NCBI GenBank assembly: GCA_025355645.1
Contig: JANXZG010000003.1
Coordinates: forward strand, 1-64,000
Source of the DNA: Gammaproteobacteria bacterium
GTDB lineage: Bacteria > Pseudomonadota > Gammaproteobacteria > Steroidobacterales > Steroidobacteraceae
Direction: 5' to 3'
Length of the DNA: 64,000 bases
Shown: positions 1-64,000 of the stretch, in pieces
How the letters are laid out: each line of letters opens with the position of its first letter
How positions within the stretch are numbered: position 1 is the stretch's first letter
Made by a program: the position numbers and the translations under genes
Notes under the pieces: generated by a model
The model's database searches: none
What the model was told of the DNA's origin: nothing
The model's input: only the letters and a program-made list of their open reading frames with translations

Positions 1-174
1 GCGCGTACGATTTGCCGGCGCGCGGAACGCGTCTGCTGGAGCCTGGCGCGCGAAGAGAGCGTCGGCGCCGACGTCATGATTTATTTGAACCGCCTGTCGG
101 ATCTTCTGTTCGTGATCGCGCGCGTGCTTGCCCGCCAGGACAAGGGTGGCGAGGTGTTCTGGCGCCGGACTTAA
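1..174 (+). CDS. pduO: PduO-type cob(I)alamin adenosyltransferase, 3' end only
   Basis: Frame 1 is open from the window edge to TAA at 172-174 and gives the last 57 residues of a protein. They include [15 protein letters not shown] and [18 protein letters not shown], followed by a VFW ending, which is the characteristic C-terminal helix pair of PduO/MMAB ATP:cob(I)alamin adenosyltransferases. The enzyme transfers the adenosyl group of ATP to cob(I)alamin to make adenosylcobalamin in the cytoplasm. The start and the N-terminal ATP-binding part lie outside the window. It matters here because a class II ribonucleotide reductase at 36212-39063 needs this cofactor. Confidence 0.85.
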
Positions 175-276
175 CGAGTCGATGAAATGGGATAAACGGC
201 CTTGGTTCGATGCCGGAGAAACCCCGCGTCTCCTGGGCTCAGCGAAGATGCGACGCGCGATAGCTCGATCCGCTTG

Positions 277-722
277 TCAGGCATCTTGCAACCCTAGACG
301 GAAGTACACAACTCGTTCGGTTTCCTCCAAACCCAAGGCGCGGTGCGCCGCGTGTGCAATGGTGTTACCGAGCAGTGAGTCGGACGCGAGCTCGAGACAA
401 CCGCCAGTCGTTGCCCATTTCACTACTGATTCGACAAGCGCGCGCTACACCTTCTGCGCCGGGACCTAGGCTCGGCGTATAGACCTTCCAGAAACGCTAC
501 CGGTGAGCTGCTAGTGCCGTTTACGTAGTCCGCGCGCTTCGACGCTTCAACAAAACCCGCAGCCGCTCCACTGGCAGTTACTGCCAGGCTAACGTAGTGC
601 CCACGCGCCAGAGTGTCTGTCATTCCGAACAAGTGTGCGGCTTCCTAATCGCCCGGCCATAGGGCCAAGCGAAGCGCTAGCCACTCGCGGTCAATACTGC
701 CTTGGGGCGCTGCGATTCGCAT
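277..722 (-). pseudogene. decayed AAC(6')-I-like aminoglycoside N6'-acetyltransferase (GNAT family)
   Basis: On the minus strand, ATG at 722 opens MRIAAPQ and a WLALRLALWPGD segment, then an in-frame TAG (645-647, codon 26). The same frame resumes with GFVEASKRADYVNGT and SSPVAFLEGLYAEP. It loses frame around 435-446, and in the next frame continues with a LVESVVKWA segment, GGCLELASDSLLGNT and ALGLEETERVVYFR to TGA (277-279). These blocks match, in order and spacing, the AAC(6')-I group (Iy-like: LWPG, DYVNG..SSPV.FLEG, MASD, ALGFEETERV..YRK). Allowing for one missing base, the gene would encode about 148 residues, the normal family length. A stop plus a frameshift indicate real decay, not one sequencing error. 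It fills the otherwise empty gap between the adenosyltransferase gene and ampD. Confidence 0.85.
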
Positions 723-755
723 GATGCCTAACGCGACACGAGTTCATTTCTCTAA

Positions 756-1364
756 TTAATCTGCGCCAGCACCGCGCTTGCCGGCAAGCTCGATCAAGCG
801 CCGCGCGCGCGACCAGTCGAAGGCGGGGCCGGGGTCCGTCTTCCGGCCGGGCGCTATGTCGCTGTGACCAACTAATTGCGCCGGTGATAACGCTGGATAC
901 GCCCGGCATAACGCCGCCACAATATTCGCCAGCACCGGGTATTGCACATCGGCATAAGGCGTCGTGTCGGCGCCCTCGAGTTCGACGCCGATCGAATAAT
1001 CGTTGCAGGCCTCGCGCCCCGCATACGTCGACTGGCCGGCATGCCAGGCCCTGTCCTTGAAGTTCACGTACTGGGTAATCTCCCCGTCGCGCCGCACGAG
1101 CAGGTGCGAGGAGACCTTGCGGTCACTGATCGTCGCAAAATACGGATGCGCATCCGCAGGCAGGGCATTGGTGAACAGGTAATCGATCCAGGGTCCGCCG
1201 AATGTGCCGGGCGGCAGGCTGATGCCATGCACGACGATCAGGTCGCACTCCACACCAACGGGGCGTGCATCGTGATTGGGCGACTCTACTTGTCGCACGC
1301 CGCGCATAAGGCCACTTCTCGCATCGACCTCAAGTTCGGGCAGCTGCATCTCTTTACTGGACAA
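756..1364 (-). CDS. ampD: 1,6-anhydro-N-acetylmuramyl-L-alanine amidase AmpD
   Basis: Cytoplasmic zinc amidase (202 aa) that removes the peptide from anhydro-muropeptides during cell-wall recycling; in many gammaproteobacteria its loss induces AmpC beta-lactamase. Amidase_2 motifs are complete: VVHGISLPPG with H46, WHAG near residue 108, an acidic IGVELEG strand near 125-131, and GHSDIAPGRKTDPG with H167 and D177. H46, H167 and D177 are the expected zinc ligands. The start is taken as TTG at 1364 because GAGGG lies seven bases upstream; ATG at 1349 is the alternative. It is divergent from rsmE. Confidence 0.93.
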   Translation of the reverse strand: MSSKEMQLPELEVDARSGLMRGVRQVESPNHDARPVGVECDLIVVHGISLPPGTFGGPWIDYLFTNALPADAHPYFATISDRKVSSHLLVRRDGEITQYVNFKDRAWHAGQSTYAGREACNDYSIGVELEGADTTPYADVQYPVLANIVAALCRAYPALSPAQLVGHSDIAPGRKTDPGPAFDWSRARRLIELAGKRGAGAD

Positions 1365-1442
1365 ACATCAGCCCTCACTGGAGGTGACCCGCCCTAGCAT
1401 ATGCGACAATACGCAGTCCGCAATGAGTATCGGGTAAATCGC

Positions 1443-2183
1443 ATGCGTCTGACTCGGGTTTTCGTCGCTACAGAGCTCGACGAGGGCAGCATCGTGGACC
1501 TGCCAGCTGAAACCGCCTCCCACATCGCCAAGGTGCTGCGCGCGCGCAGCGGTGATGCGCTGGTGCTATTCAACGGCGATGGCCGCGAGCTGGCCGGTGA
1601 GATCGAATCAGTGCGAGGCTCTAAGGTCAGGGTCACGGTCGGGCGAGCGGCAATGGCGGATCGCGAGTCACCGCTCGCAGTGACGCTGCTGCAATGCGTA
1701 CCGCGCGGCGACCGAATGGATTTTGTCGTGCAAAAAGCCACCGAGCTCGGGGTCCGGCATATCATTCCGGTCTTAAGCCATCGCAGCGTCGTGCGCCTGG
1801 ACATTGGCCAGGCGAGCGCGAAGGCGCAGCATTGGCGGGCCGTGGCGATCGGCGCCTGCGAGCAGAGCGGACGCAACCGGCTGCCCATAATCGATGTGCC
1901 GCGCCAGCTCATTGATTATCTCGGCGTGCCGCCGCAGATGCCGCGCACGCGCCTCGTACTCGATCCGGAACCTGCGCCGATCGTTGCGCCCTGGTCTGCT
2001 GACGCCGCGCTCGAGATCGGCGTAGGACCGGAAGGCGGATTCACGCCAGAGGAACTCGAGGCGTTTCGCGTCGCCGGTTTTCACCGTGTGCGCCTCGGGC
2101 CGCGCATCCTGCGCAGCGAAACTGCCGCAATCGCCGCGCTGGTCTGGCTGCAGAGTCGTTACGGGGATATGGGATCCACTTGA
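1443..2183 (+). CDS. rsmE: 16S rRNA (uracil(1498)-N(3))-methyltransferase RsmE
   Basis: SPOUT-family methyltransferase that methylates N3 of U1498 in 16S rRNA using SAM. The product (246 aa from ATG 1443, MRLTRVFV) has the N-terminal PUA-like part followed by FVVQKATELGV (about residues 90-100), the SAM-pocket strand IGVGPEGGFTPEE and the C-terminal RLGPRILRSETAAI knot motif. All are hallmark RsmE sequences. An upstream in-frame ATG at 1401 would add 14 residues that the family lacks, so 1443 is preferred. The stop overlaps the TTG start of the next gene. Confidence 0.93.
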   Translation: MRLTRVFVATELDEGSIVDLPAETASHIAKVLRARSGDALVLFNGDGRELAGEIESVRGSKVRVTVGRAAMADRESPLAVTLLQCVPRGDRMDFVVQKATELGVRHIIPVLSHRSVVRLDIGQASAKAQHWRAVAIGACEQSGRNRLPIIDVPRQLIDYLGVPPQMPRTRLVLDPEPAPIVAPWSADAALEIGVGPEGGFTPEELEAFRVAGFHRVRLGPRILRSETAAIAALVWLQSRYGDMGST

Positions 2184-3115
2184 AGCTCAAATTATTCCTG
2201 CCGCTTTTTGCCCTGTCGGGCGTCTGGGGCATCTCGTTCCTGATGATCCGGATTGCGGATACAACATTTCCGCCGCTGTGGGTGGCGCTGCTGCGTTGCT
2301 CGCTCGGTGCAATGCTGCTGTGGGCCATATTGGCGCTGCGAGGCAACAAGCTTCCGCCGCGCTCACATATGCGCTGGCTGCTTCTCGTCGCCTTACTGAA
2401 TAACGCGCTGCCCTTTACCTGTTACGCACTGGGTGAAGAGACCGTCCCTTCGAATATTGCCGCGGTCCTGAATGCCACAGTGCCGATCTGGACGCTGATG
2501 CTGACAATGGCGATCGAGCGACGGCGCGCGATGCTGATCACGACGGCGGGCGTGCTGATCGCCTTTGCCGGTGTGGTGCTCGTCGTATTCACGCAGGGAG
2601 AGGATGCGGGGCCCGCGCAGGCCGGCGCGGGTCTGTTCGCAGGCACGATAATCATCATCGTTGCGACCTTAAGCTATGCCATTGCGACCGTCATCGCCAA
2701 GGCGAAGCTGCGCGGGCTTGACCCCATTGGCCTTGCGACGACCCAGCTCACGCTCGCCTCGCTGATGCTGGCGCCCTTCGCACTCGGCGGCGCGCATCCG
2801 TCCACGCTGCATTGGGGTCCGATCGGCGCAATTGCCGTGCTGGGCTTCGCCGGCAGCGGCATCGCCTATCTGATTTACTACCGGTTGCTGCCGGTGATCT
2901 CGGCGACGCAGCTTGCGGCCGTCACCTACATCATGCCGATCTGGGGCGTGTTTTGGGGCCTGGTGGCGCACGAACACGTTGGGGCAGGAACTTACGTGGG
3001 CGTCGCGGTAACGATCGCAGGGCTAGTCTTGCTCAATACGCGCCTCTCCGGCGCTACATCAGGACCGAGGTCTCCTCGGCGATCAGCTCCTCAAGGCGCT
3101 GCAGATCCGGAATGA
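2180..3115 (+). CDS. EamA/DMT-superfamily transporter
   Basis: Inner-membrane protein of 311 residues with ten predicted hydrophobic helices arranged as two EamA repeats (first about 5-135, second about 150-285), the usual drug/metabolite exporter layout. LSGVWGISFLMIR at the N-terminus and a GVxLxxLG-like AGVVLVVFTQ end to the first repeat are typical. Substrate cannot be told from sequence. The start is TTG at 2180, overlapping the rsmE stop codon, so the two are probably co-transcribed. The last 60 bases run into the convergent chpC-like gene, encoding a polar arginine-rich tail that is unusual for the family. Confidence 0.85.
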   Translation: MKLKLFLPLFALSGVWGISFLMIRIADTTFPPLWVALLRCSLGAMLLWAILALRGNKLPPRSHMRWLLLVALLNNALPFTCYALGEETVPSNIAAVLNATVPIWTLMLTMAIERRRAMLITTAGVLIAFAGVVLVVFTQGEDAGPAQAGAGLFAGTIIIIVATLSYAIATVIAKAKLRGLDPIGLATTQLTLASLMLAPFALGGAHPSTLHWGPIGAIAVLGFAGSGIAYLIYYRLLPVISATQLAAVTYIMPIWGVFWGLVAHEHVGAGTYVGVAVTIAGLVLLNTRLSGATSGPRSPRRSAPQGAADPE

Positions 3116-3527
3116 GCGGCGTCTCGTTGATCATGCGCACCTGGCACAGGACCGGTGAACGCTCGGGAAAGCTGCGGGTAGGGTCCGCGCGGATCACATC
3201 GGCGCTGACGCGCACGAGCTGCGGAAAGCCCTGCGTCAACATGCCGAAGTAGCCCGAGTGTAGCGGGCCGCCCGGCGCATGAAACACGACGATGCGCGTG
3301 CGTCCCGAGATCGCGGGAAGTGGCATGCCAAGGGCACCTTCAAATGAGATCACCGGCACGTTCTGGCCATTCCAGCTGACGAGGCCCGCATACCAGGGCG
3401 GCGCGTTGGTCATCTCTGCCGGGGTCTGGTAACCGATGACTTCGGCCACGCAGGCGCGCGGCACCAGCAGGCGCTCGCCGACCAGCGGCACCAGCAGACT
3501 GTAAAGTTCTTCGCTCAGGTTCGACAC
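3054..3527 (-). CDS. chpC: CheW-like coupling protein of the Chp system (ChpC-like)
   Basis: 157-residue CheW-domain protein. CheW proteins link receptors to the CheA kinase in polar arrays. Visible features are the LLVPLVGERLLVP strand, a VAEVIGY segment, and WYAGLVSWNGQNVPVISFEGALG, the CheW core. It is last in the minus-strand operon, GTG start eight bases after the chpA stop, which is where ChpC lies in Pseudomonas. A second CheW-type gene (pilI) lies at the front of the same operon. It overlaps the EamA gene tail to tail by 62 bases. Confidence 0.8.
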   Translation of the reverse strand: MSNLSEELYSLLVPLVGERLLVPRACVAEVIGYQTPAEMTNAPPWYAGLVSWNGQNVPVISFEGALGMPLPAISGRTRIVVFHAPGGPLHSGYFGMLTQGFPQLVRVSADVIRADPTRSFPERSPVLCQVRMINETPLIPDLQRLEELIAEETSVLM

Positions 3528-3535
3528 GCGATTCT

Positions 3536-6500
3536 CTAGCTGTTGGCAACGTTGCGGCGCTGGACCAGTGGCTCGATCGCGTCGAGCAGCTGGCTTTCCT
3601 GGTACGGCTTGCCCAGGTACGCGTTAACGCCAAGTTCGATCGCACGCGCGCGGTGCTTCTCGCTGACGCGCGAAGTAATCATGACAATCGGTATGTGCTT
3701 AAGGCGCGGATCGCCACGCACATGCGCAGCCACCTCATATCCGTCCATGCGCGGCATCTCGATGTCCAGCAGGATAATTTCTGGCAGGTTTTCCTGCAAG
3801 AGCGACATCGCCTCGACCCCGTCCTTCGCGGTCAGCACTTTCATGCCGTTGCGCTCAAGCAACCGCTGCGTCACGCGACGTACCGTGATCGAGTCATCCA
3901 CCACCATGGCGAAGGTGCGACGGTCGCGCTGATCAATGAGCGGCGTCTCGCTCGGTCGCGAGCGCCACTCGGAGCGCACCAGTGAACCCATGTCAAGGAT
4001 CACGACGATCTTGCCATCGCCCAGGATTGTTGCGCCCGCGATACCACGGATTCCGGAAATTTGCGGGCCCAGCGACTTGACCACGATCTCGCGGCTGCCG
4101 ATCAGCTCATCCGTGACCAGCGCAGTAGAATGCTCGCCCGCCTTGATCAGCACGATGGACATCGACACATCCGTTTCCGGCAGCATCGTTGCGCCGAGCC
4201 CCACAAAAGTCCCGAGCTGCTGGAAGCGGAATTTCTGCCCGCCGTAATCGAATGGCGGCGCTTCCTTCGCAAGATGCCGGGCGATGATGTTGCGCGGCAG
4301 GCGCACGACGCCCTCGACCGTCGCAAGCGGCAGCGCATAGATCTCTTCGGCCACGCGCACGATCAACGCCTGGCTGATCGCAAGCGTAAACGGCAGGCGG
4401 ATCGTGAATCGCGAGCCTTCGCCCACCTTGGATTCGATGAACAGGCCGCCACCGAGCTTCTTGACCTCGGTCGCCACGACATCCATGCCGACGCCGCGGC
4501 CTGCCGATTGGGTGACGCGCCCGGCGGTGCTGAAGCCCGGTTCGAGAATCAGCTGCATGGCCTCTTCGTCGGTAAGCTTCGCCTGTGGATCGGCAAGGCC
4601 CAGCGAAATCGCCTTTTCGCGGATCAGTTTTACATCGATGCCAGCGCCATCGTCGGTGACGACGATAACGACCTCGGCGCCGTCGCGCGCAAGATTGATG
4701 GTGATTCGCCCGGTGATGGGCTTGCCGATCTGCGCGCGCTGCTCGGGATGCTCGATGCCATGCACGATCGCGTTGCGCAACATGTGCTCCAGTGGCGGCA
4801 CCATGCGCTCAAGTGATTGGCGGTCGAGTTCCGCGGCGGCGCCCTGCACGATCAGCTCGGCATGCTTGCCCGTATCGCTAGCGGCCTGGCGCACCAGGCG
4901 GGTCAGGCGTTGCACGTGGCGCTGGAAAGGCACCATGCGCGTGCGCATCAGGCTGTTCTGCAATTCGGTGATGACCCGCGCTTGCTGCCCGAGCAAGTTC
5001 TGGGCATCGCGGGCGAGCGACTCGAGCAGGCCCTGGATGCTGCCGACGTCGCCCGAAGTCTCCGCCAGCGCCCGCGAGAACTGCTGGATCGCAGAGTAGC
5101 GATCGAGCTCCAGCGGGTCGAAGTCGGTGCGCATCGAATCGTCGCTGCGGTGCCGGTTCAGCACCTGCACCTCGGTCTCGATTTCCAGGCCGCGCAGCTG
5201 CTCCTTCAAGCGCGTGACCGTGCGTGCGAGCTCGGCGAGGTTAAAGTCGATGGAATTGATCTGCTGATCGAGCCGTGCGCGGAAAATACTGACTTCGCCA
5301 GCGTTATTTAGCATCGTGTCCAGAAGGTCGGCATCGACACGCGCGAGTTCCGCGCGCTCCAGCGGCTGGCTCTCGCGTCCCGGCAACACCGTCTGCTGCA
5401 ATGATTCGGCGCTGATCGCGAGGTACTCGCCGCTGCGGCTGGTCTCCAGCTCATCAACCGAGGCGAGCAGCTGCGGCGCTGCCTCCGCCGCAGGTTCTTC
5501 CGGCTGCGGCTCAGGTGCGACTGACGGCGCAGGCGCCGCCGGTGTGGTCGGGACAACCGCGCCTGCCCCGATGATATCGGTCTCGGCCGCACCGCCCGTG
5601 ATGTAAGCACGGATTTGCCCGAGCAGTACCGCAGCGCCCTTGGGGAGGGAACCCTGGGCGACGGTATCGCGCATGCGTGCGAGCTCATCGAGGCTCGCCT
5701 GCATGATCGCATGGGCGCGATCGCCGCCAACCACGCCTCCAGAATCGATCTGGTTAACCAGCGTCTCGAGTTCATGGCTCAGGTCGCCCATGGCGGATAT
5801 GCCGGCCATGCGCGCGCCACCCTTGAGCGTATGCAGCTGGCGCTGCAGCTCGGCGACCGGCTGCTTGTCGTTCGGATTGGCATTCCAGCCGGCAAGTGAG
5901 GCCTGCGCTGCCTCCAGAAGCTCCATCGCCTCTTCGCCGTAGATATTTGCAATCTCGGTATCAAATGCTTCGGGCGCGAGCGCCTGCTGCGGTGCCGGCA
6001 TGGGTGCCGGTGCGGGTGTGGGTTCGAGTGCGCTAGGCGGAACCGGCGCCGGCACGGGTGCTGGTATCGGCGTGGGTTCGAGTGCGCTAGGCGTGACCGG
6101 TGCTAGCACGGCTGCTGGTGCCGGCGTGGGTTCGGGCGCGGGCAGCGGCATCGCCACGGGCAGGTCGGGCACCTGCGGCAGTCCCGGCTCGAGCGCTACC
6201 GCGGCGCCGCTGACCGACAGATGCTCAAAGGTTGCGGCCTCTTCTGCGAGGCGTGCGATCTCGGCATCAAGGGCCGCCTCGAGCTTGGCGATGCGCTCGC
6301 GCAGCAGCGGCTGCTCGCCAAAGAAATTCGTTTCTTCATCGATGTGCGAGACAACATTCTCGATCGCGGCAACCACATCGGCGAGCAACACGAGCCCGGC
6401 ATCGGTCAGGCCGTGACCGCTGTCGAAGACCTTGCGCATGTAATTGTTCAGGGGCTCGGTCAGACGGATGCCGTGGCGTGCATCCGCCATCTTGGAGCTG

Positions 6501-9106
6501 CCGCTCAAGGTATGGATGGCCCTATAGACCGTTTCGGGTAGATCGTGGGGCGCCGGGTGGCCGCCACGCTTGCGCAGGTATTCGCGGATATGCTCGAGAT
6601 GATTGGCCGTCTCCTTGCTGTAGATCTCGTGCAGCACAGGATCCATCGGCACAGGCTTCTCGGGCTGCACGACAACCATCGGTGCGGCGGGCTCGGGTGC
6701 CATCTCCATCGCCACAGGTGGCTCAATGACTTCCGGCGGCGCGGGCGAAGCCACAGCGTGTGCAGTATCCTTGGTCGGGATCACCATGGTTGGTATGTAC
6801 GCAGGTGCAGCGTCGACCACCGCCTGCTGCTCGGGCACCGCCTGCTGCTCGGGGCGACGACCCTCGGCGAACGCATGGGCGTTGGCCATGATGTCGCCGA
6901 CCGGGGCTTGTACCGGCCGGCCTGTCTCGAAGTTATCAACCAGATGCGGCAATGCAGACACTGCGGCGGCCAGGAGCGAGGTCATGCCCGCCGATCTTGC
7001 CAAGGTCTTGTCCAGCAACCGGTTCAGCAGATTCTCGATTGCCCAGGCAAAATCGCCGAACAGGCGCGCGCCGACCATGCGCCCGCTGCCCTTCAGGGTG
7101 TGAAAGTTACGGCGCATCGTCGACAGCGACTCGATATCGTCCGAATTCCGTTCCCACAGCGGGAATGCGCTGTTGATCGAGGCGACGACTTCCTTGGCTT
7201 CCTCGGAGAACACTTCGATCATCAATGGATCGGCCGCCTCGCGCGCACTTTGCATCGCCGGTATCACGAGGGTCGGCGCATGCGCGACCGCGGGGGCCGG
7301 CTCCGGCTCGATCATATCGATCTTGACGGTGGCGATGACGTCCGTGGGCAGCTGCGCTGCCAAGCTCGGCATATTAGAGGGCCCTTCATCCTGCAATGCC
7401 TTAATGCAGATCTCGGCATTGTCGAGCATGTACCATGGATCGGCGCGGCCGCTTTGGATCGTCTCCATGTAATATTCGAGGCTCACGATCGCATCCGCGA
7501 TGCGCTCGAGCCGCTGTGGCTCCGGCTTCGGCGCGCCAACTTCGATCAGGCGGCGCACTTGGACACCAATCGCATCCATAAGGCCAACCGCCCGGCCCTT
7601 GCCCAGCATCAAAAGGCCCGCGGTGATCCCGCGCAACAGCTGCGGCACGCTATCGAGCCCCGCAGGCGTAGCGTCGCTGGTATTTTGCACCGCTGCTGAC
7701 ACTGCATCCTTGACGCGCGCGAGGTTCACGATGCACTCGCGCAGCACCGCTTCGCTGACCTGCCGGAATTCGTGGTCGTCGCTGCCCGGCGGCGCGGCCT
7801 TGTCCGCAACCGGTGGCATCGGCAATATCAGTCGTACCAGATGCTCATCGAGGTTGTCCTCGACCGACAGCAGCACACCGGCGATCTTGATCAGTGCGCT
7901 CTCCGGCGGGGGACTACCGGCGGCGAGGAAATTATTCAGCTCCGTGATTTCGTCCTGGACCCGCTGGCGCAGCTGGCCCAGGCCGAGCACGCCGAGCGTG
8001 TCGCTGATCTTGCGCAGCATTTCGAGCTGCACCCGCAGCTCCTCGGTCTGGCCGCCGCCACGGCGCACGAAGATATCGAGCACGTCCTTGACCTTCGCCA
8101 GGTCCTCCTTGATCGCAAGCGCAACCGTGTGCATGAGCTTGACGCTGGGCGCAGACAGGCTCGCCCGCTCCTGTTCGATCGAATCGTCAAACGGCAGCAC
8201 TTCGGACAGCTTGAAGGACTTGCGCACCGCGCCAATGCGCCCGCCGTCGGTGGACGAGCAGGCAACGCAATACAACAGGTTGTTCAGGATCTCGACCGGG
8301 GGATTTTCGCCGTAGCGCGCCTCGCCCAGATCGCCGAGCAGCTTGATCTGCCGGTCAGCCTGGCCCAGCAGCCGTTTGACCGTGGCGCTCGGCTCGATGC
8401 CGTTCGTTTGCAGCGCCTCGATGACTGCGCCGGTGACCCACCAGAACTGGAATACCGGCTGGGTCGTCGCGACCTGCTCGAGCTTCGCGGCCACCAGCGC
8501 CATCAGGCCGAGGTTATATTCGATGATTTCGTTGCGAATCACGCCGAGAAGACCCAGCTGGAATTTCGATCGCAGCCGCCGCGCAACCGTGACCGCATCC
8601 CTCCCCTGCTCATCATTCGGTTGGGGCTGCGGCTTCGCCGGTTGATCGGACTTCAGGTTCAGCAGCAGCAGCGTGCCTTCAGACAACAGGGGCGTGCCCC
8701 GCACGGCGCGCAGGTCGTTCAGCAGCGGCAACAGGATCAGCGCCATGTCGCGCCCACCGGAGAGGACCCGGTCCAGGTAAGTGGGCAGCTGCACCATCGC
8801 GCGCATCAACGAATCCAGCCCGTCTAGATGGCGCTTCTCTTCGGTGTCGGTGGCCTGCAGCAGGTAGCGCGCCACGAGTTCCATCTCTTCGGCCAGCAGC
8901 GCTGCGCCGTAGACTTCGACGAGGCGCAGTACGCCATGCGCGATATGCAGTTGCTCGGCGCATTTGTCCAGCAATTCGCGCTGGTCCAGGCGCTCCGCAT
9001 AGGCCTCCAGGCAGGCCCGCGCATCGGCCAGCGTGACCGACATTTCCTTCGCAACGACGTGCAGGGTCTGCGAATTGACGTCGGACATGCTGAGCGCGGT
9101 GGACAC
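3536..9106 (-). CDS. chpA: ChpA/PilL: hybrid chemotaxis histidine kinase of the type IV pilus Chp system
   Basis: 1856-residue cytoplasmic kinase. Order of domains: N-terminal helical part (1-600) with Hpt-like folds that lack a clear phospho-His; Hpt with NFHTLKGSGRM (H669); degenerate-looking Hpt with AIHTLSGSSKM (H865); a Pro/Ala linker (about 985-1047); Hpt with LHTLKGGARM (H1092); dimerisation helices (1255-1400); HATPase with N-box HMLRNAIVHGIEHP (about 1441-1454), DDGAGID and GRGVGMDVV; CheW-like domain (about 1570-1715); C-terminal receiver with phospho-acceptor D1781 in LLDIEMPRMDGY. This is the ChpA layout, with fewer recognisable Hpt domains than the Pseudomonas protein. GTG at 9106 is used; ATG 9088 would remove six residues. 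It would phosphorylate PilG and PilH to control pilus extension and retraction. Confidence 0.93.
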   Translation of the reverse strand: MSTALSMSDVNSQTLHVVAKEMSVTLADARACLEAYAERLDQRELLDKCAEQLHIAHGVLRLVEVYGAALLAEEMELVARYLLQATDTEEKRHLDGLDSLMRAMVQLPTYLDRVLSGGRDMALILLPLLNDLRAVRGTPLLSEGTLLLLNLKSDQPAKPQPQPNDEQGRDAVTVARRLRSKFQLGLLGVIRNEIIEYNLGLMALVAAKLEQVATTQPVFQFWWVTGAVIEALQTNGIEPSATVKRLLGQADRQIKLLGDLGEARYGENPPVEILNNLLYCVACSSTDGGRIGAVRKSFKLSEVLPFDDSIEQERASLSAPSVKLMHTVALAIKEDLAKVKDVLDIFVRRGGGQTEELRVQLEMLRKISDTLGVLGLGQLRQRVQDEITELNNFLAAGSPPPESALIKIAGVLLSVEDNLDEHLVRLILPMPPVADKAAPPGSDDHEFRQVSEAVLRECIVNLARVKDAVSAAVQNTSDATPAGLDSVPQLLRGITAGLLMLGKGRAVGLMDAIGVQVRRLIEVGAPKPEPQRLERIADAIVSLEYYMETIQSGRADPWYMLDNAEICIKALQDEGPSNMPSLAAQLPTDVIATVKIDMIEPEPAPAVAHAPTLVIPAMQSAREAADPLMIEVFSEEAKEVVASINSAFPLWERNSDDIESLSTMRRNFHTLKGSGRMVGARLFGDFAWAIENLLNRLLDKTLARSAGMTSLLAAAVSALPHLVDNFETGRPVQAPVGDIMANAHAFAEGRRPEQQAVPEQQAVVDAAPAYIPTMVIPTKDTAHAVASPAPPEVIEPPVAMEMAPEPAAPMVVVQPEKPVPMDPVLHEIYSKETANHLEHIREYLRKRGGHPAPHDLPETVYRAIHTLSGSSKMADARHGIRLTEPLNNYMRKVFDSGHGLTDAGLVLLADVVAAIENVVSHIDEETNFFGEQPLLRERIAKLEAALDAEIARLAEEAATFEHLSVSGAAVALEPGLPQVPDLPVAMPLPAPEPTPAPAAVLAPVTPSALEPTPIPAPVPAPVPPSALEPTPAPAPMPAPQQALAPEAFDTEIANIYGEEAMELLEAAQASLAGWNANPNDKQPVAELQRQLHTLKGGARMAGISAMGDLSHELETLVNQIDSGGVVGGDRAHAIMQASLDELARMRDTVAQGSLPKGAAVLLGQIRAYITGGAAETDIIGAGAVVPTTPAAPAPSVAPEPQPEEPAAEAAPQLLASVDELETSRSGEYLAISAESLQQTVLPGRESQPLERAELARVDADLLDTMLNNAGEVSIFRARLDQQINSIDFNLAELARTVTRLKEQLRGLEIETEVQVLNRHRSDDSMRTDFDPLELDRYSAIQQFSRALAETSGDVGSIQGLLESLARDAQNLLGQQARVITELQNSLMRTRMVPFQRHVQRLTRLVRQAASDTGKHAELIVQGAAAELDRQSLERMVPPLEHMLRNAIVHGIEHPEQRAQIGKPITGRITINLARDGAEVVIVVTDDGAGIDVKLIREKAISLGLADPQAKLTDEEAMQLILEPGFSTAGRVTQSAGRGVGMDVVATEVKKLGGGLFIESKVGEGSRFTIRLPFTLAISQALIVRVAEEIYALPLATVEGVVRLPRNIIARHLAKEAPPFDYGGQKFRFQQLGTFVGLGATMLPETDVSMSIVLIKAGEHSTALVTDELIGSREIVVKSLGPQISGIRGIAGATILGDGKIVVILDMGSLVRSEWRSRPSETPLIDQRDRRTFAMVVDDSITVRRVTQRLLERNGMKVLTAKDGVEAMSLLQENLPEIILLDIEMPRMDGYEVAAHVRGDPRLKHIPIVMITSRVSEKHRARAIELGVNAYLGKPYQESQLLDAIEPLVQRRNVANS
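5975..6136 (-). repeat. 54-bp tandem repeat encoding a Pro/Ala-rich linker in chpA
   Basis: Three consecutive 18-residue units starting PEPTPAPA, LEPTPIPA and LEPTPAPA lie at residues 991-1044 of ChpA. At DNA level, a 22-base block at 6018-6039 recurs at 6072-6093, giving a 54-bp period, with a partial third copy near 6126. The units keep frame, so the repeat sets linker length between the second and third Hpt domains with recognisable phospho-His motifs. Such repeats are prone to copy-number change. Confidence 0.75.
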
Positions 9107-9128
9107 CTTAGGAACCTGGGTCTCAGCT

Positions 9129-11228
9129 TCAGAAGCCGACGCCGCTCAGCTTGCGCCGCTTACCCGTGGCGTCCGCGTGCGTACTGGCCACCTCGACCGG
9201 ATCCTGCAATACCGGCAGGCGCGCGGAGGTCGTGCCCGTCGTAGTGGCCAGCGATGGCGCCGCCTTGCCGCTGTCCGGCAGGCGGAACCCCGCCACGGAC
9301 TTGCGCAGCTGCGCCGCGAGGGCCGCGAGCTTGCTGACGGAGCTTGAGGTCGCGGCGGAGCCGTCGGCGGTCTGCGAAGAGATGTCCCGCACCACCTGCA
9401 TGTTCTTCGAGATGTTGCCGGAGGCCACCGCCTGCTGCCGCGCGCTCGCCGAGATATTCTGCACGAGGTTTGCGATCTGATTTGATACCTGCTCGATCTC
9501 CTCGAGCGCCGCGCCGGCATTCTCGGCCAGCAATGCACCGCCGACGACATCGGTCGTGGTGCGCTCCATCGACACGACCGCCTCGTTGGTGTCGGTTTGT
9601 ATGGTCCGCACCAGCACTTCGATCTGCTTGGTCGCATTGGCGGCCCGTTCGGCCAGTCGCTGCACCTCATCCGCCACTACCGCAAAGCCGCGCCCCGCCT
9701 CGCCCGCCATCGAGGCCTGGATGGAGGCATTGAGCGCCAGGATATTGGTCTGCTCGGCAATATCATTGATCAGTTCAACGGTGTTGCCGATCTCCTGCGA
9801 GCTTTCACCGAGCCGCTTGATGCGCTTGCTGGTCTCCTGGATCGTCTCGCGAATCGCATTCATGCCGTCGATCGTGCGGCGCACCGCATCGCCGCCCTTG
9901 TGGGCGACATCGACCGAATGGCGCGCGACATCGGAGCAGCGCTCGGAATTTCCCGATACCTCCTCGATTGATGCGGCCATATCTGCCATGGACTCGCTGG
10001 CCGAAGTAATCTGCTTCGATTGCGCCCCGCTCGCCTTAGCCATGCCGGCGGCGAACGTCTGGGTTTGGCGGGTGGCCCCGTCGAGCTGGACCGCACTGTC
10101 ATTGATTGTCGTGACCAGGTTGCGCAGCGCCTCGATCGCATAGTTGATCGAGTCGGCGATCGCGCCGGTGATCTCCTCGGTCACGGTTGCTTGCACCGTG
10201 AGGTCGCCATCGGCGAGGCTCGACAGTTCATTGAGCAGGCGCATGATCGCATCCTGATTGCGCTCATTCTCCATGACGCTCTTCTCGATCGAGCGGCGCA
10301 TGCTGAGCGCCTTCCGGGAAAATAGCGCGAGAGCGACCAGCGAGGCGATCGCAAGCGCGAGCGATATGATCAGCCAGCGCCTCAAGCCGCCGTCGCCAGC
10401 GCCGGATCCTGCCGGTTCCTCGCCGATCCCGGCCCGCAAACTGGCGGTGACCGCGGGCAGTCCCTGCGCCGCCGCCTGCGCATGAGCCAGTGGATCGGCG
10501 ACGCCCGTCACCTTGCGCACCGCCTCGGAAAAACGCTGGTTGCTCTGCACGAGCGCCTTCAGGCGCGCATCGGCTTCCGCGCCGCTGATATGCGGCAGCG
10601 CCATGCCGGACTCCTCGCCCGAAAGGCCGCGCACCACCTGATTCAGGTAGGCCGCGCCATCGGCGAGGCGCTGCGCCGCCGGGGCCACGTCATTGACGCC
10701 GCCCGCGATGCCATTCAAATCTTGCTGCATGCGCTGCGCGGTCAGCTCAAATCGCTGCAAGTAGCGTGTCACGGCATCGGATTTGGGTACATCCGCGCCG
10801 CTCGCGAGATCGCCGAGCGCGGCCAGCAGTTTCGGTGACAACTCGTGCACATCCTGGCTGGCCGCCTGCACCGTCGTCACCGCGCTGCGCGCCGCGCCGA
10901 CCGTGGCAACGGCCTCGCTGAGCTTGCGCCAGTTGGCGTCGGACTCAGGCCCTGCGCCGCCCGCGCTGTCCCGGCCCGCCAGCGCCTGCGCGGTGCTGCC
11001 GGAGAGCGAATCGAATGCGGCCGCCTCGCCACGCAATGCGTTCTGCGCCTCGAACGGGATGCGCTCGAGCAGCAGCGGAACCTGCGCGCGGCCCGGGACG
11101 GGCGCAGGCGCGGCTGAGCTGTCCATCAGGTAGGCGAGTACCGCGGCAGCCAGCACGAACACGGCCGTAAGCGCCGTGAGCACCGGCACCGCCGTCGACC
11201 AGCGATTGTTCATTGCTTCTTTATTCAT
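9129..11228 (-). CDS. pilJ: PilJ-type methyl-accepting chemotaxis protein
   Basis: 699-residue transmembrane receptor feeding the ChpA kinase. TM1 is at about residues 11-36 and TM2 at about 285-304, enclosing a periplasmic region of about 250 residues rich in helices. A HAMP-like segment follows (about 305-370), then a signalling coiled coil with the conserved hairpin [20 protein letters not shown] and [15 protein letters not shown] (about 495-528). The periplasmic part would sense pilus or surface contact, as proposed for PilJ in Pseudomonas. It lies between pilI and chpA; no CheR-type methyltransferase gene (pilK) separates it from chpA. Confidence 0.92.
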
Positions 11229-11247
11229 AGGTATTTTCCGACGCCGT

Positions 11248-11829
11248 TCAGCCAGCCGCCTGCAAAAAACTCTGACTTTCCACCAACACCTTCATGCTCA
11301 GCACCGGCCATACCTCACCGCCGCGGCGAAACGCGCCGGCCAGATAGCTGTCGCAGCGAATGACGGTCGGCGGCGGATCCACATTGAATTCACGCTCCGC
11401 AAAGCGGCGAAATCCGAGCACCTCATCGACAATCAGTCCGGCGGGCACTTCGCGATGGTTGACGACGATGACCCGGGTGTTGCGCCCGACGTTGGTCGTG
11501 CCGCTGCCCAGGAACTGGCGCAAGTCCAGCATCGGCAGCAGCTGCCCACGCACATTCGCGAGTCCCTTGACCCAGGGCTTGGCGCCGGGCAGTCGGGTGA
11601 CCGCGGTGGGGTATCCCAGCACTTCGCGGGTCTCCTCGCGCGCCACCAGAAAAATCTCGCCCGCCATGCGGCAGGCCACGCCGACCCATTCGCGCTCGGG
11701 GCTTGCATGCGCGGTATTGCCACTGGTGTTGCCACGATTGCGCTGTTCCAGGCGCTGCAGCAATTCGAACGGGCGATCGCGCAGGGCGCGAAGGGATTCG
11801 ATCGCGGCGCCGTTGCCGGGATCACTCAT
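11248..11829 (-). CDS. pilI: PilI, CheW-like scaffold protein
   Basis: 193-residue CheW-domain protein coupling PilJ to ChpA. After a charged N-terminal extension (1-48), the CheW core starts at [15 protein letters not shown] and continues with [23 protein letters not shown] and a [13 protein letters not shown] strand. Its start overlaps the pilH stop by four bases, so expression is coupled. The order pilG-pilH-pilI-pilJ is the same as in Pseudomonas. Confidence 0.9.
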
Positions 11830-12191
11830 AGTGAGAGCGTAGCCTGCGCCTTTTCAACGAGTGCCTGCGCGGTTACCGGCTTAATCATGTAGTCCACCGC
11901 CCCCTGCCGCAAGCCCCAGACGCGGTCGGTCTCCTGGCCCTTGGTCGTGACCATGATGATCGGGATCAGCTTCGTCTCCGGGTCATTGAACAGCGTGCGC
12001 GTGGCCTGATACCCGTTGACGCCAGGCATCACGATATCCATGAAGATCAGATCTGGTTTCATCTGCTTCGCCAGGCGGATGCCATCGGCGCCGTTTTCGG
12101 CCGCGGCGGTTCGGAAGCCGTGCTTCTCGAGCGCCTTCTGCATGACGAACACCTCGGTCGGCGAGTCATCGACTATTAGGATCAGTGCCAT
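11826..12191 (-). CDS. pilH: PilH, single-domain response regulator
   Basis: 121-residue receiver without an output domain. Acidic pocket ILIVDDS (D8, D9), phospho-acceptor D52 in FMDIVMPGVNGY, a VTTKGQETD switch region and KP near residue 104 are all in place. In Pseudomonas, PilH acts in the Chp pathway and opposes or buffers PilG, favouring retraction. It sits 17 bases downstream of pilG and overlaps pilI by four bases. Confidence 0.9.
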   Translation of the reverse strand: MALILIVDDSPTEVFVMQKALEKHGFRTAAAENGADGIRLAKQMKPDLIFMDIVMPGVNGYQATRTLFNDPETKLIPIIMVTTKGQETDRVWGLRQGAVDYMIKPVTAQALVEKAQATLSL

Positions 12192-12208
12192 GGCTTAAAG
12201 TTCTCCGA

Positions 12209-12604
12209 TCACTTGCCGACGTGCGCTTCGATCGCACCCAGCAGTTCATCCTTCGTAAAAGGCTTGGTCAGGTAATGTTCCGAACCGACAATGCGTCCGC
12301 GGGCCCGGTCGAACAGGCCGTCCTTGCTCGACAACATGATCACAGGGATCTTGCGGAAGACCTTGTTGTGCTTGATCAGCGAACAGGTCTGATAGCCGTC
12401 GAGCCTTGGCATCATGATGTCCACGAACACGATGTCCGGCTGGTGATCGGCGATCTTCGACAGAGCATCGAACCCGTCGATGGCCGTGAACACCTCACAG
12501 CCCTCCTTGCTCAGCAAAGTCTCGGCCGTGCGGCGAATGGTCTTGCTGTCATCGATTACCAGGACCTTCAGTCCGGACAATTTGGATTTTTCGCTGGGTA
12601 TCAT
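12209..12604 (-). CDS. pilG: PilG, single-domain response regulator
   Basis: 131-residue receiver. VLVIDDSKTIRRTAE supplies the acidic pair, D62 in FVDIMMPRLDGYQ is the phospho-acceptor, and MLSSKDG and TKPF complete the site. In the Chp pathway, phosphorylated PilG promotes pilus extension. It is first in the six-gene minus-strand Chp operon. The operon promoter should lie in 12605-12811, shared with the divergent gshB. Confidence 0.92.
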   Translation of the reverse strand: MIPSEKSKLSGLKVLVIDDSKTIRRTAETLLSKEGCEVFTAIDGFDALSKIADHQPDIVFVDIMMPRLDGYQTCSLIKHNKVFRKIPVIMLSSKDGLFDRARGRIVGSEHYLTKPFTKDELLGAIEAHVGK

Positions 12605-12770
12605 GGTTAACCGAACTTGCTTACGCGTAGGTAGCGGAATATCGTGATCTTTTTAACATATCCACGGAACTCAAGCCACGCGGACTGCCCCCATTTCGAG
12701 CCATAAACGTCCAAACATCAGAGCCGTAGTTCACAGTTTTCTCATGCCGAGCCCTGTACCTTTGATCTGC

Positions 12771-12776
12771 TATAGA
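12771..12776 (+). promoter_or_regulatory. possible extended -10 element for the gshB operon
   Basis: TGCTATAGA reads as an extended -10 (TGnTATAAT-like), 36 bases before the gshB start codon. No convincing -35 was seen, which is acceptable for extended -10 promoters. This is an inference from one motif. Confidence 0.3.
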
Positions 12777-12811
12777 GTGCGCCGCGCGCCAACCCGAAAG
12801 GTTTCGAACGA

Positions 12812-13780
12812 ATGATCAAGCCCTCCGTACCGCGCCTGCTCGTCGTGATGGACCCGATCGAGGCCATCAAGCCGGCCAAAGACAGCACCTTGGCCATGCT
12901 GCTGGCGGCACAGGGCCGCGGCTGGCAAGTCCTGTATGCCGAGCAGAAGGCGCTGTCGCTGCGCGATGGGGTCGCCATGGGGCGCCTGTCGCCATTGGAG
13001 GTTCGTGACACGACGAGCGGCTGGTTTGATCGCGGCGAGCCAAAAAACTGCCGATTGGGGGACTGCAGCGTCATATTGATGCGCAAGGACCCGCCCTTTG
13101 ACCTCGAATACATCTACACCACCTATATCCTGGAACGTGCTCGCGACCAGGGCGCACTGGTGGTCAATGATCCGCGCGGCTTGCGCGACATCAACGAAAA
13201 GGTCTATACGGCCTGGTTTCCGCAATGCTGTGCGCCGACCCTGATTACGCGCGACATGGCGGAAATGGCCGAATTCCTGCGCGAGCACGGCAAAGTGGTC
13301 TGTAAGCCCCTGCACGGCATGGGCGGCCGGTCGATCTTCGTCGTCGACCAGGGCGACAAGAACCGCAATGTCGTGTTCGAGACGCTGACCGACTATGGCA
13401 AGAACTTTGCGATGATCCAGCGCTACCTGCCAGAGATCGTCGCGACCGGGGACTGCCGTATCCTGCTGGTGGATGGCGAACCCGTGCCATTCAGCCTGCA
13501 GCGCATACCCGATAGCGGCGATAACCGCGGCAACCTCGCAGCCGGCGCCCGCGCCGAGAGCCGCGCCCTGACCGACCGTGACCGCTGGCTGTGCGCGCAG
13601 ATCGGGCCGCGCATGCGCGACGCAGGCATGATTTTCGTCGGCCTCGATGTGATCGGCGAGTACGTCACGGAAATCAATGTCACGAGTCCGACCGGCATTC
13701 GCGAACTCGACAAGCGCCATGAGCTGGACATCGGCGGCATGTTGCTGGACGCGATTGCCAGGATACCTGGAGCAACATGA
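12812..13780 (+). CDS. gshB: glutathione synthetase GshB
   Basis: ATP-grasp ligase (322 aa; E. coli enzyme about 316) that joins gamma-glutamylcysteine and glycine in the cytoplasm. Hallmarks are LLVVMDPIEAIKPAKDST at the N-terminus, DPPFDLEYIYTTYILERA (about 93-110), VVCKPLHGMGGRSIFVV in the ATP-grasp loop, and EINVTSPTGIRELD near the C-terminus. It heads the operon gshB, tonB-like, yqgE, ruvX, pyrB, with four-base overlaps between several genes, an order widely conserved in gammaproteobacteria. Confidence 0.95.
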   Translation: MIKPSVPRLLVVMDPIEAIKPAKDSTLAMLLAAQGRGWQVLYAEQKALSLRDGVAMGRLSPLEVRDTTSGWFDRGEPKNCRLGDCSVILMRKDPPFDLEYIYTTYILERARDQGALVVNDPRGLRDINEKVYTAWFPQCCAPTLITRDMAEMAEFLREHGKVVCKPLHGMGGRSIFVVDQGDKNRNVVFETLTDYGKNFAMIQRYLPEIVATGDCRILLVDGEPVPFSLQRIPDSGDNRGNLAAGARAESRALTDRDRWLCAQIGPRMRDAGMIFVGLDVIGEYVTEINVTSPTGIRELDKRHELDIGGMLLDAIARIPGAT

Positions 13781-14688
13781 GCACTGCCGTTGTGCGGGGC
13801 GGGCTACCGGCGACCGCGGATCGCCTGATGACCACGTTTTTCCTGGCGGCCGTGCTGCACGCGATCCTGATACTGGGGGTTACCTTCAGTGCACCCGTGG
13901 AACACGGCGACGGCGATGAAACCCACGGGATGGAGGTCATTTTGGTCGACCAGCAAGCCCCCAGCGTGGCGCATAACGCGGCTGCGCCCTACCTCGCGCA
14001 GCGCAGCCAGCAAGGGTCCGGCAACTCATCGACCTCGGAACAAACGCTGATCCCAAAGTCTGCGCCGATGACCGTCATGCAGGCCGGCAGCGACAATGGC
14101 GCGGGCAGCGGCGATGCGCCTGAGAGCGGCGCGATGCTCGGGGAGGAGGCGCGCGTGGCCTCCACCGCCCCCGCGCCGCGCATTGTGTATTTGGGCACGG
14201 TCAGCAGCGCAGAAGCTGCCGCTCCGCAGCAACTGACGCTGTCGACCTTGCCGACCCTGGGGGTCAGCGCGAATGAGGAAGGAGTTGAGCTGCGCGTGCG
14301 GGGCGCGACCAAGCAGGCGCTATGGGTGACCGCGGACACGCGTGCCTCCGACATTGCCGTGTACCTTGATCACTGGCGGCACAAGATCGAGCGCATTGGG
14401 ACCTTAAATTTTCCGAATGTCGCGAAGCGCCAGAAATATTCCGGCACGCCGGTCATCGCGGTCGTGATCGACTCGCGCGGCAAGCTGGCGGAAGCCTCGA
14501 TACGCAGGACCAGCGGCCATCGCGAACTGGACGATGCGGCGCTGCGGATCCTGAAGCTCTCCGCCCCATTTGATCCGTTTCCCGCCGAGCTCGGTGCGAC
14601 GCATGACCGGCTACGCATCGCCTACGAGTGGCAATTCCTGGGCGGCGCGTTCGCAAGCTCGGCGGTCGCGGTAGTGGAGAGCCCATGA
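13777..14688 (+). CDS. TonB-family C-terminal domain protein
   Basis: 303-residue protein with one N-terminal membrane anchor (about 18-37, FFLAAVLHAILILGVTF), a long low-complexity periplasmic region, and a TonB C-terminal domain (about 205-290) visible as IGTLNFPNVAKRQ, GTPVIAVVIDSRGKLAEASI and SGHRELDDAALRILKLSAPF. TonB proteins pass proton-motive energy to outer-membrane receptors. Genes like this are regularly found between gshB and yqgE, as in Pseudomonas. No exbB/exbD or receptor gene is nearby. It starts inside the gshB stop and ends in an ATGA overlap with yqgE. Confidence 0.8.
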   Translation: MSTAVVRGGLPATADRLMTTFFLAAVLHAILILGVTFSAPVEHGDGDETHGMEVILVDQQAPSVAHNAAAPYLAQRSQQGSGNSSTSEQTLIPKSAPMTVMQAGSDNGAGSGDAPESGAMLGEEARVASTAPAPRIVYLGTVSSAEAAAPQQLTLSTLPTLGVSANEEGVELRVRGATKQALWVTADTRASDIAVYLDHWRHKIERIGTLNFPNVAKRQKYSGTPVIAVVIDSRGKLAEASIRRTSGHRELDDAALRILKLSAPFDPFPAELGATHDRLRIAYEWQFLGGAFASSAVAVVESP

Positions 14689-15251
14689 GCGAGAGCGGCT
14701 ACCTGACTAACCAGCTGCTGATCGCGATGCCGGCGCTGGGCGATGAGAATTTCTCACGTTCGGTCACGCTGATCTGCGATCACAGCGCGAGCGGCGCGCT
14801 CGGCCTTATCCTGAACAAACCCCTGCAGATGCAGCTGGGCGAGATCTTCCGGCAACTGCAGATCGACATCGGTGGCGGCGCCAATGCGAGCGAGCGCGCC
14901 GTACTTCGCGGCGGGCCGGTCCAGGGCGACCGCGGGTTCGTCGTGCATCGCGCCGGCGGGCAGTGGGAGTCGACGCTCAAGGTCTCGGATGCGATTCACG
15001 TGACGACGTCGCGCGATGTACTGCGGGCAATCGCCCGCGGCGAGGGGCCCGAGGATGCGTTCCTGGTGCTGGGCTATGCCGGCTGGGAAAGCGGCCAGCT
15101 GGAAGAGGAGATCCGGGCAAACGCCTGGATCACGGCCCCGGTCGAGCCGAAGCTCGTCTTTGAGGTGCCGTTTGAGAAACGCTGGGACGCCGCCGGGCAG
15201 CTGCTGGGCGTCGAGCTTTCGCGCATTAGCCCCGTCAGCGGCAATGCCTGA
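14685..15251 (+). CDS. yqgE: YqgE/AlgH family protein
   Basis: 188-residue UPF0301 protein. The N-terminal YLTNQLLIAMPAL, FSRSVTLICDHS and GALGLILNKPL are diagnostic, as is VLRGGPVQGDRGFVVH. Its biochemical role is not established; in Pseudomonas the homologue AlgH affects alginate and other traits. The start ATG 14685 overlaps the previous stop; the frame stays open further upstream, but those residues have no family match. RuvX follows with overlap, the usual pairing. Confidence 0.9.
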   Translation: MSESGYLTNQLLIAMPALGDENFSRSVTLICDHSASGALGLILNKPLQMQLGEIFRQLQIDIGGGANASERAVLRGGPVQGDRGFVVHRAGGQWESTLKVSDAIHVTTSRDVLRAIARGEGPEDAFLVLGYAGWESGQLEEEIRANAWITAPVEPKLVFEVPFEKRWDAAGQLLGVELSRISPVSGNA

Positions 15252-15696
15252 GGGACCGGCCGACCGCACGGCACGCCTCGTGATGGCGTTCGATTTCGGC
15301 ATGCGCCGGATCGGGGTTGCGTGCGGTGACACCGTGAGCGCGACTGCGACGCCGCTCTCGGCGGTCCTCGCAGGGCCGGGCGGCCACCAGTGGATTGCCA
15401 TCGGCGCGCTGCTGCGCGACTGGCAACCCGCGCTCGCCGTGGTCGGCCTGCCGTATAATGCGGACGGCACGGAAAGCGAGCAGACCCGCGCCGCGCGCGC
15501 CTTCGCGAGCGAGCTTGCCAGTCGTTACAAGCTGCGCGTCGAGCTGGTCGATGAACGCTACTCATCACTGGAAGCGCTCGCGCGCCTGAAGGATGCGCGC
15601 GAGACGGGCTTGCGCAAGCGGCGGGTCGCCAAGGCGGACATCGACGCGGCGGCAGCCTGTATCATCCTCGAACGCTGGATCACGGAAAACTCATGA
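15244..15696 (+). CDS. ruvX: Holliday junction resolvase-like protein RuvX/YqgF
   Basis: 150-residue RNase H-fold protein. VMAFDFGMRRIGVACGD carries the first catalytic Asp, VVGLPYNADGTES the second motif, and VELVDERYSS the conserved Glu strand. The C-terminal ADIDAAAACIILERW completes the family signature. Homologues take part in pre-16S rRNA 5' end maturation and were first predicted as resolvases. The start ATG 15244 overlaps the yqgE stop; pyrB begins seven bases after its stop. Confidence 0.9.
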   Translation: MPEGPADRTARLVMAFDFGMRRIGVACGDTVSATATPLSAVLAGPGGHQWIAIGALLRDWQPALAVVGLPYNADGTESEQTRAARAFASELASRYKLRVELVDERYSSLEALARLKDARETGLRKRRVAKADIDAAAACIILERWITENS

Positions 15697-15703
15697 GGCG
15701 CTG

Positions 15704-16672
15704 ATGCGGTCACAACTAGACGGAGCCGGCGGTCTGCGCCACCTGGCGACGCTCGATGGCCTGGGGCGCGACATGCTGGTAGCCATTCTCGATCGGGCCG
15801 AGAGCTACCGGCGGTTCCCCGGCCAGCCCGCCTACGAGGGCCGCGAGCTCGCCGGCGTGACCGTTTCCAACCTTTTCTTCGAGCCCAGCACGCGCACGCG
15901 CGCTTCCTTTGACCTTGCCGCCCGCCGCCTGGGCGCGCATGTGCTGAACCTTGACATGCAATCGAGCTCGCGCGTGAAGGGCGAGACCATGCTGGATACG
16001 CTGTACACGCTGGAAGCGATGAACACGGACATCTTTGTGATCCGCGATTCAGAGCCCGGCATGCCGGATTTCCTGATCGATCATGTGGCCCCGCATGTCT
16101 CCGTAATCAGCGCCGGAGAGGCACACCTGTCGCATCCGACGCAAGGTCTGCTCGATGTGCTGACGATTCGCGCGCACAAGCGCCGCTTTGCCGGTCTGAA
16201 GGTTGCGATCGTCGGCGACATCCGCCACTCACGCGTGGCGCGCTCGACGGCAAGGGCGCTTGGCACGCTGGGGACAAGCGACCTGCGCCTGGTCGCGCCC
16301 GCGGCGCTGCTGCCCGAGGAGGCGGAATTCGCCGGTGCGCAGCGCTTCACGCGAATCGAGGACGGCATCGCGGGTGCGGATGTGGTCATGATGCTGCGCA
16401 TCCAGAAGGAGCGCATGGCATCGAGCGCGGCGCTCGATGAAGCGGCGTATTTTCGCGAGTACGGGCTCAACGGCGAGCGGCTCCGGCTGGCCTCGCCAAG
16501 CGTGCTGGTGATGCATCCAGGCCCCATGAATCGCGGCGTGGAGATCGCCTCGGATGTCGCGGACGGCCCGCGCTCTGTGATCCGCGAACAGGTCAACAAC
16601 GGCGTCGCCGTGCGTATGGCCATCCTTGCCGCGATCGCGGCGACTCTGACCCGGCGCCGCAAGCCGCTATAG
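15704..16672 (+). CDS. pyrB: aspartate carbamoyltransferase catalytic subunit
   Basis: 322-residue enzyme making N-carbamoyl-aspartate in pyrimidine synthesis. The carbamoyl-phosphate loop FEPSTRTRASFDLAARRLG, SSSRVKGETMLDT, the HPTQGLLD motif, the GDIRHSRVARS strand and the HPGPMNRGVEI loop are intact. Pseudomonas-type enzymes form a complex with an inactive dihydroorotase homologue encoded just downstream. Here no such gene follows; the next gene is on the other strand. ATG 15704 is chosen as it matches the family N-terminus. Confidence 0.94.
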   Translation: MRSQLDGAGGLRHLATLDGLGRDMLVAILDRAESYRRFPGQPAYEGRELAGVTVSNLFFEPSTRTRASFDLAARRLGAHVLNLDMQSSSRVKGETMLDTLYTLEAMNTDIFVIRDSEPGMPDFLIDHVAPHVSVISAGEAHLSHPTQGLLDVLTIRAHKRRFAGLKVAIVGDIRHSRVARSTARALGTLGTSDLRLVAPAALLPEEAEFAGAQRFTRIEDGIAGADVVMMLRIQKERMASSAALDEAAYFREYGLNGERLRLASPSVLVMHPGPMNRGVEIASDVADGPRSVIREQVNNGVAVRMAILAAIAATLTRRRKPL

Positions 16673-16767
16673 CGGCCGCAAGCACGCGGGACGTTACGCG
16701 CGAAGCTCCCGACGCTGTTGATCGAATCATTCGTGTACCGACGGTACGGGGTACGCGGCAGTAAAAG

Positions 16768-18126
16768 CTACTGAGGCTCGATATCCGCCGCCGCTTTTTC
16801 AGCGCTCGGCGGGTTTTGATACCGGCGCGGAAAGATCACCCGGAAGGTCGTGCCAGCACCGGGCGAAGTCTCGAGCTCGAGGCTGGCATCGAGCAGTTCG
16901 CACAACCGCTTCACGATGGATAATCCAATCCCTTCGCCCCCGAGGTCGCAGGCTGACCCCTGGGGAGACCTTGACGTCAAGGTGGGAGCAGGATCGAGCT
17001 TCTCGGACTCCCCGCGACTCGGGTTAGCGTGCTCCTCGACTTGATGAGACTCTTCGGTTGCACGTTTGAGCGCACGTTGAAGGGGCTCGGCAGTTCTCAC
17101 ATCCAGGCCCGGTCCAGTATCCTGCACGCACAGAATCCACTGCTCGCGCTTACCGACGGCGCGTTCCTCCCAGGTCACTCGCACCCCGCCGCGCGAGGTG
17201 GCATTAAGTGCATTGGTGATAAGGTTTTGGGCGATGCGTTGCACCTTGACCGGATCGCCTTCGACGGGCAGGGTTGCAACCCCTTCCGTCTCAAAAAAAA
17301 GATGGCGCTCCGCCGCTAATGCCCGCAACGGGTCGCAAAACGCAGTCAGTATCTGGGCCGCGTCGAAGCTCGTGGGGTTGCGGCGCTCTTGCCCCGATTC
17401 CAACCGCGCCAAGTCCATGAGATCCACCAGCAACGCGTGCAATGAGGTGGTGCCGCGGTGCAACACCTGCGACATGCGCTCCCGCGCGGATTCTGCCACG
17501 CCGTCGCGCCTCAGCACGGCAGCAGCCGTGGTCACCACATTCACGGTGCTGCGCAAATCATGCGCCGCCTCCCGCCATCGCTCGGCGCGCTCACGATCTA
17601 CCGATTGCAGATGCTGCACGGCCTGCTCCAAGTCGTGCAGACGACTCGCGGCCTCGACTTGCTGCATACGCGCATATCGGGCCGTACTTTCGCACACGCC
17701 GTCACCGCATAAGCGCACCAACGCGCGCCGGGCTTGATGCATAACGGTTGCCGAAGTCGAAGGGTGGGTCCTCGCGTAGTGGTCCAGCTCCTCGAGCAGG
17801 CAAATATGCAAATGCGCCCACTCGCGCATGGTCTGGGCCTGGTTGTACCCTTGTTGCCAGCGATGCAGGCCGTGTTCGCCGGCGCTTTTCTTCTGCTCGG
17901 CGCTGGCCTGCTTTTTCTCGCGAAAGTCCTCCGCACAGAGCAGGTCAGCAAAGGCATCGAGTAGCTGTGGGATGTGGTCGTAAAACTGCGCGCGGGAAAT
18001 TGATGACGCGGTCGTCAACCCCGGGTCTGCATCGACCAGTTGATGCCACGCCTGCAAAATCAGCGGCCGCCTACGCGTCAGGTGGCCGGCAAGGTTATCT
18101 AACTGTTCCCTGTTTGATGCAGTCAT
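16768..18126 (-). CDS. soluble sensor histidine kinase with RsbRD-like N-terminal helical domain
   Basis: 452 residues without membrane segments. The first 160 residues are helical, with LTRRRPLILQAWHQL and a GLHRWQQGYNQ segment, resembling RsbRD-type sensory domains seen in soluble kinases. HisKA follows with H189 in REAAHDLRSTVNVV, then HATPase_c with N-box QNLITNALNATSRGG, DTGPGLD and GEGIGLSIVKRLCELL. A polar loop of about 45 residues sits between the DTGPGLD and GEGIGLS boxes, longer than usual. No partner response regulator lies next to it, so it is an orphan; its target is unknown. Confidence 0.8.
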   Translation of the reverse strand: MTASNREQLDNLAGHLTRRRPLILQAWHQLVDADPGLTTASSISRAQFYDHIPQLLDAFADLLCAEDFREKKQASAEQKKSAGEHGLHRWQQGYNQAQTMREWAHLHICLLEELDHYARTHPSTSATVMHQARRALVRLCGDGVCESTARYARMQQVEAASRLHDLEQAVQHLQSVDRERAERWREAAHDLRSTVNVVTTAAAVLRRDGVAESARERMSQVLHRGTTSLHALLVDLMDLARLESGQERRNPTSFDAAQILTAFCDPLRALAAERHLFFETEGVATLPVEGDPVKVQRIAQNLITNALNATSRGGVRVTWEERAVGKREQWILCVQDTGPGLDVRTAEPLQRALKRATEESHQVEEHANPSRGESEKLDPAPTLTSRSPQGSACDLGGEGIGLSIVKRLCELLDASLELETSPGAGTTFRVIFPRRYQNPPSAEKAAADIEPQ

Positions 18127-18446
18127 TACCTGAGCCGGTTACAGATACCATCAGACACCGGGTTCAGTATATGTTATTCGCCCGTTATGGCGGGATGACG
18201 AAAATCTAATCTATGATCGATCGGCGAACTCCTCGCCGTTTAGCACCCGCCTTTCGTTTAGAGGAAAATCCAGCAGCGCGGCGACTTACGCGCATCAGGA
18301 GGCGCAGTAGAATGAATGTCGCTCAGGCCGGCTCGGATTGCGCTGCCTGGCGCGGCGGACAGGACGAAGAGAATACCGCGGGGGTACAGTGGCTTACGGG
18401 CCAATCGGCGCCTGCTTTGGCGGCACTTGCTCGCGATTTAGCCTGC
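18127..18446. other. intergenic region between the kinase and the GGDEF gene
   Basis: About 320 bases separate the divergent kinase start and the convergent end of the GGDEF gene. Apart from the short reading frame described at 18312-18461, I see no gene, tRNA or clear terminator. The kinase promoter should be within the first 100 bases. Confidence 0.5.
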
Positions 18447-18461
18447 TTATGGCGCGATTGA
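18312..18461 (+). CDS. possible small protein of 49 residues
   Basis: ATG 18312 follows a strong AGGAGG ribosome-binding site nine bases upstream. The frame encodes MNVAQAGSDCAAWRGG and ends RDLACLWRD at TGA 18461, overlapping the 3' end of the convergent GGDEF gene by 15 bases. I recognise no family, and there is no signal peptide or membrane helix. The good ribosome-binding site is the only positive sign; a chance frame is quite possible. Confidence 0.3.
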   Translation: MNVAQAGSDCAAWRGGQDEENTAGVQWLTGQSAPALAALARDLACLWRD

Positions 18462-19298
18462 GTATCCGGCTTTCGTGCGCTTCGCCTCGTACATTGCCCT
18501 ATCCGCCTGCCTGACCAAACATTCCGGATCTACCCCGTGTTTTGGCCAAACGGCGATGCCGATACTGACGCCGATTACTACGGTCACGGGAGCTTCTGAG
18601 GCGGGAATTTCACACGGTTGCTGGATTGCCGCAATGAGTTTCTTTGCGATCATGATCGCATCCTTTTCCTTGCGAATTTCTGCCAGCAAGTACAGAAATT
18701 CATCGCCCCCATGGCGGCAAATCGTGTCGTCGCGTCGAGTGATCTTTTTGAGCCGGGCCGCGATCACTTGCAGCACAGCATCGCCAGCCTCGTGCCCATA
18801 GCTATCGTTGATGCCTTTAAAGTTATTCAGATCCAGGAACATGACTGCCAAAGTCCAACTGTGACGAGCCGCCTGTGCCAGCCCGTGTTCCAGGCGATCA
18901 TTGAAAAGCGCCCGGTTCGGTAACCCCGTCAACGAGTCATGAAAGGACGCGTGCTTGTCCACTTCGCTCTGCTCGGTCAAGGCGGTGAGGCGATCTTCCA
19001 GTGCATGTCGCTCCTGCACCTCGACCTTTAACGCCTCATTGACGATAGTCAACTGTTCGGATGCATGCTGTACCTTACCTTCGACCACCGCGCTTTTTTC
19101 AAGGGCAGTAGTCACCCGCGGCGGCGGCGTGGTCCTCCCTAGTTCTTGGGCTAACGCCGTGTTGACCGTTGAAAGATCATCTGCGCACTCCTCTACGATA
19201 TCTTTTACGCGCTCACTTTGATCGAGTGCCTTGATCAAAGCGGCTGCGGGGACATAGTCCTGGGTTAATCTGCGATTCTTGCGGGCAGGCATAGACAA
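18447..19298 (-). CDS. diguanylate cyclase (GGDEF domain), soluble
   Basis: 283 residues. The N-terminal 110 residues are helical and coiled-coil-like, and the GGDEF domain spans about 115-280. SFHDSLTGLPNRALFNDRLEH is the domain start, and the active site GGDEF (197-201) is intact. An inhibitory I-site RxxD (R188-D191) precedes it, so product feedback by cyclic di-GMP is expected. There is no EAL domain. Cyclic di-GMP commonly controls motility and biofilm. No membrane segment or receiver is visible; the N-terminal coil is presumably a dimerisation or sensing element. Confidence 0.88.
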   Translation of the reverse strand: MSMPARKNRRLTQDYVPAAALIKALDQSERVKDIVEECADDLSTVNTALAQELGRTTPPPRVTTALEKSAVVEGKVQHASEQLTIVNEALKVEVQERHALEDRLTALTEQSEVDKHASFHDSLTGLPNRALFNDRLEHGLAQAARHSWTLAVMFLDLNNFKGINDSYGHEAGDAVLQVIAARLKKITRRDDTICRHGGDEFLYLLAEIRKEKDAIMIAKKLIAAIQQPCEIPASEAPVTVVIGVSIGIAVWPKHGVDPECLVRQADRAMYEAKRTKAGYSIAP

Positions 19299-19677
19299 TT
19301 AGATTCCCTCGCTAAGGACTAGATTGGGGGGTGGCCTGTGGAATCGCCGCGCAACTAGCCTTCGTGCGCAGGTCACGCTGATTGGCGCCACGGTGAGGAG
19401 AATTTGACTCAAGTACACATGACACCCCTACGTTGGTCCCGGTTATGGAAGCACGACCTTGACGATTCAACTGAAATCGGCTGAGCCGGAAAGCGGTTAT
19501 CGAGTATTACCGCTTCGTTGAATGAATGCTGTACGTCAACAGCTTCATATGCGGTAGGACAACGAGCGGGGGTCTTAACCCTGGGGTCTGCCAAAAAGAA
19601 CGCAAATTAACGAGCAAAGCCGACGATTTTATGAGGAAGCTGGCCGCGTCCGCGCAGCAATGCGCGGGCCCACGCTA

Positions 19678-19831
19678 CTAGGATAACTCTTGGTAATTTC
19701 GCCAGATCTGGGTCGAGTAAAATGTCCCTGACAGCAAGACCAGCAGCGATCCGGCGGCCCCATAGATGGAGGAAAAGGTGCTTTTCCCAAGTAGTAGGCG
19801 ATTGCGAACTTTCCGGGGCGGAGGTGCCCCT
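19678..19831 (-). pseudogene. C-terminal remnant of a YihY/BrkB ("ribonuclease BN") family membrane protein
   Basis: Reading the minus strand from 19814 gives GKFAIAYYLG. After a one-base shift at the GGGAAAAG run, it gives KSTFSSIYGAAGSLLVLL and FYSTQI, then stop codons at 19675-19680. The order GKF-I--YLG, S-YGAAGSL-VLL--YYS-QI is the signature of the last two helices of YihY/BrkB inner-membrane proteins. An IGA triplet further upstream fits the preceding segment. The rest of the gene is not recognisable, so this is a truncated, frameshifted remnant. Confidence 0.65.
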
Positions 19832-20040
19832 ATGTGGCTAGCAATGACATTGGTGGATTCGGCGGGCTATTAGAGGGTCGCGCCGCGCAACACGGCGAGT
19901 AACAGGGTCACGGGGTGAGCGGATGCATCGACCGCATTGACGAAGTCGTACGCACACCCTGCGTGAAGATCGCGCAGTCGCTGCGCTGACGGCACTGTCG
20001 ATCGCCATAAAATGCCGCAGTCGCAAAACGTGGGCATGGC

Positions 20041-20107
20041 AGGTGTATAGCGAAGCGTCGAAACTGACCATGCCCCACAAGGCCGGTGCTGATCGCTTCG
20101 CCTTCAC
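20041..20107 (-). pseudogene. 67-bp fragment copied from a pilU-like gene
   Basis: Bases 20045-20074 are identical over 30 bases to 24569-24598, inside the intact pilU-like gene. Similarity continues on the far side through GCCGGTGCTGATCGC to about 20107, with small gaps. The matching part encodes GMVSFDASLY near the C-terminus of the ATPase. Here it is followed by unrelated sequence, and the orientation is the same as the parent, about 4.5 kb away. Confidence 0.7.
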
Positions 20108-20179
20108 GAAGTAAACCCCGGCCTGCGGCCGCATCCGGCTGCGCACGGCAAGCCAGACGACTGCCTGCGCCCGCCTTCC

Positions 20180-21075
20180 TCATCTCAGGCGCACGAGCGG
20201 CTCTCCCATCCGGATGCGCTGCCCTGCGATCAGCCCTTCGAGCGACATCCCATTGGGCACAAACAGGATGATGGTCGAGCCATGTTCGAACCAGCCCATT
20301 TCCTGGCCCCGCTCAAACAGGGCATCGCAGCGAAACTCGTACGGGCCCCGATAACGAAGGTGCAGCAGCACATCCAGGAAATGCAGCCGGATGCTCGCGA
20401 CCAGCACGGCCGCCAGTGGCACCAGCGTCACCAGCTGCCCTGAGGCGGTGAGCCGGCAACGGATCACCGCCCGTTCATTCCTGCAGTACATGCGCGCGAT
20501 GCGTCGCAAGGCAATCGGGTTGACGTTCCAGCAATCCCCCGACAGGTAGGTGACCTGCTCCACGCGACAGTCGCCGGGCGCATGGAAGCGGTGGTACATG
20601 CCGGAGGTCAGGCGCAGGGTCGCGAACCTTCCACCGCGGTAATAGCGCACCAGCCGTGGGTCCGCGAGCAGGTCAAGCAATGGATAGGCAGATCCCTTGG
20701 CCTGCAGTACCGAACCGTCCGTTACCTCTCCGCAGGCGCCCACGATCGCATCGCACGGACTGACAAGCCAGCCAGGGTCGGCCGCGATCGGGCGCGCGCC
20801 GGCCTGCAGCTCGCGCGTGAAGCACTCGTGCAGGCTGGCAAACCGCCTTTTTTTGCGTCCGACAGATCCAGCTCCGCAAAGCGCTGCCACAGCCAGATCC
20901 CCGCCCGGCACAACCACGGGTGGCGGATGCGGCTGACCCAGCCCATGAAGCGAGTCAGCTGCCGTCGTGCCAGCAGGTTGCTTAGCACGAAATTAAGGTC
21001 TTCCTGCTGCGAGAGGCGCTTGAGCCAGGAGCGCTCGGTCACGGAAATGTCATCGCCCTGCCATACATTGGCCAC
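20180..21075 (-). pseudogene. psd: phosphatidylserine decarboxylase, interrupted by a frameshift
   Basis: Psd removes CO2 from phosphatidylserine to make phosphatidylethanolamine at the inner membrane. The N-terminal part is in one frame (LTRFMGWVSRI, then AELDLSDAKK) and the rest in the next (RFASLHECFTREL, VSPCDAIVGACGEV, LRLTSGMYHRFHAPGDCRVE, and EMGWFEHGSTIILFVPNG). The HGST block holds the Gly-Ser where the pyruvoyl cofactor forms. The shift falls at a run of seven A on the coding strand (20848-20854); eight A would restore one frame of about 298 residues. It may be a sequencing error, a true mutation, or polymerase slippage. The start GTG 21075 is two bases from the divergent aminotransferase start. 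Confidence 0.8.
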
Positions 21076-21077
21076 GG

Positions 21078-22775
21078 ATGCTCGACCTGTCTCCCTTCTT
21101 ACTTTATGCGCTTGGCGCGTTGATCGGCGTGAGGCTGCTGCGCAAAGCGCAGCGCCGCCTGCAGCTCTCGCGCGCCAAGCACCCCTCCCTGACCGGTCAT
21201 GCGCGCCTGTCGCGCCGCTTCGCCGCGTGGGTGCCGCCCTACGACTACGGCGAAGCGCAATTCTTCCAGGTTGACGGGGCGCCCGCGGAGAGCGCGGCGC
21301 TGCGCCGCACGGGCTTTGCGCGCCTCGAACAGGAATTTGCGCGGCTGTTCCCGAAAAGCGCTCAACTGACCGCGCAGGTGCAAAGCTCGATCTCGGATCT
21401 GCAGTTCACCTCGCGCTACCGCATTCCCTTCCCGTTCAGCCGTTATGTCCGTGAGCGCTTGCAGGGTGGAGCCTTCCTCGAGTCTTCCGCGGGCGTGACA
21501 GTCACCGACCTGGACGGCAACCGGCTCTTCGACTTGACCGGCTCCTATGGGGTCAACGTGTTCGGGTATGACTTCTACAAGGAGTGCATCGCGCGCGGCT
21601 GCGAGCGGGTCCGGGACCTCGGTCCGGTGCTCGGCGCCTACCACCCGGTAGTCGTCGCAAATCTCCGGCGGCTGCTGCAGATTTCGGGCCTGGATGAAGT
21701 GTCGTTCCATATGTCGGGAACAGAAGCCGTGATGCAGGCCGTGCGCCTGGCCCGGTATCACACCCGGAAAAAATACCTGGTGCGCTTTTGCGGCGCGTAT
21801 CACGGCTGGTGGGGCGATGTGCAGCCGGGCATCGGTAACCCGCTGCCCGCGAATGAAACCTACACGCTGCAGGACCAGGCCGAGGCGAGCCTGCGCGTGC
21901 TGCGCACCCGCTCCGATATCGCCTGCGTGCTGGTGAACCCCCTGCAGGCCATGCACCCGAATGCCAGCGCACCGGGGGATTCGACGCTGATCGACAGCGG
22001 CCGCCGCGCCCAGCTTGACCGCGCCGGGTACACCGACTGGCTGGCCCAGCTGGGTGCGGTGTGCACGGCAGGCAACGTCGTGCTGATCTTCGATGAAGTG
22101 TTCCTGGGCTTTCGGCTGGCCGCGGGCGGCGCGCAGGAATACTTTGGCGTGCGCGCCGACTTGGTTACCTACGGCAAGACGGTGGCCGGTGGCCTTCCCG
22201 TCGGCGTGTTGTGCGGCCGGGCGGCCTTGATGAAGCGCTTTCACGAGGAGCAGCCCGCGGATATCTGCTTCGCGCGCGGCACCTTCAACGCCCACCCCTA
22301 CGTCATGGCAGCCATGCATGAGTTCCTGCAGAGGCTCGATGGGCATGCGGTGCGCGCGATGTACCGTGATCTCGACACCCTCTGGGATGGACGCGCCGCG
22401 CTGCTGAACGAGCGGCTGCTGGCGGTCAGCCTGCCGCTGCGTGTCGCGAACTTCTCGACCGTCTGGACCGTGCTCTATGAGCGGCCGTCGCGTTACAACT
22501 GGATGCTCCAGTATTACCTGCGTGCGGCCGGCATCGCGCTCAGTTGGGTGGGCACCGGTCGGCTCATCTTCAGCCTTAACTACACGGACGCCGACTTTGA
22601 ACAAGTGGCGGCGCGCTTCGTCGCTGCGGCCGCGGCGATGAAGCAGGACGGCTGGTGGTGGAGCGATACGGCGCAGACCAATCAATCGATCAGGCGCCGG
22701 ATCTTTCGCGAGATGCCGTTCAGGCGCCTTGCTCTTTCACGTGGTGCATCGGGTCGAGCAGCTCGCCCCGCATGA
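21078..22775 (+). CDS. class III PLP-dependent aminotransferase with N-terminal membrane anchor
   Basis: 565 residues. Residues 4-20 form a hydrophobic anchor followed by a basic stretch; about 20-130 is an extra domain absent from ordinary family members. The fold-type I core has FHMSGTEAVMQAVRLAR, FCGAYHGWWGDVQPG, IFDEVFLGFRLA (PLP Asp near 339) and VTYGKTVAGGLPVG with the Schiff-base Lys at about 367. It most resembles glutamate-1-semialdehyde aminomutase-like proteins, but size and anchor argue against a haem role. Position beside psd and an Mpo1-like gene suggests a membrane-lipid or lipid-linked substrate; that is inference. Confidence 0.78.
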   Translation: MLDLSPFLLYALGALIGVRLLRKAQRRLQLSRAKHPSLTGHARLSRRFAAWVPPYDYGEAQFFQVDGAPAESAALRRTGFARLEQEFARLFPKSAQLTAQVQSSISDLQFTSRYRIPFPFSRYVRERLQGGAFLESSAGVTVTDLDGNRLFDLTGSYGVNVFGYDFYKECIARGCERVRDLGPVLGAYHPVVVANLRRLLQISGLDEVSFHMSGTEAVMQAVRLARYHTRKKYLVRFCGAYHGWWGDVQPGIGNPLPANETYTLQDQAEASLRVLRTRSDIACVLVNPLQAMHPNASAPGDSTLIDSGRRAQLDRAGYTDWLAQLGAVCTAGNVVLIFDEVFLGFRLAAGGAQEYFGVRADLVTYGKTVAGGLPVGVLCGRAALMKRFHEEQPADICFARGTFNAHPYVMAAMHEFLQRLDGHAVRAMYRDLDTLWDGRAALLNERLLAVSLPLRVANFSTVWTVLYERPSRYNWMLQYYLRAAGIALSWVGTGRLIFSLNYTDADFEQVAARFVAAAAAMKQDGWWWSDTAQTNQSIRRRIFREMPFRRLALSRGASGRAARPA

Positions 22776-23334
22776 GGTGAAACGGCGCCTTCCAGTAGGT
22801 CTTCGCATCGTTGAACGGGTCCGTGAGGATCTTGGTCAGCCCTACAAGGCCCGTCCTGACACCCCTCAGGAAAAACAGGTGTACCGTGCGAAACAGCAGC
22901 CCACCAATGCCGAGGGCCAGCCAGACCTCCCCGACATGGCGCAGGAATTCGCCGCGGTCGGCAGAGAGGGGGAACAGGCCGAAGCCGCGCGGGTCCAGCC
23001 ACAGCACTAGCGGGACCAGTGCCCAGAGCACATGCAGCACCACCTTGCGGCGCAGGTTGTAGCCGATCTTGATGGCTTCCTTGTGCTCATGGGTTGCGCG
23101 ATTGACCTGGTCATAGTCCTTCGGTTCGAAGAAGAAATGTCCGGACTGGCGGCTGACCATCGCGACCAGCCAGCCGATCAGCGCCGAGATCACCGGATCC
23201 TTGAACATCATCGCGTAGGCGACGATGAAGCTGATCGCACTGACAAAATGCAGCGACTGATTGATGCGGCTGTGATGGTAATAGCGATGATCGTCCCAGC
23301 GCTGTGTCCGCAATTCTTCCCAGAATCTGGCCAT
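22720..23334 (-). CDS. Mpo1-like (DUF962) membrane protein
   Basis: 204 residues with three to four hydrophobic helices. The N-terminus WDDHRYYHHSRINQSLHFV, followed by a helix pair and GHFFFEP, fits the Mpo1/DUF962 pattern (H..N..LH, GW, GH..fE). Yeast Mpo1 is an iron-dependent dioxygenase that shortens 2-hydroxy fatty acids; bacterial members are uncharacterised. Several His are present that could bind iron. It converges on the aminotransferase, overlapping its 3' end by 56 bases, and is divergent from the glycosyltransferase. Confidence 0.6.
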   Translation of the reverse strand: MARFWEELRTQRWDDHRYYHHSRINQSLHFVSAISFIVAYAMMFKDPVISALIGWLVAMVSRQSGHFFFEPKDYDQVNRATHEHKEAIKIGYNLRRKVVLHVLWALVPLVLWLDPRGFGLFPLSADRGEFLRHVGEVWLALGIGGLLFRTVHLFFLRGVRTGLVGLTKILTDPFNDAKTYWKAPFHLMRGELLDPMHHVKEQGA

Positions 23335-23474
23335 GGTGTTCCTCGAAACAGGACCAACGAATACGGTCGATGAGGCAAATATAGTATTTTTTTCGTTGCA
23401 GCTTCATGACAGCGAAGCCTTTCATCGGTGTGTCATCTTTGGATGCGATGCTGTGCGCCGATGGGAAGCCGGCG

Positions 23475-24479
23475 ATGAGAGTGATGATTGTGACGGATGC
23501 GTGGACGCCGCAGACCAACGGCGTCGTCAGCACGCTGACCGCGACCGCAGCAGCGCTCGAACGCTTCGAGCACGAGGTTGCGATGGTGACGCCGAACCAG
23601 TTTCCCAATATCGCCTGCCCGACCTACCCGGAGATCCGGCTCTCGCTGAACCCGGACGGGAAACTGGCCGACCGGTTCAGGAGTTTCCAGCCCCAGGCCG
23701 TGCACATCGCCACGGAAGGGCCGCTGGGACTTAGCGCACGCCGACATTGCCTGAAACGCCGCCTGCCGTTCACGACCTCCTACCATACGCAGTTTCCGCA
23801 GTACCTGCGGGCGCGCTACCCGATCCCGATCGCCCTGACCTACCGGATGTTGCGTTGGTTCCATGGCCGCGCGGTCTGCTGCATGGTCAGCACTGCCTCG
23901 ATGCGCAGCCAGCTGGCCGCGCGCGGGTTCGTGAACCTCGCGAGCTGGCGCCGCGGCGTCGATACCAACCGGTTTCGGCCACGCGAAAAGACGTTCCTCC
24001 TGGACCTGCCGCGGCCGATTGCGGCGTGCGTGGGCCGAGTTGCGGTAGAGAAGAATATCGAGGCGTTCCTGCGAATGCCCTGCAGCGGATCAAAGATCGT
24101 GATTGGCGACGGCCCGCAGCGCCCAAGCCTGCAGTCGCTAAACCCGGAAGTGCATTTTGCCGGGTTCCGTTTCGGCGAGGACCTGGCCGCGCACCTGGCC
24201 GCTGTCGATGTGCTGGTGTTTCCGAGCCGCACCGACACCTGTGGGCTCGTGATTCTGGACGCCCTGGCCTGCGGCGTGCCGGTGGCCGCCTATCCCGTCA
24301 CGGGACCGATCGACGTGATCGAGGAGGGAGTGACCGGCGTGCTGCACGAAGATTTGGCCATCGCCGCCGTGCGGGCGCTGTCAAACGATGCTACGGAATG
24401 CCGGCGGCGCGCGCTGCGCTGCGGCTGGGAAGTCTGCAGCCGCGAATTCGAGGCGAACCTCGCCCCCTGCCGCGCCTAG
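23475..24479 (+). CDS. GT4-family glycosyltransferase, diacylglycerol/mannosyl-type
   Basis: 334 residues from ATG 23475, which has GGGAAG upstream and gives the family N-terminus MRVMIVTDAWTPQTNGVVS; ATG 23406 would add 23 residues. The two Rossmann domains are visible: acceptor side with TSYHTQFPQYLRARYP, donor side with ACVGRVAVEKNIEAFL, VIGDGPQ and FPSRTDTCGLVILDALACG. This subgroup (SQD2/Agt-like) glycosylates lipids in several bacteria. The second acidic residue of the EX7E motif is Asp instead of Glu, and a usual Phe is Cys. The stop overlaps the convergent pilU-like gene by four bases. Confidence 0.78.
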   Translation: MRVMIVTDAWTPQTNGVVSTLTATAAALERFEHEVAMVTPNQFPNIACPTYPEIRLSLNPDGKLADRFRSFQPQAVHIATEGPLGLSARRHCLKRRLPFTTSYHTQFPQYLRARYPIPIALTYRMLRWFHGRAVCCMVSTASMRSQLAARGFVNLASWRRGVDTNRFRPREKTFLLDLPRPIAACVGRVAVEKNIEAFLRMPCSGSKIVIGDGPQRPSLQSLNPEVHFAGFRFGEDLAAHLAAVDVLVFPSRTDTCGLVILDALACGVPVAAYPVTGPIDVIEEGVTGVLHEDLAIAAVRALSNDATECRRRALRCGWEVCSREFEANLAPCRA

Positions 24480-25561
24480 CCGAAGTTGATCTTGGCCTCG
24501 AGATTGGCGCGCGAGTCGGCTGAGGACAGCGCTTCTTCCAGCTCGATCCTGCCCTCGCGCACCAGGTTGTATAGCGAAGCGTCGAAACTGACCATGCCGC
24601 GCTCGGTGCCGGTGCTGATCGCCTCCTTGATGCCGATGACATCGCCTTTCTTGACGAGCTCCGACATATGCGGCGTGTTGACCATGATCTCGGCGGCCGC
24701 GGCCCGTGCGCCGGTCTTGGTCGTGACCAGGCGCTGCGAGAGCACCGCCCGCAGGTATTGCGAGAGGTCGAGGAAGATCTGGTTGTGCTGTTCGCGCGGG
24801 AACATGTTGATGATGCGATCCAGCGCCTCGGCGCAGTTGTTCGCATGCAGCGTTGCGATGCACAGGTGGCCGGTGCCGGCCATCGCGATTACGGATTCCA
24901 TCGTCTCGCGGTCGCGGATTTCGCCCACCAGGATCACGTCGGGAGAGGCGCGCACGGCACTGCGCAAGGCGCGCGCGAATGACTTGGTATCGAGGCCCAC
25001 TTCGCGCTGGTTGACGATCGATTTCTTGTTGCTGTGCAGGAATTCAATCGGGTCCTCGATAGTCAGGATATGGTCCGACGAGGACTCATTGCGATAGTTA
25101 ATCATCGCGGCAAGCGTGGTCGACTTGCCCGCGCCCGCGGCGCCTACCATCAGGATCAGGCCGCGCTTCAGCATCACCAGTTCCTTGAGGATCTCCGGCA
25201 TGCCAAGATCGTCGAGCTTGGGCATTTCCGAGGTGATGTAGCGCAGCACCATGGCCGGGTTGCCGCGCTGGTAGAAAACCGTGACCCGGAAGCGGCCAAG
25301 GCCCGATTCCGAGATCGCGAAGTCGACATCGAGCTCCTGGTTGAAATGCTCGAGCTGTTCCTTGGTCATCAGGCCGATTGCCGCCTGGCGAACCGTCTCC
25401 GGGCTCAGGATCTGCTTGTTGACGGGAAAGATCTTGCCGTCGATCTTGATTTTGACCGGCGCATAACTTGTGAAAAACAGATCCGACGCCTTCTTCTCTA
25501 CCATTAACCTGAATAATGGCTTGGTATTCATCGACTGAATCGTATTGACTGCCGTAGACAT
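24476..25561 (-). CDS. PilT/PilU-family ATPase (second PilU-like copy)
   Basis: 361-residue hexameric secretion ATPase of the PilT family. Walker A is GAAGAGKST (140-148), the Asp box DHILTIEDPIEFLHS, the Walker B/GEIRDRETM segment, and the His box GHLCIATLHANN are intact. The C-terminal GMVSFDASLYNLVREG matches PilU-like proteins. PilU works with PilT in pilus retraction under load. It is the last of three paralogues in one minus-strand operon, 12 bases after the previous one. The A for T substitution in the P-loop is mild. A 30-base piece of this gene is duplicated at 20045-20074. Confidence 0.88.
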   Translation of the reverse strand: MSTAVNTIQSMNTKPLFRLMVEKKASDLFFTSYAPVKIKIDGKIFPVNKQILSPETVRQAAIGLMTKEQLEHFNQELDVDFAISESGLGRFRVTVFYQRGNPAMVLRYITSEMPKLDDLGMPEILKELVMLKRGLILMVGAAGAGKSTTLAAMINYRNESSSDHILTIEDPIEFLHSNKKSIVNQREVGLDTKSFARALRSAVRASPDVILVGEIRDRETMESVIAMAGTGHLCIATLHANNCAEALDRIINMFPREQHNQIFLDLSQYLRAVLSQRLVTTKTGARAAAAEIMVNTPHMSELVKKGDVIGIKEAISTGTERGMVSFDASLYNLVREGRIELEEALSSADSRANLEAKINFG

Positions 25562-25573
25562 TAATTGGCGCGC

Positions 25574-26719
25574 CTAGTTGGCGTCTTCGTCGATGATTTC
25601 GAGGTCCTTGCCGCCGTCTTCGTTGCGCACTTCGCGCTTGCTCTCGAGCTTGACGCGCAGGCGCAGCTCGTTCTTCGAGTCGGCATTGCGCAGCGCGTCC
25701 TCGTAGGAAACCAGGCCCGCCTCGAACAGCTCGAACAGCGATTGGTCGAAGGTCTTCATGCCAAGGCGATTTGAGCGGCTCATGACATCCTTTATCTTGG
25801 CCACCTCGCCCTTGAAAATCAAATCGGAGATCAACGGCGACTGCAACATGACTTCCATGGCCGCGATGCGCCCGGTGCCCGACTCGCGCGGCAGCAGGCG
25901 CTGCGAGATCAGCGCACGGATGTTCAGCGACAAATCCATCAGCAACTGCTCGCGCCGCTCCTCGGGGAAGAAATTGATGATGCGGTCGAGCGCCTGGTTG
26001 GAATTGTTGGCGTGCAGCGTGGCAAGCACCAGATGGCCGGTCTCGGCGAACTGGATGCCGTATTCCATGGTCTCGCGATCGCGGATTTCGCCGATCAGGA
26101 TGACGTCGGGAGCCTGCCGCAGCGTGTTCTTGAGGGCGATATGCCAATTCTCGCAGTCGACGCCGACTTCGCGGTGGGTAATCACGCAACCCTTGTGCGG
26201 GTGGATGTATTCGACCGGGTCCTCGATCGTGACGATGTGGCCGCGGGTCTTTTCATTGCGATAGCCCACCATCGCCGCCAGCGATGTCGACTTGCCCGAC
26301 CCGGTGCCGCCGACCATGATCACGAAGCCGCGCTTGGACAGGGCGACGTCCTTCAGGATCATCGGCAGCTCAAGTTCCTCGATCGTCGGGATCTTGGCGT
26401 TGATCGTGCGCAGCACGGCGCCGGTAAAGCCCTGCTGGACAAAGGCGCTGACTCGAAAGCGGCCGATGCCAGAGGGCGAAATGGCGAAGTTGCATTCCTT
26501 CGTCGCATCGAATTCCTTTGTCTGCCGGTCATTCATGACCGCCCGCACGAGCGCCGCGCTCTGCTCGGGCAGCAAGGAGCGCTCGGCCTGTGGGCGGATT
26601 TCCCCGTCGATCTTGATGGCCGGCGGAAAGCCGGCCGTGATGAACAGGTCAGAACCCTTTTTCTCGACCATGCGTCGCAGCAGGTCCTGCATCAATCGAA
26701 TGGCTTGATCGCGATCCAT
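25574..26719 (-). CDS. pilU: PilU, PilT-dependent retraction ATPase
   Basis: 381 residues. Start region MVEKKGSDLFITAGFPP and CNFAISPSGIGRFRVSAF are typical PilU. Walker A is GGTGSGKST (137-145); the Asp box IEDPVEYIHPHKG, GEIRDRETMEYGIQFAETGH and ATLHANNSNQALDRIINFFP follow. A charged C-terminal tail ending DEDAN is about 15 residues longer than usual. One base separates it from pilT upstream, so it is translated in the same operon. It would assist PilT in depolymerising type IV pili. Confidence 0.9.
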   Translation of the reverse strand: MDRDQAIRLMQDLLRRMVEKKGSDLFITAGFPPAIKIDGEIRPQAERSLLPEQSAALVRAVMNDRQTKEFDATKECNFAISPSGIGRFRVSAFVQQGFTGAVLRTINAKIPTIEELELPMILKDVALSKRGFVIMVGGTGSGKSTSLAAMVGYRNEKTRGHIVTIEDPVEYIHPHKGCVITHREVGVDCENWHIALKNTLRQAPDVILIGEIRDRETMEYGIQFAETGHLVLATLHANNSNQALDRIINFFPEERREQLLMDLSLNIRALISQRLLPRESGTGRIAAMEVMLQSPLISDLIFKGEVAKIKDVMSRSNRLGMKTFDQSLFELFEAGLVSYEDALRNADSKNELRLRVKLESKREVRNEDGGKDLEIIDEDAN

Positions 26720-26720
26720 A

Positions 26721-27761
26721 TCAGATGCTGTCCTTGTTTTGTGCCTTGAAGCGTGCCTCTTCGCGGCTGACCATGCCTTTCGTCACCATCTCCTGCAGGC
26801 ACTGATCGAGGGTCTGCATCCCGAGGCTCTGTCCAGTCTGGATCGCGGAATACATCTGCGCGATCTTGCCCTCGCGGATCAGGTTGCGGATCGCCGGCGT
26901 GCCAATCATGATTTCGTGCGCGGCGACGCGACCGCCGCCGATCTTCTTCATCAGCGTTTGCGAGATCACGGCGCGCAAGCTCTCCGAGAGCATGGCCCGG
27001 ACCATTTCCTTCTCGGCGGCCGGGAATACGTCGACGATGCGGTCGATGGTCTTGGCGGCAGAACTCGTGTGCAGCGTGCCAAATACAAGATGCCCGGTTT
27101 CCGCGGCGGTCAGGGCCAGTCGGATCGTCTCGAGGTCACGCATTTCGCCGACCAGGATCACGTCCGGATCCTCGCGCAGCGCCGAGCGTAGCGCCTCACT
27201 GAAGCCCAGCGTGTCGCGGTGCACTTCGCGCTGGTTGACGAGGCAGCGTTTGCTCTCGTGGACGAACTCGATCGGATCTTCGATCGTGAGGATATGGTCG
27301 GGCCGGTTATCGTTGCAGTGGTCCACCATGCCGGCCAATGTCGTCGACTTACCCGACCCGGTCGGCCCGGTCACAAGCACGAGGCCACGCGGCAGCATGC
27401 ACAAATCCTTGAAGGTCTTCGGCGCATTCAGCTCATCGAGCGTCAGGATCGTCGATGGAATGTTGCGGAACACAGCGCCGGCACCGCGATTCTGGTTGAA
27501 GGCGTTGACGCGGAAGCGCGCCAGTTTGGGGATTTCGAACGAAAAGTCGGTCTCGAAGAACTCTTCGAACGCCTTACGCTGCTTGTCGTTCATGATGTCA
27601 TACACCATGCTGTGCACTTCCTTGTGCACGAGCGCCGGCATGTTGACGCGCTTCATGTCGCCATCCACCCGGATCATCGGGGGGACGCCGGAGGACAGAT
27701 GCAGATCCGACGCGTTATTCTTGACCGCGAAGGCGAGAAGCTGCGCAATATCGACGGCCAT
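26721..27761 (-). CDS. pilT: PilT, type IV pilus retraction ATPase
   Basis: 346 residues. Walker A GPTGSGKST, ILTIEDPIEFVHESK (Asp box), VGEMRDLETIRLALTAAETGHLV (Walker B and AIRNLI-associated region), GTLHTSSAAKTIDRI (His box) and the AIRNLIREGK motif near the C-terminus all match PilT. It powers pilus depolymerisation at the inner membrane and thereby twitching. The start is ATG 27761 with AGGAG six bases upstream; a TTG one codon earlier is less likely. It is first of three ATPase genes and divergent from yggS. Confidence 0.95.
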   Translation of the reverse strand: MAVDIAQLLAFAVKNNASDLHLSSGVPPMIRVDGDMKRVNMPALVHKEVHSMVYDIMNDKQRKAFEEFFETDFSFEIPKLARFRVNAFNQNRGAGAVFRNIPSTILTLDELNAPKTFKDLCMLPRGLVLVTGPTGSGKSTTLAGMVDHCNDNRPDHILTIEDPIEFVHESKRCLVNQREVHRDTLGFSEALRSALREDPDVILVGEMRDLETIRLALTAAETGHLVFGTLHTSSAAKTIDRIVDVFPAAEKEMVRAMLSESLRAVISQTLMKKIGGGRVAAHEIMIGTPAIRNLIREGKIAQMYSAIQTGQSLGMQTLDQCLQEMVTKGMVSREEARFKAQNKDSI

Positions 27762-27824
27762 CAACGGCTCCTGATTAGGCCAAAGTAGGCCGTCTGAAGT
27801 ATAGGGAGGGTGCCATCACCCAAT

Positions 27825-28526
27825 ATGTTAACCGGTCCGCACAATTTAGGTTCTCACTTACGCGATATCAGGGCCCGGATCGAACAGGCAGCCGTCCAGG
27901 CGGGCCGGGACCCTGCCGGGGTTACCTTGGTTGCAGTCTCAAAGACGCAGCCTGCCGAATCCGTGCGCGAGGCCGCCACGCTGGGCGTCACGGAATTTGC
28001 AGAGAATTATGTGCGCGAAGCAGCGGATAAGATCGAAGTTCTGCGCGATTTACCGCTTAACTGGCACTTCATTGGCGCAATTCAGGCCAATAAGACCCGT
28101 GCCATAGCCGGGCACTTTGCCTGGGTCCACAGCGTCGATCGGCTCAGCGTGGCGCGGCGCCTGTCCGAACAGCGCCCGTTTCATGCGCCCGCGCTGAACC
28201 TGTGCATCCAGGTCGCCCTGGTGCCGGAACCCCACAAGAGCGGCGCCCCGCTAGCTGACCTGACGGAGTTGGCCGATGCGATCGGCGCCCTGCCGCGCCT
28301 GAAATTGCGCGGGCTGATGTGCCTGCCGCCAGCAACGCCGGAGATTGGCGCGCAGCGCGCAGTCTTTGCCCGCCTGCGCCAGTTGCTGGAAGGATTGAAC
28401 GCGCGGGGCCTGGCTCTCGATACACTGTCGATGGGAATGAGCGGCGATTTCGAGGCTGCGATTGCGGAAGGCGCGACGCACGTGCGCATTGGCACTGCGC
28501 TATTCGGTCTGCGGCAGCAGCCTTAA
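27825..28526 (+). CDS. yggS: YggS family pyridoxal phosphate homeostasis protein
   Basis: 233 residues. PLP-binding protein of the alanine racemase N-terminal fold that buffers PLP and affects amino-acid pools. VTLVAVSKTQPAESVREA holds the PLP Lys; FAENYVREAADK, WHFIGAIQANKTRA, and LSMGMSGDFEAAIAEGATHVRIGTALFG are classic. The start is ATG 27825, giving the normal length; GTG 27810 is an alternative. YggS-proC-yggT is a conserved order. Confidence 0.93.
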   Translation: MLTGPHNLGSHLRDIRARIEQAAVQAGRDPAGVTLVAVSKTQPAESVREAATLGVTEFAENYVREAADKIEVLRDLPLNWHFIGAIQANKTRAIAGHFAWVHSVDRLSVARRLSEQRPFHAPALNLCIQVALVPEPHKSGAPLADLTELADAIGALPRLKLRGLMCLPPATPEIGAQRAVFARLRQLLEGLNARGLALDTLSMGMSGDFEAAIAEGATHVRIGTALFGLRQQP

Positions 28527-28547
28527 GGCTTAAGGAAGGCAAGCAAC

Positions 28548-29393
28548 ATGATCAACATCCGAAAATTGGCCTTCATAGGTGGCGGCAACATGGCCGGCGC
28601 CCTGATCGGTGGCCTGATCAAGCGCGGAGTTGCCGCGAGCCACCTGGTCGTCGCCGACCCGAGCGCCGAACAGCGCGAGCGGCTCGCAACAGACTACGGC
28701 GTCGGGCAGACCGCGGACAACGCCGAGGCGGTGCGCGGCGCCGAGGTGGTGCTGCTCGCCGTCAAGCCCCAGCAGATGCGCGCAGTAGCGCTCGCGCTGG
28801 CACCTCATTTGAATGCCCTCGCGCAGCAGCCTGCGGTGCCGCTGGTCATCTCGGTCGCCGCCGGCATTCCGCACGCAGCGCTGGCCCGATGGTTCGGTCC
28901 TGCCGTACCCGTGGTGCGCACGATGCCCAACCGTCCGGCTCTGAATGGTTTTGGCGCCACGGGCCTGTATGCGCCCGCGGCGGTGGGCGCCGCGAACCGC
29001 GCGCTGGCCGAATCGATCATGGCAGCGGTCAGCGCGACCGTCTGGGTCGAGCATGAATCGCAGATGGACACCGTCACCGCGCTCTCCGGTAGCGGCCCGG
29101 CCTATTTCTTTTTGTTCATGGAGGCCCTGCAGGCGGCCGCGCACGAACGCGGCCTGCCGGCTGATGTCGCACATCGGCTGACCCTCGAAACCGCGTTCGG
29201 GGCGGCGCAGATGGCGCGTCATTCGACCGATTCCCTTGCCACGCTGCGCGAGCAAGTCACTTCCAAGGGTGGCACGACTGCCGCGGCGATCGCGGTGCTG
29301 GACGCGGCGGGCCTGCGCGCAATCGTCGCGCATGCAGTTGCCGCTGCCGACCGACGCTCGGCGGAACTAGCTGCCGAATTCGCGGCACCTTGA
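28548..29393 (+). CDS. proC: pyrroline-5-carboxylate reductase
   Basis: 281 residues; last step of proline synthesis, reducing pyrroline-5-carboxylate with NAD(P)H. LAFIGGGNMAGALIGGL is the dinucleotide site; VVRTMPNRPALNGFGATGLYA and SGSGPAYFFLFMEAL with the C-terminal TSKGGTTAAAIAVLD are family signatures. A good ribosome-binding site (AAGGAAGG) precedes ATG 28548. It lies 21 bases after yggS. Confidence 0.95.
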   Translation: MINIRKLAFIGGGNMAGALIGGLIKRGVAASHLVVADPSAEQRERLATDYGVGQTADNAEAVRGAEVVLLAVKPQQMRAVALALAPHLNALAQQPAVPLVISVAAGIPHAALARWFGPAVPVVRTMPNRPALNGFGATGLYAPAAVGAANRALAESIMAAVSATVWVEHESQMDTVTALSGSGPAYFFLFMEALQAAAHERGLPADVAHRLTLETAFGAAQMARHSTDSLATLREQVTSKGGTTAAAIAVLDAAGLRAIVAHAVAAADRRSAELAAEFAAP

Positions 29394-29404
29394 GGGCCAG
29401 GTAA

Positions 29405-29932
29405 GTGGATGCCCTTCGCTTTGTCGTCGACATCCTGCTGTGGCTGCTGACGCTCGCCTTCGTTCTGCGCCTGCTGCTGCAGCTGGTCCGCGCCAATTTC
29501 CGCGATCCACTGGCCGATGCGGTCGTGCGCGCCACCAACTGGCTGGTCCTGCCGCTGCGTCGCGTGCTGCCGCCGATCGGCAAGCTAGACACTGCGACCG
29601 TGGTCGCGGTGTTGTGCGCCGCCACGGTGCACACGGCAGCTATGCTGGGACTCAGCGGTGGCGGGCTCGGCAATCCGGGCGCCCTCGCACGCGGCATTGT
29701 CATTGACCTCATCGCCATGGTGCTGCGCATCTACCTGGTCGCCCTGCTGCTGTACTGGCTGACGAGCACCATTGCCGCGGGTGCCTACGCGCCGGGAATG
29801 CGGCTGCTGGCACAACTGTGCGAGCCACTCCTGCAGCGGGTGCGCCGGGTGATCCCGCCGATCGGGCAGATCGACTTTTCGATGCTGTGGGTATCGATCG
29901 GCATCTGCGCGTTGCTGATTCTGCTGCGCTGA
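29405..29932 (+). CDS. yggT: YggT family membrane protein
   Basis: 175 residues in two YGGT repeats, each a pair of hydrophobic helices with a FRDPLADAVVRATNWLVLPLR or APGMRLLAQLCEPLLQRVRRVIPP segment between. Function is not established; it is linked to osmotic tolerance and, in other groups, to division or thylakoid factors. The start is GTG 29405, 11 bases after the proC stop. Same operon as yggS-proC. Confidence 0.88.
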   Translation: MDALRFVVDILLWLLTLAFVLRLLLQLVRANFRDPLADAVVRATNWLVLPLRRVLPPIGKLDTATVVAVLCAATVHTAAMLGLSGGGLGNPGALARGIVIDLIAMVLRIYLVALLLYWLTSTIAAGAYAPGMRLLAQLCEPLLQRVRRVIPPIGQIDFSMLWVSIGICALLILLR

Positions 29933-30208
29933 CTTTGCCAGCGTCACGCAATGCGTGGCTCATGCGGAATGCTCAGAGACTGTCCTAGCTGCCTGAAAAC
30001 GCTGTGAAGTACGCGACCTGCTGCGCACGTTGCCGGGCCACCATGCCGCCGGACTCGGAAAAATCAGACTCTTCCGCGCAGCCTTGGCACGAAAATATTT
30101 TTTATTTTCGCTCAACATCGGCTTTTTTCTATGTTATTTTCGGCGCCGACATAAGTTTTTGCGGGCATAACGCCCGCGTTCGCAACCCCTCAGCAGGAGA
30201 TCATGCAT
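29933..30208. other. AT-rich leader region of the HU-like gene
   Basis: No gene seen. An AT-rich 8-bp inverted repeat lies at 30090-30110 (CGAAAATA/TATTTTCG). A GC-rich hairpin (GCGGGC ATAAC GCCCGC, 30161-30177) sits in the presumed 5' leader about 15 bases before the AGGAG ribosome-binding site. The promoter is probably in the T-rich stretch 30095-30135, but I cannot assign -35/-10 boxes with confidence. Confidence 0.45.
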
Positions 30209-30520
30209 ATGGCAAAGAAGAATGCAGCACCGACTAAGTCCGAAATTCTGACCAGTATTTCCAAGGATAACGAGCTGACCAAGAAGCAGGTCGGAGCCGT
30301 ATTTGACTCACTTTCCGCCGTCATCAAGAAGAGCCTTCGCGGCCACGGCGTGTTCACTTTCCCCGGCCTCATGAAGATGAAGGTCGTCAAGAAGCCGGCG
30401 ACCAAGGCCCGGGAAGGCATCAATCCTTTCAACGGTGAGAAGATCATGTTCAAGGCGAAGCCGGCGAGCAAGAAGGTGCGCATTGCGGCACTGAAGACGC
30501 TCAAGGAATTCGTGAACTGA
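30209..30520 (+). CDS. HU/IHF-family DNA-binding protein
   Basis: 103 residues. Small basic histone-like protein: SEILTSISKDNELTKKQVGAVFDSL forms the dimerisation helices and GVFTFPGLMKMKVVKKPATKAREGINPFNGE the beta-arm, with the Pro that intercalates DNA. The Lys/Ala-rich MAKKNAAPTK N-terminus marks the longer HU subgroup found beside classical hupB in many proteobacteria. ATG 30209 is favoured because AGGAG lies nine bases upstream; ATG 30203 would be too close. Confidence 0.88.
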   Translation: MAKKNAAPTKSEILTSISKDNELTKKQVGAVFDSLSAVIKKSLRGHGVFTFPGLMKMKVVKKPATKAREGINPFNGEKIMFKAKPASKKVRIAALKTLKEFVN

Positions 30521-30534
30521 GCTTTGGCATTGTT

Positions 30535-30570
30535 CCGGAGCGGCTTGTCTCTGTGAGTCAGCCGCTCCGG
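30535..30570. terminator. hairpin between convergent HU-like and hydrolase genes
   Basis: An 11-bp perfect inverted repeat (CCGGAGCGGCT and AGCCGCTCCGG, 14-base loop) lies just after the HU-like stop and runs into the end of the convergent hydrolase gene. There is no long T tract, so intrinsic termination may be weak, but the position suits a two-way terminator. Confidence 0.5.
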
Positions 30571-31169
30571 ATTTCCCTCTCGATTGCGTCGCGCAACTCG
30601 ACCAGATGGCCGTGAAAGAAATGCCCGACGCCTGCCAGCATCACGAGCCGCGCCGCAGGCCCATGTGCCTCCGCCCAGGTGCGCACGGCTTTGGAATCGA
30701 CCACATCGTCGGCCTCACCCTGCACAATCAGCCACGGGCAATCCGGGGCTAAAAAGCCCGTAAATTCAAAGCGCCCGACGGGTGGGGCAATCAGGATCAA
30801 CCGCGCTGGCGCAATCCTCTGTGCCAGACGCATGGCGACATAGGCGCCAAACGAAAACCCGGCAATCAGCACCTGGCGAGCGGGCCAGCGCGTGACGCCC
30901 CAGGCCGCGATCGCCGCGGCATCCTCGCTCTCGCCGCGCCCATCGTCGTAGGTCCCTGCGCTCGCGCCGACACCCCTGAAATTGAACCGGATCGTCGGCA
31001 TGCCGCAGGCACTAAGGGCGCGCGCCACGGTGGTGACGACCTTGTTGTCCATGGTGCCGCTGAACAAAGGGTGCGGATGACACAGGATGGCAAAGGGGGT
31101 GTCCGCGCTGCTGCCCTCCTCGACGCTGGCCTCGAGCAGCCCGGTGGGCCCGCCGATCATCACTTTCAT
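30558..31169 (-). CDS. alpha/beta-hydrolase, dienelactone hydrolase-like
   Basis: 203 residues. CHPHPLFSGTMDNKVV and TIRFNFRGVGASAGTYDDG are the start of the fold; the nucleophile elbow is AGFSFGAYVAMRLA (Ser), with VQGEADDVVDS (Asp) and GVGHFFHGHLVEL (His) completing the triad. Members of this group (COG2945) are predicted carboxyl-ester hydrolases with unknown substrate. ATG 31169 forms an ATGA overlap with the FKBP gene upstream, so the two are co-translated. Confidence 0.82.
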   Translation of the reverse strand: MKVMIGGPTGLLEASVEEGSSADTPFAILCHPHPLFSGTMDNKVVTTVARALSACGMPTIRFNFRGVGASAGTYDDGRGESEDAAAIAAWGVTRWPARQVLIAGFSFGAYVAMRLAQRIAPARLILIAPPVGRFEFTGFLAPDCPWLIVQGEADDVVDSKAVRTWAEAHGPAARLVMLAGVGHFFHGHLVELRDAIEREIRSG

Positions 31170-31594
31170 TCTATCGACACCAGCTCCACATCGAACAGCA
31201 GGGTCGCCCCCGGCGGTATCACGGCGCCCGCGCCGCGCTCCCCGTAGGCCAGTTCCGGCGGGATGACCAGTTCTCGCCTGCCACGCACTTTCATGCCGAG
31301 CACGCCCTCGTCCCATCCCTTGATGACCTGGCTCGCGCCGAGCTTGAACTTAAGCGGTGCGCCGCTGGCCTGGGAGCTGTCAAAGAGACGGCCCTTATGG
31401 TCCGGCGCGTCAGGCTCGAAGATCCAGCCCATGTAATCGACGCCGGCCGTTTGGCCCGCGGCTATCGCCGGGCCCGCGCCCGGCGACAAGTCGACGATCT
31501 CAAAAGGGTGATGCGCGCGGGGCGCGGTCGCAGGCGTTTTATCGTGGCAGGCCATCAGCAGGCACAAGCCAGCGCCGAGCACTAGATAACGCAT
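31166..31594 (-). CDS. FKBP-type peptidyl-prolyl isomerase, lipoprotein
   Basis: 142 residues. A signal sequence ends in lipobox LLMAC, so it is probably lipid-anchored in the envelope. The FKBP domain spans about 45-142: GVDYMGW, LFDSSQASG, GASQVIKGWDEGVLGMKVRG and RRELVIPPELAYGERGAG. It helps fold proteins by isomerising proline bonds. The domain carries a short insertion (EPDAPDHKG) before FDSS, seen in some family members. Confidence 0.9.
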   Translation of the reverse strand: MRYLVLGAGLCLLMACHDKTPATAPRAHHPFEIVDLSPGAGPAIAAGQTAGVDYMGWIFEPDAPDHKGRLFDSSQASGAPLKFKLGASQVIKGWDEGVLGMKVRGRRELVIPPELAYGERGAGAVIPPGATLLFDVELVSIE

Positions 31595-31650
31595 GGCAGG
31601 AGATCAGAAGGCATACCGGAGCATTGTAGCGCCGGATACGGTGCGATCGG

Positions 31651-31890
31651 CTAGTCCTTGGTTTCCCAGCTGCCGCGCATCTTGTCGGCCCAGCTCTTGT
31701 AGCTATGCCAGCTGTACAGGGAGTTGGTAATCGCAGCATGGCGGCCACCGACTTTCTCGCTGCGCTTCAGCAGATTCGCGTAGGCATCGCGCGTCATGCC
31801 GGCGCCAACCGCGGTACCTCCCATTTGCGGGCGCGGGACTCCGCGCCGGTCCAAGCCTTTGTATCGAATCGGCTGCTTTGTGTCGCTCAT
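31651..31890 (-). CDS. small conserved-looking hypothetical protein
   Basis: 79 residues from ATG 31890 (MSDTKQPIRYKGLDRRG). It is basic, has no signal or membrane segment, and includes GGTAVGAGMTRDAYANLLKR. I recognise no family. The frame extends upstream but the residues there look non-coding. It stands alone between the FKBP gene and ppnN. Confidence 0.55.
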   Translation of the reverse strand: MSDTKQPIRYKGLDRRGVPRPQMGGTAVGAGMTRDAYANLLKRSEKVGGRHAAITNSLYSWHSYKSWADKMRGSWETKD

Positions 31891-32053
31891 CTTGGTTGCC
31901 TTTGACCTCGCGTACAACACTAAGGTTGACCAGTCGGTGTCGACAGGAACTGTGTCACAAGTAGCCGGGGTTTGGCGGTGCCATACCACAGCAATGCGAT
32001 GCACCTCTCTGGTAACGACGCGGTAAGTTAAATGGAGGGAAACGCGGGTTTGT

Positions 32054-33439
32054 TCAGGCCACCAAGCGATAGCACGGCACGTACTCAGAACCGGCGAGCT
32101 TCATGCGGCGTTGTGCGACGAAGGAGCGCAGCAATTCATCCAGCGGCGTCATGATCGCAGCATCGCCGCGCAGCTCAAAGGGGCCATGCCGCTCAATAGC
32201 GGTGATGCCGTACTCCTTGACGTTGCCGGCCACGATGCCGGACAGGGCCCGGCGCATGTCCGCGACCAGTTCATGCACCGGCCGGTCCTTCGAGAGCTGC
32301 AGGGAGCGCATCGATTCATGCGAGACGTTGAACGGCAGCTGGAATTCCATCGGGATCTTCAGCAGCCAGTTGAAGCCATAGGAATCGCTCGCCTGGCGGC
32401 GGTGGTCGCGTACCTCGGCCAGGCCTTCGACCATTGCGCGACCGACCGCCGCCGGGTCAGCGAGGATGATTCGGTAGCGCGACTGCGCCTGCTTGCCCAA
32501 GGTGGTGCCGATGAAGCGATGGATCTGCTGGAAATACTCGGCGGCCCGAGCGGGACCGGTGAAAACAAGCGGAAACGGGATCTGGTGGTTGGCCGGATCG
32601 AGCAGGATGCCGAGCAGGTACAGGATCTCCTCGGCGGTGCCGGCGCCACCGGGAAACACCACGATGCCGTGGCCGAGGCGTACAAAGGCTTCCAGGCGCT
32701 TCTCGATGTCCGGCATGATCACCAGGTCGCTGACGATCGCGTTTGGGGGCTCTGCCCCGATGATCCCAGGCTCGGTCAGCCCGATGTAGCGGCCCGGCCA
32801 GATGCGCTGCTTCGAGTGCCCTATCGTCGCACCCTTCATCGGCCCTTTCATGGCCCCGGGGCCGCAACCCGTACACACGTCCATGCCGCGCAGCCCAATT
32901 TCGTAGCCAACTTTCTTGGTGTACTCGTACTCGTCGCGCGGAATCGAGTGGCCGCCCCAGCAGACCACCAGGTTCGGGTTGCCGGGCTGGTCGAAAATCC
33001 GCGCATTGCGCAGGATGTGAAACACCGCATTGGTAATGCTGGTCGAGGAGGCGAGGTCAAAGCGGCCGCTGTCGACGATCTCATTGGAAATGAACACGAC
33101 ATCGCGCAGTACCGCGTATAGGTGTTCCTGCAGTCCCTTGATCATGACGCCATCGACGAAGGCATCCGCCGGGGCGTTCTTGATCTCGAGCTTGATGCCC
33201 CTCGCCTCGCGCACGATCTTCAGGTCGAAATCCTTGAATTTCTCGAAGATCAGCCGCGAATCGTCGATCGGATTGCCGGCATTGAGCACCGCGAGCGCGC
33301 ACTGGCGAAATAGCGGGTACAGCCCCCCCTGGCCCGAATCGAGCAGTTTCGCGATCTCATGCTGGGAAAGGTATTCGAGACTGCCCTTTGGCCCGACCCG
33401 GGCATCGACCATGTCGGAAGAGATGATTTCGGTTTGCAA
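32054..33439 (-). CDS. ppnN: pyrimidine/purine nucleotide 5'-monophosphate nucleosidase PpnN
   Basis: 461 residues (E. coli YgdH/PpnN 454). A LOG-family central domain carries VVCWGGHSIPRDEYEY, CTGCGPGAMKGPMKGA and FPGGAGTAEEILYLLGILL, the nucleotide-cleaving signature; N- and C-terminal extensions are the PpnN-specific domains. The enzyme splits nucleoside monophosphates to base plus ribose-5-phosphate and binds (p)ppGpp in E. coli. The start appears to be TTG 33439; ATG 33412 is the nearest alternative. Confidence 0.9.
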   Translation of the reverse strand: MQTEIISSDMVDARVGPKGSLEYLSQHEIAKLLDSGQGGLYPLFRQCALAVLNAGNPIDDSRLIFEKFKDFDLKIVREARGIKLEIKNAPADAFVDGVMIKGLQEHLYAVLRDVVFISNEIVDSGRFDLASSTSITNAVFHILRNARIFDQPGNPNLVVCWGGHSIPRDEYEYTKKVGYEIGLRGMDVCTGCGPGAMKGPMKGATIGHSKQRIWPGRYIGLTEPGIIGAEPPNAIVSDLVIMPDIEKRLEAFVRLGHGIVVFPGGAGTAEEILYLLGILLDPANHQIPFPLVFTGPARAAEYFQQIHRFIGTTLGKQAQSRYRIILADPAAVGRAMVEGLAEVRDHRRQASDSYGFNWLLKIPMEFQLPFNVSHESMRSLQLSKDRPVHELVADMRRALSGIVAGNVKEYGITAIERHGPFELRGDAAIMTPLDELLRSFVAQRRMKLAGSEYVPCYRLVA

Positions 33440-33449
33440 CGGCGGGCCC

Positions 33450-33959
33450 CTAGGGAAGGATGTCTATCGGCGTATTGTCCTGCGTGCGCATCCAGACCTC
33501 GACCATGTCGGAATTTGACAGGGCGATACAGCCGTTGGTCCAGTCGGTAGTCGCATAGTATGCCGTTGAGTGGCTGGGAGAATTGGGAAATCCGTGAATC
33601 ATGATGGCTCCGCCCGCCTGCCAGCCCCGCTGGCGCGCGCGGCGCTGGTCGTCAGGATTCGGGTAGGACACCAGGATCGACAAGAAATAGCTGCTGCGCG
33701 TGTTGCGTGCGGCGAGCTCGTAGTGCCCTTCTGGGGTGCGGTAATCGTTCTCCCGTTCCTTATGCCCAACCGGATTGAGCCCGAGCGAGATCCGGTACGA
33801 GCCCAGCATTTCACCGGCCCGGTACAGATACAGCTTGCGCTCTGCCTTGTGCACGACGACCCGGTCGGCAGGCGTCAATTCTTCCGCGCTGGCGGGAGTG
33901 CCCGGCAAGGGGAAAGCGGCAAGGGCGACGATCAGCAGCAGATAGTATCGGGCGATCAT
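33450..33959 (-). CDS. L,D-transpeptidase-family protein (YkuD domain)
   Basis: 169 residues with a signal peptide (1-25). The YkuD domain includes VVVHKAERKLYLYRAGE, GYxTPEGHY-type NDYRTPEGHYELA, IMIHGFPN with H122, and DWTNGCIALSN with the catalytic Cys144. The motif TNGC replaces the common SHGC, as in YafK-like members. It would act on peptidoglycan cross-bridges or on lipoprotein attachment in the periplasm. The next gene in line upstream encodes a lytic transglycosylase. Confidence 0.85.
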   Translation of the reverse strand: MIARYYLLLIVALAAFPLPGTPASAEELTPADRVVVHKAERKLYLYRAGEMLGSYRISLGLNPVGHKERENDYRTPEGHYELAARNTRSSYFLSILVSYPNPDDQRRARQRGWQAGGAIMIHGFPNSPSHSTAYYATTDWTNGCIALSNSDMVEVWMRTQDNTPIDILP

Positions 33960-34236
33960 GGCCGCAAATTATACTGCGTTCGGCGCGCGACAAAATCCGC
34001 GCTGTCGACCCGCCCTCCGGTACTGAGACTCAAGTCACGGCTCCTGCGCACAATGGCCGTGCAGCACGGCAGATATCCTGCCGGAGCATCGCCTGCTTTC
34101 GCAGACGCGTTGGACAGACGGTCAACTGCCAATTTCAATGATTTGGTTCAATGTGTTGCAGGCCTGAGCGTACGCGTCAGGCGGCACCGCTAAAGCGGAT
34201 GTGGCTTTGCATTGCGGCCCTGCCAGTCGAACCATC
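33960..34236. other. intergenic region without visible gene
   Basis: 277 bases between the L,D-transpeptidase start and the end of the mltD-like gene. I see no reading frame with recognisable content, no tRNA and no strong hairpin. Confidence 0.4.
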
Positions 34237-36234
34237 TCACTGGCGATTGATGGCCTCGACTTGCGGCAGCGTGACTTTGGCGCCCGCCTGTACCGTACTA
34301 AAGTCCACATCCGGGTTGTACTGCGTGATCAGCCAGGTCGGCAACGCATCATGTTGCTGCGCAATGATCCACAGCGAATCACCATGCTTGATGGTGTAGG
34401 AGACGGTTCCGGCGATGCGATGTGACGCGAAATAACTCTCCTGCAGCGCCCGGTGATACGCCACCCGGGCGGCCGTGAACTGCTGCGCATCGACGTGCGA
34501 AAAATCTACCTTGAACCTTCGTCCGAGCGCCACCAGTGCGCCGCTATGCAGGTGATTCATTTCTCGCAGCACCGCAACCGGGGTATGGGACCAGTCGGCA
34601 AAATGACCGATGGTCTCCTCCGGGCGAACCACCACCGTATTATCGGGGGCGACGCCATAGTCGGTGGTATCCGCCGTGCTACCGGGGGCGCCGGCCGGAA
34701 ACAATGTCTCGCCCTGCTTCTGACGCTCGACGAGGGGCTCCCGGGTCTGCGCGGGGGAAGGCGGTAGGGCTTGCGGTATTGGTGCCGGCGGCGTCACGGC
34801 GGTGGTCTCCGCGCCGGCCAATAACGCCGTTTCGGCAAGCTCCTGTGAAAGCTTGTCGGCTCGCGAAGGCGGCAGCGGGATGCGCAGCACCTGACCCCGC
34901 TTCAATGCGGGCGCGGCAGTCCAGCCATTGCTGGCGAGCAGGCGCGCCATGGGTACTTGCAGCTTGCCGGCGAGCGACTGCAGCGTCTCGTCGCGGCGCA
35001 ACTTGTACTTGGGGTCCATGCGCTGCGCGAGGAAACGCTGCGCCGGCGGCAGGCGCGCCCAGGAGTCGGCGATTGCCGTAGCCGATATATTTCCGGGCAG
35101 GCGCAGCGCATAGCCACGCGGCACAAAGCGCTGCAAATCCCAGATCGGCGGGCGCAGCGCCGGATTCAGCACGCGCAGGGCGCCCAGGTCCACCTTGAAC
35201 GCCTTGGCCAGGCCATCGACCGGAATGTATTCCGGCAACTCTATGGTCGTATTTTCGGTGTCCGTCAGATGGCTGATCGGGCCGAAGAAAGCTTCCGCGT
35301 TGCGATCGACCTGCAGGGCGGCGAGGAATGCGACATAGAAATTTCGCGACGCAAATCCAAAAGTCGCGCCTTGATAGCGCTTGACGATGACCGAGATGTC
35401 GCTCGTCCCGAGATCCTCCTGCGCGCGCCGCAGACCGCCGGGCCCGTGGTTGTAGGCGGTGACCGCGAGCGGCCAGGAACCGAGCAGGTTGTAGTTGTAC
35501 AGCATCAGGTTAGCGGCAGCCTCTGTCGCGCGATAGGGATCGAGGCGCTCATCGACCAGGCCGTCGACGCGCATGAAGCGGCGCGCCGTTCCCGGCATGA
35601 ACTGCCACAGCCCGGCGGCCCCGACACGCGAATACGCGGCCGGATTGAAGGAGGACTCGACGTGCGGCAGCGCGGCTATTTCCATCGGGACGCCGCGTTC
35701 CCGCAAGGTCCTTGCGATGTGCGATTCCCACAACTGCGCGCGGATCAACCCCTCGTGGAAGCGATCCGCCTGCCCGAGCTGGAAGCGGATCCGGTCGACC
35801 GCCTCGAGGAACTGCTGCGCCGTCGCACCCTCGCCGAATGATTTAAGGATGCGCTGCTCATGCAGGCTTAAGCCTTCGGTGTCGCCGCTCGCGAAGCGAT
35901 GTAGCAACGCCGAATAGCGGGCCTTGGCCGCCGCGACCTGCCGCTCGCGCATCGCAAGCGATACATCGGGATCGAAGCGCAGCACTTCATAGACCAGTCC
36001 GAGGTACCAGGAGTCGTGCAGCAGTCCCTGGTCGGTGGTGACTTCGGTATATACACGCACCCAGAACCGGACGTCCGGTTCGAGCTCGGCCGGTACGGTG
36101 AACGGGTCTGCGTCCTGCGCGGCTGCGATACCGGGCAGGCATGCCAGGGCGACCAGCCATGCAGTCGCCGCGATCTTGATTAAGCGCTTTATCGGCAGCT
36201 TATCTGGCGTGCTAGCCGCACTTCGAATCGCCAC
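34237..36234 (-). CDS. mltD: MltD-like membrane-bound lytic murein transglycosylase with LysM
   Basis: 665 residues. A signal sequence (about 15-39, cut near AAAQ) leads to a helical part, then the GEWL/SLT domain with catalytic Glu193 in PHVESSFNP and AGLWQFMPGTARR. A linker holds degenerate LysM-like segments (TLQSLAGKLQVPMARLLASNG near 430) and a clear C-terminal LysM (about 615-660, YTIKHGDSLWIIAQQ). It cleaves glycan strands to 1,6-anhydro products, the substrates that feed ampD-type recycling. GTG 36234 lies 23 bases inside the nrdJb 3' end; no better start was seen. Confidence 0.88.
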   Translation of the reverse strand: MAIRSAASTPDKLPIKRLIKIAATAWLVALACLPGIAAAQDADPFTVPAELEPDVRFWVRVYTEVTTDQGLLHDSWYLGLVYEVLRFDPDVSLAMRERQVAAAKARYSALLHRFASGDTEGLSLHEQRILKSFGEGATAQQFLEAVDRIRFQLGQADRFHEGLIRAQLWESHIARTLRERGVPMEIAALPHVESSFNPAAYSRVGAAGLWQFMPGTARRFMRVDGLVDERLDPYRATEAAANLMLYNYNLLGSWPLAVTAYNHGPGGLRRAQEDLGTSDISVIVKRYQGATFGFASRNFYVAFLAALQVDRNAEAFFGPISHLTDTENTTIELPEYIPVDGLAKAFKVDLGALRVLNPALRPPIWDLQRFVPRGYALRLPGNISATAIADSWARLPPAQRFLAQRMDPKYKLRRDETLQSLAGKLQVPMARLLASNGWTAAPALKRGQVLRIPLPPSRADKLSQELAETALLAGAETTAVTPPAPIPQALPPSPAQTREPLVERQKQGETLFPAGAPGSTADTTDYGVAPDNTVVVRPEETIGHFADWSHTPVAVLREMNHLHSGALVALGRRFKVDFSHVDAQQFTAARVAYHRALQESYFASHRIAGTVSYTIKHGDSLWIIAQQHDALPTWLITQYNPDVDFSTVQAGAKVTLPQVEAINRQ

Positions 36235-36913
36235 AGTTCAGGCAGGTCTGGCAGCCATCCATCAGCACCACGGCAGCGGTGCTGCACTTCGGGCAAAGCT
36301 GCGCGCCGTCCGGAAATACCGACTCTGAGAATGCGTCGGTCTGCTTGGTCCGCGCCTCGAATTCCGCGCGCTTTTCCGTCACCAGCTTGCGCAGGTGCTC
36401 GTCCATCTCCGGTTTCTTCAGCAGCCCGATCGACTGCAGATGCCGCTCGATCACATAACCGAGTTCGGCGATGGTCGAGGGCATGAACTTGCCGCCCGGC
36501 TGCCAGTAGCCGCCACGCGGATCGAACACCGCCTTCAGCTCGTCGACGAGAAAGGTCGTGTCCCCGCCCTTGCGGAACACGGCCGAGATGACCCGGGTCA
36601 GCGCAACGATCCACTGGAAGTGATCGAGGTTCTTGGAATTGATAAACACCTCGAAGGGCCGGCGCAGCTCGTGCTGGGTTCCTTCGTTCAGCACGATATC
36701 GTTGATCGTGACGTACATCGCGTGCTCGGACACAGGCGTCTTGATCTTGTAGGTCGAGCCGATCAGCACCTCGGGCCGTTCGAGTTTCTCGTGCATCCAG
36801 ATGACATTGGCCTGCGTCTTCAGCGGCTCCTTCGGAGCGCTCGACTCGGGCTTGGGCTCGGGCTTCTGGACCCGGTACTTCGCGATCTTTTTTTCAATCT
36901 TGATGTTTGCCAT
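36212..36913 (-). CDS. nrdJb: NrdJb, small subunit of split class II ribonucleotide reductase
   Basis: 233 residues. It corresponds to the C-terminal part of long NrdJ proteins: YVTINDIVLNEG, a WIVALTRVISAVFRKGGDTTF segment, and a C-terminal zinc-ribbon-like tail with CPKCSTAAVVLMDGCQTC and CGDSKCG. The final cysteines probably re-reduce the active site. Pseudomonas aeruginosa has the same two-gene split. It starts two bases after nrdJa. Confidence 0.88.
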   Translation of the reverse strand: MANIKIEKKIAKYRVQKPEPKPESSAPKEPLKTQANVIWMHEKLERPEVLIGSTYKIKTPVSEHAMYVTINDIVLNEGTQHELRRPFEVFINSKNLDHFQWIVALTRVISAVFRKGGDTTFLVDELKAVFDPRGGYWQPGGKFMPSTIAELGYVIERHLQSIGLLKKPEMDEHLRKLVTEKRAEFEARTKQTDAFSESVFPDGAQLCPKCSTAAVVLMDGCQTCLNCGDSKCG

Positions 36914-36915
36914 GC

Positions 36916-39063
36916 TCAGAACTTTCCGTAATAGCCTTCTTTCAGCGCATCAAAGAGATTCGCGGCGGTATGGGTTTCGCCGTCGTACTCAATCACTTCG
37001 TCGCCCTTCGCCTCGATGTCCGTACCGTCCTCGAGAGTGAATACATAGGTCGTATTCTTAAGGTCTTCTTCCTTGACCAGAACGCCGGAATGGTGCTCGG
37101 GATTGAAGCGGAAGGTCGTGCAACCCTTTAGCCCCTGGTCATAGGCATATAAGTAGATATTCTTGAAATCCTCGTACTTGCAGTCGGTCGGGACATTTGC
37201 AGTCTTCGAGATCGAAGAATCGACCCACAGTTGCGCCGCCGCCTGGATGTCGACGTGCTCCTTCGGGCCAATGTCATCGGCGCAGATGAAATACTCCGGC
37301 AGCTTCTCGGCCGGGTTCTTCGATTCGGGCATCGCCCGCGGATTTACCAACTCGCGGTAGGCGAGCAGCTCGAAGGAAAATACGTCGACCTTTTCCTTCG
37401 ATTTCTTGCCCACGCGGATCACGTTGCGGAAATAATGATGCGCGAACGAGGGCTCGATGCCGTTAGAGGCATTGTTGGCGAGCGACAGCGAGATGGTGCC
37501 AGTCGGCGCGATAGACGTATGGTGCGTAAAGCGCGCGCCGACTTCGGCCAGCTCATCGATCAGCTCGGGCGCAACTTCGGCAATCCGCTGCATATAGCGG
37601 CTATAGCGGGCGTGCAGCACACGGCCCGGCACATGGGATCCAACCCGCCATCCGTGCTTGGCCATTTCCGGGCGCTTGCGCAACATGGCCGCGGTCACCA
37701 CGAATTCCTCGTTCATGATCGGCGCGGGCCCCTTCTCGCGGGCGAGTTCGAGCGCCGATTCCCACCCGGCGACGGCCATCTCCCGCGATACGCTCTCGGT
37801 GAACGCAACGGACTTCTTCGACCCGTACTTCATGCACAGCATCGTGATCGTCGAACCCAAGCCCAGGAAACCCATGCCGTGGCGGCGCTTGCGCAGGATC
37901 TCCTCGCGCTGTTGCGCGAGCGGCAGTCCGTTGATCTCGACGACGTTGTCGAGCATGCGCGTGAATACCTTGACGACCTTGCGGTAAGACTCCCAATCGA
38001 AGCGCGCATCATCCGTGAAGGGGTCGAGTACGAATTTGGTCAGGTTGACCGATCCGAGCAGGCAGGATCCATACGGCGGCAGGGGCTGCTCGCCGCAGGG
38101 GTTGGTGGCGCGGATGTCCTCCACCCACCAGTTGTTGTTCATGTCGTTGACCTTGTCGATCAGGATGAACCCCGGCTCGGCAAAATCGTAGGTTGAGGAC
38201 ATGATCAGGTCCCATACGCGGCGCGCCGGCAGGCTCTTGAAGATCTTGCAGGCAACCAGGCCCTCCTCGTTGGACACATAGCCGTCGGTGTACGGCCACT
38301 CGCGCCAGAGGAATTTGCTGGTGTCGGCGAGGTCGGGACGGTCGGACTCAAATTCGGCACGGCTCAGCGGAAACGCGAGGCGCCACTCGGTATCGCCTTT
38401 GACGGCCCTGATGAAGTCATCGGAAATCAGCAAGGACAGGTTGAACTGGCGCAGGCGGCCGTTCTCGCGCTTGGCGCGCACGAACTCGAGCACATCCGGA
38501 TGACCGACATCGAAGGTGCCCATCTGCGCGCCGCGACGGCCGCCCGCGGAGGACACGGTAAAACACATCTTGTCGTAGATATCCATGAACGACAAGGGAC
38601 CGGATGTATAGGCGCCGGCGCCCGACACGTAAGCGCCGCGCGGACGCAAGGTGGAAAATTCGTAGCCAATGCCGCACCCGGCTTTCAGCGTCAGCCCCGC
38701 CTCGTGCACCCTGCTCAGGATGTTATCCATCGAATCGCGGATGGTGCCGGACACGGTGCAATTGATTGTCGAGGTTGCCGGCTTGTGATCGAGCGCACCG
38801 GCATTAGAGGTCACGCGTCCAGCCGGGATGGCGCCATGGCGCAACGCCCACAGGAAGGACTCGCTCCATTGCTCACGCGCCTGCGGCGCCTCGACTTCGG
38901 ATAAGGCCCGCGCCACGCGCTGGTAGGTATCGTCCATCGATTGATCAATCGGTGAACCATCCTTCGCCGTGAGGCGATACTTTTTATCCCATATGTCGAT
39001 CGACGCTTCCTGGAATGGGATGCTGCCAACGTCCTTGGGTTCTATTTTGACCACCGTGTTCAT
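36916..39063 (-). CDS. nrdJa: NrdJa, catalytic subunit of split adenosylcobalamin-dependent ribonucleotide reductase
   Basis: 715 residues from ATG 39063. The barrel motifs are visible: STINCTVSGT with the first redox Cys (about 102), GLTLKAGCGIGYEFSTLRP, GGRRGAQMGTFDVGHPDV, NPCGEQPLPPYGSC with the thiyl Cys (about 323), and GARFTHHTSIAPTGTISL. The enzyme reduces ribonucleotides with or without oxygen using adenosylcobalamin. ATG 39063 has a GAGAG-type site upstream; ATG 39117 would add 18 residues. Candidate NrdR boxes lie upstream at 39191 and 39367. Confidence 0.93.
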   Translation of the reverse strand: MNTVVKIEPKDVGSIPFQEASIDIWDKKYRLTAKDGSPIDQSMDDTYQRVARALSEVEAPQAREQWSESFLWALRHGAIPAGRVTSNAGALDHKPATSTINCTVSGTIRDSMDNILSRVHEAGLTLKAGCGIGYEFSTLRPRGAYVSGAGAYTSGPLSFMDIYDKMCFTVSSAGGRRGAQMGTFDVGHPDVLEFVRAKRENGRLRQFNLSLLISDDFIRAVKGDTEWRLAFPLSRAEFESDRPDLADTSKFLWREWPYTDGYVSNEEGLVACKIFKSLPARRVWDLIMSSTYDFAEPGFILIDKVNDMNNNWWVEDIRATNPCGEQPLPPYGSCLLGSVNLTKFVLDPFTDDARFDWESYRKVVKVFTRMLDNVVEINGLPLAQQREEILRKRRHGMGFLGLGSTITMLCMKYGSKKSVAFTESVSREMAVAGWESALELAREKGPAPIMNEEFVVTAAMLRKRPEMAKHGWRVGSHVPGRVLHARYSRYMQRIAEVAPELIDELAEVGARFTHHTSIAPTGTISLSLANNASNGIEPSFAHHYFRNVIRVGKKSKEKVDVFSFELLAYRELVNPRAMPESKNPAEKLPEYFICADDIGPKEHVDIQAAAQLWVDSSISKTANVPTDCKYEDFKNIYLYAYDQGLKGCTTFRFNPEHHSGVLVKEEDLKNTTYVFTLEDGTDIEAKGDEVIEYDGETHTAANLFDALKEGYYGKF

Positions 39064-39169
39064 GGGCTTGGATCTCTCTCCTTTATAGTTATCGACAGAA
39101 GACAAATAAAGGCCCATCCACCACCGACACCCTATTAATTTTGCGGCGAATAATGGATAAAAACGGCGA

Positions 39170-39196
39170 TGTATAAATCTGGAAGACCGAACACAA
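39170..39196 (-). promoter_or_regulatory. possible nrdJ promoter overlapping a NrdR-like box
   Basis: On the minus strand TTGTGT (39196-39191) and TATACA (39175-39170) are 15 bases apart, a slightly short but workable -35/-10 pair, about 107 bases before ATG 39063. The -35 is part of the palindrome at 39191-39206, so a repressor bound there would block it. Confidence 0.4.
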
Positions 39197-39206
39197 CATG
39201 TTGTGC
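39191..39206. promoter_or_regulatory. candidate NrdR box 1
   Basis: ACACAACATGTTGTGC matches 13 of 16 positions of the NrdR consensus ACACWATATATWGTGT and contains a perfect 14-base palindrome, CACAACATGTTGTG. NrdR represses ribonucleotide reductase genes in response to ATP/dATP. Its location upstream of nrdJ supports the call. Confidence 0.55.
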
Positions 39207-39366
39207 CGTGCGCGGAAGGTTACGGCGCGATGGCAAGCATCGTCAAGATATATTTCGGGCTATTTACTAGAAAAGATAACTATGTTTTTCAATAAGTTAC
39301 AAAAAACTCTAGATAAATCACTTAATTACAGCTCGTAGGCAGACGGTCAAGAGTTATTTCGCGAAT

Positions 39367-39382
39367 GCACAAGATATTGTGT
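39367..39382. promoter_or_regulatory. candidate NrdR box 2
   Basis: GCACAAGATATTGTGT matches 14 of 16 positions of the NrdR consensus. A half-site ACACGATAT follows at 39387. It is 176 bases from box 1, much more than the usual 15-16 base gap between paired boxes, so the two may not act together. Confidence 0.5.
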
Positions 39383-39437
39383 TTGCACACGATATCCACA
39401 AATTCTGATATTGACAGCGCGATTTTATCTTCTGCGG

Positions 39438-39462
39438 TTGAAATAAGCGTCTGCGTCCTTAC
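39438..39462 (+). promoter_or_regulatory. possible sigma-32-type promoter for hsp20
   Basis: TTGAA (39438-39442) and CCTTAC (39457-39462) are 14 bases apart, resembling the heat-shock pattern CTTGAA-N13/14-CCCCAT with mismatches in the second box. It lies about 70 bases before hsp20. Inference only. Confidence 0.25.
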
Positions 39463-39532
39463 CTAAGGTAGCAAGCGGGCGCCGCGGCGTTCGCGCAAGT
39501 TCAGAACATATTAATTACAGGAGTAGTTTGCT

Positions 39533-39964
39533 ATGACCGTTATCCGTTACGAACCCTGGGGCCTGGTAAACCGGCTACAGAAGGACATGGACCGCCTGTT
39601 CGGCGCGCCCTTGTCTACCGCCACCGATTCCGGCGCATGGCTGCCGCCGGTGGACATCCACGAGGACGCCCAGCAGTTCCTGCTGCACGTCGATGTACCT
39701 GGGGTGGACCCGAAAGCTGTCGAGATTTCCACCGAGCAGGGTGTGCTCACGATCCGCGGCCAGCGCGCCGAATCGACCCAGCAGGAAGGCACGGGCTATC
39801 GCCGCGTGGAGCGCACCAAGGGTGAATTCCAGCGTCGCTTCAGCCTGCCGGAGACTGCGGATACGCAGAACATCCGCGCCAAGGCTGCCAATGGCGTGCT
39901 CGAGATTGCAATTCCGAAGCTCGCGCAGCTACAGCCGCAGCGGGTGACCGTCGAAGCGGCCTGA
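39533..39964 (+). CDS. Hsp20/alpha-crystallin small heat-shock protein
   Basis: 143 residues. The alpha-crystallin domain (about 38-135) runs from PPVDIHEDAQQFLLHVDVPGV through EISTEQGVLTIRGQR and GEFQRRFSLPETAD to ANGVLEIAIPK, with the IPK-type C-terminal motif. It is an ATP-independent holdase that keeps unfolding proteins soluble. ATG 39533 follows CAGGAG. A strong terminator follows at 40001, so it is a single-gene unit. Confidence 0.93.
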   Translation: MTVIRYEPWGLVNRLQKDMDRLFGAPLSTATDSGAWLPPVDIHEDAQQFLLHVDVPGVDPKAVEISTEQGVLTIRGQRAESTQQEGTGYRRVERTKGEFQRRFSLPETADTQNIRAKAANGVLEIAIPKLAQLQPQRVTVEAA

Positions 39965-40000
39965 GGCACACTGCAAGCGCCGCGCTTGTGTGTAAAATTC

Positions 40001-40040
40001 GGAGCCGGACTGCATCATGCAGTCCGGCTCCGTTGTTTTT
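40001..40040 (+). terminator. rho-independent terminator after hsp20
   Basis: A 14-bp perfect GC-rich stem (GGAGCCGGACTGCA and its complement, three-base loop) at 40001-40031 is followed by GTTGTTTTT. It lies 37 bases after the hsp20 stop and 36 before the protease gene. Confidence 0.9.
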
Positions 40041-40075
40041 GCGTTAGGACCATCTTCATTTAAGGACAGAAAAAA

Positions 40076-41446
40076 ATGAACCGGCGTTTTATGTCAGTGG
40101 CTGCCATCCTTGCCGCCACCAGCTTGCTGCTCCCCATTGCAAATCCAGCGCTTGCCGCGCCCGGCGCAGCGCCGCTGGATGCCGCCCCGATGCCCTCGCT
40201 CGCGCCAATGGTCAAGCGCGTCTCGCCAGCCGTCGTGAACATCGCGACACGCGGCACAATCAAGGAGCAGGCGCAGCGCAATCCTCTGATGGAAGATCCA
40301 TTTTTCCGGCGTTTTTTCGAGACCCCGCCGGATTCGCAGCCGCGTGAGCGCCAGTTCCAGAGCGCCGGATCCGGCGTGATCATTGACGCCAAGAACGGCT
40401 ATATCGTCACGAATTATCATGTCATCGAAAATGCCAGCGAAATCACGGTCACGCTGCTCGACAACCGCTCCTTCACGGCCAAGGTGCTGGGAACCGACGA
40501 GGGGTCTGACCTCGCCCTGGTACAGGCTCACCAACCGAACTTGGTCGCGATGGCGATCAGCGATTCCAGCCAGCTTGAGGTCGGCGATTATGTGGTCGCG
40601 ATCGGCAATCCGTTCGGTTTGCAGCACACCGTGACGGCTGGCATCGTCAGCGCACTCGGGCGTTCCGGGATCAATCCGGACGGCTACGAGGATTTCGTAC
40701 AAACCGACGCGTCGATCAACCCGGGCAACTCCGGTGGCGCCCTGGTCAACCTGCGCGGCGAGCTGGTCGGGATCAACTCAGCCATCCTGTCGCGCAGCGG
40801 CGGCAACATCGGCATCGGCTTCGCGATTTCCGCAAACATGGTCAGGGGTGTCACGGACCAGCTGATCAAGTACGGCGCGGTCAAGCGTGGGGTACTGGGC
40901 ATCAACATCTTTAACGTTACGCCCGACATCGCCAAGGAGTACGGACTTACCGAGGTAAGCGGCGCGCTGGTGGCCGGAGTCGCGCAAGGATCCGCGGCCG
41001 AAAAAGCCGGCGTAAAAACCGGTGATATTGTTACGGCGATCGACGGACATGTCGTAAAAGACGCGGCTGAATTGCGCCGGACCATCGGCATGCTGCGGGT
41101 CGGCGATAAGGTCGAAGTCAGCATGCTGCGCGACGGTAAGACCCGCTCGGTCACCGCGCTGGTCGCGGAACGCAGCGAAACGGAGGCAGGCGCCGCCGGG
41201 GGCATACACAAGACGCTCGAGGGCGCGGAGCTCGTCGATGCTGCCGGCGGCGGCGTCACGGTAAAATCCGTCCAGGAGGGCAGCCCCGCGGCGCTGGCAG
41301 GATTGCGCGCCAACGATCTGATCGTAGGAATCGGCCGCACGCCGATTGCCAACCTGAAGGCATTCCGGGATGCGGCCAAGGACGCGAGCCTGCTGCTGCT
41401 GAACGTGCGGCGCGGCTCGCAGGTGCTGTTGATCCCGATCCGTTAG
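40076..41446 (+). CDS. degQ: Do/DegQ-type periplasmic serine protease with two PDZ domains
   Basis: 456 residues with a signal peptide (1-27). The trypsin-like domain has His115 in VTNYHVIE, Asp145 in GSDLALVQ and Ser219 in INPGNSGGALV. PDZ1 spans about 280-365 (YGAVKRGVLGINI, GSAAEKAGVKTGDIV) and PDZ2 about 390-455 (GSPAALAGLRANDLIVG). The length is DegQ-like. It degrades misfolded envelope proteins. It opens an operon with the SDR and M28 genes (gaps of 6 and 9 bases). Confidence 0.93.
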   Translation: MNRRFMSVAAILAATSLLLPIANPALAAPGAAPLDAAPMPSLAPMVKRVSPAVVNIATRGTIKEQAQRNPLMEDPFFRRFFETPPDSQPRERQFQSAGSGVIIDAKNGYIVTNYHVIENASEITVTLLDNRSFTAKVLGTDEGSDLALVQAHQPNLVAMAISDSSQLEVGDYVVAIGNPFGLQHTVTAGIVSALGRSGINPDGYEDFVQTDASINPGNSGGALVNLRGELVGINSAILSRSGGNIGIGFAISANMVRGVTDQLIKYGAVKRGVLGINIFNVTPDIAKEYGLTEVSGALVAGVAQGSAAEKAGVKTGDIVTAIDGHVVKDAAELRRTIGMLRVGDKVEVSMLRDGKTRSVTALVAERSETEAGAAGGIHKTLEGAELVDAAGGGVTVKSVQEGSPAALAGLRANDLIVGIGRTPIANLKAFRDAAKDASLLLLNVRRGSQVLLIPIR

Positions 41447-41452
41447 GTCCGT

Positions 41453-42415
41453 ATGCGCAGCTTGAATATTTGCATACTGGGGGGCACCGGGTTCGTTGGC
41501 ACATGGCTCGCTGCGCGCCTCAGTAGTGATGCGCATCGTGTTACGGTGCTGTCGCGTGACCGCGAACGCCATAAGGAACTGAGAGTGGTGCCCGGCGTCG
41601 AGGTACAAAACTGCGATGTGTATGACGCTGCCGCGTTCAGCGAGCACCTGCGCGGCCACGAAGTCGTGATCAACCTGATCGGCATATTGAATGAGCGCGG
41701 ATTTGGCGGCGGCGGATTTAGGCGCGCCCACACTGAACTGACTCGCCGCGCGCTGCAGGCCGCAAAATCTGCCGGCGTTGTGCGTTTCCTGCAGATGTCC
41801 GCGCTGCGCGCCGATCCCGCCGCACCGAGCTATTACCTGCGCTCCAAAGGCGAGGCCGAACGGCTGATCCAGAGCGAGTGCGGCGCGCTCGACTGGACGA
41901 TTTTCAGGCCTTCGGTCATTTTCGGTCCCGGCGATTCGTTTCTGAACCGGTTTGCCAGATTGCTGGCCGCCGTACCGCTGGTATTTCCGCTGGCAAAGCC
42001 CAACGCCCGCTTTCAGCCGGTGTATGTCGATGACGTGGTCGAAGCGATCGTGAAATGCATCCATGGGGGCAGCTGCAGCCGCCAGATCTTCGAGCTCGGT
42101 GGTCCGCGCACCTACCGCTTGCGCGAGGTGGTCGAATTCGTGGCCGCCGTTACGCAGCGGCGACGTAAGGTCCTCGGGCTGCCCGATGTGCTCGGACGTT
42201 TGCAGGCGCTGCTAATGGACTTTGTGCCCGGCCGGCCATTTTCCAGCGACAATTACCGGTCGTTGACCCTTGACAGCGTTTGTTCGCAGGACGGATTTGC
42301 GCAGCTTGGCATCCGGCCTGAGGCCATGGAAGGCGTCGCGCGCCAGTACCTGGGGGCCTTCGAGGATAATTCGCGCCTGAGCCGCGATCGCATGCTCGCG
42401 GGCCGAAGACATTAA
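41453..42415 (+). CDS. NAD(P)-binding SDR, NDUFA9/complex I-subunit-like
   Basis: 320 residues. N-terminal ICILGGTGFVGTWLAARL is an atypical-SDR dinucleotide site; VVINLIGILNERGFG, RFLQMSALRADPAAPSYYLRSK (catalytic-type Tyr and Lys) and FRPSVIFGPGDSFLNRF match the family of NDUFA9-like epimerase/dehydratases common in proteobacteria. The physiological reaction is unknown. It sits between the Do protease and an M28 peptidase gene. Confidence 0.85.
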   Translation: MRSLNICILGGTGFVGTWLAARLSSDAHRVTVLSRDRERHKELRVVPGVEVQNCDVYDAAAFSEHLRGHEVVINLIGILNERGFGGGGFRRAHTELTRRALQAAKSAGVVRFLQMSALRADPAAPSYYLRSKGEAERLIQSECGALDWTIFRPSVIFGPGDSFLNRFARLLAAVPLVFPLAKPNARFQPVYVDDVVEAIVKCIHGGSCSRQIFELGGPRTYRLREVVEFVAAVTQRRRKVLGLPDVLGRLQALLMDFVPGRPFSSDNYRSLTLDSVCSQDGFAQLGIRPEAMEGVARQYLGAFEDNSRLSRDRMLAGRRH

Positions 42416-42424
42416 AGGTACACC

Positions 42425-43903
42425 ATGCCAGTTTCGCAGACATCGATTCAACATCATTCAGGCGCAGGCATCTGGCTGCTGGCGATGACGCTGGTGGGGC
42501 TCGCGCCCGCGGCGAACGCGGACGCCGGCAGCAACGGCGGCGCCGACGCATCGGCTCAGGAAGCAACCCTCGGCCGCATACGCGATGCCGCCATGCGCAG
42601 CGACTGGGCCTATAAGCGCCTGGCCGACCTGTCGGATAAAGTCGGCGCCCGCCTCTCAGGCTCGCCGCAGCTCGACGCCGCAATTGCGCAGGTTGCCGAA
42701 GCAATGCGCGCAGTCGGTGCACGCGTGACGCTGCAGCCTGCCAAGGTTCCACATTGGGTTCGTGGCGAAGAGCGCGCCGAGATCGTTGAATACCCGGGAA
42801 GGCCTGCAGGCATTGTCCAGCCGCTGCACCTGACGGCGCTCGGCGGATCATCCGCAACCGCCGCGGCCGGCCTCACGGCACGCGTAATCGTCGTGCACAG
42901 TTTCGATGAACTGAAAGCACGGTCGGCCGAGGTGCCGGGAAATATCGTTTTATTTGCCTCGCATTTCGATCAGCGCCTGGCCGATAACGGGCGCGCATTG
43001 GACGCCTACGAGCAGAACGGCGCCAATCGCTTCGTAGGTCCGGCCAGCGCTGCGGCCCTGGGCGCGGCGGCCACGCTGGTGCGCTCGGTGGGAGGTGCAA
43101 TTTACCGGCTGCCGCACACCGGCGCGACCGTTTGGAATGACAAGCAGGCGCCAACGCCGGCGGCAGCATTGGCTGCCGAGGATTCCGATCTGATCGATCG
43201 GCTGGCGAGCGCCGGCCCCGTCACGGTCAGGCTGCTGCTCACGGCGAAGATGCTGCCCGATGCGGACAGTCACAACGTCATCGCCGACTGGCCCGGGCGC
43301 GAAAAGTCCGGCGAATATATCATTGTGTCGGGGCACCTCGATTCCTGGGACTTGGCGACCGGCGCGACCGACGATGGAGTGGGCGCGATGGCCGCTGCCG
43401 GCGTCATCGAGATCATGAGGCAACTCGACTTGCATCCGCGGCGAACGATCCGCTTTATCGGCTGGACTAACGAGGAGAATGGCGGGCGCGGCAGCAAGGC
43501 CTACTTTGCCTCCGTCAAGGACAGCCTGCAGAAGCAGATCGGCGCAATCGAGAGCGATGAGGGTGCTGGCCATGCCATCGGAATATCCGCGGCGGTGACG
43601 CCGGAATCGCTTGCCATGCTGGCGCCCGTCACGCAGGCCTTGGGCTCGATCGGCGCGGGCGTGATGACGCGCCATGACGACAGTCAGGGCGCTGACATCG
43701 ACCCGCTGCAGCATGGCGGCGTCCCGGGATTTGCGCCGATGGTCGATGCGCGGCATTACTTCGATTACCACCATACCGCTGCCGACACACTCGATAAAGT
43801 GGATCCGGAGAACCTGCGCAGTCAGGTGGCCACCATGGCCGTGCTGGCCTATTTCCTGGCCGATATGCCGGAACCCTTGCCGCGATTCGCCATCCCCGAC
43901 TAA
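42425..43903 (+). CDS. M28-family zinc aminopeptidase, exported
   Basis: 492 residues with an N-terminal signal (about 1-33). A PA-like insert region precedes the catalytic domain. Zinc and catalytic residues: SGHLDSWDLATGATDDGVGA with H304 and D316, WTNEENGGRGSKAY with E350/E351, then IESDEGAGH and YFDYHHTAADT near the C-terminus. Members cleave N-terminal residues from peptides in the periplasm. The stop overlaps the convergent lipoprotein peptidase by four bases. Confidence 0.9.
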   Translation: MPVSQTSIQHHSGAGIWLLAMTLVGLAPAANADAGSNGGADASAQEATLGRIRDAAMRSDWAYKRLADLSDKVGARLSGSPQLDAAIAQVAEAMRAVGARVTLQPAKVPHWVRGEERAEIVEYPGRPAGIVQPLHLTALGGSSATAAAGLTARVIVVHSFDELKARSAEVPGNIVLFASHFDQRLADNGRALDAYEQNGANRFVGPASAAALGAAATLVRSVGGAIYRLPHTGATVWNDKQAPTPAAALAAEDSDLIDRLASAGPVTVRLLLTAKMLPDADSHNVIADWPGREKSGEYIIVSGHLDSWDLATGATDDGVGAMAAAGVIEIMRQLDLHPRRTIRFIGWTNEENGGRGSKAYFASVKDSLQKQIGAIESDEGAGHAIGISAAVTPESLAMLAPVTQALGSIGAGVMTRHDDSQGADIDPLQHGGVPGFAPMVDARHYFDYHHTAADTLDKVDPENLRSQVATMAVLAYFLADMPEPLPRFAIPD

Positions 43904-44955
43904 GAAGCCTCGCCGCAAACCTGCCCATCCCGCTGCGCCGCCGGCATCTTCGCAAGCTCGCGCGCGCGCCGGTAAAAGGCCGGCAGATCTCCCTCTAGCG
44001 CGGCGAGTTCGCGCTTCAGGCCGGGCAGGCAGGCCTGATAGGTGGCGATGGACACGAGGTCAGCATTGTTCAGCTTGCCATCGAACCAGGAATCGTAGCC
44101 TGTCGTCCCCGACCAGCCGGATTTTAGTTGCTGGTATCTTTGCCGCAGTTGCCCGAAGAGCGCCGCCTTGCTCGCGCGCATGGCCGACGGGTCGCCCGCC
44201 GAGGCATATAGTTTTTCCAGCTCATGGCGGGTATCGAGCAGCAGCGCGATCACGCGTGCATAGCGCGTCTGGCTATCGCTAAATCCAGCCAGGTCTTTCT
44301 CGCGGGCCTGTGCGAGCAGCCAGCGCCGTACGCCTTCCTCTTCGACCAGCGTGGCAAGCGCCTCGTTGAACGGCGCATCATCGCGCACGTACAGCAGCTG
44401 GTGAGTCAGCTCGTGGAAAATGATTGCGGCAAGGTCGACATCGCTCCAGCCCACCATCGTGCTAAGTACCGGGTCGTCGAAGGCGCCGAGCGTTGAATAG
44501 GCGGTGGCCCCCTTGACCGTGACGTCCAGGCCTTGCGCCTGCAGCTTGCGGGCGTATTCATGCGCCCCAGACTCGGCAAAATAGCCCCGGTAGGCGACGC
44601 AGCCGATGACCGGATAGCACCACTGCCGCGGTGTCACCGAGAATTCCGGCGCCGCGAAGACATTCCATACGACGTTGCTGCGCCCGATATCCGCATAGGC
44701 GCGGTAGCTGCCGTTGTCCGGTAGCCCGAGTTCGCGGCTCGCAAAATCGCGGATGCTGGAGACCGCCTGGAGCTGCGAGCGCAGGGCTTGCGCAGTGGCG
44801 GGATTCGCAATGACCAATGCGATCGACTGGCGCTTGGATAGCAGCGAGACCTGTCCGCCAATCGCCTGCAACTCATAGCACCCGGCCATCGGCAGGATCA
44901 GGCTGAACGCCAGGGCGGCTGCGCCGAGGCGGCGCGTGATGCTGCTAATATCCAC
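43900..44955 (-). CDS. predicted aminopeptidase, HExxH lipoprotein (COG4324-like)
   Basis: 351 residues. A signal with lipobox PMAGC (Cys26) suggests lipid anchoring. The metal site is [24 protein letters not shown]181, H185 and a downstream Glu in FNEALA, which is the thermolysin/gluzincin arrangement of COG4324. [15 protein letters not shown] is a conserved block of that family. GTG 44955 is two bases from the divergent cca start, so its promoter must lie inside cca, or the true start is further in. Confidence 0.82.
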
Positions 44956-44957
44956 GC

Positions 44958-46190
44958 ATGCAAGTGTATCTGGTCGGGGGAGCGGTTCGTGACAGCCTGC
45001 TTGGGCTGCCCGTGCACGAACGCGACTGGGTCGTTGTCGGTGGCACGCGCGATGAGCTGCTGCGCCAGGGCTACCGCGAGGTGGGCCGGGATTTTCCGGT
45101 GTTCCTGCACCCGACGACGCACGAGGAATATGCGCTGGCGCGACTTGAGCGCAAGGTGGCGCCGGGTTACCGCGGATTCGAATTCCAGTTCGGTCCCGAG
45201 GTCACACTGCAGCAGGACCTCAGCCGGCGCGACCTGACCATCAATGCGATCGCGAAAGCCGTGGATGGGACGCTGATCGACCCCTATGGTGGTCAGGCGG
45301 ATCTGCTTGCCCGCACGCTGCGGCATGTCTCCCTGTCATTCATTGAAGATCCCGTGCGAGTGCTGCGCGTCGCGCGGTTTGCCGCCCGCTTTGCCCCGCT
45401 GGGTTTTCGCGTGGCGCCGGAGACGCTCGAGCTGATGCAGGCGATCGCCGCGCGGGGGGAACTGCAGGCGCTGGTCCCGGAGCGCGTCTGGCAGGAAACC
45501 GACAAAGCGCTTGGCTCAGCGGATCCGGGCAGCTACTTTCGCGTGCTGCGCGACTGTGGCGCGCTGCAGGTCATCTTTCCGGAAATCGATGCGCTATTTG
45601 GCGTACCGCAGCCGGCGAAGTGGCACCCGGAAATCGACACCGGCGTGCATACCCTGATGGTGCTCGAACAGGCCGTGCGCCTGTCGAGCGAAACGGCGGT
45701 GCGCTTTGCCGCACTGGTGCATGACCTGGGCAAGGGCGTCACGCCTCCCGACCAATGGCCAAAGCACTATGGGCACGAGGAACAAAGCGTCGCGTTGATC
45801 GATGCGCTGGCGACGCGGCTGCGCATACCCACCGGTCATCGGGACCTTGCGGTGCTGGTCGCGCGCTATCACGGCAACGTGCATCGTGCATTCGAATTGC
45901 GGGCGCAGACGGTGCTGGAGTTCCTGGAAAAAGCCGATGCGTTGCGCCGGCCGGAGCGCTTCGCGCAGGTCCTGCTCGCGTGCGAAGCGGATGCACGAGG
46001 CCGCAGCGGATTTGAAGAGCAGCCGTATCCGCAACGGCAATACCTGCTGGCGGCGCGCGATGCGGCTGCAGCACTCAGGCCCAGCGCGGCCGACATCTCG
46101 CAGCGCAGCGGCGAGCAGATCGCGGCGCAGTTACGTGCCCGGCGCCTGCAGGCGATCGCCGGGATACGCGAGCGCCTCCCAAGCCCCTAG
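44958..46190 (+). CDS. cca: multifunctional CCA-adding tRNA nucleotidyltransferase
   Basis: 410 residues (E. coli Cca 412). It adds or repairs the 3' CCA of tRNAs without a template. The nucleotidyltransferase core starts at once: [26 protein letters not shown], with [14 protein letters not shown] and [18 protein letters not shown]. The C-terminal HD domain ([15 protein letters not shown]) gives the phosphatase/phosphodiesterase activities of the E. coli type. The start leaves no room upstream for a leader. Confidence 0.95.
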
Positions 46191-47383
46191 AGCGCCTCGC
46201 GTATGTCACGCAGCGCGAATCCTGACAGCGGAACATCCATTCCCCGCATCCACGCCATGACCTTGAAGCGTTCGCCCATTTCCCCCGGCATCATCAGCTG
46301 CCGGGCCTGATCGGCGAACCTCGCAAACTGATTCGGATCGCCGGCGGCAAGGCGATGCATCTCGCTATCGATGCCATTGCCAGCCAGGAAATAGGTTTGC
46401 GTCGTAAATCCGGCCAGGCGGAAACCTGCAGCGGCCGATGCTTCCGCCAGGGCGCTGAAGTCGACCCAGGCGGTAATGTCCTCAAGTCCCGGGTAGCGGA
46501 ACGGATCGTCGTGGACACGCTGGCGGTAGTGACACAGCAAGGTGCCGGCGCGCCGCTCGGGAAAATAATACTGTGCGCGGGGCAGGCCGTAGTCGAACCA
46601 CAGCACGGCGCCGCGTCGCAAAGACCGCGTTACGCCAGCCGTCCACGGCCCGAGCAGTGCGCAATATTCAGACGTGTAGCCGTCCTGCCAGTCGCCACCC
46701 GCCGCGTGCAGGCTCCGGCAATACTGCGCGACACCATTCGCAGCAGGCCGGCCCGACCACAGGAATCCTTGCACGCCGCGCGCGACCCCGATCTCCAGGA
46801 GCTGCGCCCGCGTCCAACAGAAACGGCGAACCGGTAGGGCATCCAGTACTTCATTGGCGAGCATCAGCCCGTCAAAATCCTGCGCCGGCGGACCATCGAG
46901 CCAGTGCACCCGATCGAGTAGGTGCGGCACCCTTTCGCATAGGTGCCGACGCTGGCGCTCGCGCAAGTCGGCACTGATTTCGAGTATCGAATACCGCACT
47001 GGCAGGCAAGCGAGCGCCTCGAGGCGCGTGAGGATCTCGCCCGCGAGCCGGCCGCTGCCGGCACCTAACTCCAGTATCTCGCCCTGCCGAAGCGTCGCCA
47101 GGACCTCTGCGCATTGGCGCGCGACGCACGCGCCAAACAGCGGGGAGATCTCCGGCGCGGTGACAAAATCGCCGGAAGGTCCAAATTTACGAGCCCCGGC
47201 GCTGTAATAACCGAGGCCCGGGGCGTATAGCGCCAGGTCCATATATTGCTCGAAGCTGAGCCAGCCACCGGCCACATCGATCGCCTCGGCAATATGCGCG
47301 CTCACGCGCTCGCCGTGACGGCGCTCCTCGCCTTCCGGGTTCGGTTCACGCTGGGCGCCAGTTCCGGTATCGTTCGCTTGCAT
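46187..47383 (-). CDS. class I SAM-dependent methyltransferase, MidA/NDUFAF7 family
   Basis: 398 residues. The N-terminal [20 protein letters not shown]-type block (here [20 protein letters not shown]), [30 protein letters not shown] and [13 protein letters not shown] are the family signatures. NDUFAF7 methylates an arginine of complex I in mitochondria; bacterial targets are unknown. ATG 47383 overlaps the start codon of the divergent SDR gene. It ends four bases inside the cca 3' end. Confidence 0.88.
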
Positions 47384-48137
47384 GAGTACCCGCAACCCCA
47401 CATCTGGCCTTGGCGATCGGGTGCTGCTGATCACCGGCGGCGCCCGCCGCGTCGGCGCGCAGATCGCGCGCACGCTGCACAGCGCGGGCGCCAACGTTCT
47501 GCTTCATTATCGCACCTCCGAGGCGGCCGCGAAGGCTCTGGCCGCGGAACTGAACCAATCGCGGCCGGCCTCGGTGGCAATTCATGGCGCCGATCTGCAC
47601 ACCGCGGAGGCCCCTGCGGCGCTCGTCGCAGCGGCACTGCGCGAATTCGGGCGCATCGACATCCTGATCAACAATGCCTCGGCTTTTTACCCGACGCCGG
47701 TAGGCGAGATCAGCGCAGCGCAGTGGGACGACCTGTTCGGCAGCAACGTCAAGGCGCCGTTTTTCCTGTCGCAGGCGGCAGTGCCCAGCCTGCGCGAGAG
47801 CTGCGGGCTGATCATCAACATCGTCGATATTCATGGCTTGCGGCCGCTGAAGGGCCATCCGGTCTATAGCGCGGCCAAGGCTGCGCTCGCGATGCTGACG
47901 CGTGCGCTAGCGCAGGAGCTCGGCCCGCAGATCCGCGTCAATGGCATCGCACCCGGGCCAATCCTATGGCCGGAGGGCCCGATGGATGAGGCACTGAAGC
48001 AGGAAATCATCGCGAAAACTGCCCTGAAACGCCACGGTAGTCCGCGGGACGTTGCGCGCACCGCGCTGTTCCTGGCGCAGGATGCTCCCTATATTACGGG
48101 CCAGATCATCGCCGTGGATGGCGGTCGCAGCATCTAG
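47382..48137 (+). CDS. pteridine reductase-like SDR
   Basis: 251 residues. VLLITGGARRVGAQIARTLH carries the TGxxxRxG motif that separates pteridine reductases (PTR1/FolM) from most SDRs. NNASAFYPTPVGEI, Tyr/Lys of YSAAKAAL and IAPGPILWPEG complete the site. It may reduce dihydrobiopterin or dihydrofolate with NADPH. No promoter space is visible upstream because it overlaps the midA-like start. Confidence 0.85.
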   Translation: MSTRNPTSGLGDRVLLITGGARRVGAQIARTLHSAGANVLLHYRTSEAAAKALAAELNQSRPASVAIHGADLHTAEAPAALVAAALREFGRIDILINNASAFYPTPVGEISAAQWDDLFGSNVKAPFFLSQAAVPSLRESCGLIINIVDIHGLRPLKGHPVYSAAKAALAMLTRALAQELGPQIRVNGIAPGPILWPEGPMDEALKQEIIAKTALKRHGSPRDVARTALFLAQDAPYITGQIIAVDGGRSI

Positions 48138-48193
48138 CTGATCGCAGCCTCGGAGCAGGGCGCGCAGCACCCCGCACCGCGAGCTCGGCCCTG

Positions 48194-48550
48194 TTACTTC
48201 GGCGGAATGTCCTTGCTGATGCCATTTTCCTGCTGGTTCAGCACTCTCTGTTCGTTCTTAGTGATGTGCCCGTTGTTCTGCGATGCCATGTCGCGCTCTT
48301 CCTGGCGGACCTGATGGTCCTGCGCATGATCGGCGGCGGCCTGGCTGCGGGTCAGGGTGCCGTCCCTGACGTCCTGGTGGATGCGCCGGTTCTGGTTCCT
48401 GAGCCGGTCATTGACCTCGGTACGTCGCGGATGGTCCTTCTGCCAGGTGGTCTCGCCGCGGGCGTCCGCGGCGAGCGTAGCGCCCGCATAGCCGCTCAGC
48501 GCCGCTATCACGACGGCTAAGCCGAGGAATTTACGGTTCCGATTTAACAT
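48194..48550 (-). CDS. small exported protein of unknown function
   Basis: 118 residues from ATG 48550, which has GCAGGAGC eight bases upstream. A signal peptide (about 1-27, cut near TLAAD) is followed by a very polar helical region rich in Asn, Gln, Asp and Arg: VNDRLRNQNRRIHQDVRDG and ITKNEQRVLNQQENGIS. I know similar short periplasmic proteins in proteobacteria but no established function. Confidence 0.65.
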   Translation of the reverse strand: MLNRNRKFLGLAVVIAALSGYAGATLAADARGETTWQKDHPRRTEVNDRLRNQNRRIHQDVRDGTLTRSQAAADHAQDHQVRQEERDMASQNNGHITKNEQRVLNQQENGISKDIPPK

Positions 48551-48655
48551 GTGTAATGCTCCTGCAGATGGATCGACGTATGCGGTGCCTATACCAGCCA
48601 ATTAATCGGCCAGATACGCATACCAACGTCACAGAAGCAGCCATGGCTACAGGAA

Positions 48656-49897
48656 TTACGTCGCTTTAATCTGCGCTTGAGCACCCGGCGCATGGTGAGG
48701 CCGGAATAGCCGGCCTTGCTCGGCCCTCAGCACGCACGCGAGGCTCAACAACCCGCAGGCCAGCGCACCGGCGGCCAGCGGCACAACCGAAAAATTGAAC
48801 TGACGCCCGATCAGTGTGGCAACGAGCGCTGCGCCCGTCGTCGAGATGAACCCTTGCAAGGAGGCTCCGATGCCCGCGACGGCGCCGATCGGCTCCATCG
48901 CCATTGCACCGAAGTTCGAGGCGGCCAGATTGAAGCACGCCATCGAGGCGGACTGCAGCAGGACAAACGTCCAGATCCGCTCCAGCCCGAGCGCGGCGAT
49001 CACAATGTGCACACACGAGACCGCGATGAACACGAGCAACGCAGCATGCGATATACGGCGCATGCCGATGCGCTCGACGTGGCGCGAATTCCAGAACGCC
49101 GCGAACCCCATCGATATCGCGCACAGGCCGAACATCGCCGGCATCAGGCTCGCGCGATGAAACACGTCGGCGAAGATCTGCTGCACCATGCCCACATACG
49201 CGAGCAGCGCGCCGAACATGACGGTCAAGGCCAGCGCGTAGTACAGCGAGGTGGGATTGCCCAGCACAAATCTCGCGGCGCCGCCGATATGCTGGGCGGT
49301 GATGGTGCGACGATGCTCCGGATGCAGCGTTTCTGGCAGGTGCATGGCCGCCCACAGCCACACCGCTGCGCCGTACACCGTAAATAATGCAAATACCGAT
49401 CGCCACGGCGCAAGCAGCAGGACGAGCTGCCCCAGGCTCGGCGCGATGATCGGTACCGTCAGGAAAACCATGAATGTCAGGGACAGGATGCGGGCCATCG
49501 GGCGCCCGGAGAAGCGGTCGCGGATCACCGACCGGGTGACCACGATGGATGCGGCGGCAAGGCCATGCAGCGCCCGCCAGGCGAGCAAGGCGGTAAAGCT
49601 GCCGCTGATCGCACAACCGGCAGAAGCCAGCACGTACATCCCGATGCCGCTGAGCAGGACCGGCCGGCGGCCGAAGCGATCGGACATCAGCCCCCAGAAC
49701 AGCTGCCCGATACCCACACCCGCTATATAGATCGTAATGATCCATTGCCCGTGGTTCTCATCGGCCACCTGCAATTGCCGAACGATCGTCGGCAATGCCG
49801 GCAACATCGCGTCCACGGCGATGGCCTGCGTTGCCATCAGGGCCGCCGCGAGTGCCACGAACTCGCCCGTGCTCAGTTCCTTATTCATGCGTCGCAT
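48656..49897 (-). CDS. Bcr/CflA-family MFS drug exporter
   Basis: 413 residues with twelve predicted helices. VDAMLPALPTIVRQLQV in helix 1, FWGLMSDRFGRRPVLLSGIG in loop 2-3 (MFS motif A) and ARRALHGL-like LLAWRALHGLAAASIVVTRSVIRDRF in helix 4 match the Bcr/CflA drug:proton antiporters. Substrate unknown. It is divergent from sorA with a 74-base gap. Confidence 0.88.
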   Translation of the reverse strand: MRRMNKELSTGEFVALAAALMATQAIAVDAMLPALPTIVRQLQVADENHGQWIITIYIAGVGIGQLFWGLMSDRFGRRPVLLSGIGMYVLASAGCAISGSFTALLAWRALHGLAAASIVVTRSVIRDRFSGRPMARILSLTFMVFLTVPIIAPSLGQLVLLLAPWRSVFALFTVYGAAVWLWAAMHLPETLHPEHRRTITAQHIGGAARFVLGNPTSLYYALALTVMFGALLAYVGMVQQIFADVFHRASLMPAMFGLCAISMGFAAFWNSRHVERIGMRRISHAALLVFIAVSCVHIVIAALGLERIWTFVLLQSASMACFNLAASNFGAMAMEPIGAVAGIGASLQGFISTTGAALVATLIGRQFNFSVVPLAAGALACGLLSLACVLRAEQGRLFRPHHAPGAQAQIKAT

Positions 49898-49971
49898 GTT
49901 CCATGGGGAGGCAGCCCTAGTCCATCGATTGTTGTACCGCCGCCGCCAGCATCGGCATAATCAGCGCTACC

Positions 49972-51180
49972 ATGACCACTCGACGCACTCTTCTGCATGC
50001 CACCGCCCAGGGTCTCACTCTGGCAGCTACCAGCCTCCTTGGACGCAGTGCCTGGGCGGACCTGCCGCGCGGCGCCGCCGACGCCGCGGCGCTCGATACC
50101 CTGCCGGGCAAGAAGGCGCTGCTGCGCAGGTCCTTCCGGCCGCCCAACTACGAGACGCCGCCTGAGTATTTCAACGACGTGATTACGCCGAACGAGCGTT
50201 TCTTTGTGCGCTGGCATCTCGCCAGCATCCCGCAGATCGATGCGCGAACCTGGCGGCTCGCGGTGGGCGGCGATGCCGCCACGCAGGAGTTGCAACTGAG
50301 CCTCGATCAGCTAAAGCATGACTTCGAGCCTGCTGAGCTCGTCGCCGTATGCCAGTGCTCCGGGAACCGGCGCGGATTTTCCGATCCGCACGTGCCGGGC
50401 GTGCAGTGGGGCGCGGGCGCGATGGGCAATGCGCGTTGGAAGGGCGTGCGGCTCAAGGACATCCTGGCACGCGCTGGTATCAGGAAGGACACGGTCGAAG
50501 TCGCCTTCAACGGCGCCGATCGTGCGCCGCTCGATGTGACGCCGGCATTCGTCAAGAGCATCCCCGCCTGGAAGGCCATGGATGAGAACACGCTGGTTGC
50601 CTACGAGATGAGCGGGGCGCCCCTTCCGCACTGGAATGGGTTTCCGGCGCGCATCGTCGTGCCCGGATGGACCGCGACATACTGGATGAAGCAGGTGTCG
50701 GTCATCCGTGCGCTCGCACAGCCCCTGACGAGCTACTGGATGAATACCGCGTACCGGATGCCGAAGGGCAAGTTTCCGGTGGTAGACCGGTTCGTTTCGC
50801 AGGAATCCGAGACCAGCACGCCGATTACCGAGATCCTGGTCAATTCGTTGATTACACAGCCGGTGGATGGCGCGCGCCTTGCGCCGGAAATGCCGGTGGT
50901 GGTCGCGGGACTTGCCTGGGACGGGGGCGCCGGCGTGCGACGCATTGAAGTGTCGACCGATGGTGGCCGGACCTGGAATACGGGCGAGCTCGGCACGGAC
51001 CTCGGGCGCTTCTCGTTTCGTCCTTGGACATTCAGTTTCACGCCCGGGGCACCGCGACACCAGCTCATCATGGCGCGAGCCAGCAATGCGCAGGGCACAA
51101 CCCAACCATCTGAACTGATTTTCAATCCCCCGGGCTACCATAATAATGTCGTGCAGAAAATTGCCGTGGAAATTGCATGA
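49972..51180 (+). CDS. sorA: sulfite dehydrogenase molybdenum subunit SorA
   Basis: 402 residues. A twin-arginine signal (TTRRTLL, then a hydrophobic stretch to about 29) sends the folded enzyme to the periplasm. The sulfite-oxidase molybdopterin domain has VCQCSGNRR, where Cys129 is the expected Mo ligand, FNGADRA and WNGFPARIVVPGWTATYWMK. A C-terminal Mo-co dimerisation domain (about 290-400) follows. It oxidises sulfite to sulfate and passes electrons to the c-type cytochrome encoded next, with which it overlaps by four bases. Confidence 0.88.
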   Translation: MTTRRTLLHATAQGLTLAATSLLGRSAWADLPRGAADAAALDTLPGKKALLRRSFRPPNYETPPEYFNDVITPNERFFVRWHLASIPQIDARTWRLAVGGDAATQELQLSLDQLKHDFEPAELVAVCQCSGNRRGFSDPHVPGVQWGAGAMGNARWKGVRLKDILARAGIRKDTVEVAFNGADRAPLDVTPAFVKSIPAWKAMDENTLVAYEMSGAPLPHWNGFPARIVVPGWTATYWMKQVSVIRALAQPLTSYWMNTAYRMPKGKFPVVDRFVSQESETSTPITEILVNSLITQPVDGARLAPEMPVVVAGLAWDGGAGVRRIEVSTDGGRTWNTGELGTDLGRFSFRPWTFSFTPGAPRHQLIMARASNAQGTTQPSELIFNPPGYHNNVVQKIAVEIA

Positions 51181-51482
51181 AATCCCCACCGCTGATATGG
51201 CTCGGCTTTAGCGCTACCCTCGCTGCCTCGGTGCTGGTGGCGCGCGCCAGCGGCGATGAGTCCCGCGTTCACCTGGCCGTGGGCGCAGGGAGCGAACTTG
51301 TGCAGTCGCGTTGCGCGATCTGCCACAGCCTCGACTACATCCCGATGAACTCGCCTTTCCTGACACGCACCGCGTGGGAAGCCGAAGTGCGCAAGATGAT
51401 CAAGGTCATGGGCGCACCGGTTGCTGAGCCGGAGGTCGCGCCAATTGTCGATTACCTCAGCGCCCACTACGGCGCCGAATAA
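51177..51482 (+). CDS. sorB: sulfite dehydrogenase cytochrome c subunit SorB
   Basis: 101 residues with a signal peptide (about 1-25). A single haem site CAICH (46-50) and a likely axial Met in YIPMNSP or MIKVMGAP; LVQSRCAICHSLDYIPMNSP is the SorB block. It takes electrons from SorA in the periplasm. The gene starts inside the sorA stop codon, so both are made together. Confidence 0.88.
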   Translation: MKSPPLIWLGFSATLAASVLVARASGDESRVHLAVGAGSELVQSRCAICHSLDYIPMNSPFLTRTAWEAEVRKMIKVMGAPVAEPEVAPIVDYLSAHYGAE

Positions 51483-51549
51483 ATATCTCTGCGAATGCAA
51501 GGCGACGCCTATCGTTTACCGCGGCCCACCTGCCCGCTCTGACCGTGTC

Positions 51550-52461
51550 ATGATTTGCCGCAGAGTGGTCAATCTGGCGGCAGCCCTCGCGCTTGCGCTG
51601 TCGGCCGGCGCCTGCTCTCTTCAGCATCTGGCTGTCGACAAGGCCGGAGATGCGCTTGCCAGCAACGGCGCGGTTGTCGCCCGCGATGATGATCCGGATT
51701 TCGTTCGCGCCGCAGCGCCGTTCAGCCTGAAGCTGATGGAATCGCTGCTGGCCCAAGACCCCGCGCAGCCGGGGCTCCTGCTCGCCACCGCCAGTGGTTT
51801 TACCCAGTACAGCTACGCGTTCGTTCAACTCGAAGCCGATCGGCTCGGGGACCAGGACAACCAGGCTGCAGGCGAGCTGCGTGAGCGCGCCCGGCGACTC
51901 TACCTGCGCGCGCGCAATTATGGGTTGCAAGGGCTCGACAATGTACATCCGCAATTCACCGAAAGGTTACGCCGCGATGCACAGGCCGCCGCGGGTGGGC
52001 TGCGAGCAACTGACGTGCCGCTGCTGTACTGGACCGCGGTCGCGTGGGCTGCGGCGATCAGTCAGGCCAAGGATGATCCGGACCTCGTGGGCGACTTACC
52101 TTTGGTCGACGTACTTGCCGCTCGCGCCGCCACACTGGACCCCGACTATGGGGCCGGTGCGTTGCAGGGGTTTTTGATCAGCTATGAAATGGCGCGCGAG
52201 GCGCGCCCCACCGTCGCGCGGGCGCACTTTGACCGGGCCATTGCGCTCAGCCAGGGGCATCGTGCGGCCCCGTATGTCGCATTGGCCGAATCGGTGTGCG
52301 TCGCGCAGCGGGCACGCGCCGAATACCTTAAAGTGCTCGACCAGGCCCTAGCGATCGATGCCGACCGCTATCCTGACTTCCGTCTGGAAAACCTGATCGA
52401 GCAGCGCCGCGCGCGCTGGCTGCGCGATCGTGTCGACGAGCTGTTTCTGGAGACGCCTTGA
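51550..52461 (+). CDS. TRAP transporter TatT-type lipoprotein
   Basis: 303 residues from ATG 51550. A signal with lipobox LSAGAC anchors it to a membrane. The rest is alpha-helical repeats (TPR-like), with FSLKLMESLLAQDP and YLRARNYGLQGLDN typical of TatT. In Treponema, TatT binds the TatP ligand-binding protein and was proposed to hand over hydrophobic ligands. It lies 67 bases after sorB and overlaps tatP. Confidence 0.82.
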   Translation: MICRRVVNLAAALALALSAGACSLQHLAVDKAGDALASNGAVVARDDDPDFVRAAAPFSLKLMESLLAQDPAQPGLLLATASGFTQYSYAFVQLEADRLGDQDNQAAGELRERARRLYLRARNYGLQGLDNVHPQFTERLRRDAQAAAGGLRATDVPLLYWTAVAWAAAISQAKDDPDLVGDLPLVDVLAARAATLDPDYGAGALQGFLISYEMAREARPTVARAHFDRAIALSQGHRAAPYVALAESVCVAQRARAEYLKVLDQALAIDADRYPDFRLENLIEQRRARWLRDRVDELFLETP

Positions 52462-53486
52462 GAATATCGACTATCAATCGCCGCCAATTCACGCAGGGCC
52501 TATGTGCCGGCGCCGGTGCCATCCTCGCGCCGCGCGTGCGGGCCGATGCGCCGGCACTGCGCGTGAACCTTGGCACGCTGGCGCCACGCGGCTCGAGCTA
52601 TTTTCAGGGCCTGCAGGCGATGGGGGACCAATGGCGCGCGCAGGGCGTGCGGCTGGTTATTTACCCGGACGGCACCCAGGGAAGCGAGGCGGACATGGTG
52701 CGCCTGATGCGTGTCGGCACGCTGCAGGCTGGCCTGCTGACGGCTACAGGGCTTGCTGAAATAGACCCTGCCGTGAATGTGCTGCAGGCCTACCCCTTGT
52801 TGTTTCGCGATTTCGACGAGTTCAGCTATGTCCTGCAGCATATGCAGCCGATGCTGAACAGCCGGCTGGAAAAGCAGGGCTTCGTACCGCTTTTTTGGGG
52901 AGACGCGGGGTGGCTGCGCTACTTTTTCAAGGAGCGAGTCGCAACAGTTGCGCAATTTCGCCAGGCCAAGGTGTTCCTGTGGTCTGTCGCCACCGAACAG
53001 CAGCGCATCATGCGCGAAATGGGTTGGAATCCAGTGCCCCTGGAAACAGCGGACATCTTGCAGGCGCTCGCGACCGGCCAGATAACCGGGGTCAGCGTCC
53101 CACCGATCGTCGCGCTGGTCAGTCAGTTTGAAAAGCGCGTGCCCTACATGGTGGACCTGAACTACGCACCGCTGGTCGGGGCCTGCGTCATGCGCCACGA
53201 GCTTTGGGACAAGTTGTCGCAAGCCCAGCGTGATGCGCTGGTACCGATCGCGCAGGCCACGGGCGCGGACATCGTGCGGCGTACGCACCTCGAGAGCGAC
53301 CAGGCGGTCGCCAAGATGCAATCACAAGGATTGACTGTTTATCCGCTGACTGCGGAACAGCGGCTAGCCTGGCAGTCCGAAGCCGATGCTTTCCAGGTTC
53401 GTGCCCGCGGTCGCGTCATTCCGGCAGACCTGCATGACCAGATTTTCCATCTGGTGGCGGAGTATCGTGCCGGCAAGCGCGCATGA
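52458..53486 (+). CDS. TRAP transporter substrate-binding protein (DctP/TatP type)
   Basis: 342 residues. A twin-arginine-type signal (INRRQFTQG) precedes the DctP fold. LRVNLGTLAPRGSSYFQGLQ, TQGSEADMVRLMRVGTLQAG and VFLWSVATEQQRIMREMGWNPVPL are family features; the usual conserved Arg that binds a carboxylate is not obvious to me at the expected place, so the ligand may not be a simple carboxylate. TTG 52458 overlaps the tatT stop. Confidence 0.85.
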   Translation: MRISTINRRQFTQGLCAGAGAILAPRVRADAPALRVNLGTLAPRGSSYFQGLQAMGDQWRAQGVRLVIYPDGTQGSEADMVRLMRVGTLQAGLLTATGLAEIDPAVNVLQAYPLLFRDFDEFSYVLQHMQPMLNSRLEKQGFVPLFWGDAGWLRYFFKERVATVAQFRQAKVFLWSVATEQQRIMREMGWNPVPLETADILQALATGQITGVSVPPIVALVSQFEKRVPYMVDLNYAPLVGACVMRHELWDKLSQAQRDALVPIAQATGADIVRRTHLESDQAVAKMQSQGLTVYPLTAEQRLAWQSEADAFQVRARGRVIPADLHDQIFHLVAEYRAGKRA

Positions 53487-55375
53487 CAGCAGGTGATGCC
53501 ACCCATCTGCCTGCGACCGTAGCGACGCCCGAGGTCAGCGCGCAACGTTGCGGCGCTGAGCACTGGCTGATCGCACTGGTGATCTTCGCGATGCTGGCGC
53601 TGCCGCTCGCGGATCGCGCGCTGGCGCTGTTTGGCTCTGCCTTTGCGCGCAGCACTACGCTGGTCACGCACCTGACTCTGCTGGTCGCGCTGCTGGGCGG
53701 GCTACTGGCAGCGCGGTCGCGCCGGCTAATCGCCACGCCGATCGTGCTCGACCGGTTACCGCCCGTGGCACGGGGCTGGGCCGGCGCATTCGGTCAGGGC
53801 ATTGCCGCGGCCATCGCGCTGCGGCTTGGCTACTCGGGCTGGCAGTTCGCGATCAGCGAGCGCCATGCGAGCGGTCACCTGCTGCCCGGCATCCCGTTGT
53901 GGTTTGTCGAGATGCTGATTCCGGCGGCATTCATCGGCATCGGCCTGCGCCTGATTGGCCGTGGCAACGCAACACCTGCGATGCGCGCCGCGGCTGCCGG
54001 GGTCGCGCTGGTCGCGCTGGTGCTGTTGGCGGCGTCGGGCCCGGGGATCGCGCTTCGCCTGGGGGGGACCATGGTGATCGTGGCGGCGCTGTTGTGTGGC
54101 GCGCCAATGTTCACGATCATCGGCGGCCTTGCGCTGGTGCTGATGAGTGCGGCAGGCCAGCCGACGGCGGCGATCGCGGTAAAATATTACTCACTCGCCA
54201 CGACGCCCGCCGTGCCGACGCTGCCGCTGTTCGCGTTCACAGGCTATCTGCTCGCCGAAAGCGGCGCGGCGCAGCGGCTGGTGGAGCTGTTTCGCGCGAT
54301 GTTCGGCAACATTCGCGGCGGCATGGGAATCGCGACCGTCCTGTCCTGCGCATTTTTCACCACCTTCACGGGCGCCTCGGGCGTGACGATCCTCGCACTG
54401 GGCGGATTGCTGATGCCGGTATTGGGCGCCGCGGGCTATCGTGAGCGGGACTCGCTCGGGTTGGTGACCGGGTCAGGCTCCCTCGGGCTGCTCTTTCCGC
54501 CCTGCCTGCCCGTTATCCTGTACTCGATCGTGGCGCTGCAGACGCTACAGGGCCTGGATCCTGACACGCTCGGCAGCTTCGACGTCAGCATCGAGGGCAT
54601 GTTTCGCGCCGCGCTGCTGCCGGGCCTGTTACTGGTGGTCCTGGTGTGCGCCTGGGGCATCTGGCGAGCGCCGCGAGCGCGCACGCCGCCGCCTCCATGG
54701 CGCTGGCAACCGTTGTGGAAAGCGGCCGTCGCAGCGAAATGGGAACTCGCCCTGCCGGTCGTCGCAGTGGGCGCGCTGTTCGGCGGCTGGGTTTCCTCGC
54801 CCGTGCAGGCGGCGGCCGTGACCGCGGCGTACGCACTGGTGGCAGAGGGCTTGATTCATCGAGACCGGCAGCTGCTGCGCAACCTGCCGCGGATCGCGGC
54901 TGAGTGCGGACTGTTGACTGGCGGAATCCTGCTGATTCTCGGTAGCGCAATGGGCCTGACGAATTTCCTCGTGACCGCCGAGGTTCCCGAGTCCCTGACA
55001 TCGTGGATGGGCGCGCACGTGCAATCACCGCTCGTGTTCCTGCTGGCGCTGAACGTCGTGCTGCTGATCGTCGGGTCGCTGATGGAGATTTATTCTGCGA
55101 TCGTCGTGGTCGTACCGCTGATCGTGCCGCTGGCGCTGCACTACGGCGTCGACCCGGTGCACCTTGGCGTGATTTTCCTGGCCAACCTGGAACTTGGCTT
55201 CCTGCATCCGCCGGTGGGCATCAACTTGTTCCTGTCCAGTTACCGCTTCGGCAAGCCAATCGGTGAAATCGTGATAGCAACGCTGCCAGTGATGCTGATT
55301 CTCGGCTTTGCGGTCATCCTGATCACCTATTGGCCAGGGCTGACGCACTGGCTGCCATCCCTGGTGCGGCCTTAA
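53483..55375 (+). CDS. fused TRAP transporter permease (DctQ-DctM)
   Basis: 630 residues. Residues about 25-175 make up a four-helix DctQ-like part; about 185-625 is DctM with LPLFAFTGYLLAESGAAQRL, TGASGVTILALGGLLMPVL, GSGSLGLLFPPCLPVILYS and HLGVIFLANLELGFLHPPVG. Such fusions occur with TatT-type systems. Uptake is driven by a sodium or proton gradient. Four-base overlap with tatP. Confidence 0.9.
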   Translation: MTAGDATHLPATVATPEVSAQRCGAEHWLIALVIFAMLALPLADRALALFGSAFARSTTLVTHLTLLVALLGGLLAARSRRLIATPIVLDRLPPVARGWAGAFGQGIAAAIALRLGYSGWQFAISERHASGHLLPGIPLWFVEMLIPAAFIGIGLRLIGRGNATPAMRAAAAGVALVALVLLAASGPGIALRLGGTMVIVAALLCGAPMFTIIGGLALVLMSAAGQPTAAIAVKYYSLATTPAVPTLPLFAFTGYLLAESGAAQRLVELFRAMFGNIRGGMGIATVLSCAFFTTFTGASGVTILALGGLLMPVLGAAGYRERDSLGLVTGSGSLGLLFPPCLPVILYSIVALQTLQGLDPDTLGSFDVSIEGMFRAALLPGLLLVVLVCAWGIWRAPRARTPPPPWRWQPLWKAAVAAKWELALPVVAVGALFGGWVSSPVQAAAVTAAYALVAEGLIHRDRQLLRNLPRIAAECGLLTGGILLILGSAMGLTNFLVTAEVPESLTSWMGAHVQSPLVFLLALNVVLLIVGSLMEIYSAIVVVVPLIVPLALHYGVDPVHLGVIFLANLELGFLHPPVGINLFLSSYRFGKPIGEIVIATLPVMLILGFAVILITYWPGLTHWLPSLVRP

Positions 55376-55381
55376 AAAGGC

Positions 55382-55405
55382 GGCACGCGCCTTTCGGCGC
55401 GTGCC
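55382..55405. terminator. hairpin terminator, best suited to the minus-strand lipoprotein gene
   Basis: A perfect 10-bp stem (GGCACGCGCC/GGCGCGTGCC, loop TTTC) lies between the convergent TRAP permease and lipoprotein genes. On the minus strand it is followed by GCCTTTTT; on the plus strand no T tract follows. It probably terminates the lipoprotein transcript and may slow the other. Confidence 0.75.
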
Positions 55406-55425
55406 GAAACGTGCTCCCGTGAGGG

Positions 55426-57393
55426 CTACATAGCCGGCATGGTCGTACCGGAATAGTACGTAAGCACGTAGGCCTTCAAACTCGTGTCGAGCAGCGGGAC
55501 AGCATAGACCTTGACCGGCGTTCCCACGTTTGCGAGCGCCTTGGTTAAGGTCATGAGGCCCGCCGCGGTCGTGATGTCGACCTGGCTGACAGTCACGATG
55601 CCATTGCTGCGATCGACCTGGTAGACCAGCGTCGCCGCGCCCGCTGCGGTTGAAACATCGACGGTTGCCGGCATGGTCCCGCCGGGAACTTTCAACGTGA
55701 ATGTGTTGCCGCTCGTCAATCCCGTCGCGACCGCTCCGATGGGCAACACCGAAGGCGTGACGATGCTCGCGTTGGTGGACCAGGCATTTGCTTTCGCAGG
55801 ATCGTTCCAGACGCTGAAGCTAATGCCGTGCGCTGCCACCGCGCCGACCGGGCCACCGAGGTTGATCGCGTCATTGGTGACGGTCACCCAATCGCTGACC
55901 GACAGGTCAAGCGCGGTCGGAAATGCAAAATACCACCACTTGAAACCGCTGATCGGATTGCCCGAGAGTGGGTCAATGCCATTCGCAGTTGTGGGCGAGA
56001 TATAGTCGATCGTGTAGCTGTAATCGTCGCCTGCCGTTTGGAAGTTATGTGTCAGCGTAAAGCCGGTAGTTGACGGCGCCGAGATGGTGCCGTCGTACTT
56101 GGCCGTCTCGATGTCGATCGAGTCTGCAACCAGCGGTGAAGCGAGCGGGTCCACAACCGTGGCGTGCACCTTGAAGCCGCGCACAAAGTTCTCGCTCGAC
56201 AGCAGCTCCGTGCCGGTTGCGATCGGCGTGCTGTCCGCCTGCGCGCTCTGCGGCGTGCGGAAGAAGAACTGCGTATTCGCGTTGACAGTCACTGGTATGC
56301 CCTGACCCAGCTCATTCTCGACCGTGACCACATTGTTGGTCGAATCCACGTGCAGCACATGCCCCTCAGGGCTTGCCCACACGGTGTTGAAGGCATTCGT
56401 CGCATTGCTGATCCAGATGCGGGTGGCCACCAGCGTGCCATCAGCCTGGTAACGGGCCGCAATGCGTACCTGCGTGCCCACGGGCGTGGTGGCTAGGTTT
56501 GCAAAGCTCATGATCGTCGTGCGCGTGTGAGCATCAAGGTCATATAGCAGGGTGCCGTTGGTCGTATCTGCCAGGACCTGCAGCGACTGGCCCGTCAGGA
56601 CCGGCGTTTCGGGACTCGCTGGCGGCTCGGTTGGAAATTCCTGGCTGATCGTCAGCGAGGTATTATCGGAAGAGACCGATGCCACCTCGCCATAGGCGTG
56701 GCGCAGCACCAATCTCGTGATGTCATACAATGGATTGCGCCGCACGGGACCGCTGAAATTGACGGCCCAGATGGTCGCGCCCTGCAGGGCCGGCGGGGTG
56801 TGCGCCATGATGAACGCCGGATGTCCCAGGTCGAATTCAACGTTTAGCTGGCTGGCCTTGCCTGGCGTGACCGTGAGCGGTTCGATGAAATTGATCGGCA
56901 CGGCTACCGTCAAGTTGGGAGCGCTTCCCTGCGCATGCTGTATTTGCATGCTGGTCGCTGGAATGACGGTCCCTGGCGCTGCCTGGAAGCCGCTCTGGGG
57001 ATCCGCGGCTGCCGTCAGGCTCACATCGCCGGGGTTCGCGCTCAGTGTCACGATCGCGCCGGTGAAGGTCAACGGTGCATCGGTGACGAGCTCCGTATTG
57101 CCGAGCACTTGCGACAAATTATCGAGATCAACGAGGTTCGTCACGGGCACCGGGTTCGGCGCCGTATAAATGGTCACATTGGCGCCGCCACCCTGTGGCA
57201 CGAGCGCAATCGACATAATCTTGACGCCGATCATCGCCCAGTCCTCGGTCGATGCATCGCTGACCAGCACAGCCATGTTGCTGCTCTGCTGCGGCGGCAT
57301 CGTGGCGGAGGTGCTGCCAGCACCGCCGCCGCATCCGGCGAGTATTGCAGCAATTGTGCCGGCCAATATCAGTCTGGACGTATTTGCATTCAT
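55426..57393 (-). CDS. large lipoprotein with DUF4382-like N-terminal domain
   Basis: 655 residues from ATG 57393 (AAGGAG upstream). Signal with lipobox ILAGC, then a Gly/Ser/Thr spacer and a DUF4382-like domain (SSNMAVLVSDASTEDWAMIGVKI, about 35-200). The rest is beta-rich, Thr/Ala/Val-rich repeats with segments such as GEVASVSSDNTSLTISQ and GHVLHVDSTNNVVTVENE that resemble DUF5666 units. Probably surface or periplasmic and structural; function unknown. It has a terminator right after the stop. Confidence 0.72.
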   Translation of the reverse strand: MNANTSRLILAGTIAAILAGCGGGAGSTSATMPPQQSSNMAVLVSDASTEDWAMIGVKIMSIALVPQGGGANVTIYTAPNPVPVTNLVDLDNLSQVLGNTELVTDAPLTFTGAIVTLSANPGDVSLTAAADPQSGFQAAPGTVIPATSMQIQHAQGSAPNLTVAVPINFIEPLTVTPGKASQLNVEFDLGHPAFIMAHTPPALQGATIWAVNFSGPVRRNPLYDITRLVLRHAYGEVASVSSDNTSLTISQEFPTEPPASPETPVLTGQSLQVLADTTNGTLLYDLDAHTRTTIMSFANLATTPVGTQVRIAARYQADGTLVATRIWISNATNAFNTVWASPEGHVLHVDSTNNVVTVENELGQGIPVTVNANTQFFFRTPQSAQADSTPIATGTELLSSENFVRGFKVHATVVDPLASPLVADSIDIETAKYDGTISAPSTTGFTLTHNFQTAGDDYSYTIDYISPTTANGIDPLSGNPISGFKWWYFAFPTALDLSVSDWVTVTNDAINLGGPVGAVAAHGISFSVWNDPAKANAWSTNASIVTPSVLPIGAVATGLTSGNTFTLKVPGGTMPATVDVSTAAGAATLVYQVDRSNGIVTVSQVDITTAAGLMTLTKALANVGTPVKVYAVPLLDTSLKAYVLTYYSGTTMPAM

Positions 57394-57599
57394 GCCATGT
57401 ACTCCTTGAAAGACGCGAATCTCGTCATATTTGCGCCGTTGCAGGGCTCTCTGGCCTCGCACTCGACTGAGAGCCATAACGGCGCGGCTCACCTCGCGTT
57501 GACAAATTGTTTCCTTTGCACAGTCGCGTATGAACGATGTTGCGTGCGAGGCGCGAGCGGGTGGCGCAAAATGGCGACAATGGACAGCTGGAAAGAGCG

Positions 57600-58868
57600 G
57601 TGCATAAACAAGAACAAACAGTGATCATCGGCGCGGGGCTCATTGGCCTTGCCACTGCGCACGCGCTGCTGGAACGAGGCGAGCGGGTTCGGGTGCTCGA
57701 GACGTTGATGCAGGTGGGCGGTGGCACGAGTTATGCAAATGGCGGGCTGCTCACGCCGTCGATGGCCGAGCCGTGGAATGCGCCTGGCGCCTGGCGCCAT
57801 TTCGCCGCGTCGATGACAGATGCGGCCGCGCCGATGAAGCTGCGGGGGCTCGCGCTGCCGGGTCTCGTTCGGTGGGGCTTTCGATTCTTGTGTCACTCGA
57901 CGCCGGCGCGCTACCGCAGTGCGACCCAGGCAAGTTTTCGCCTGGCGCGCGAGAGTGTGCGTCTGACCCGCAGCTGGCGCGAGCGCCTGAACCTTTCTTA
58001 CGACGGCCGCGCGAGCGGCTGCTTAAGCCTTTTTCGCACCGGCTCGTCCATGCATGAGCAACTGGCAACGTCGCGGCAACTGCAGGCGCTCGGTCTGCGC
58101 TTTACCCGGCTCGACAGCGCTGGGGTAGTCGCAATCGAGCCGATGCTGGCTGACATCGCGCGCGATATTGACGGTGCGATTTACTTTCCCGACGATGAGA
58201 TCGGCGATGCCCACGCGCTGTGCCACGCGCTCGGGCGCAGCATCATTTCCCGGGGTGGGCAGATCAGCACGAACGTCCATGCAAGCCGGATCAGCCTGCG
58301 CGAGGGACGTGTATGGGGCGTGGAGACAGACGGCGAACATCTGCCGGCGGCGCGAGTGATCGTCGCGGCGGGCGTGGGCTCGGTGCAGTTGCTGCAGGAT
58401 GCCGGCGTGCGGATCAGCGTCGCACCGGCCAAGGGCTATTCACTGACTGTGGATTTCGGCGGGCACTCGGCCCTACCCGCGTTGCCCGTCAGCGATCGCA
58501 TCCGGCATGTCGTTGCAACGCCACTCGGACAGCGCATGCGCATCGCAGGCACAGCTGAGTTCGCGGGCTGGGATCTGAGCATGCGTCCCGAGCGCATCTC
58601 CCCGCTCGCAGCCGCGTTTCGCGAACTCTACCCGCGACTCGCGCGCAAGGTCGATCCGGCACAAGGGCTGGCCTGGGCGGGCCTGCGCCCCGTGAGCGCC
58701 GACGGGTTGCCTTTCATTGGGCCGACACGCGTTGAGGGCCTCTACGTCAATGCGGGCCATGGAGCGCTCGGGTTTACGCTGGCGGCAGGCTCCGCCGTAT
58801 TACTTGCGGACCTGCTAAAAGGGGCACCGACCGCGCTGAATCCGGCCCCGTACTCGGCGCTGCGCTAG
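57600..58868 (+). CDS. dadA: D-amino acid dehydrogenase-like FAD oxidoreductase (DadA family)
   Basis: 422 residues from GTG 57600. The FAD-binding TVIIGAGLIGLATAHALLERG starts at about residue 8, as in DadA; further marks are TSYANGGLLTPSMAEPWNAPG, RHVVATPLGQRMRIAGTAEFAGWD and GLRPVSADGLPFIGPT, with GHGALGFTLAAGS at the C-terminus. It would deaminate D-amino acids and feed electrons to quinone. Starts up to 57537 are possible in frame; none has a good ribosome-binding site. Confidence 0.82.
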   Translation: MHKQEQTVIIGAGLIGLATAHALLERGERVRVLETLMQVGGGTSYANGGLLTPSMAEPWNAPGAWRHFAASMTDAAAPMKLRGLALPGLVRWGFRFLCHSTPARYRSATQASFRLARESVRLTRSWRERLNLSYDGRASGCLSLFRTGSSMHEQLATSRQLQALGLRFTRLDSAGVVAIEPMLADIARDIDGAIYFPDDEIGDAHALCHALGRSIISRGGQISTNVHASRISLREGRVWGVETDGEHLPAARVIVAAGVGSVQLLQDAGVRISVAPAKGYSLTVDFGGHSALPALPVSDRIRHVVATPLGQRMRIAGTAEFAGWDLSMRPERISPLAAAFRELYPRLARKVDPAQGLAWAGLRPVSADGLPFIGPTRVEGLYVNAGHGALGFTLAAGSAVLLADLLKGAPTALNPAPYSALR

Positions 58869-58886
58869 CCCCCGGCTGAATCACGG

Positions 58887-59504
58887 TCAGCGAGGCGGGC
58901 GCGTCGCCAGCATCGAATCGCGCGCGCCGAATTCTTCAAACCATGCTGCGGCCGCGGGATATTTCCCGCGCCATCCGAGTGATTCCATGCGCAGGTCCAG
59001 ATAGCCCAGCGAGCAGCCAATCGAGATCGTACCGATGTCGATGCGTTCCTTGAACCCAGTCGCGCGCCGCTCGATCTCGGCAAGGCCCGAGGACACTTTT
59101 TCCGTCTGACCGTCAATCCACTGCCGCCAGCGCAGCTGCTCGGGCCGTGCAGCGGTCTCGTAGCGCACCAGCACGGCGGCATCCAGCATGCCATCGGCAA
59201 GGGACTGTTCGACCAGTACCAGGAAGCGCGCGGGACCCGCGACGGGAAGTAATTGTCCCCGGCCGAGCTCATTCAGGTACTCGCACACCACGCGGCTGTC
59301 ATAAAGAATCGCCCCATCATCGGTGATCAGCGTCGGGATCTTGCCAAGTGGATTGCGCGCGACCACGGTCTGGTCGCGATTGACCGGATGGGGCGCGGAG
59401 GGCACGAGTTCAATGCGCTCACGCAGCCCGAGCTCGTGCGCGGCCACAAGGCACTTGCGCACGTAGGGAGAGGTCGCTGAGTAAAATATCTTCATAACAC
59501 CCAT
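58887..59504 (-). CDS. glutathione S-transferase
   Basis: 205 residues. N-terminal thioredoxin-fold domain with MKIFYSATSPYVRKCLVAAHE, NPLGKIPTLITDDGAILYDS (cis-Pro and Glu/Asp-Ser glutathione site), then the helical C-terminal domain. SPYVRK and DSRVVCEYL are typical of the beta/zeta-like bacterial GSTs. It may conjugate or reduce electrophiles; glutathione would come from gshB in this window. ATG 59495 is an alternative start three codons in. Divergent from slyX. Confidence 0.88.
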   Translation of the reverse strand: MGVMKIFYSATSPYVRKCLVAAHELGLRERIELVPSAPHPVNRDQTVVARNPLGKIPTLITDDGAILYDSRVVCEYLNELGRGQLLPVAGPARFLVLVEQSLADGMLDAAVLVRYETAARPEQLRWRQWIDGQTEKVSSGLAEIERRATGFKERIDIGTISIGCSLGYLDLRMESLGWRGKYPAAAAWFEEFGARDSMLATRPPR

Positions 59505-59521
59505 GCTACGCTAGCGAAGTC

Positions 59522-59728
59522 ATGAATGATCCGACGCTCGAACAGATACAGACAAAAATTGCGTTCCTCGAGCGCGCCAACATTGAGCTTAGCGACCAGG
59601 TCTACCGCCAGCACCAGGAAATCGAGGCGATGCGGCGCCAGCTCGGCGAACTTGCCGACCGGCTGAACTCTGCATTGTCCGCAGCGCTGAGCCGCACTGC
59701 CGACGAAGAGCGCCCGCCGCACTACTGA
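59522..59728 (+). CDS. slyX: SlyX family coiled-coil protein
   Basis: 68 residues. One long coiled coil (about 5-50: IQTKIAFLERANIELSDQVY, then QHQEIEAMRRQL) and a short polar tail ending in PPHY, the SlyX signature. Function unknown; named after a gene beside slyD in E. coli. It converges on the DUF885 gene. Confidence 0.85.
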   Translation: MNDPTLEQIQTKIAFLERANIELSDQVYRQHQEIEAMRRQLGELADRLNSALSAALSRTADEERPPHY

Positions 59729-59758
59729 GAGGCCGGCGTTGGCGGAGCCTCGGCAGCA

Positions 59759-61540
59759 TCAGAAATTGGCGACGGCCCGCACCGCTGCCACCGGTTTGTC
59801 GAGGTCCGCCAGCAGCTCTGGCCCCAGAATCGCAAGCGGTGTCGAGCCATACGAGAGCAGCCGGTCGTGAAAATCGTGCAAGGATCCGTGCTCGCCGGCC
59901 TTCCGCAGGTAGCTCTCAAGCAGTTCCTCGATCTGCTGGCGTCCGACCGCATAAGCAATGTAATAGCCCGGGCTCGTGGCGATTGCGGCCGTGGCAGCCG
60001 CAGCAGCCTGCGGCGTGAAACTGGTCTCGCGCGCAAAATAATCCGCAGCTTGCTGCATGCTCCAATCGCCGCAGGCGAGCTTCACATCGACCATCACGCG
60101 CGCCGCGCGCACGCGCTCCCAGCGTGCCACATCGAGCCGCCCGTCAAGATGGTCGGCGAACAATCCCAGTCGCACAAACATTTCCTCGCCGTAGAACGCC
60201 CACCCCTCCTCGAAGACCGGGCTGTTCTGGATCTTGCGCACGAAGTCGGAGTGCCTCCGCGCGATTGATAGCTGCAGGAAATGTCCCGGCATTGCCTCAT
60301 GGGCGGCGGTACTCAGGATCCGGTCGCGGTCAAAATCCTGATTCATGTCCAGGTGTGCCGCGGCGTCTTCCAGCGAGACGGGCGGCGTGATGAAATAAAA
60401 ACCCGCGCTATCGGCGGAAAATAGCCGAGGCGGATCCATCGAAGCACCCGGGTAGACCGGCTGCAGGAACGCCGGCGTTTCCTGGACCTGAATCTGGCCG
60501 AGCCACGCCGGCACCGTGACGATGTCGTGCTGAATTACAAAGCGCTTCAGCTCGGCAATGCGCTCGCGGTAATAGGGGACCAGCGCCGCGCCGGCCGGAG
60601 CGAGCCCGCCACCACTTTGCGGACCGAACGGACGGTGTTCGTGCTGCGACACCGCGGTGAGCCAGGCCTCTTCGGTCCAGCCACGCGCCAACTGCAGATT
60701 GGCTATGCGCTGCAGGTCGTCCGATGAGTACGGCAGCAGTTGCTCATCGCGCAGCAGCCGCTCATAGGCCGGCCGTCCCATGGAGAAATTCTCCGGCCAA
60801 CTGGCGACATGCGCATCGATATAGGCCTTCGTGCTCGCGATCGCGGCGAGCGCTGCATCCCGTGCCTGCACGAATTTCTGCATCGGCTCGGAGCCCTCGC
60901 CGAAATGCGCCTTGGCCGCATCGGTAAGCGCGGTGTTGAAAAGCTCCGCCGCGCCCGCGAGCTCGTCGCTGCCAACGGTGCCGTACAGATGCCCAGGTTG
61001 CGTTGCCAGACGCTGCGAAGCCGCGATGAACGCCGGTCCCTTCGCCAGGCGACTGACGATGTCAGCCCAGGCCTGGTCGACCGTAGCCGCGGTGACGGAG
61101 TCGCGCCCCGCAATCGGAAGGAACTGAAGCTGCAGAAAAATGACGTTTACAAAGGTGTTGGCGCCGAGCGAGTAATCCTTGCGATCATGCTGATATATGC
61201 GCAATGTGTTCTGCTGCTGTGTCAATTGTGCATCGAGCAAGAGCACATCATCGCGGTCCACGAGCGACAGCGCGGCGCCACCCTTGCCGATTGTATGCAA
61301 GCGCTTTTGCCACTCGTCGAGCTGTGCGAGGTAAGCAGCGCGCTCCTTCTCCGAGGGCATCTCCAGATCGCCGTCGTATTTCGAGATGCCCCAGGCCGTG
61401 GCCTGCGAAGGAAGAAGCCTGGCGGTGGTGTAGGTAATATCCTCGGCCAGTTGCGTCAGCTGGGCATGTGCGGGAGTCGCCTGCTGCGCCTGCGCGCCGC
61501 CGGCGACCAGGATCATGCCAATAAGCAAAATTCTTTTCAT
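59759..61540 (-). CDS. DUF885 family protein, exported, putative metallopeptidase
   Basis: 593 residues with a signal peptide (about 1-18). The DUF885 metal motif TAAHEAMPGHFLQ is intact, and SPVFEEGWAFYGEEMFVRLG supplies the downstream Glu, a gluzincin-like pattern. YYIAYAVGRQQI is a family block. Members are widespread and uncharacterised, thought to be carboxypeptidase-like. The gene overlaps the upstream PLP decarboxylase gene by four bases (ATGA). Confidence 0.88.
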   Translation of the reverse strand: MKRILLIGMILVAGGAQAQQATPAHAQLTQLAEDITYTTARLLPSQATAWGISKYDGDLEMPSEKERAAYLAQLDEWQKRLHTIGKGGAALSLVDRDDVLLLDAQLTQQQNTLRIYQHDRKDYSLGANTFVNVIFLQLQFLPIAGRDSVTAATVDQAWADIVSRLAKGPAFIAASQRLATQPGHLYGTVGSDELAGAAELFNTALTDAAKAHFGEGSEPMQKFVQARDAALAAIASTKAYIDAHVASWPENFSMGRPAYERLLRDEQLLPYSSDDLQRIANLQLARGWTEEAWLTAVSQHEHRPFGPQSGGGLAPAGAALVPYYRERIAELKRFVIQHDIVTVPAWLGQIQVQETPAFLQPVYPGASMDPPRLFSADSAGFYFITPPVSLEDAAAHLDMNQDFDRDRILSTAAHEAMPGHFLQLSIARRHSDFVRKIQNSPVFEEGWAFYGEEMFVRLGLFADHLDGRLDVARWERVRAARVMVDVKLACGDWSMQQAADYFARETSFTPQAAAAATAAIATSPGYYIAYAVGRQQIEELLESYLRKAGEHGSLHDFHDRLLSYGSTPLAILGPELLADLDKPVAAVRAVANF

Positions 61541-62901
61541 GGCGGAATTATAGCCTGCTGATGGGCGATGCGGATGATCGCCGTGGCGCTGCGCTCAACA
61601 TCGTGAATCGTGGTTGCCCACGAAGAGACACTGATGCGCATCGCCGTGTGGCCCTGCCAGACGGTCACGCCGGCCCAGCACGTGCCCTCCGCCTGCACTG
61701 CATCGATCACGCGCCGGGTCATCTCGGGCGCGCCGAACGACACCATCACCTGGTTCAGCACGACCTCATTGAGGATCGCGAATCCCGCAGCTTTCAGCAG
61801 CTCGGCAAAGCGCCGTGCAAGCAGGCAGCAGCGCGCCACCATCTCCTCAAGGCCGCTGCTGCCGAGTGATTGCAGTGCCGCCCATACCTCGACACCGCGC
61901 GCACGGCGCGATAGTTCCGGCGTGAAATCCGATGGATTGCGGAACGGCGATGAGGGCGGCAGGTAGTCGGCCGTGATTGACATCGCCGCCTGCAGCGCCG
62001 CGCCATTGCGCACGAACACGAGCCCGCAGTCGTATGGGACGTTCAGCCATTTGTGCGCGTCTGTCGCCCACGAATCCGCAAGTTCGATTCCCGCTGTGAG
62101 TACACGACGGTCCGCGCAGGCACGCGCCCACAGGCCAAACGCGCCGTCGACGTGCACCCATGCGCCGGCCTCGTGCGCTGCCGGGACAATCCGGTCGAAA
62201 GGATCGAAACTACCGGTGTTGACGTTGCCCGCCTGCATGCACAGGATGGTCGGGCCCACGATGCGCGGCAGGCTGTCGGCGCGCATGCGTCCCTGCGTAT
62301 CGACCGGTACGCGTGTGACGCGGCTGCGGCCAAAGCCCAGCAGGCCGAGCGACTTGAACAAGGTCGGATGCGCCTCGGCACTGACGATGAGGGTGACGGG
62401 CGGCGCGCCGAACATGCCATTCGCTTCAACGGACCATCCTGCCCGTTCGAGCACGTAATGGCGCGCGGCCGCGAGCGCTGTGAAATTTGCCATGGTGGCG
62501 CCCGTGACGAGGGCGCCCGCAGTCGATGCACCCCATCCGAACAACTCGTTGAGCCATCGCAGCACGACGCTCTCGAGGTGCGCGACCCCGGGCGTCGACG
62601 CGTAAAAACCCGCGTTCTGGTCCCAGGCGGCGGCCAGCCAGTTCGCCGCCAGCGCTGCGGGCAGCGAGCCACCGGTGACAAAACCAAAATAGCGCGGTCC
62701 CGCCATGGCGACAGTGGCCGGACCTACGATTTCATCCAATAGCGCGAGCACGCGCTTTGGCTCCATTGGTGCCCGCGGCAGGGGCCCATCAAGTTTTGCC
62801 AATGACGCGATGTCGATCGGCTCAGGTACCACGCTACGGTGCGCCAGCGAATTCAGGTAGCGCATGGCCCTGTGCGCCGCATCCTCCATTATTCCGTCCA
62901 A
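61537..62901 (-). CDS. PLP-dependent group II amino acid decarboxylase-like protein
   Basis: 454 residues. Fold-type I enzyme: PRYFGFVTGGSLPAALAANW, DQNAGFYASTPGVAHLES, SAEAHPTLFKSLGLLGFG, WVHVDGAFGLWA (PLP Asp) and DAHKWLNVPYDCG with Schiff-base Lys284. It belongs with aromatic-L-amino-acid/glutamate decarboxylase-like proteins; the substrate cannot be read from sequence. Translationally coupled to the DUF885 peptidase gene, which hints at use of amino acids released from peptides. Confidence 0.85.
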   Translation of the reverse strand: MDGIMEDAAHRAMRYLNSLAHRSVVPEPIDIASLAKLDGPLPRAPMEPKRVLALLDEIVGPATVAMAGPRYFGFVTGGSLPAALAANWLAAAWDQNAGFYASTPGVAHLESVVLRWLNELFGWGASTAGALVTGATMANFTALAAARHYVLERAGWSVEANGMFGAPPVTLIVSAEAHPTLFKSLGLLGFGRSRVTRVPVDTQGRMRADSLPRIVGPTILCMQAGNVNTGSFDPFDRIVPAAHEAGAWVHVDGAFGLWARACADRRVLTAGIELADSWATDAHKWLNVPYDCGLVFVRNGAALQAAMSITADYLPPSSPFRNPSDFTPELSRRARGVEVWAALQSLGSSGLEEMVARCCLLARRFAELLKAAGFAILNEVVLNQVMVSFGAPEMTRRVIDAVQAEGTCWAGVTVWQGHTAMRISVSSWATTIHDVERSATAIIRIAHQQAIIPP

Positions 62902-63011
62902 GCCACACCTCAGATGATCGCCATAGCAGAAGGGAACGCCATTTTACCCTGCGCTGGGCTTTGCATGTAGATCGGTTAGAATCCAGCCATCGCGGCTCGG
63001 GAGTCATGGTC

Positions 63012-63860
63012 ATGCGCAAATCCGGCGGCTCTATTTTTGCGACAACTCTTTTCTTGGCGGGCACCGCACAGGCAGGCGTTTTCATCGAGATGAGCGATCA
63101 CGATGTCGCTAGCGGCAAGATGACGCCGCGCCACCATCTCTATGCGCAACAGGGAATGTTGCGTGCCGACAGCACGGACGGACATACCGTGGTCCTGTTC
63201 AAGGACAACTCGATGTTCTTGCTCGACTCGTCAGCCAAGACTTACCGCGTCCTCGACAAGGCCGCCATGGACCAGATGGCCGGCAAGATGAATGACGTGA
63301 TGTCACAGATGCAGGAAAAAATGGCGGCGATGCCGCCCGAGCAGCGCGCGGCGATGGAACGTGCGATGCAGAGCATTGGGCAGAGCATGCCGGGCACCGC
63401 GGCGGCGGCCAAGGCCCATGTCTACGATGCGATCGACACAGGTGCAACGGGCTCTGCTGGCGGGCGCAGCTGTCATATGTGGAATGCGACGCGCGATGGC
63501 AAGCCCACGGAGCAACTATGCGTTGCACCGGAGAGTTCGTTGCCGGGCACCGCGGAAGTCATGACGGCCATCAGGAGTGCCGCGTCGTTCAATCAGCAGT
63601 TCATGGATGCCATGCAGGCGCGCGGTGGTGCGGCTGCGTCCCTGGCATCGGGCTCGGGCGGAATCATGGCGCAGCACTTGAACGTGATGCAGAAAATCGG
63701 TGGCGTGCCGGTGGCGACGCGCCACTTCGATTCATCGACGGGCGCGCTGGACTCGACCGAGTCGGTCATGACGCAATGGCAGCAGCGCAACATCGATGCT
63801 ACGCAGTTTGAGATCCCGGCCGGCTACACCCGCAAAGATTTCCTGGCCGGGAAGCCCTAG
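63012..63860 (+). CDS. DUF4412 domain protein, exported
   Basis: 282 residues from ATG 63012, eight bases after GGGAG; ATG 63006 is too close to that site. Signal peptide about 1-20 (ending AQAG). The DUF4412-like part includes GMLRADSTDGHTVVLFKDNSM and FLLDSSAKTYRVLDKAAMDQM, followed by a Met/Gln-rich amphipathic stretch (about 95-120). Function unknown; such proteins are usually periplasmic with a lipoprotein-carrier-like fold. Confidence 0.78.
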   Translation: MRKSGGSIFATTLFLAGTAQAGVFIEMSDHDVASGKMTPRHHLYAQQGMLRADSTDGHTVVLFKDNSMFLLDSSAKTYRVLDKAAMDQMAGKMNDVMSQMQEKMAAMPPEQRAAMERAMQSIGQSMPGTAAAAKAHVYDAIDTGATGSAGGRSCHMWNATRDGKPTEQLCVAPESSLPGTAEVMTAIRSAASFNQQFMDAMQARGGAAASLASGSGGIMAQHLNVMQKIGGVPVATRHFDSSTGALDSTESVMTQWQQRNIDATQFEIPAGYTRKDFLAGKP

Positions 63861-63878
63861 CGCGAGCTCCAGCGAGCG

Positions 63879-64000
63879 CTATTTTTTGCGGTAGCCCGGC
63901 AGGCGCGAGGCACTCTCGCTGTGCGCGAGCGGAATGGCAGTCGCCACCGCGGAGCTGAAGCTGGCCCTGAGATCTTCGATCGCGATGTTTCGCCGGAAAA
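63879..64000 (-). CDS. 3' end of an unidentified gene
   Basis: On the minus strand a frame is open from the window edge to TAG at 63879-63881 and encodes a C-terminus FRRNIAIEDLRASF, then a small-residue stretch and RLPGYRKK. Codon use looks coding. Too little remains to name a family. It converges on the DUF4412 gene, 18 bases away. Confidence 0.55.
   Translation of the reverse strand, partial: FRRNIAIEDLRASFSSAVATAIPLAHSESASRLPGYRKK

Follow-up and report, generated by a model that had tools for sequence, protein, structure and literature searches.

The window, that is, the whole 64,000-nucleotide stretch of DNA analysed, carries four genes between positions 20180 and 24479 which an earlier note had listed as a possible membrane-lipid gene group. 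All four were found at their places, although the reading frame of psd is interrupted here.

20180..21075, minus strand: psd2, a second, divergent phosphatidylserine-decarboxylase-type gene; frame-broken near 20850-20856, homology-supported start GTG 21042
21043..21077, no strand: short divergent intergenic stretch from the psd2 start to the AT start; start placed by alignment, GTG checked
21078..22775, plus strand: AT, an AMT-domain-type class III aminotransferase; PF00202 1.8e-29, hydrophobic N-terminal helix 5-33
22720..23334, minus strand: Mpo1-like small helical protein; PF06127 21.8 bits, under the cut-off of 24
23406..24479, plus strand: GT4 glycosyltransferase; PF13692, PF13439 and PF00534 above their cut-offs

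The psd2 gene was recognised by a PF02666 match on the minus strand from 20180 (3.4e-53; 180.7 bits against a cut-off of 22), given by the C-terminal frame, which retains SPCD, YHRFHA and GST and also passes TIGR00163 (142.6 bits against 111.75). The two halves of the gene lie in different frames, the N-terminal half in that of 20722-21075 and the C-terminal half in that of 20180-20917, and these frames join at an A-run near 20850-20856. In 98 of the 99 rows that hold both halves (19 from the genus and 79 genome contigs, with some genomes counted twice), the halves stand in a single frame, and the exception, L001, is the window's own DNA. Programmed frameshifting at the A-run was thus rejected, as no relative needs it; the break may be an assembly error, a recent mutation or slippage. 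The psd2 and AT starts had been set two bases apart (21075/21078), a spacing obtained only with the first possible GTG, and this was not upheld. The alignment with relatives makes the in-frame GTG at 21042 the more likely start, leaving 35 bases before the AT start at 21078; in 90 divergent relatives the median psd2-AT gap is 44 bases, and a gap of five bases or fewer occurs in one of them. At the other junction, the converging AT and Mpo1-like genes indeed overlap at their ends, by 56 bases (22720-22775).

By its sequence, psd2 is an extra, divergent Psd-type copy. Residues D98, H151 and H154 and the GST motif, which we take to be the catalytic residues (the Asp-His-Ser set) and the processing site of PSD, are invariant among 27 aligned relatives; these residues, together with scores above the PF02666 and TIGR00163 cut-offs, liken psd2 to Psd (PDB 6l06 and 7cnw). 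It differs from Psd, however, in lying beside AT, in branching as a separate, long-stemmed clade, apart from other psd copies (support 99/99 in the tree), and in its processing site, which reads HGST in 93 of 101 sequences; of 15 psd copies of other kinds, 8 have LGST or MGST and the rest deviate or are without that pattern. The second psd of the source genome is located on contig C129, and a further near-full psd was detected in 25 of the 26 psd2 carriers checked. All 26 have at least two PF02666 matches, the second one in G135 being a fragment, and in all 26 psd2 adjoins AT.

AT meets the Pfam class III aminotransferase model PF00202 with 103 bits against a cut-off of 30.5. YGK is present in all 102 AT sequences and GTFNxHP in 101 of them, and K367 is the predicted PLP lysine by alignment with known enzymes. 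The best PDB match to AT, both by sequence and by fold, is the AMT domain of MycA (6kfm/6kfu), which has bacillomycin-type and other NRPS/PKS relatives; the fold match to 6kfm reaches Z 32.8 and rmsd 2.4 over 422 residues, and the next entry after 6kfm/6kfu 29.8. In the tree, AT and the AMT domains form a joint clade (support 100/99) with hemL outside, several own-genome outgroup rows lying on long branches. AT thus resembles the MycA domain in its class III fold, its clade, the GTFNxHP motif and the best fold match, but it is free-standing with a hydrophobic helix, is at most about 33% identical to the domain, branches separately on a long stem, and is found at loci from nearly all of which carrier and synthase genes are missing. 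Queries for PKS and for the non-AMT part of NRPS matched in one of 102 records only, L093 (adenylation/PKS-like; loci of at most 8-10 kb, window flanks included), and an ACP query over the 102 records matched only in its own source L154, a Sphingomonas locus. The AMT domain of MycA aminates acyl chains at their beta position, with glutamine as the donor (PMC3547906). Since nearly all of the loci are without carrier protein, ketosynthase and NRPS, AT may not follow this precedent, in which the beta-keto chain is carrier-bound.

The proposal that AT is unlike glutamate-1-semialdehyde aminomutase was confirmed. AT gives 153.8 bits against a cut-off of 527.3 for TIGR00713 and 160.9 against 398 for NF000818, and the separate hemL-type gene of the source genome, L002, reaches 516 bits against the same 398 as a 312-residue piece. 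At its N-terminus, AT has a hydrophobic helix at 5-33 and a second helix at 38-51; 6kfm aligns from residue 72 on, and the fold comparison barely covers the first 70 residues. The best 17-residue mean hydropathy is at least 1.2 in 102 of 102 sequences and at least 1.6 in 77, and helix 5-33 is probably a membrane anchor. As for the N-terminal anchor and extra domain of about 110 residues described by the earlier note, the hydrophobic helix agrees with the former, whereas the latter, measured against the AMT structures, came down to about 70 residues and is no separate domain.

Over residues 14-71, the Mpo1-like protein weakly matches the Mpo1/DUF962 2-hydroxy fatty acid dioxygenase family (PF06127), and its invariant histidines (H16, H20, H21, H29 and H66) fall within this part. 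Of the features expected for iron-dependent oxidation of 2-hydroxy fatty acids, these conserved histidines are what the sequences show. The window's protein stays below the Pfam cut-off (21.8 bits against 24); among 35 members, 31 give a PF06127 match with E of 0.01 or less. It further differs from the family in belonging to its own subgroup, which co-occurs with psd2 and AT. The predicted model is helical (pLDDT 89.8), and a fold search with it matched no known fold (best E 2.4). The 19-residue hydropathy maxima of 1.58 to 1.66 are borderline for membrane helices, and the protein probably sits in the membrane.

The neighbourhood proved to be conserved beyond the source genome, in alpha-, beta- and gammaproteobacteria by record title, with Methylocapsa, Zoogloea, Polynucleobacter and Sphingomonas among the genera so titled; some titles (Bordetella parapertussis, Chitinophaga) belong to environmental MAGs with doubtful names. 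We kept the best 80 of at least 587 places, picked by similarity to the window's AT, some of which come from the same or near-identical genomes (e.g., L016/L041 and the Polynucleobacter loci). Since a psd-like gene, AT and an Mpo1-like gene occur together in 79 of these best 80 of at least 587 places, the arrangement is far above chance, and psd2, AT and the Mpo1-like gene were also clustered in 20 of 21 further loci. The triple appears in several gene orders, same-strand arrays among them, and is therefore not a single inherited synteny block. In an even sample of 398 Pseudomonadota genomes, each of the three genes was found in 25 (about 6%) and all three together in 24: psd2 and the Mpo1-like gene are present in the identical 25 genomes, and AT in 24 of these and in one draft, there on a 4.4-kb contig. 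At L093, AT and psd2 are present and the Mpo1-like gene is absent from the DNA examined. Pairwise protein-distance correlations over 93 loci, calculated for the module genes only, were 0.78 for AT-psd2, 0.72 for AT-Mpo1 and 0.73 for psd2-Mpo1. Pfam was run on some of the recurring neighbour clusters, and a further recurring lipid gene may be among the rest.

The association with the glycosyltransferase is looser. At 56 of the best 80 of at least 587 places, a GT4 gene lies no more than 4.5 kb from AT, with none in the other 24, and in the betaproteobacterial-titled loci it is mostly 29-37% identical to the window's GT4 and may be a different gene. The window's gene had been described as a lipid glycosyltransferase of the SQD2/Agt type; its GT4 domains do score above their cut-offs, but it reaches no NCBIfam cut-off, lipid-specific or other. 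GlcN-PG synthase NF053787 and MGlcDAG synthase NF049988, which share the GT4 domains, are the first and third of its 20 NCBIfam matches, with about 55 (55.2) and 47 bits where 480 and 400, respectively, are the cut-offs. Many alphaproteobacterial loci carry an added PmtA-like methyltransferase, which was found at a distance of up to 4.5 kb from AT at 17 of the best 80 of at least 587 places and at 11 of the 21 further loci. For two of these proteins the best model is PmtA (NF045882), as for a bacterial phospholipid N-methyltransferase (Pmt); however, because their scores of 136 and 140 bits fall short of the cut-off of 390, they are not assignable to Pmt, and no such gene stands beside the window's genes.

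The best explanation, to which we give a probability of roughly 0.6, is that these genes are a module dedicated to the biosynthesis of a membrane lipid that bears an amine and is perhaps glycosylated. It draws directly on the gene content, the conserved catalytic residues, the co-occurrence, and the AT and psd2 clades. From the original idea of an amino- or sugar-modified head group, a dedicated amino-lipid group is well supported by the co-occurrence, whereas head-group remodelling and a sugar lipid of the SQD2/Agt type are conjectural, given that GT4 reaches no NCBIfam cut-off. In the proposed pathway, AT would be held at the inner membrane through the helix at its N-terminus. It would act as the AMT domain of mycosubtilin synthase does, passing an amino group from an amino donor to a lipid-bound substrate at a keto or aldehyde carbon. 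The self-cleaving pyruvoyl decarboxylase psd2 would strip the carboxylate from a lipid-bound amino acid to yield a primary amine; its substrate would resemble phosphatidylserine but need not be phosphatidylserine. The PmtA-like enzyme would methylate the product amine in many alphaproteobacteria, GT4 would put on a sugar head group, and the Mpo1-like protein could oxidise the acyl chain, if the chemistry of its distant namesake is kept. Quite tentatively, we suggest that this amounts to a widespread, undescribed proteobacterial lipid class, with its amine assembled directly on the lipid, and to a new aminolipid route. In this route, AT would introduce the amine at a lipid-bound carbonyl, psd2 would decarboxylate a lipid amino acid other than phosphatidylserine, the PmtA-like enzyme would methylate the amine (in alphaproteobacteria) and GT4 would add a sugar; alpha-, beta- and gammaproteobacteria would have exchanged the module as one piece. 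Counted against the lipid module were the near-absence of carrier and synthase genes, the TIGR00163 pass, the Mpo1-like protein with its sub-cut-off match, lack of a fold match and borderline hydropathy, the divergent or missing GT4, L093 and the broken psd2 of the window.

Alternatively, the genes could make a small diffusible metabolite, such as a signal or a siderophore-like compound, instead of a bulk membrane lipid, with AT acting on a free or carrier-bound keto acid, psd2 on a free amino acid, and GT4 decorating the product. PSD-type decarboxylases can use free amino acids, as does the fungal PsiD, and AMT domains and free-standing plasmid relatives occur in NRPS/PKS proteins or siderophore-type clusters. 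We nevertheless regard this as unlikely, given that among the 102 records the PKS and NRPS (non-AMT) queries matched only in L093 and the ACP query only in its source L154, that the AT N-terminus is hydrophobic, and that the solved relatives of psd2 are phosphatidylserine decarboxylases.

Since psd2 scores above the cut-off of TIGR00163, the ordinary Psd model, its product might be no more than phosphatidylethanolamine. In that case the genes would provide an auxiliary phosphatidylethanolamine/phosphatidylcholine route, in which psd2 is a Psd isozyme feeding the PmtA-like enzyme, and AT, the Mpo1-like protein and GT4 adjust ordinary phospholipids in their acyl chains or head groups. The retained catalytic residues of psd2 and the methyltransferases near AT fit such a route. 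However, a second near-full PF02666 match is already there in 25 of 26 carriers, psd2 is set apart by its long-stem clade and its HGST site and is tied to AT, and 63 of the best 80 of at least 587 places have no nearby PmtA-like methyltransferase, which makes the route improbable.

Modification of sphingolipids or hopanoids is very doubtful. On a plasmid of Sphingomonas parapaucimobilis, genes for serine palmitoyltransferase and ACP do lie about 10 kb away from the module, and hopene cyclase occurs in 16 of 27 carriers; but serine palmitoyltransferase (E of 1e-80 or less) was detected in 3 of the 27, all of one family and the source genome not among them, no Spt match stands beside any other AT locus examined, and hopene cyclase is missing from the source genome and 10 other carriers. 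As a general explanation, the link is largely refuted by these counts. A haem-pathway gene or spare hemL beside unrelated genes has next to no probability: hemL-type models match AT at 4e-47, but AT was rejected as a haem enzyme on the cut-offs, the tree and the separate hemL, and its nearly complete co-occurrence with psd2 and the Mpo1-like gene also speaks against this.

A description of the gene set was not found in the literature searched (titles and abstract openings, mostly without subscription papers). If the set makes a lipid, as we favour, many bacteria of soil and fresh water would have a membrane component with neither a pathway nor a name in that literature. The combination of psd2, AT and the Mpo1-like gene provides a tight annotation marker, without which AT could pass for a haem enzyme and psd2 for a housekeeping gene.

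Finally, in six loci from two families, GT4 carries an additional domain fused at its N-terminus, and the start of such a fusion is also seen in a seventh, L127. This domain is not assignable, as it gave no match in Pfam (two proteins) or in a PDB sequence search (one protein), although it resembles a PHP-type phosphoesterase in its HxH motif.

The second psd-type gene (psd2), the class III aminotransferase gene (AT) and the Mpo1-like gene form a discrete, co-inherited set with the catalytic signatures kept, and a GT4 glycosyltransferase gene lies beside them in the window:

21078-22775, + strand: AT, open frame
22720-23334, - strand: Mpo1-like protein, open frame
23406-24479, + strand: GT4 glycosyltransferase, open frame
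A-run near 20850-20856, - strand: psd2 frame break, where two frames meet

The overlapping ends of AT and the Mpo1-like gene described in the earlier note were confirmed, both being open frames. The psd gene is also present as claimed (PF02666, 3.4e-53), but split across two frames instead of running in one. The psd2 halves lie in a single frame in 98 of the 99 rows in which both were found, the exception being the window's own DNA, and the break may stem from an assembly error, a recent mutation or slippage. The claimed two-base gap between the psd2 and AT starts probably does not hold. Since an in-frame GTG at 21042, 35 bases from the AT start, aligns with the psd2 start of the relatives, the two-base spacing is probably an annotation effect; the median gap in 90 divergent relatives is 44 bases.

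We then collected AT relatives, at least 587 places at E up to 1e-3 (contigs, one genome per species), and kept the best 80. Among these 80 loci, psd2 was found within 4.5 kb of AT in all 80, the Mpo1-like gene in 79, both together in 79, GT4 in 56 and a PmtA-like methyltransferase in 17. The conservation of the neighbourhood across genomes, a point raised by the earlier note, was thus borne out, with record titles that include alpha-, beta- and gammaproteobacteria. The locus without the Mpo1-like gene is L093, whose flank holds an NRPS/PKS-like (adenylation-type) match at 13503-15029 that no other locus has. Of 21 further loci, 20 of them drawn from the phylum sample and one plasmid-borne, 20 carried the triple; L127, a 4.4-kb contig, carries AT and the start of a GT4 fusion gene and nothing else of the module. 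The commonest gene order was psd2- AT+ Mpo1-, others being GT4- Mpo1+ AT+ psd2+ and AT+ Mpo1- psd2+. Six loci carry AT, the GT4 fusion, psd2 and Mpo1-like as an array on one strand; by recorded kinship, their two families fall in different classes, f18 (L153) sharing that of the window and f55 lying outside it. Flanking pil and pyrB genes were common to close relatives only.

Co-occurrence was examined in 398 Pseudomonadota genomes of 213 genera, own genome included (E thresholds: AT and psd2, 1e-60; Mpo1-like, 1e-20). Each gene was found in 25 genomes and 11 genera; the psd2 and Mpo1-like carriers were the identical 25 genomes, and 24 of these carried AT. One genome (G302, 78% complete) had psd2 and Mpo1-like without AT, and another (G167) had AT alone, on L127. 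Among 40 near genomes, AT was found in 21, comprising this genome and 20 of its 22 congeners, with G003 and G015 as the exceptions; none of the remaining 17 genomes, each from a different genus elsewhere in the family and order, had it. The distribution of AT is patchy and its boundary sharp: matches passing 1e-60 share 54-71% identity, as against 36% for the own genome's next-best class III gene and, apart from one true member at 61.6%, at most 33% for plasmid relatives.

AT as a haem enzyme (hemL) was rejected: the genome's own hemL falls outside the clade of AT and the amine-transfer (AMT) domains of lipopeptide synthases, and AT, which matches PF00202, lies far under the cut-off of all 25 NCBIfam models among the matches listed (25 of 64), in line with the earlier statement that it is unlike glutamate-1-semialdehyde aminomutase. 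Among solved structures, AT comes nearest in sequence to the AMT domain of mycosubtilin synthase (1.2e-37), and a 26-row tree, with long branches on several own-genome paralogue rows, joins the AT family to AMT domains of NRPS/PKS proteins with support of 100/99. The best structural match of the AlphaFold2 model (mean pLDDT 82.6) was likewise 6kfm, from the mycosubtilin synthase MycA (TM 0.85 by target length, Z 32.8, rmsd 2.4, 422 residues). Modelling of the N-terminal part, suggested earlier, placed residues 1-71 outside this match, with a predicted hydrophobic helix within them; in none of the 102 members did the best 17-residue hydropathy fall below 1.2, and in 77 it was 1.6 or more. PMC3547906 states that the amine which the MycA domain places on the beta position of an acyl chain comes from glutamine. 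AMT domains sit in synthases, whereas no synthase was found beside AT: PKS and NRPS queries matched, outside AT itself, a single record of 102, L093; an ACP query of the loci matched only its own source.

At least two PF02666 matches were detected in all 26 carriers searched, one adjoining AT; the other copy is near-full length in 25 and a fragment in G135, and lies on contig C129 in the own genome. In a 37-row tree, psd2 forms one clade (99/99; 200/200 bootstrap trees), whose stem of 2.27 changes per column is a meeting point of long branches. An alignment of 27 relatives shows no variation at D98, H151, H154 or GST. Among 99 sequences longer than 240 residues, including the window's C-terminal frame, GST was kept in 98, YHRFHA in 95 and SP(C/S)D in 97. 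Histidine precedes GST in 93 of 101 psd2 sequences; in other psd copies this residue is leucine or methionine in 8 of 15, the remainder differing or lacking the pattern.

The Mpo1-like protein is predicted to be helical (model pLDDT 89.8), with invariant histidines and borderline hydrophobic helices. PF06127 was weakly matched by 31 of 35 members, the window's protein falling under the Pfam cut-off, and comparison of the model with solved folds gave no match. For GT4, the gene stood as the earlier note had it, but the SQD2/Agt lipid type was not supported, NCBIfam models giving no lipid-specific assignment. The own genome has no second GT4 match at E up to 1e-8, and the 56 neighbouring GT4 proteins share at least 45% identity with the window's in 26 cases and less in 30. 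In six loci (L144, L145, L147, L150, L151, L153), GT4 is fused to an N-terminal domain of ~520 residues, which gave no Pfam match (L150, L153) and no PDB sequence match (L150). Fourteen of the 17 methyltransferase loci have titles with genera or families that we take to be alphaproteobacterial. The two methyltransferases tested are PmtA-like yet under the cut-off; PMC8590670 describes a Pmt, PmtX1 of Bradyrhizobium diazoefficiens, that methylates monomethyl-PE.

We consider an amino-lipid pathway the probable role of the module (roughly 0.6). It would be located at the inner membrane and yield an amine-bearing lipid via transamination and decarboxylation, with methylation, glycosylation and acyl oxidation as optional extra steps. 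That the amine is built on the lipid itself is a more tentative proposal. Each enzyme is in or near a known family, and thus the parts are of known kinds; of the combination of genes and its tight co-occurrence we found no description in the literature searched.

Several neighbouring genes were also recorded. A Ppx/GppA-type phosphatase cluster occurs in the fetched flanks of eight loci, including L145 (7086-8699) and L038 (7830-9374), and both members tested match Ppx-GppA. On a Sphingomonas parapaucimobilis plasmid (L154, 11105-25578), a fatty acid desaturase and lptFG lie a few kilobases from the module, and serine palmitoyltransferase and an ACP ~10 kb away. In the window, 16768-18126 (-) encodes a histidine kinase whose N-terminal domain is of the RsbRD type, and three consecutive PilT/PilU-type ATPase genes, where two would be usual, lie at 24476-27764 (-), with T2SSE in all three; this trio also occurs in L031, L032, L035, L039, L040, L041 and L086.
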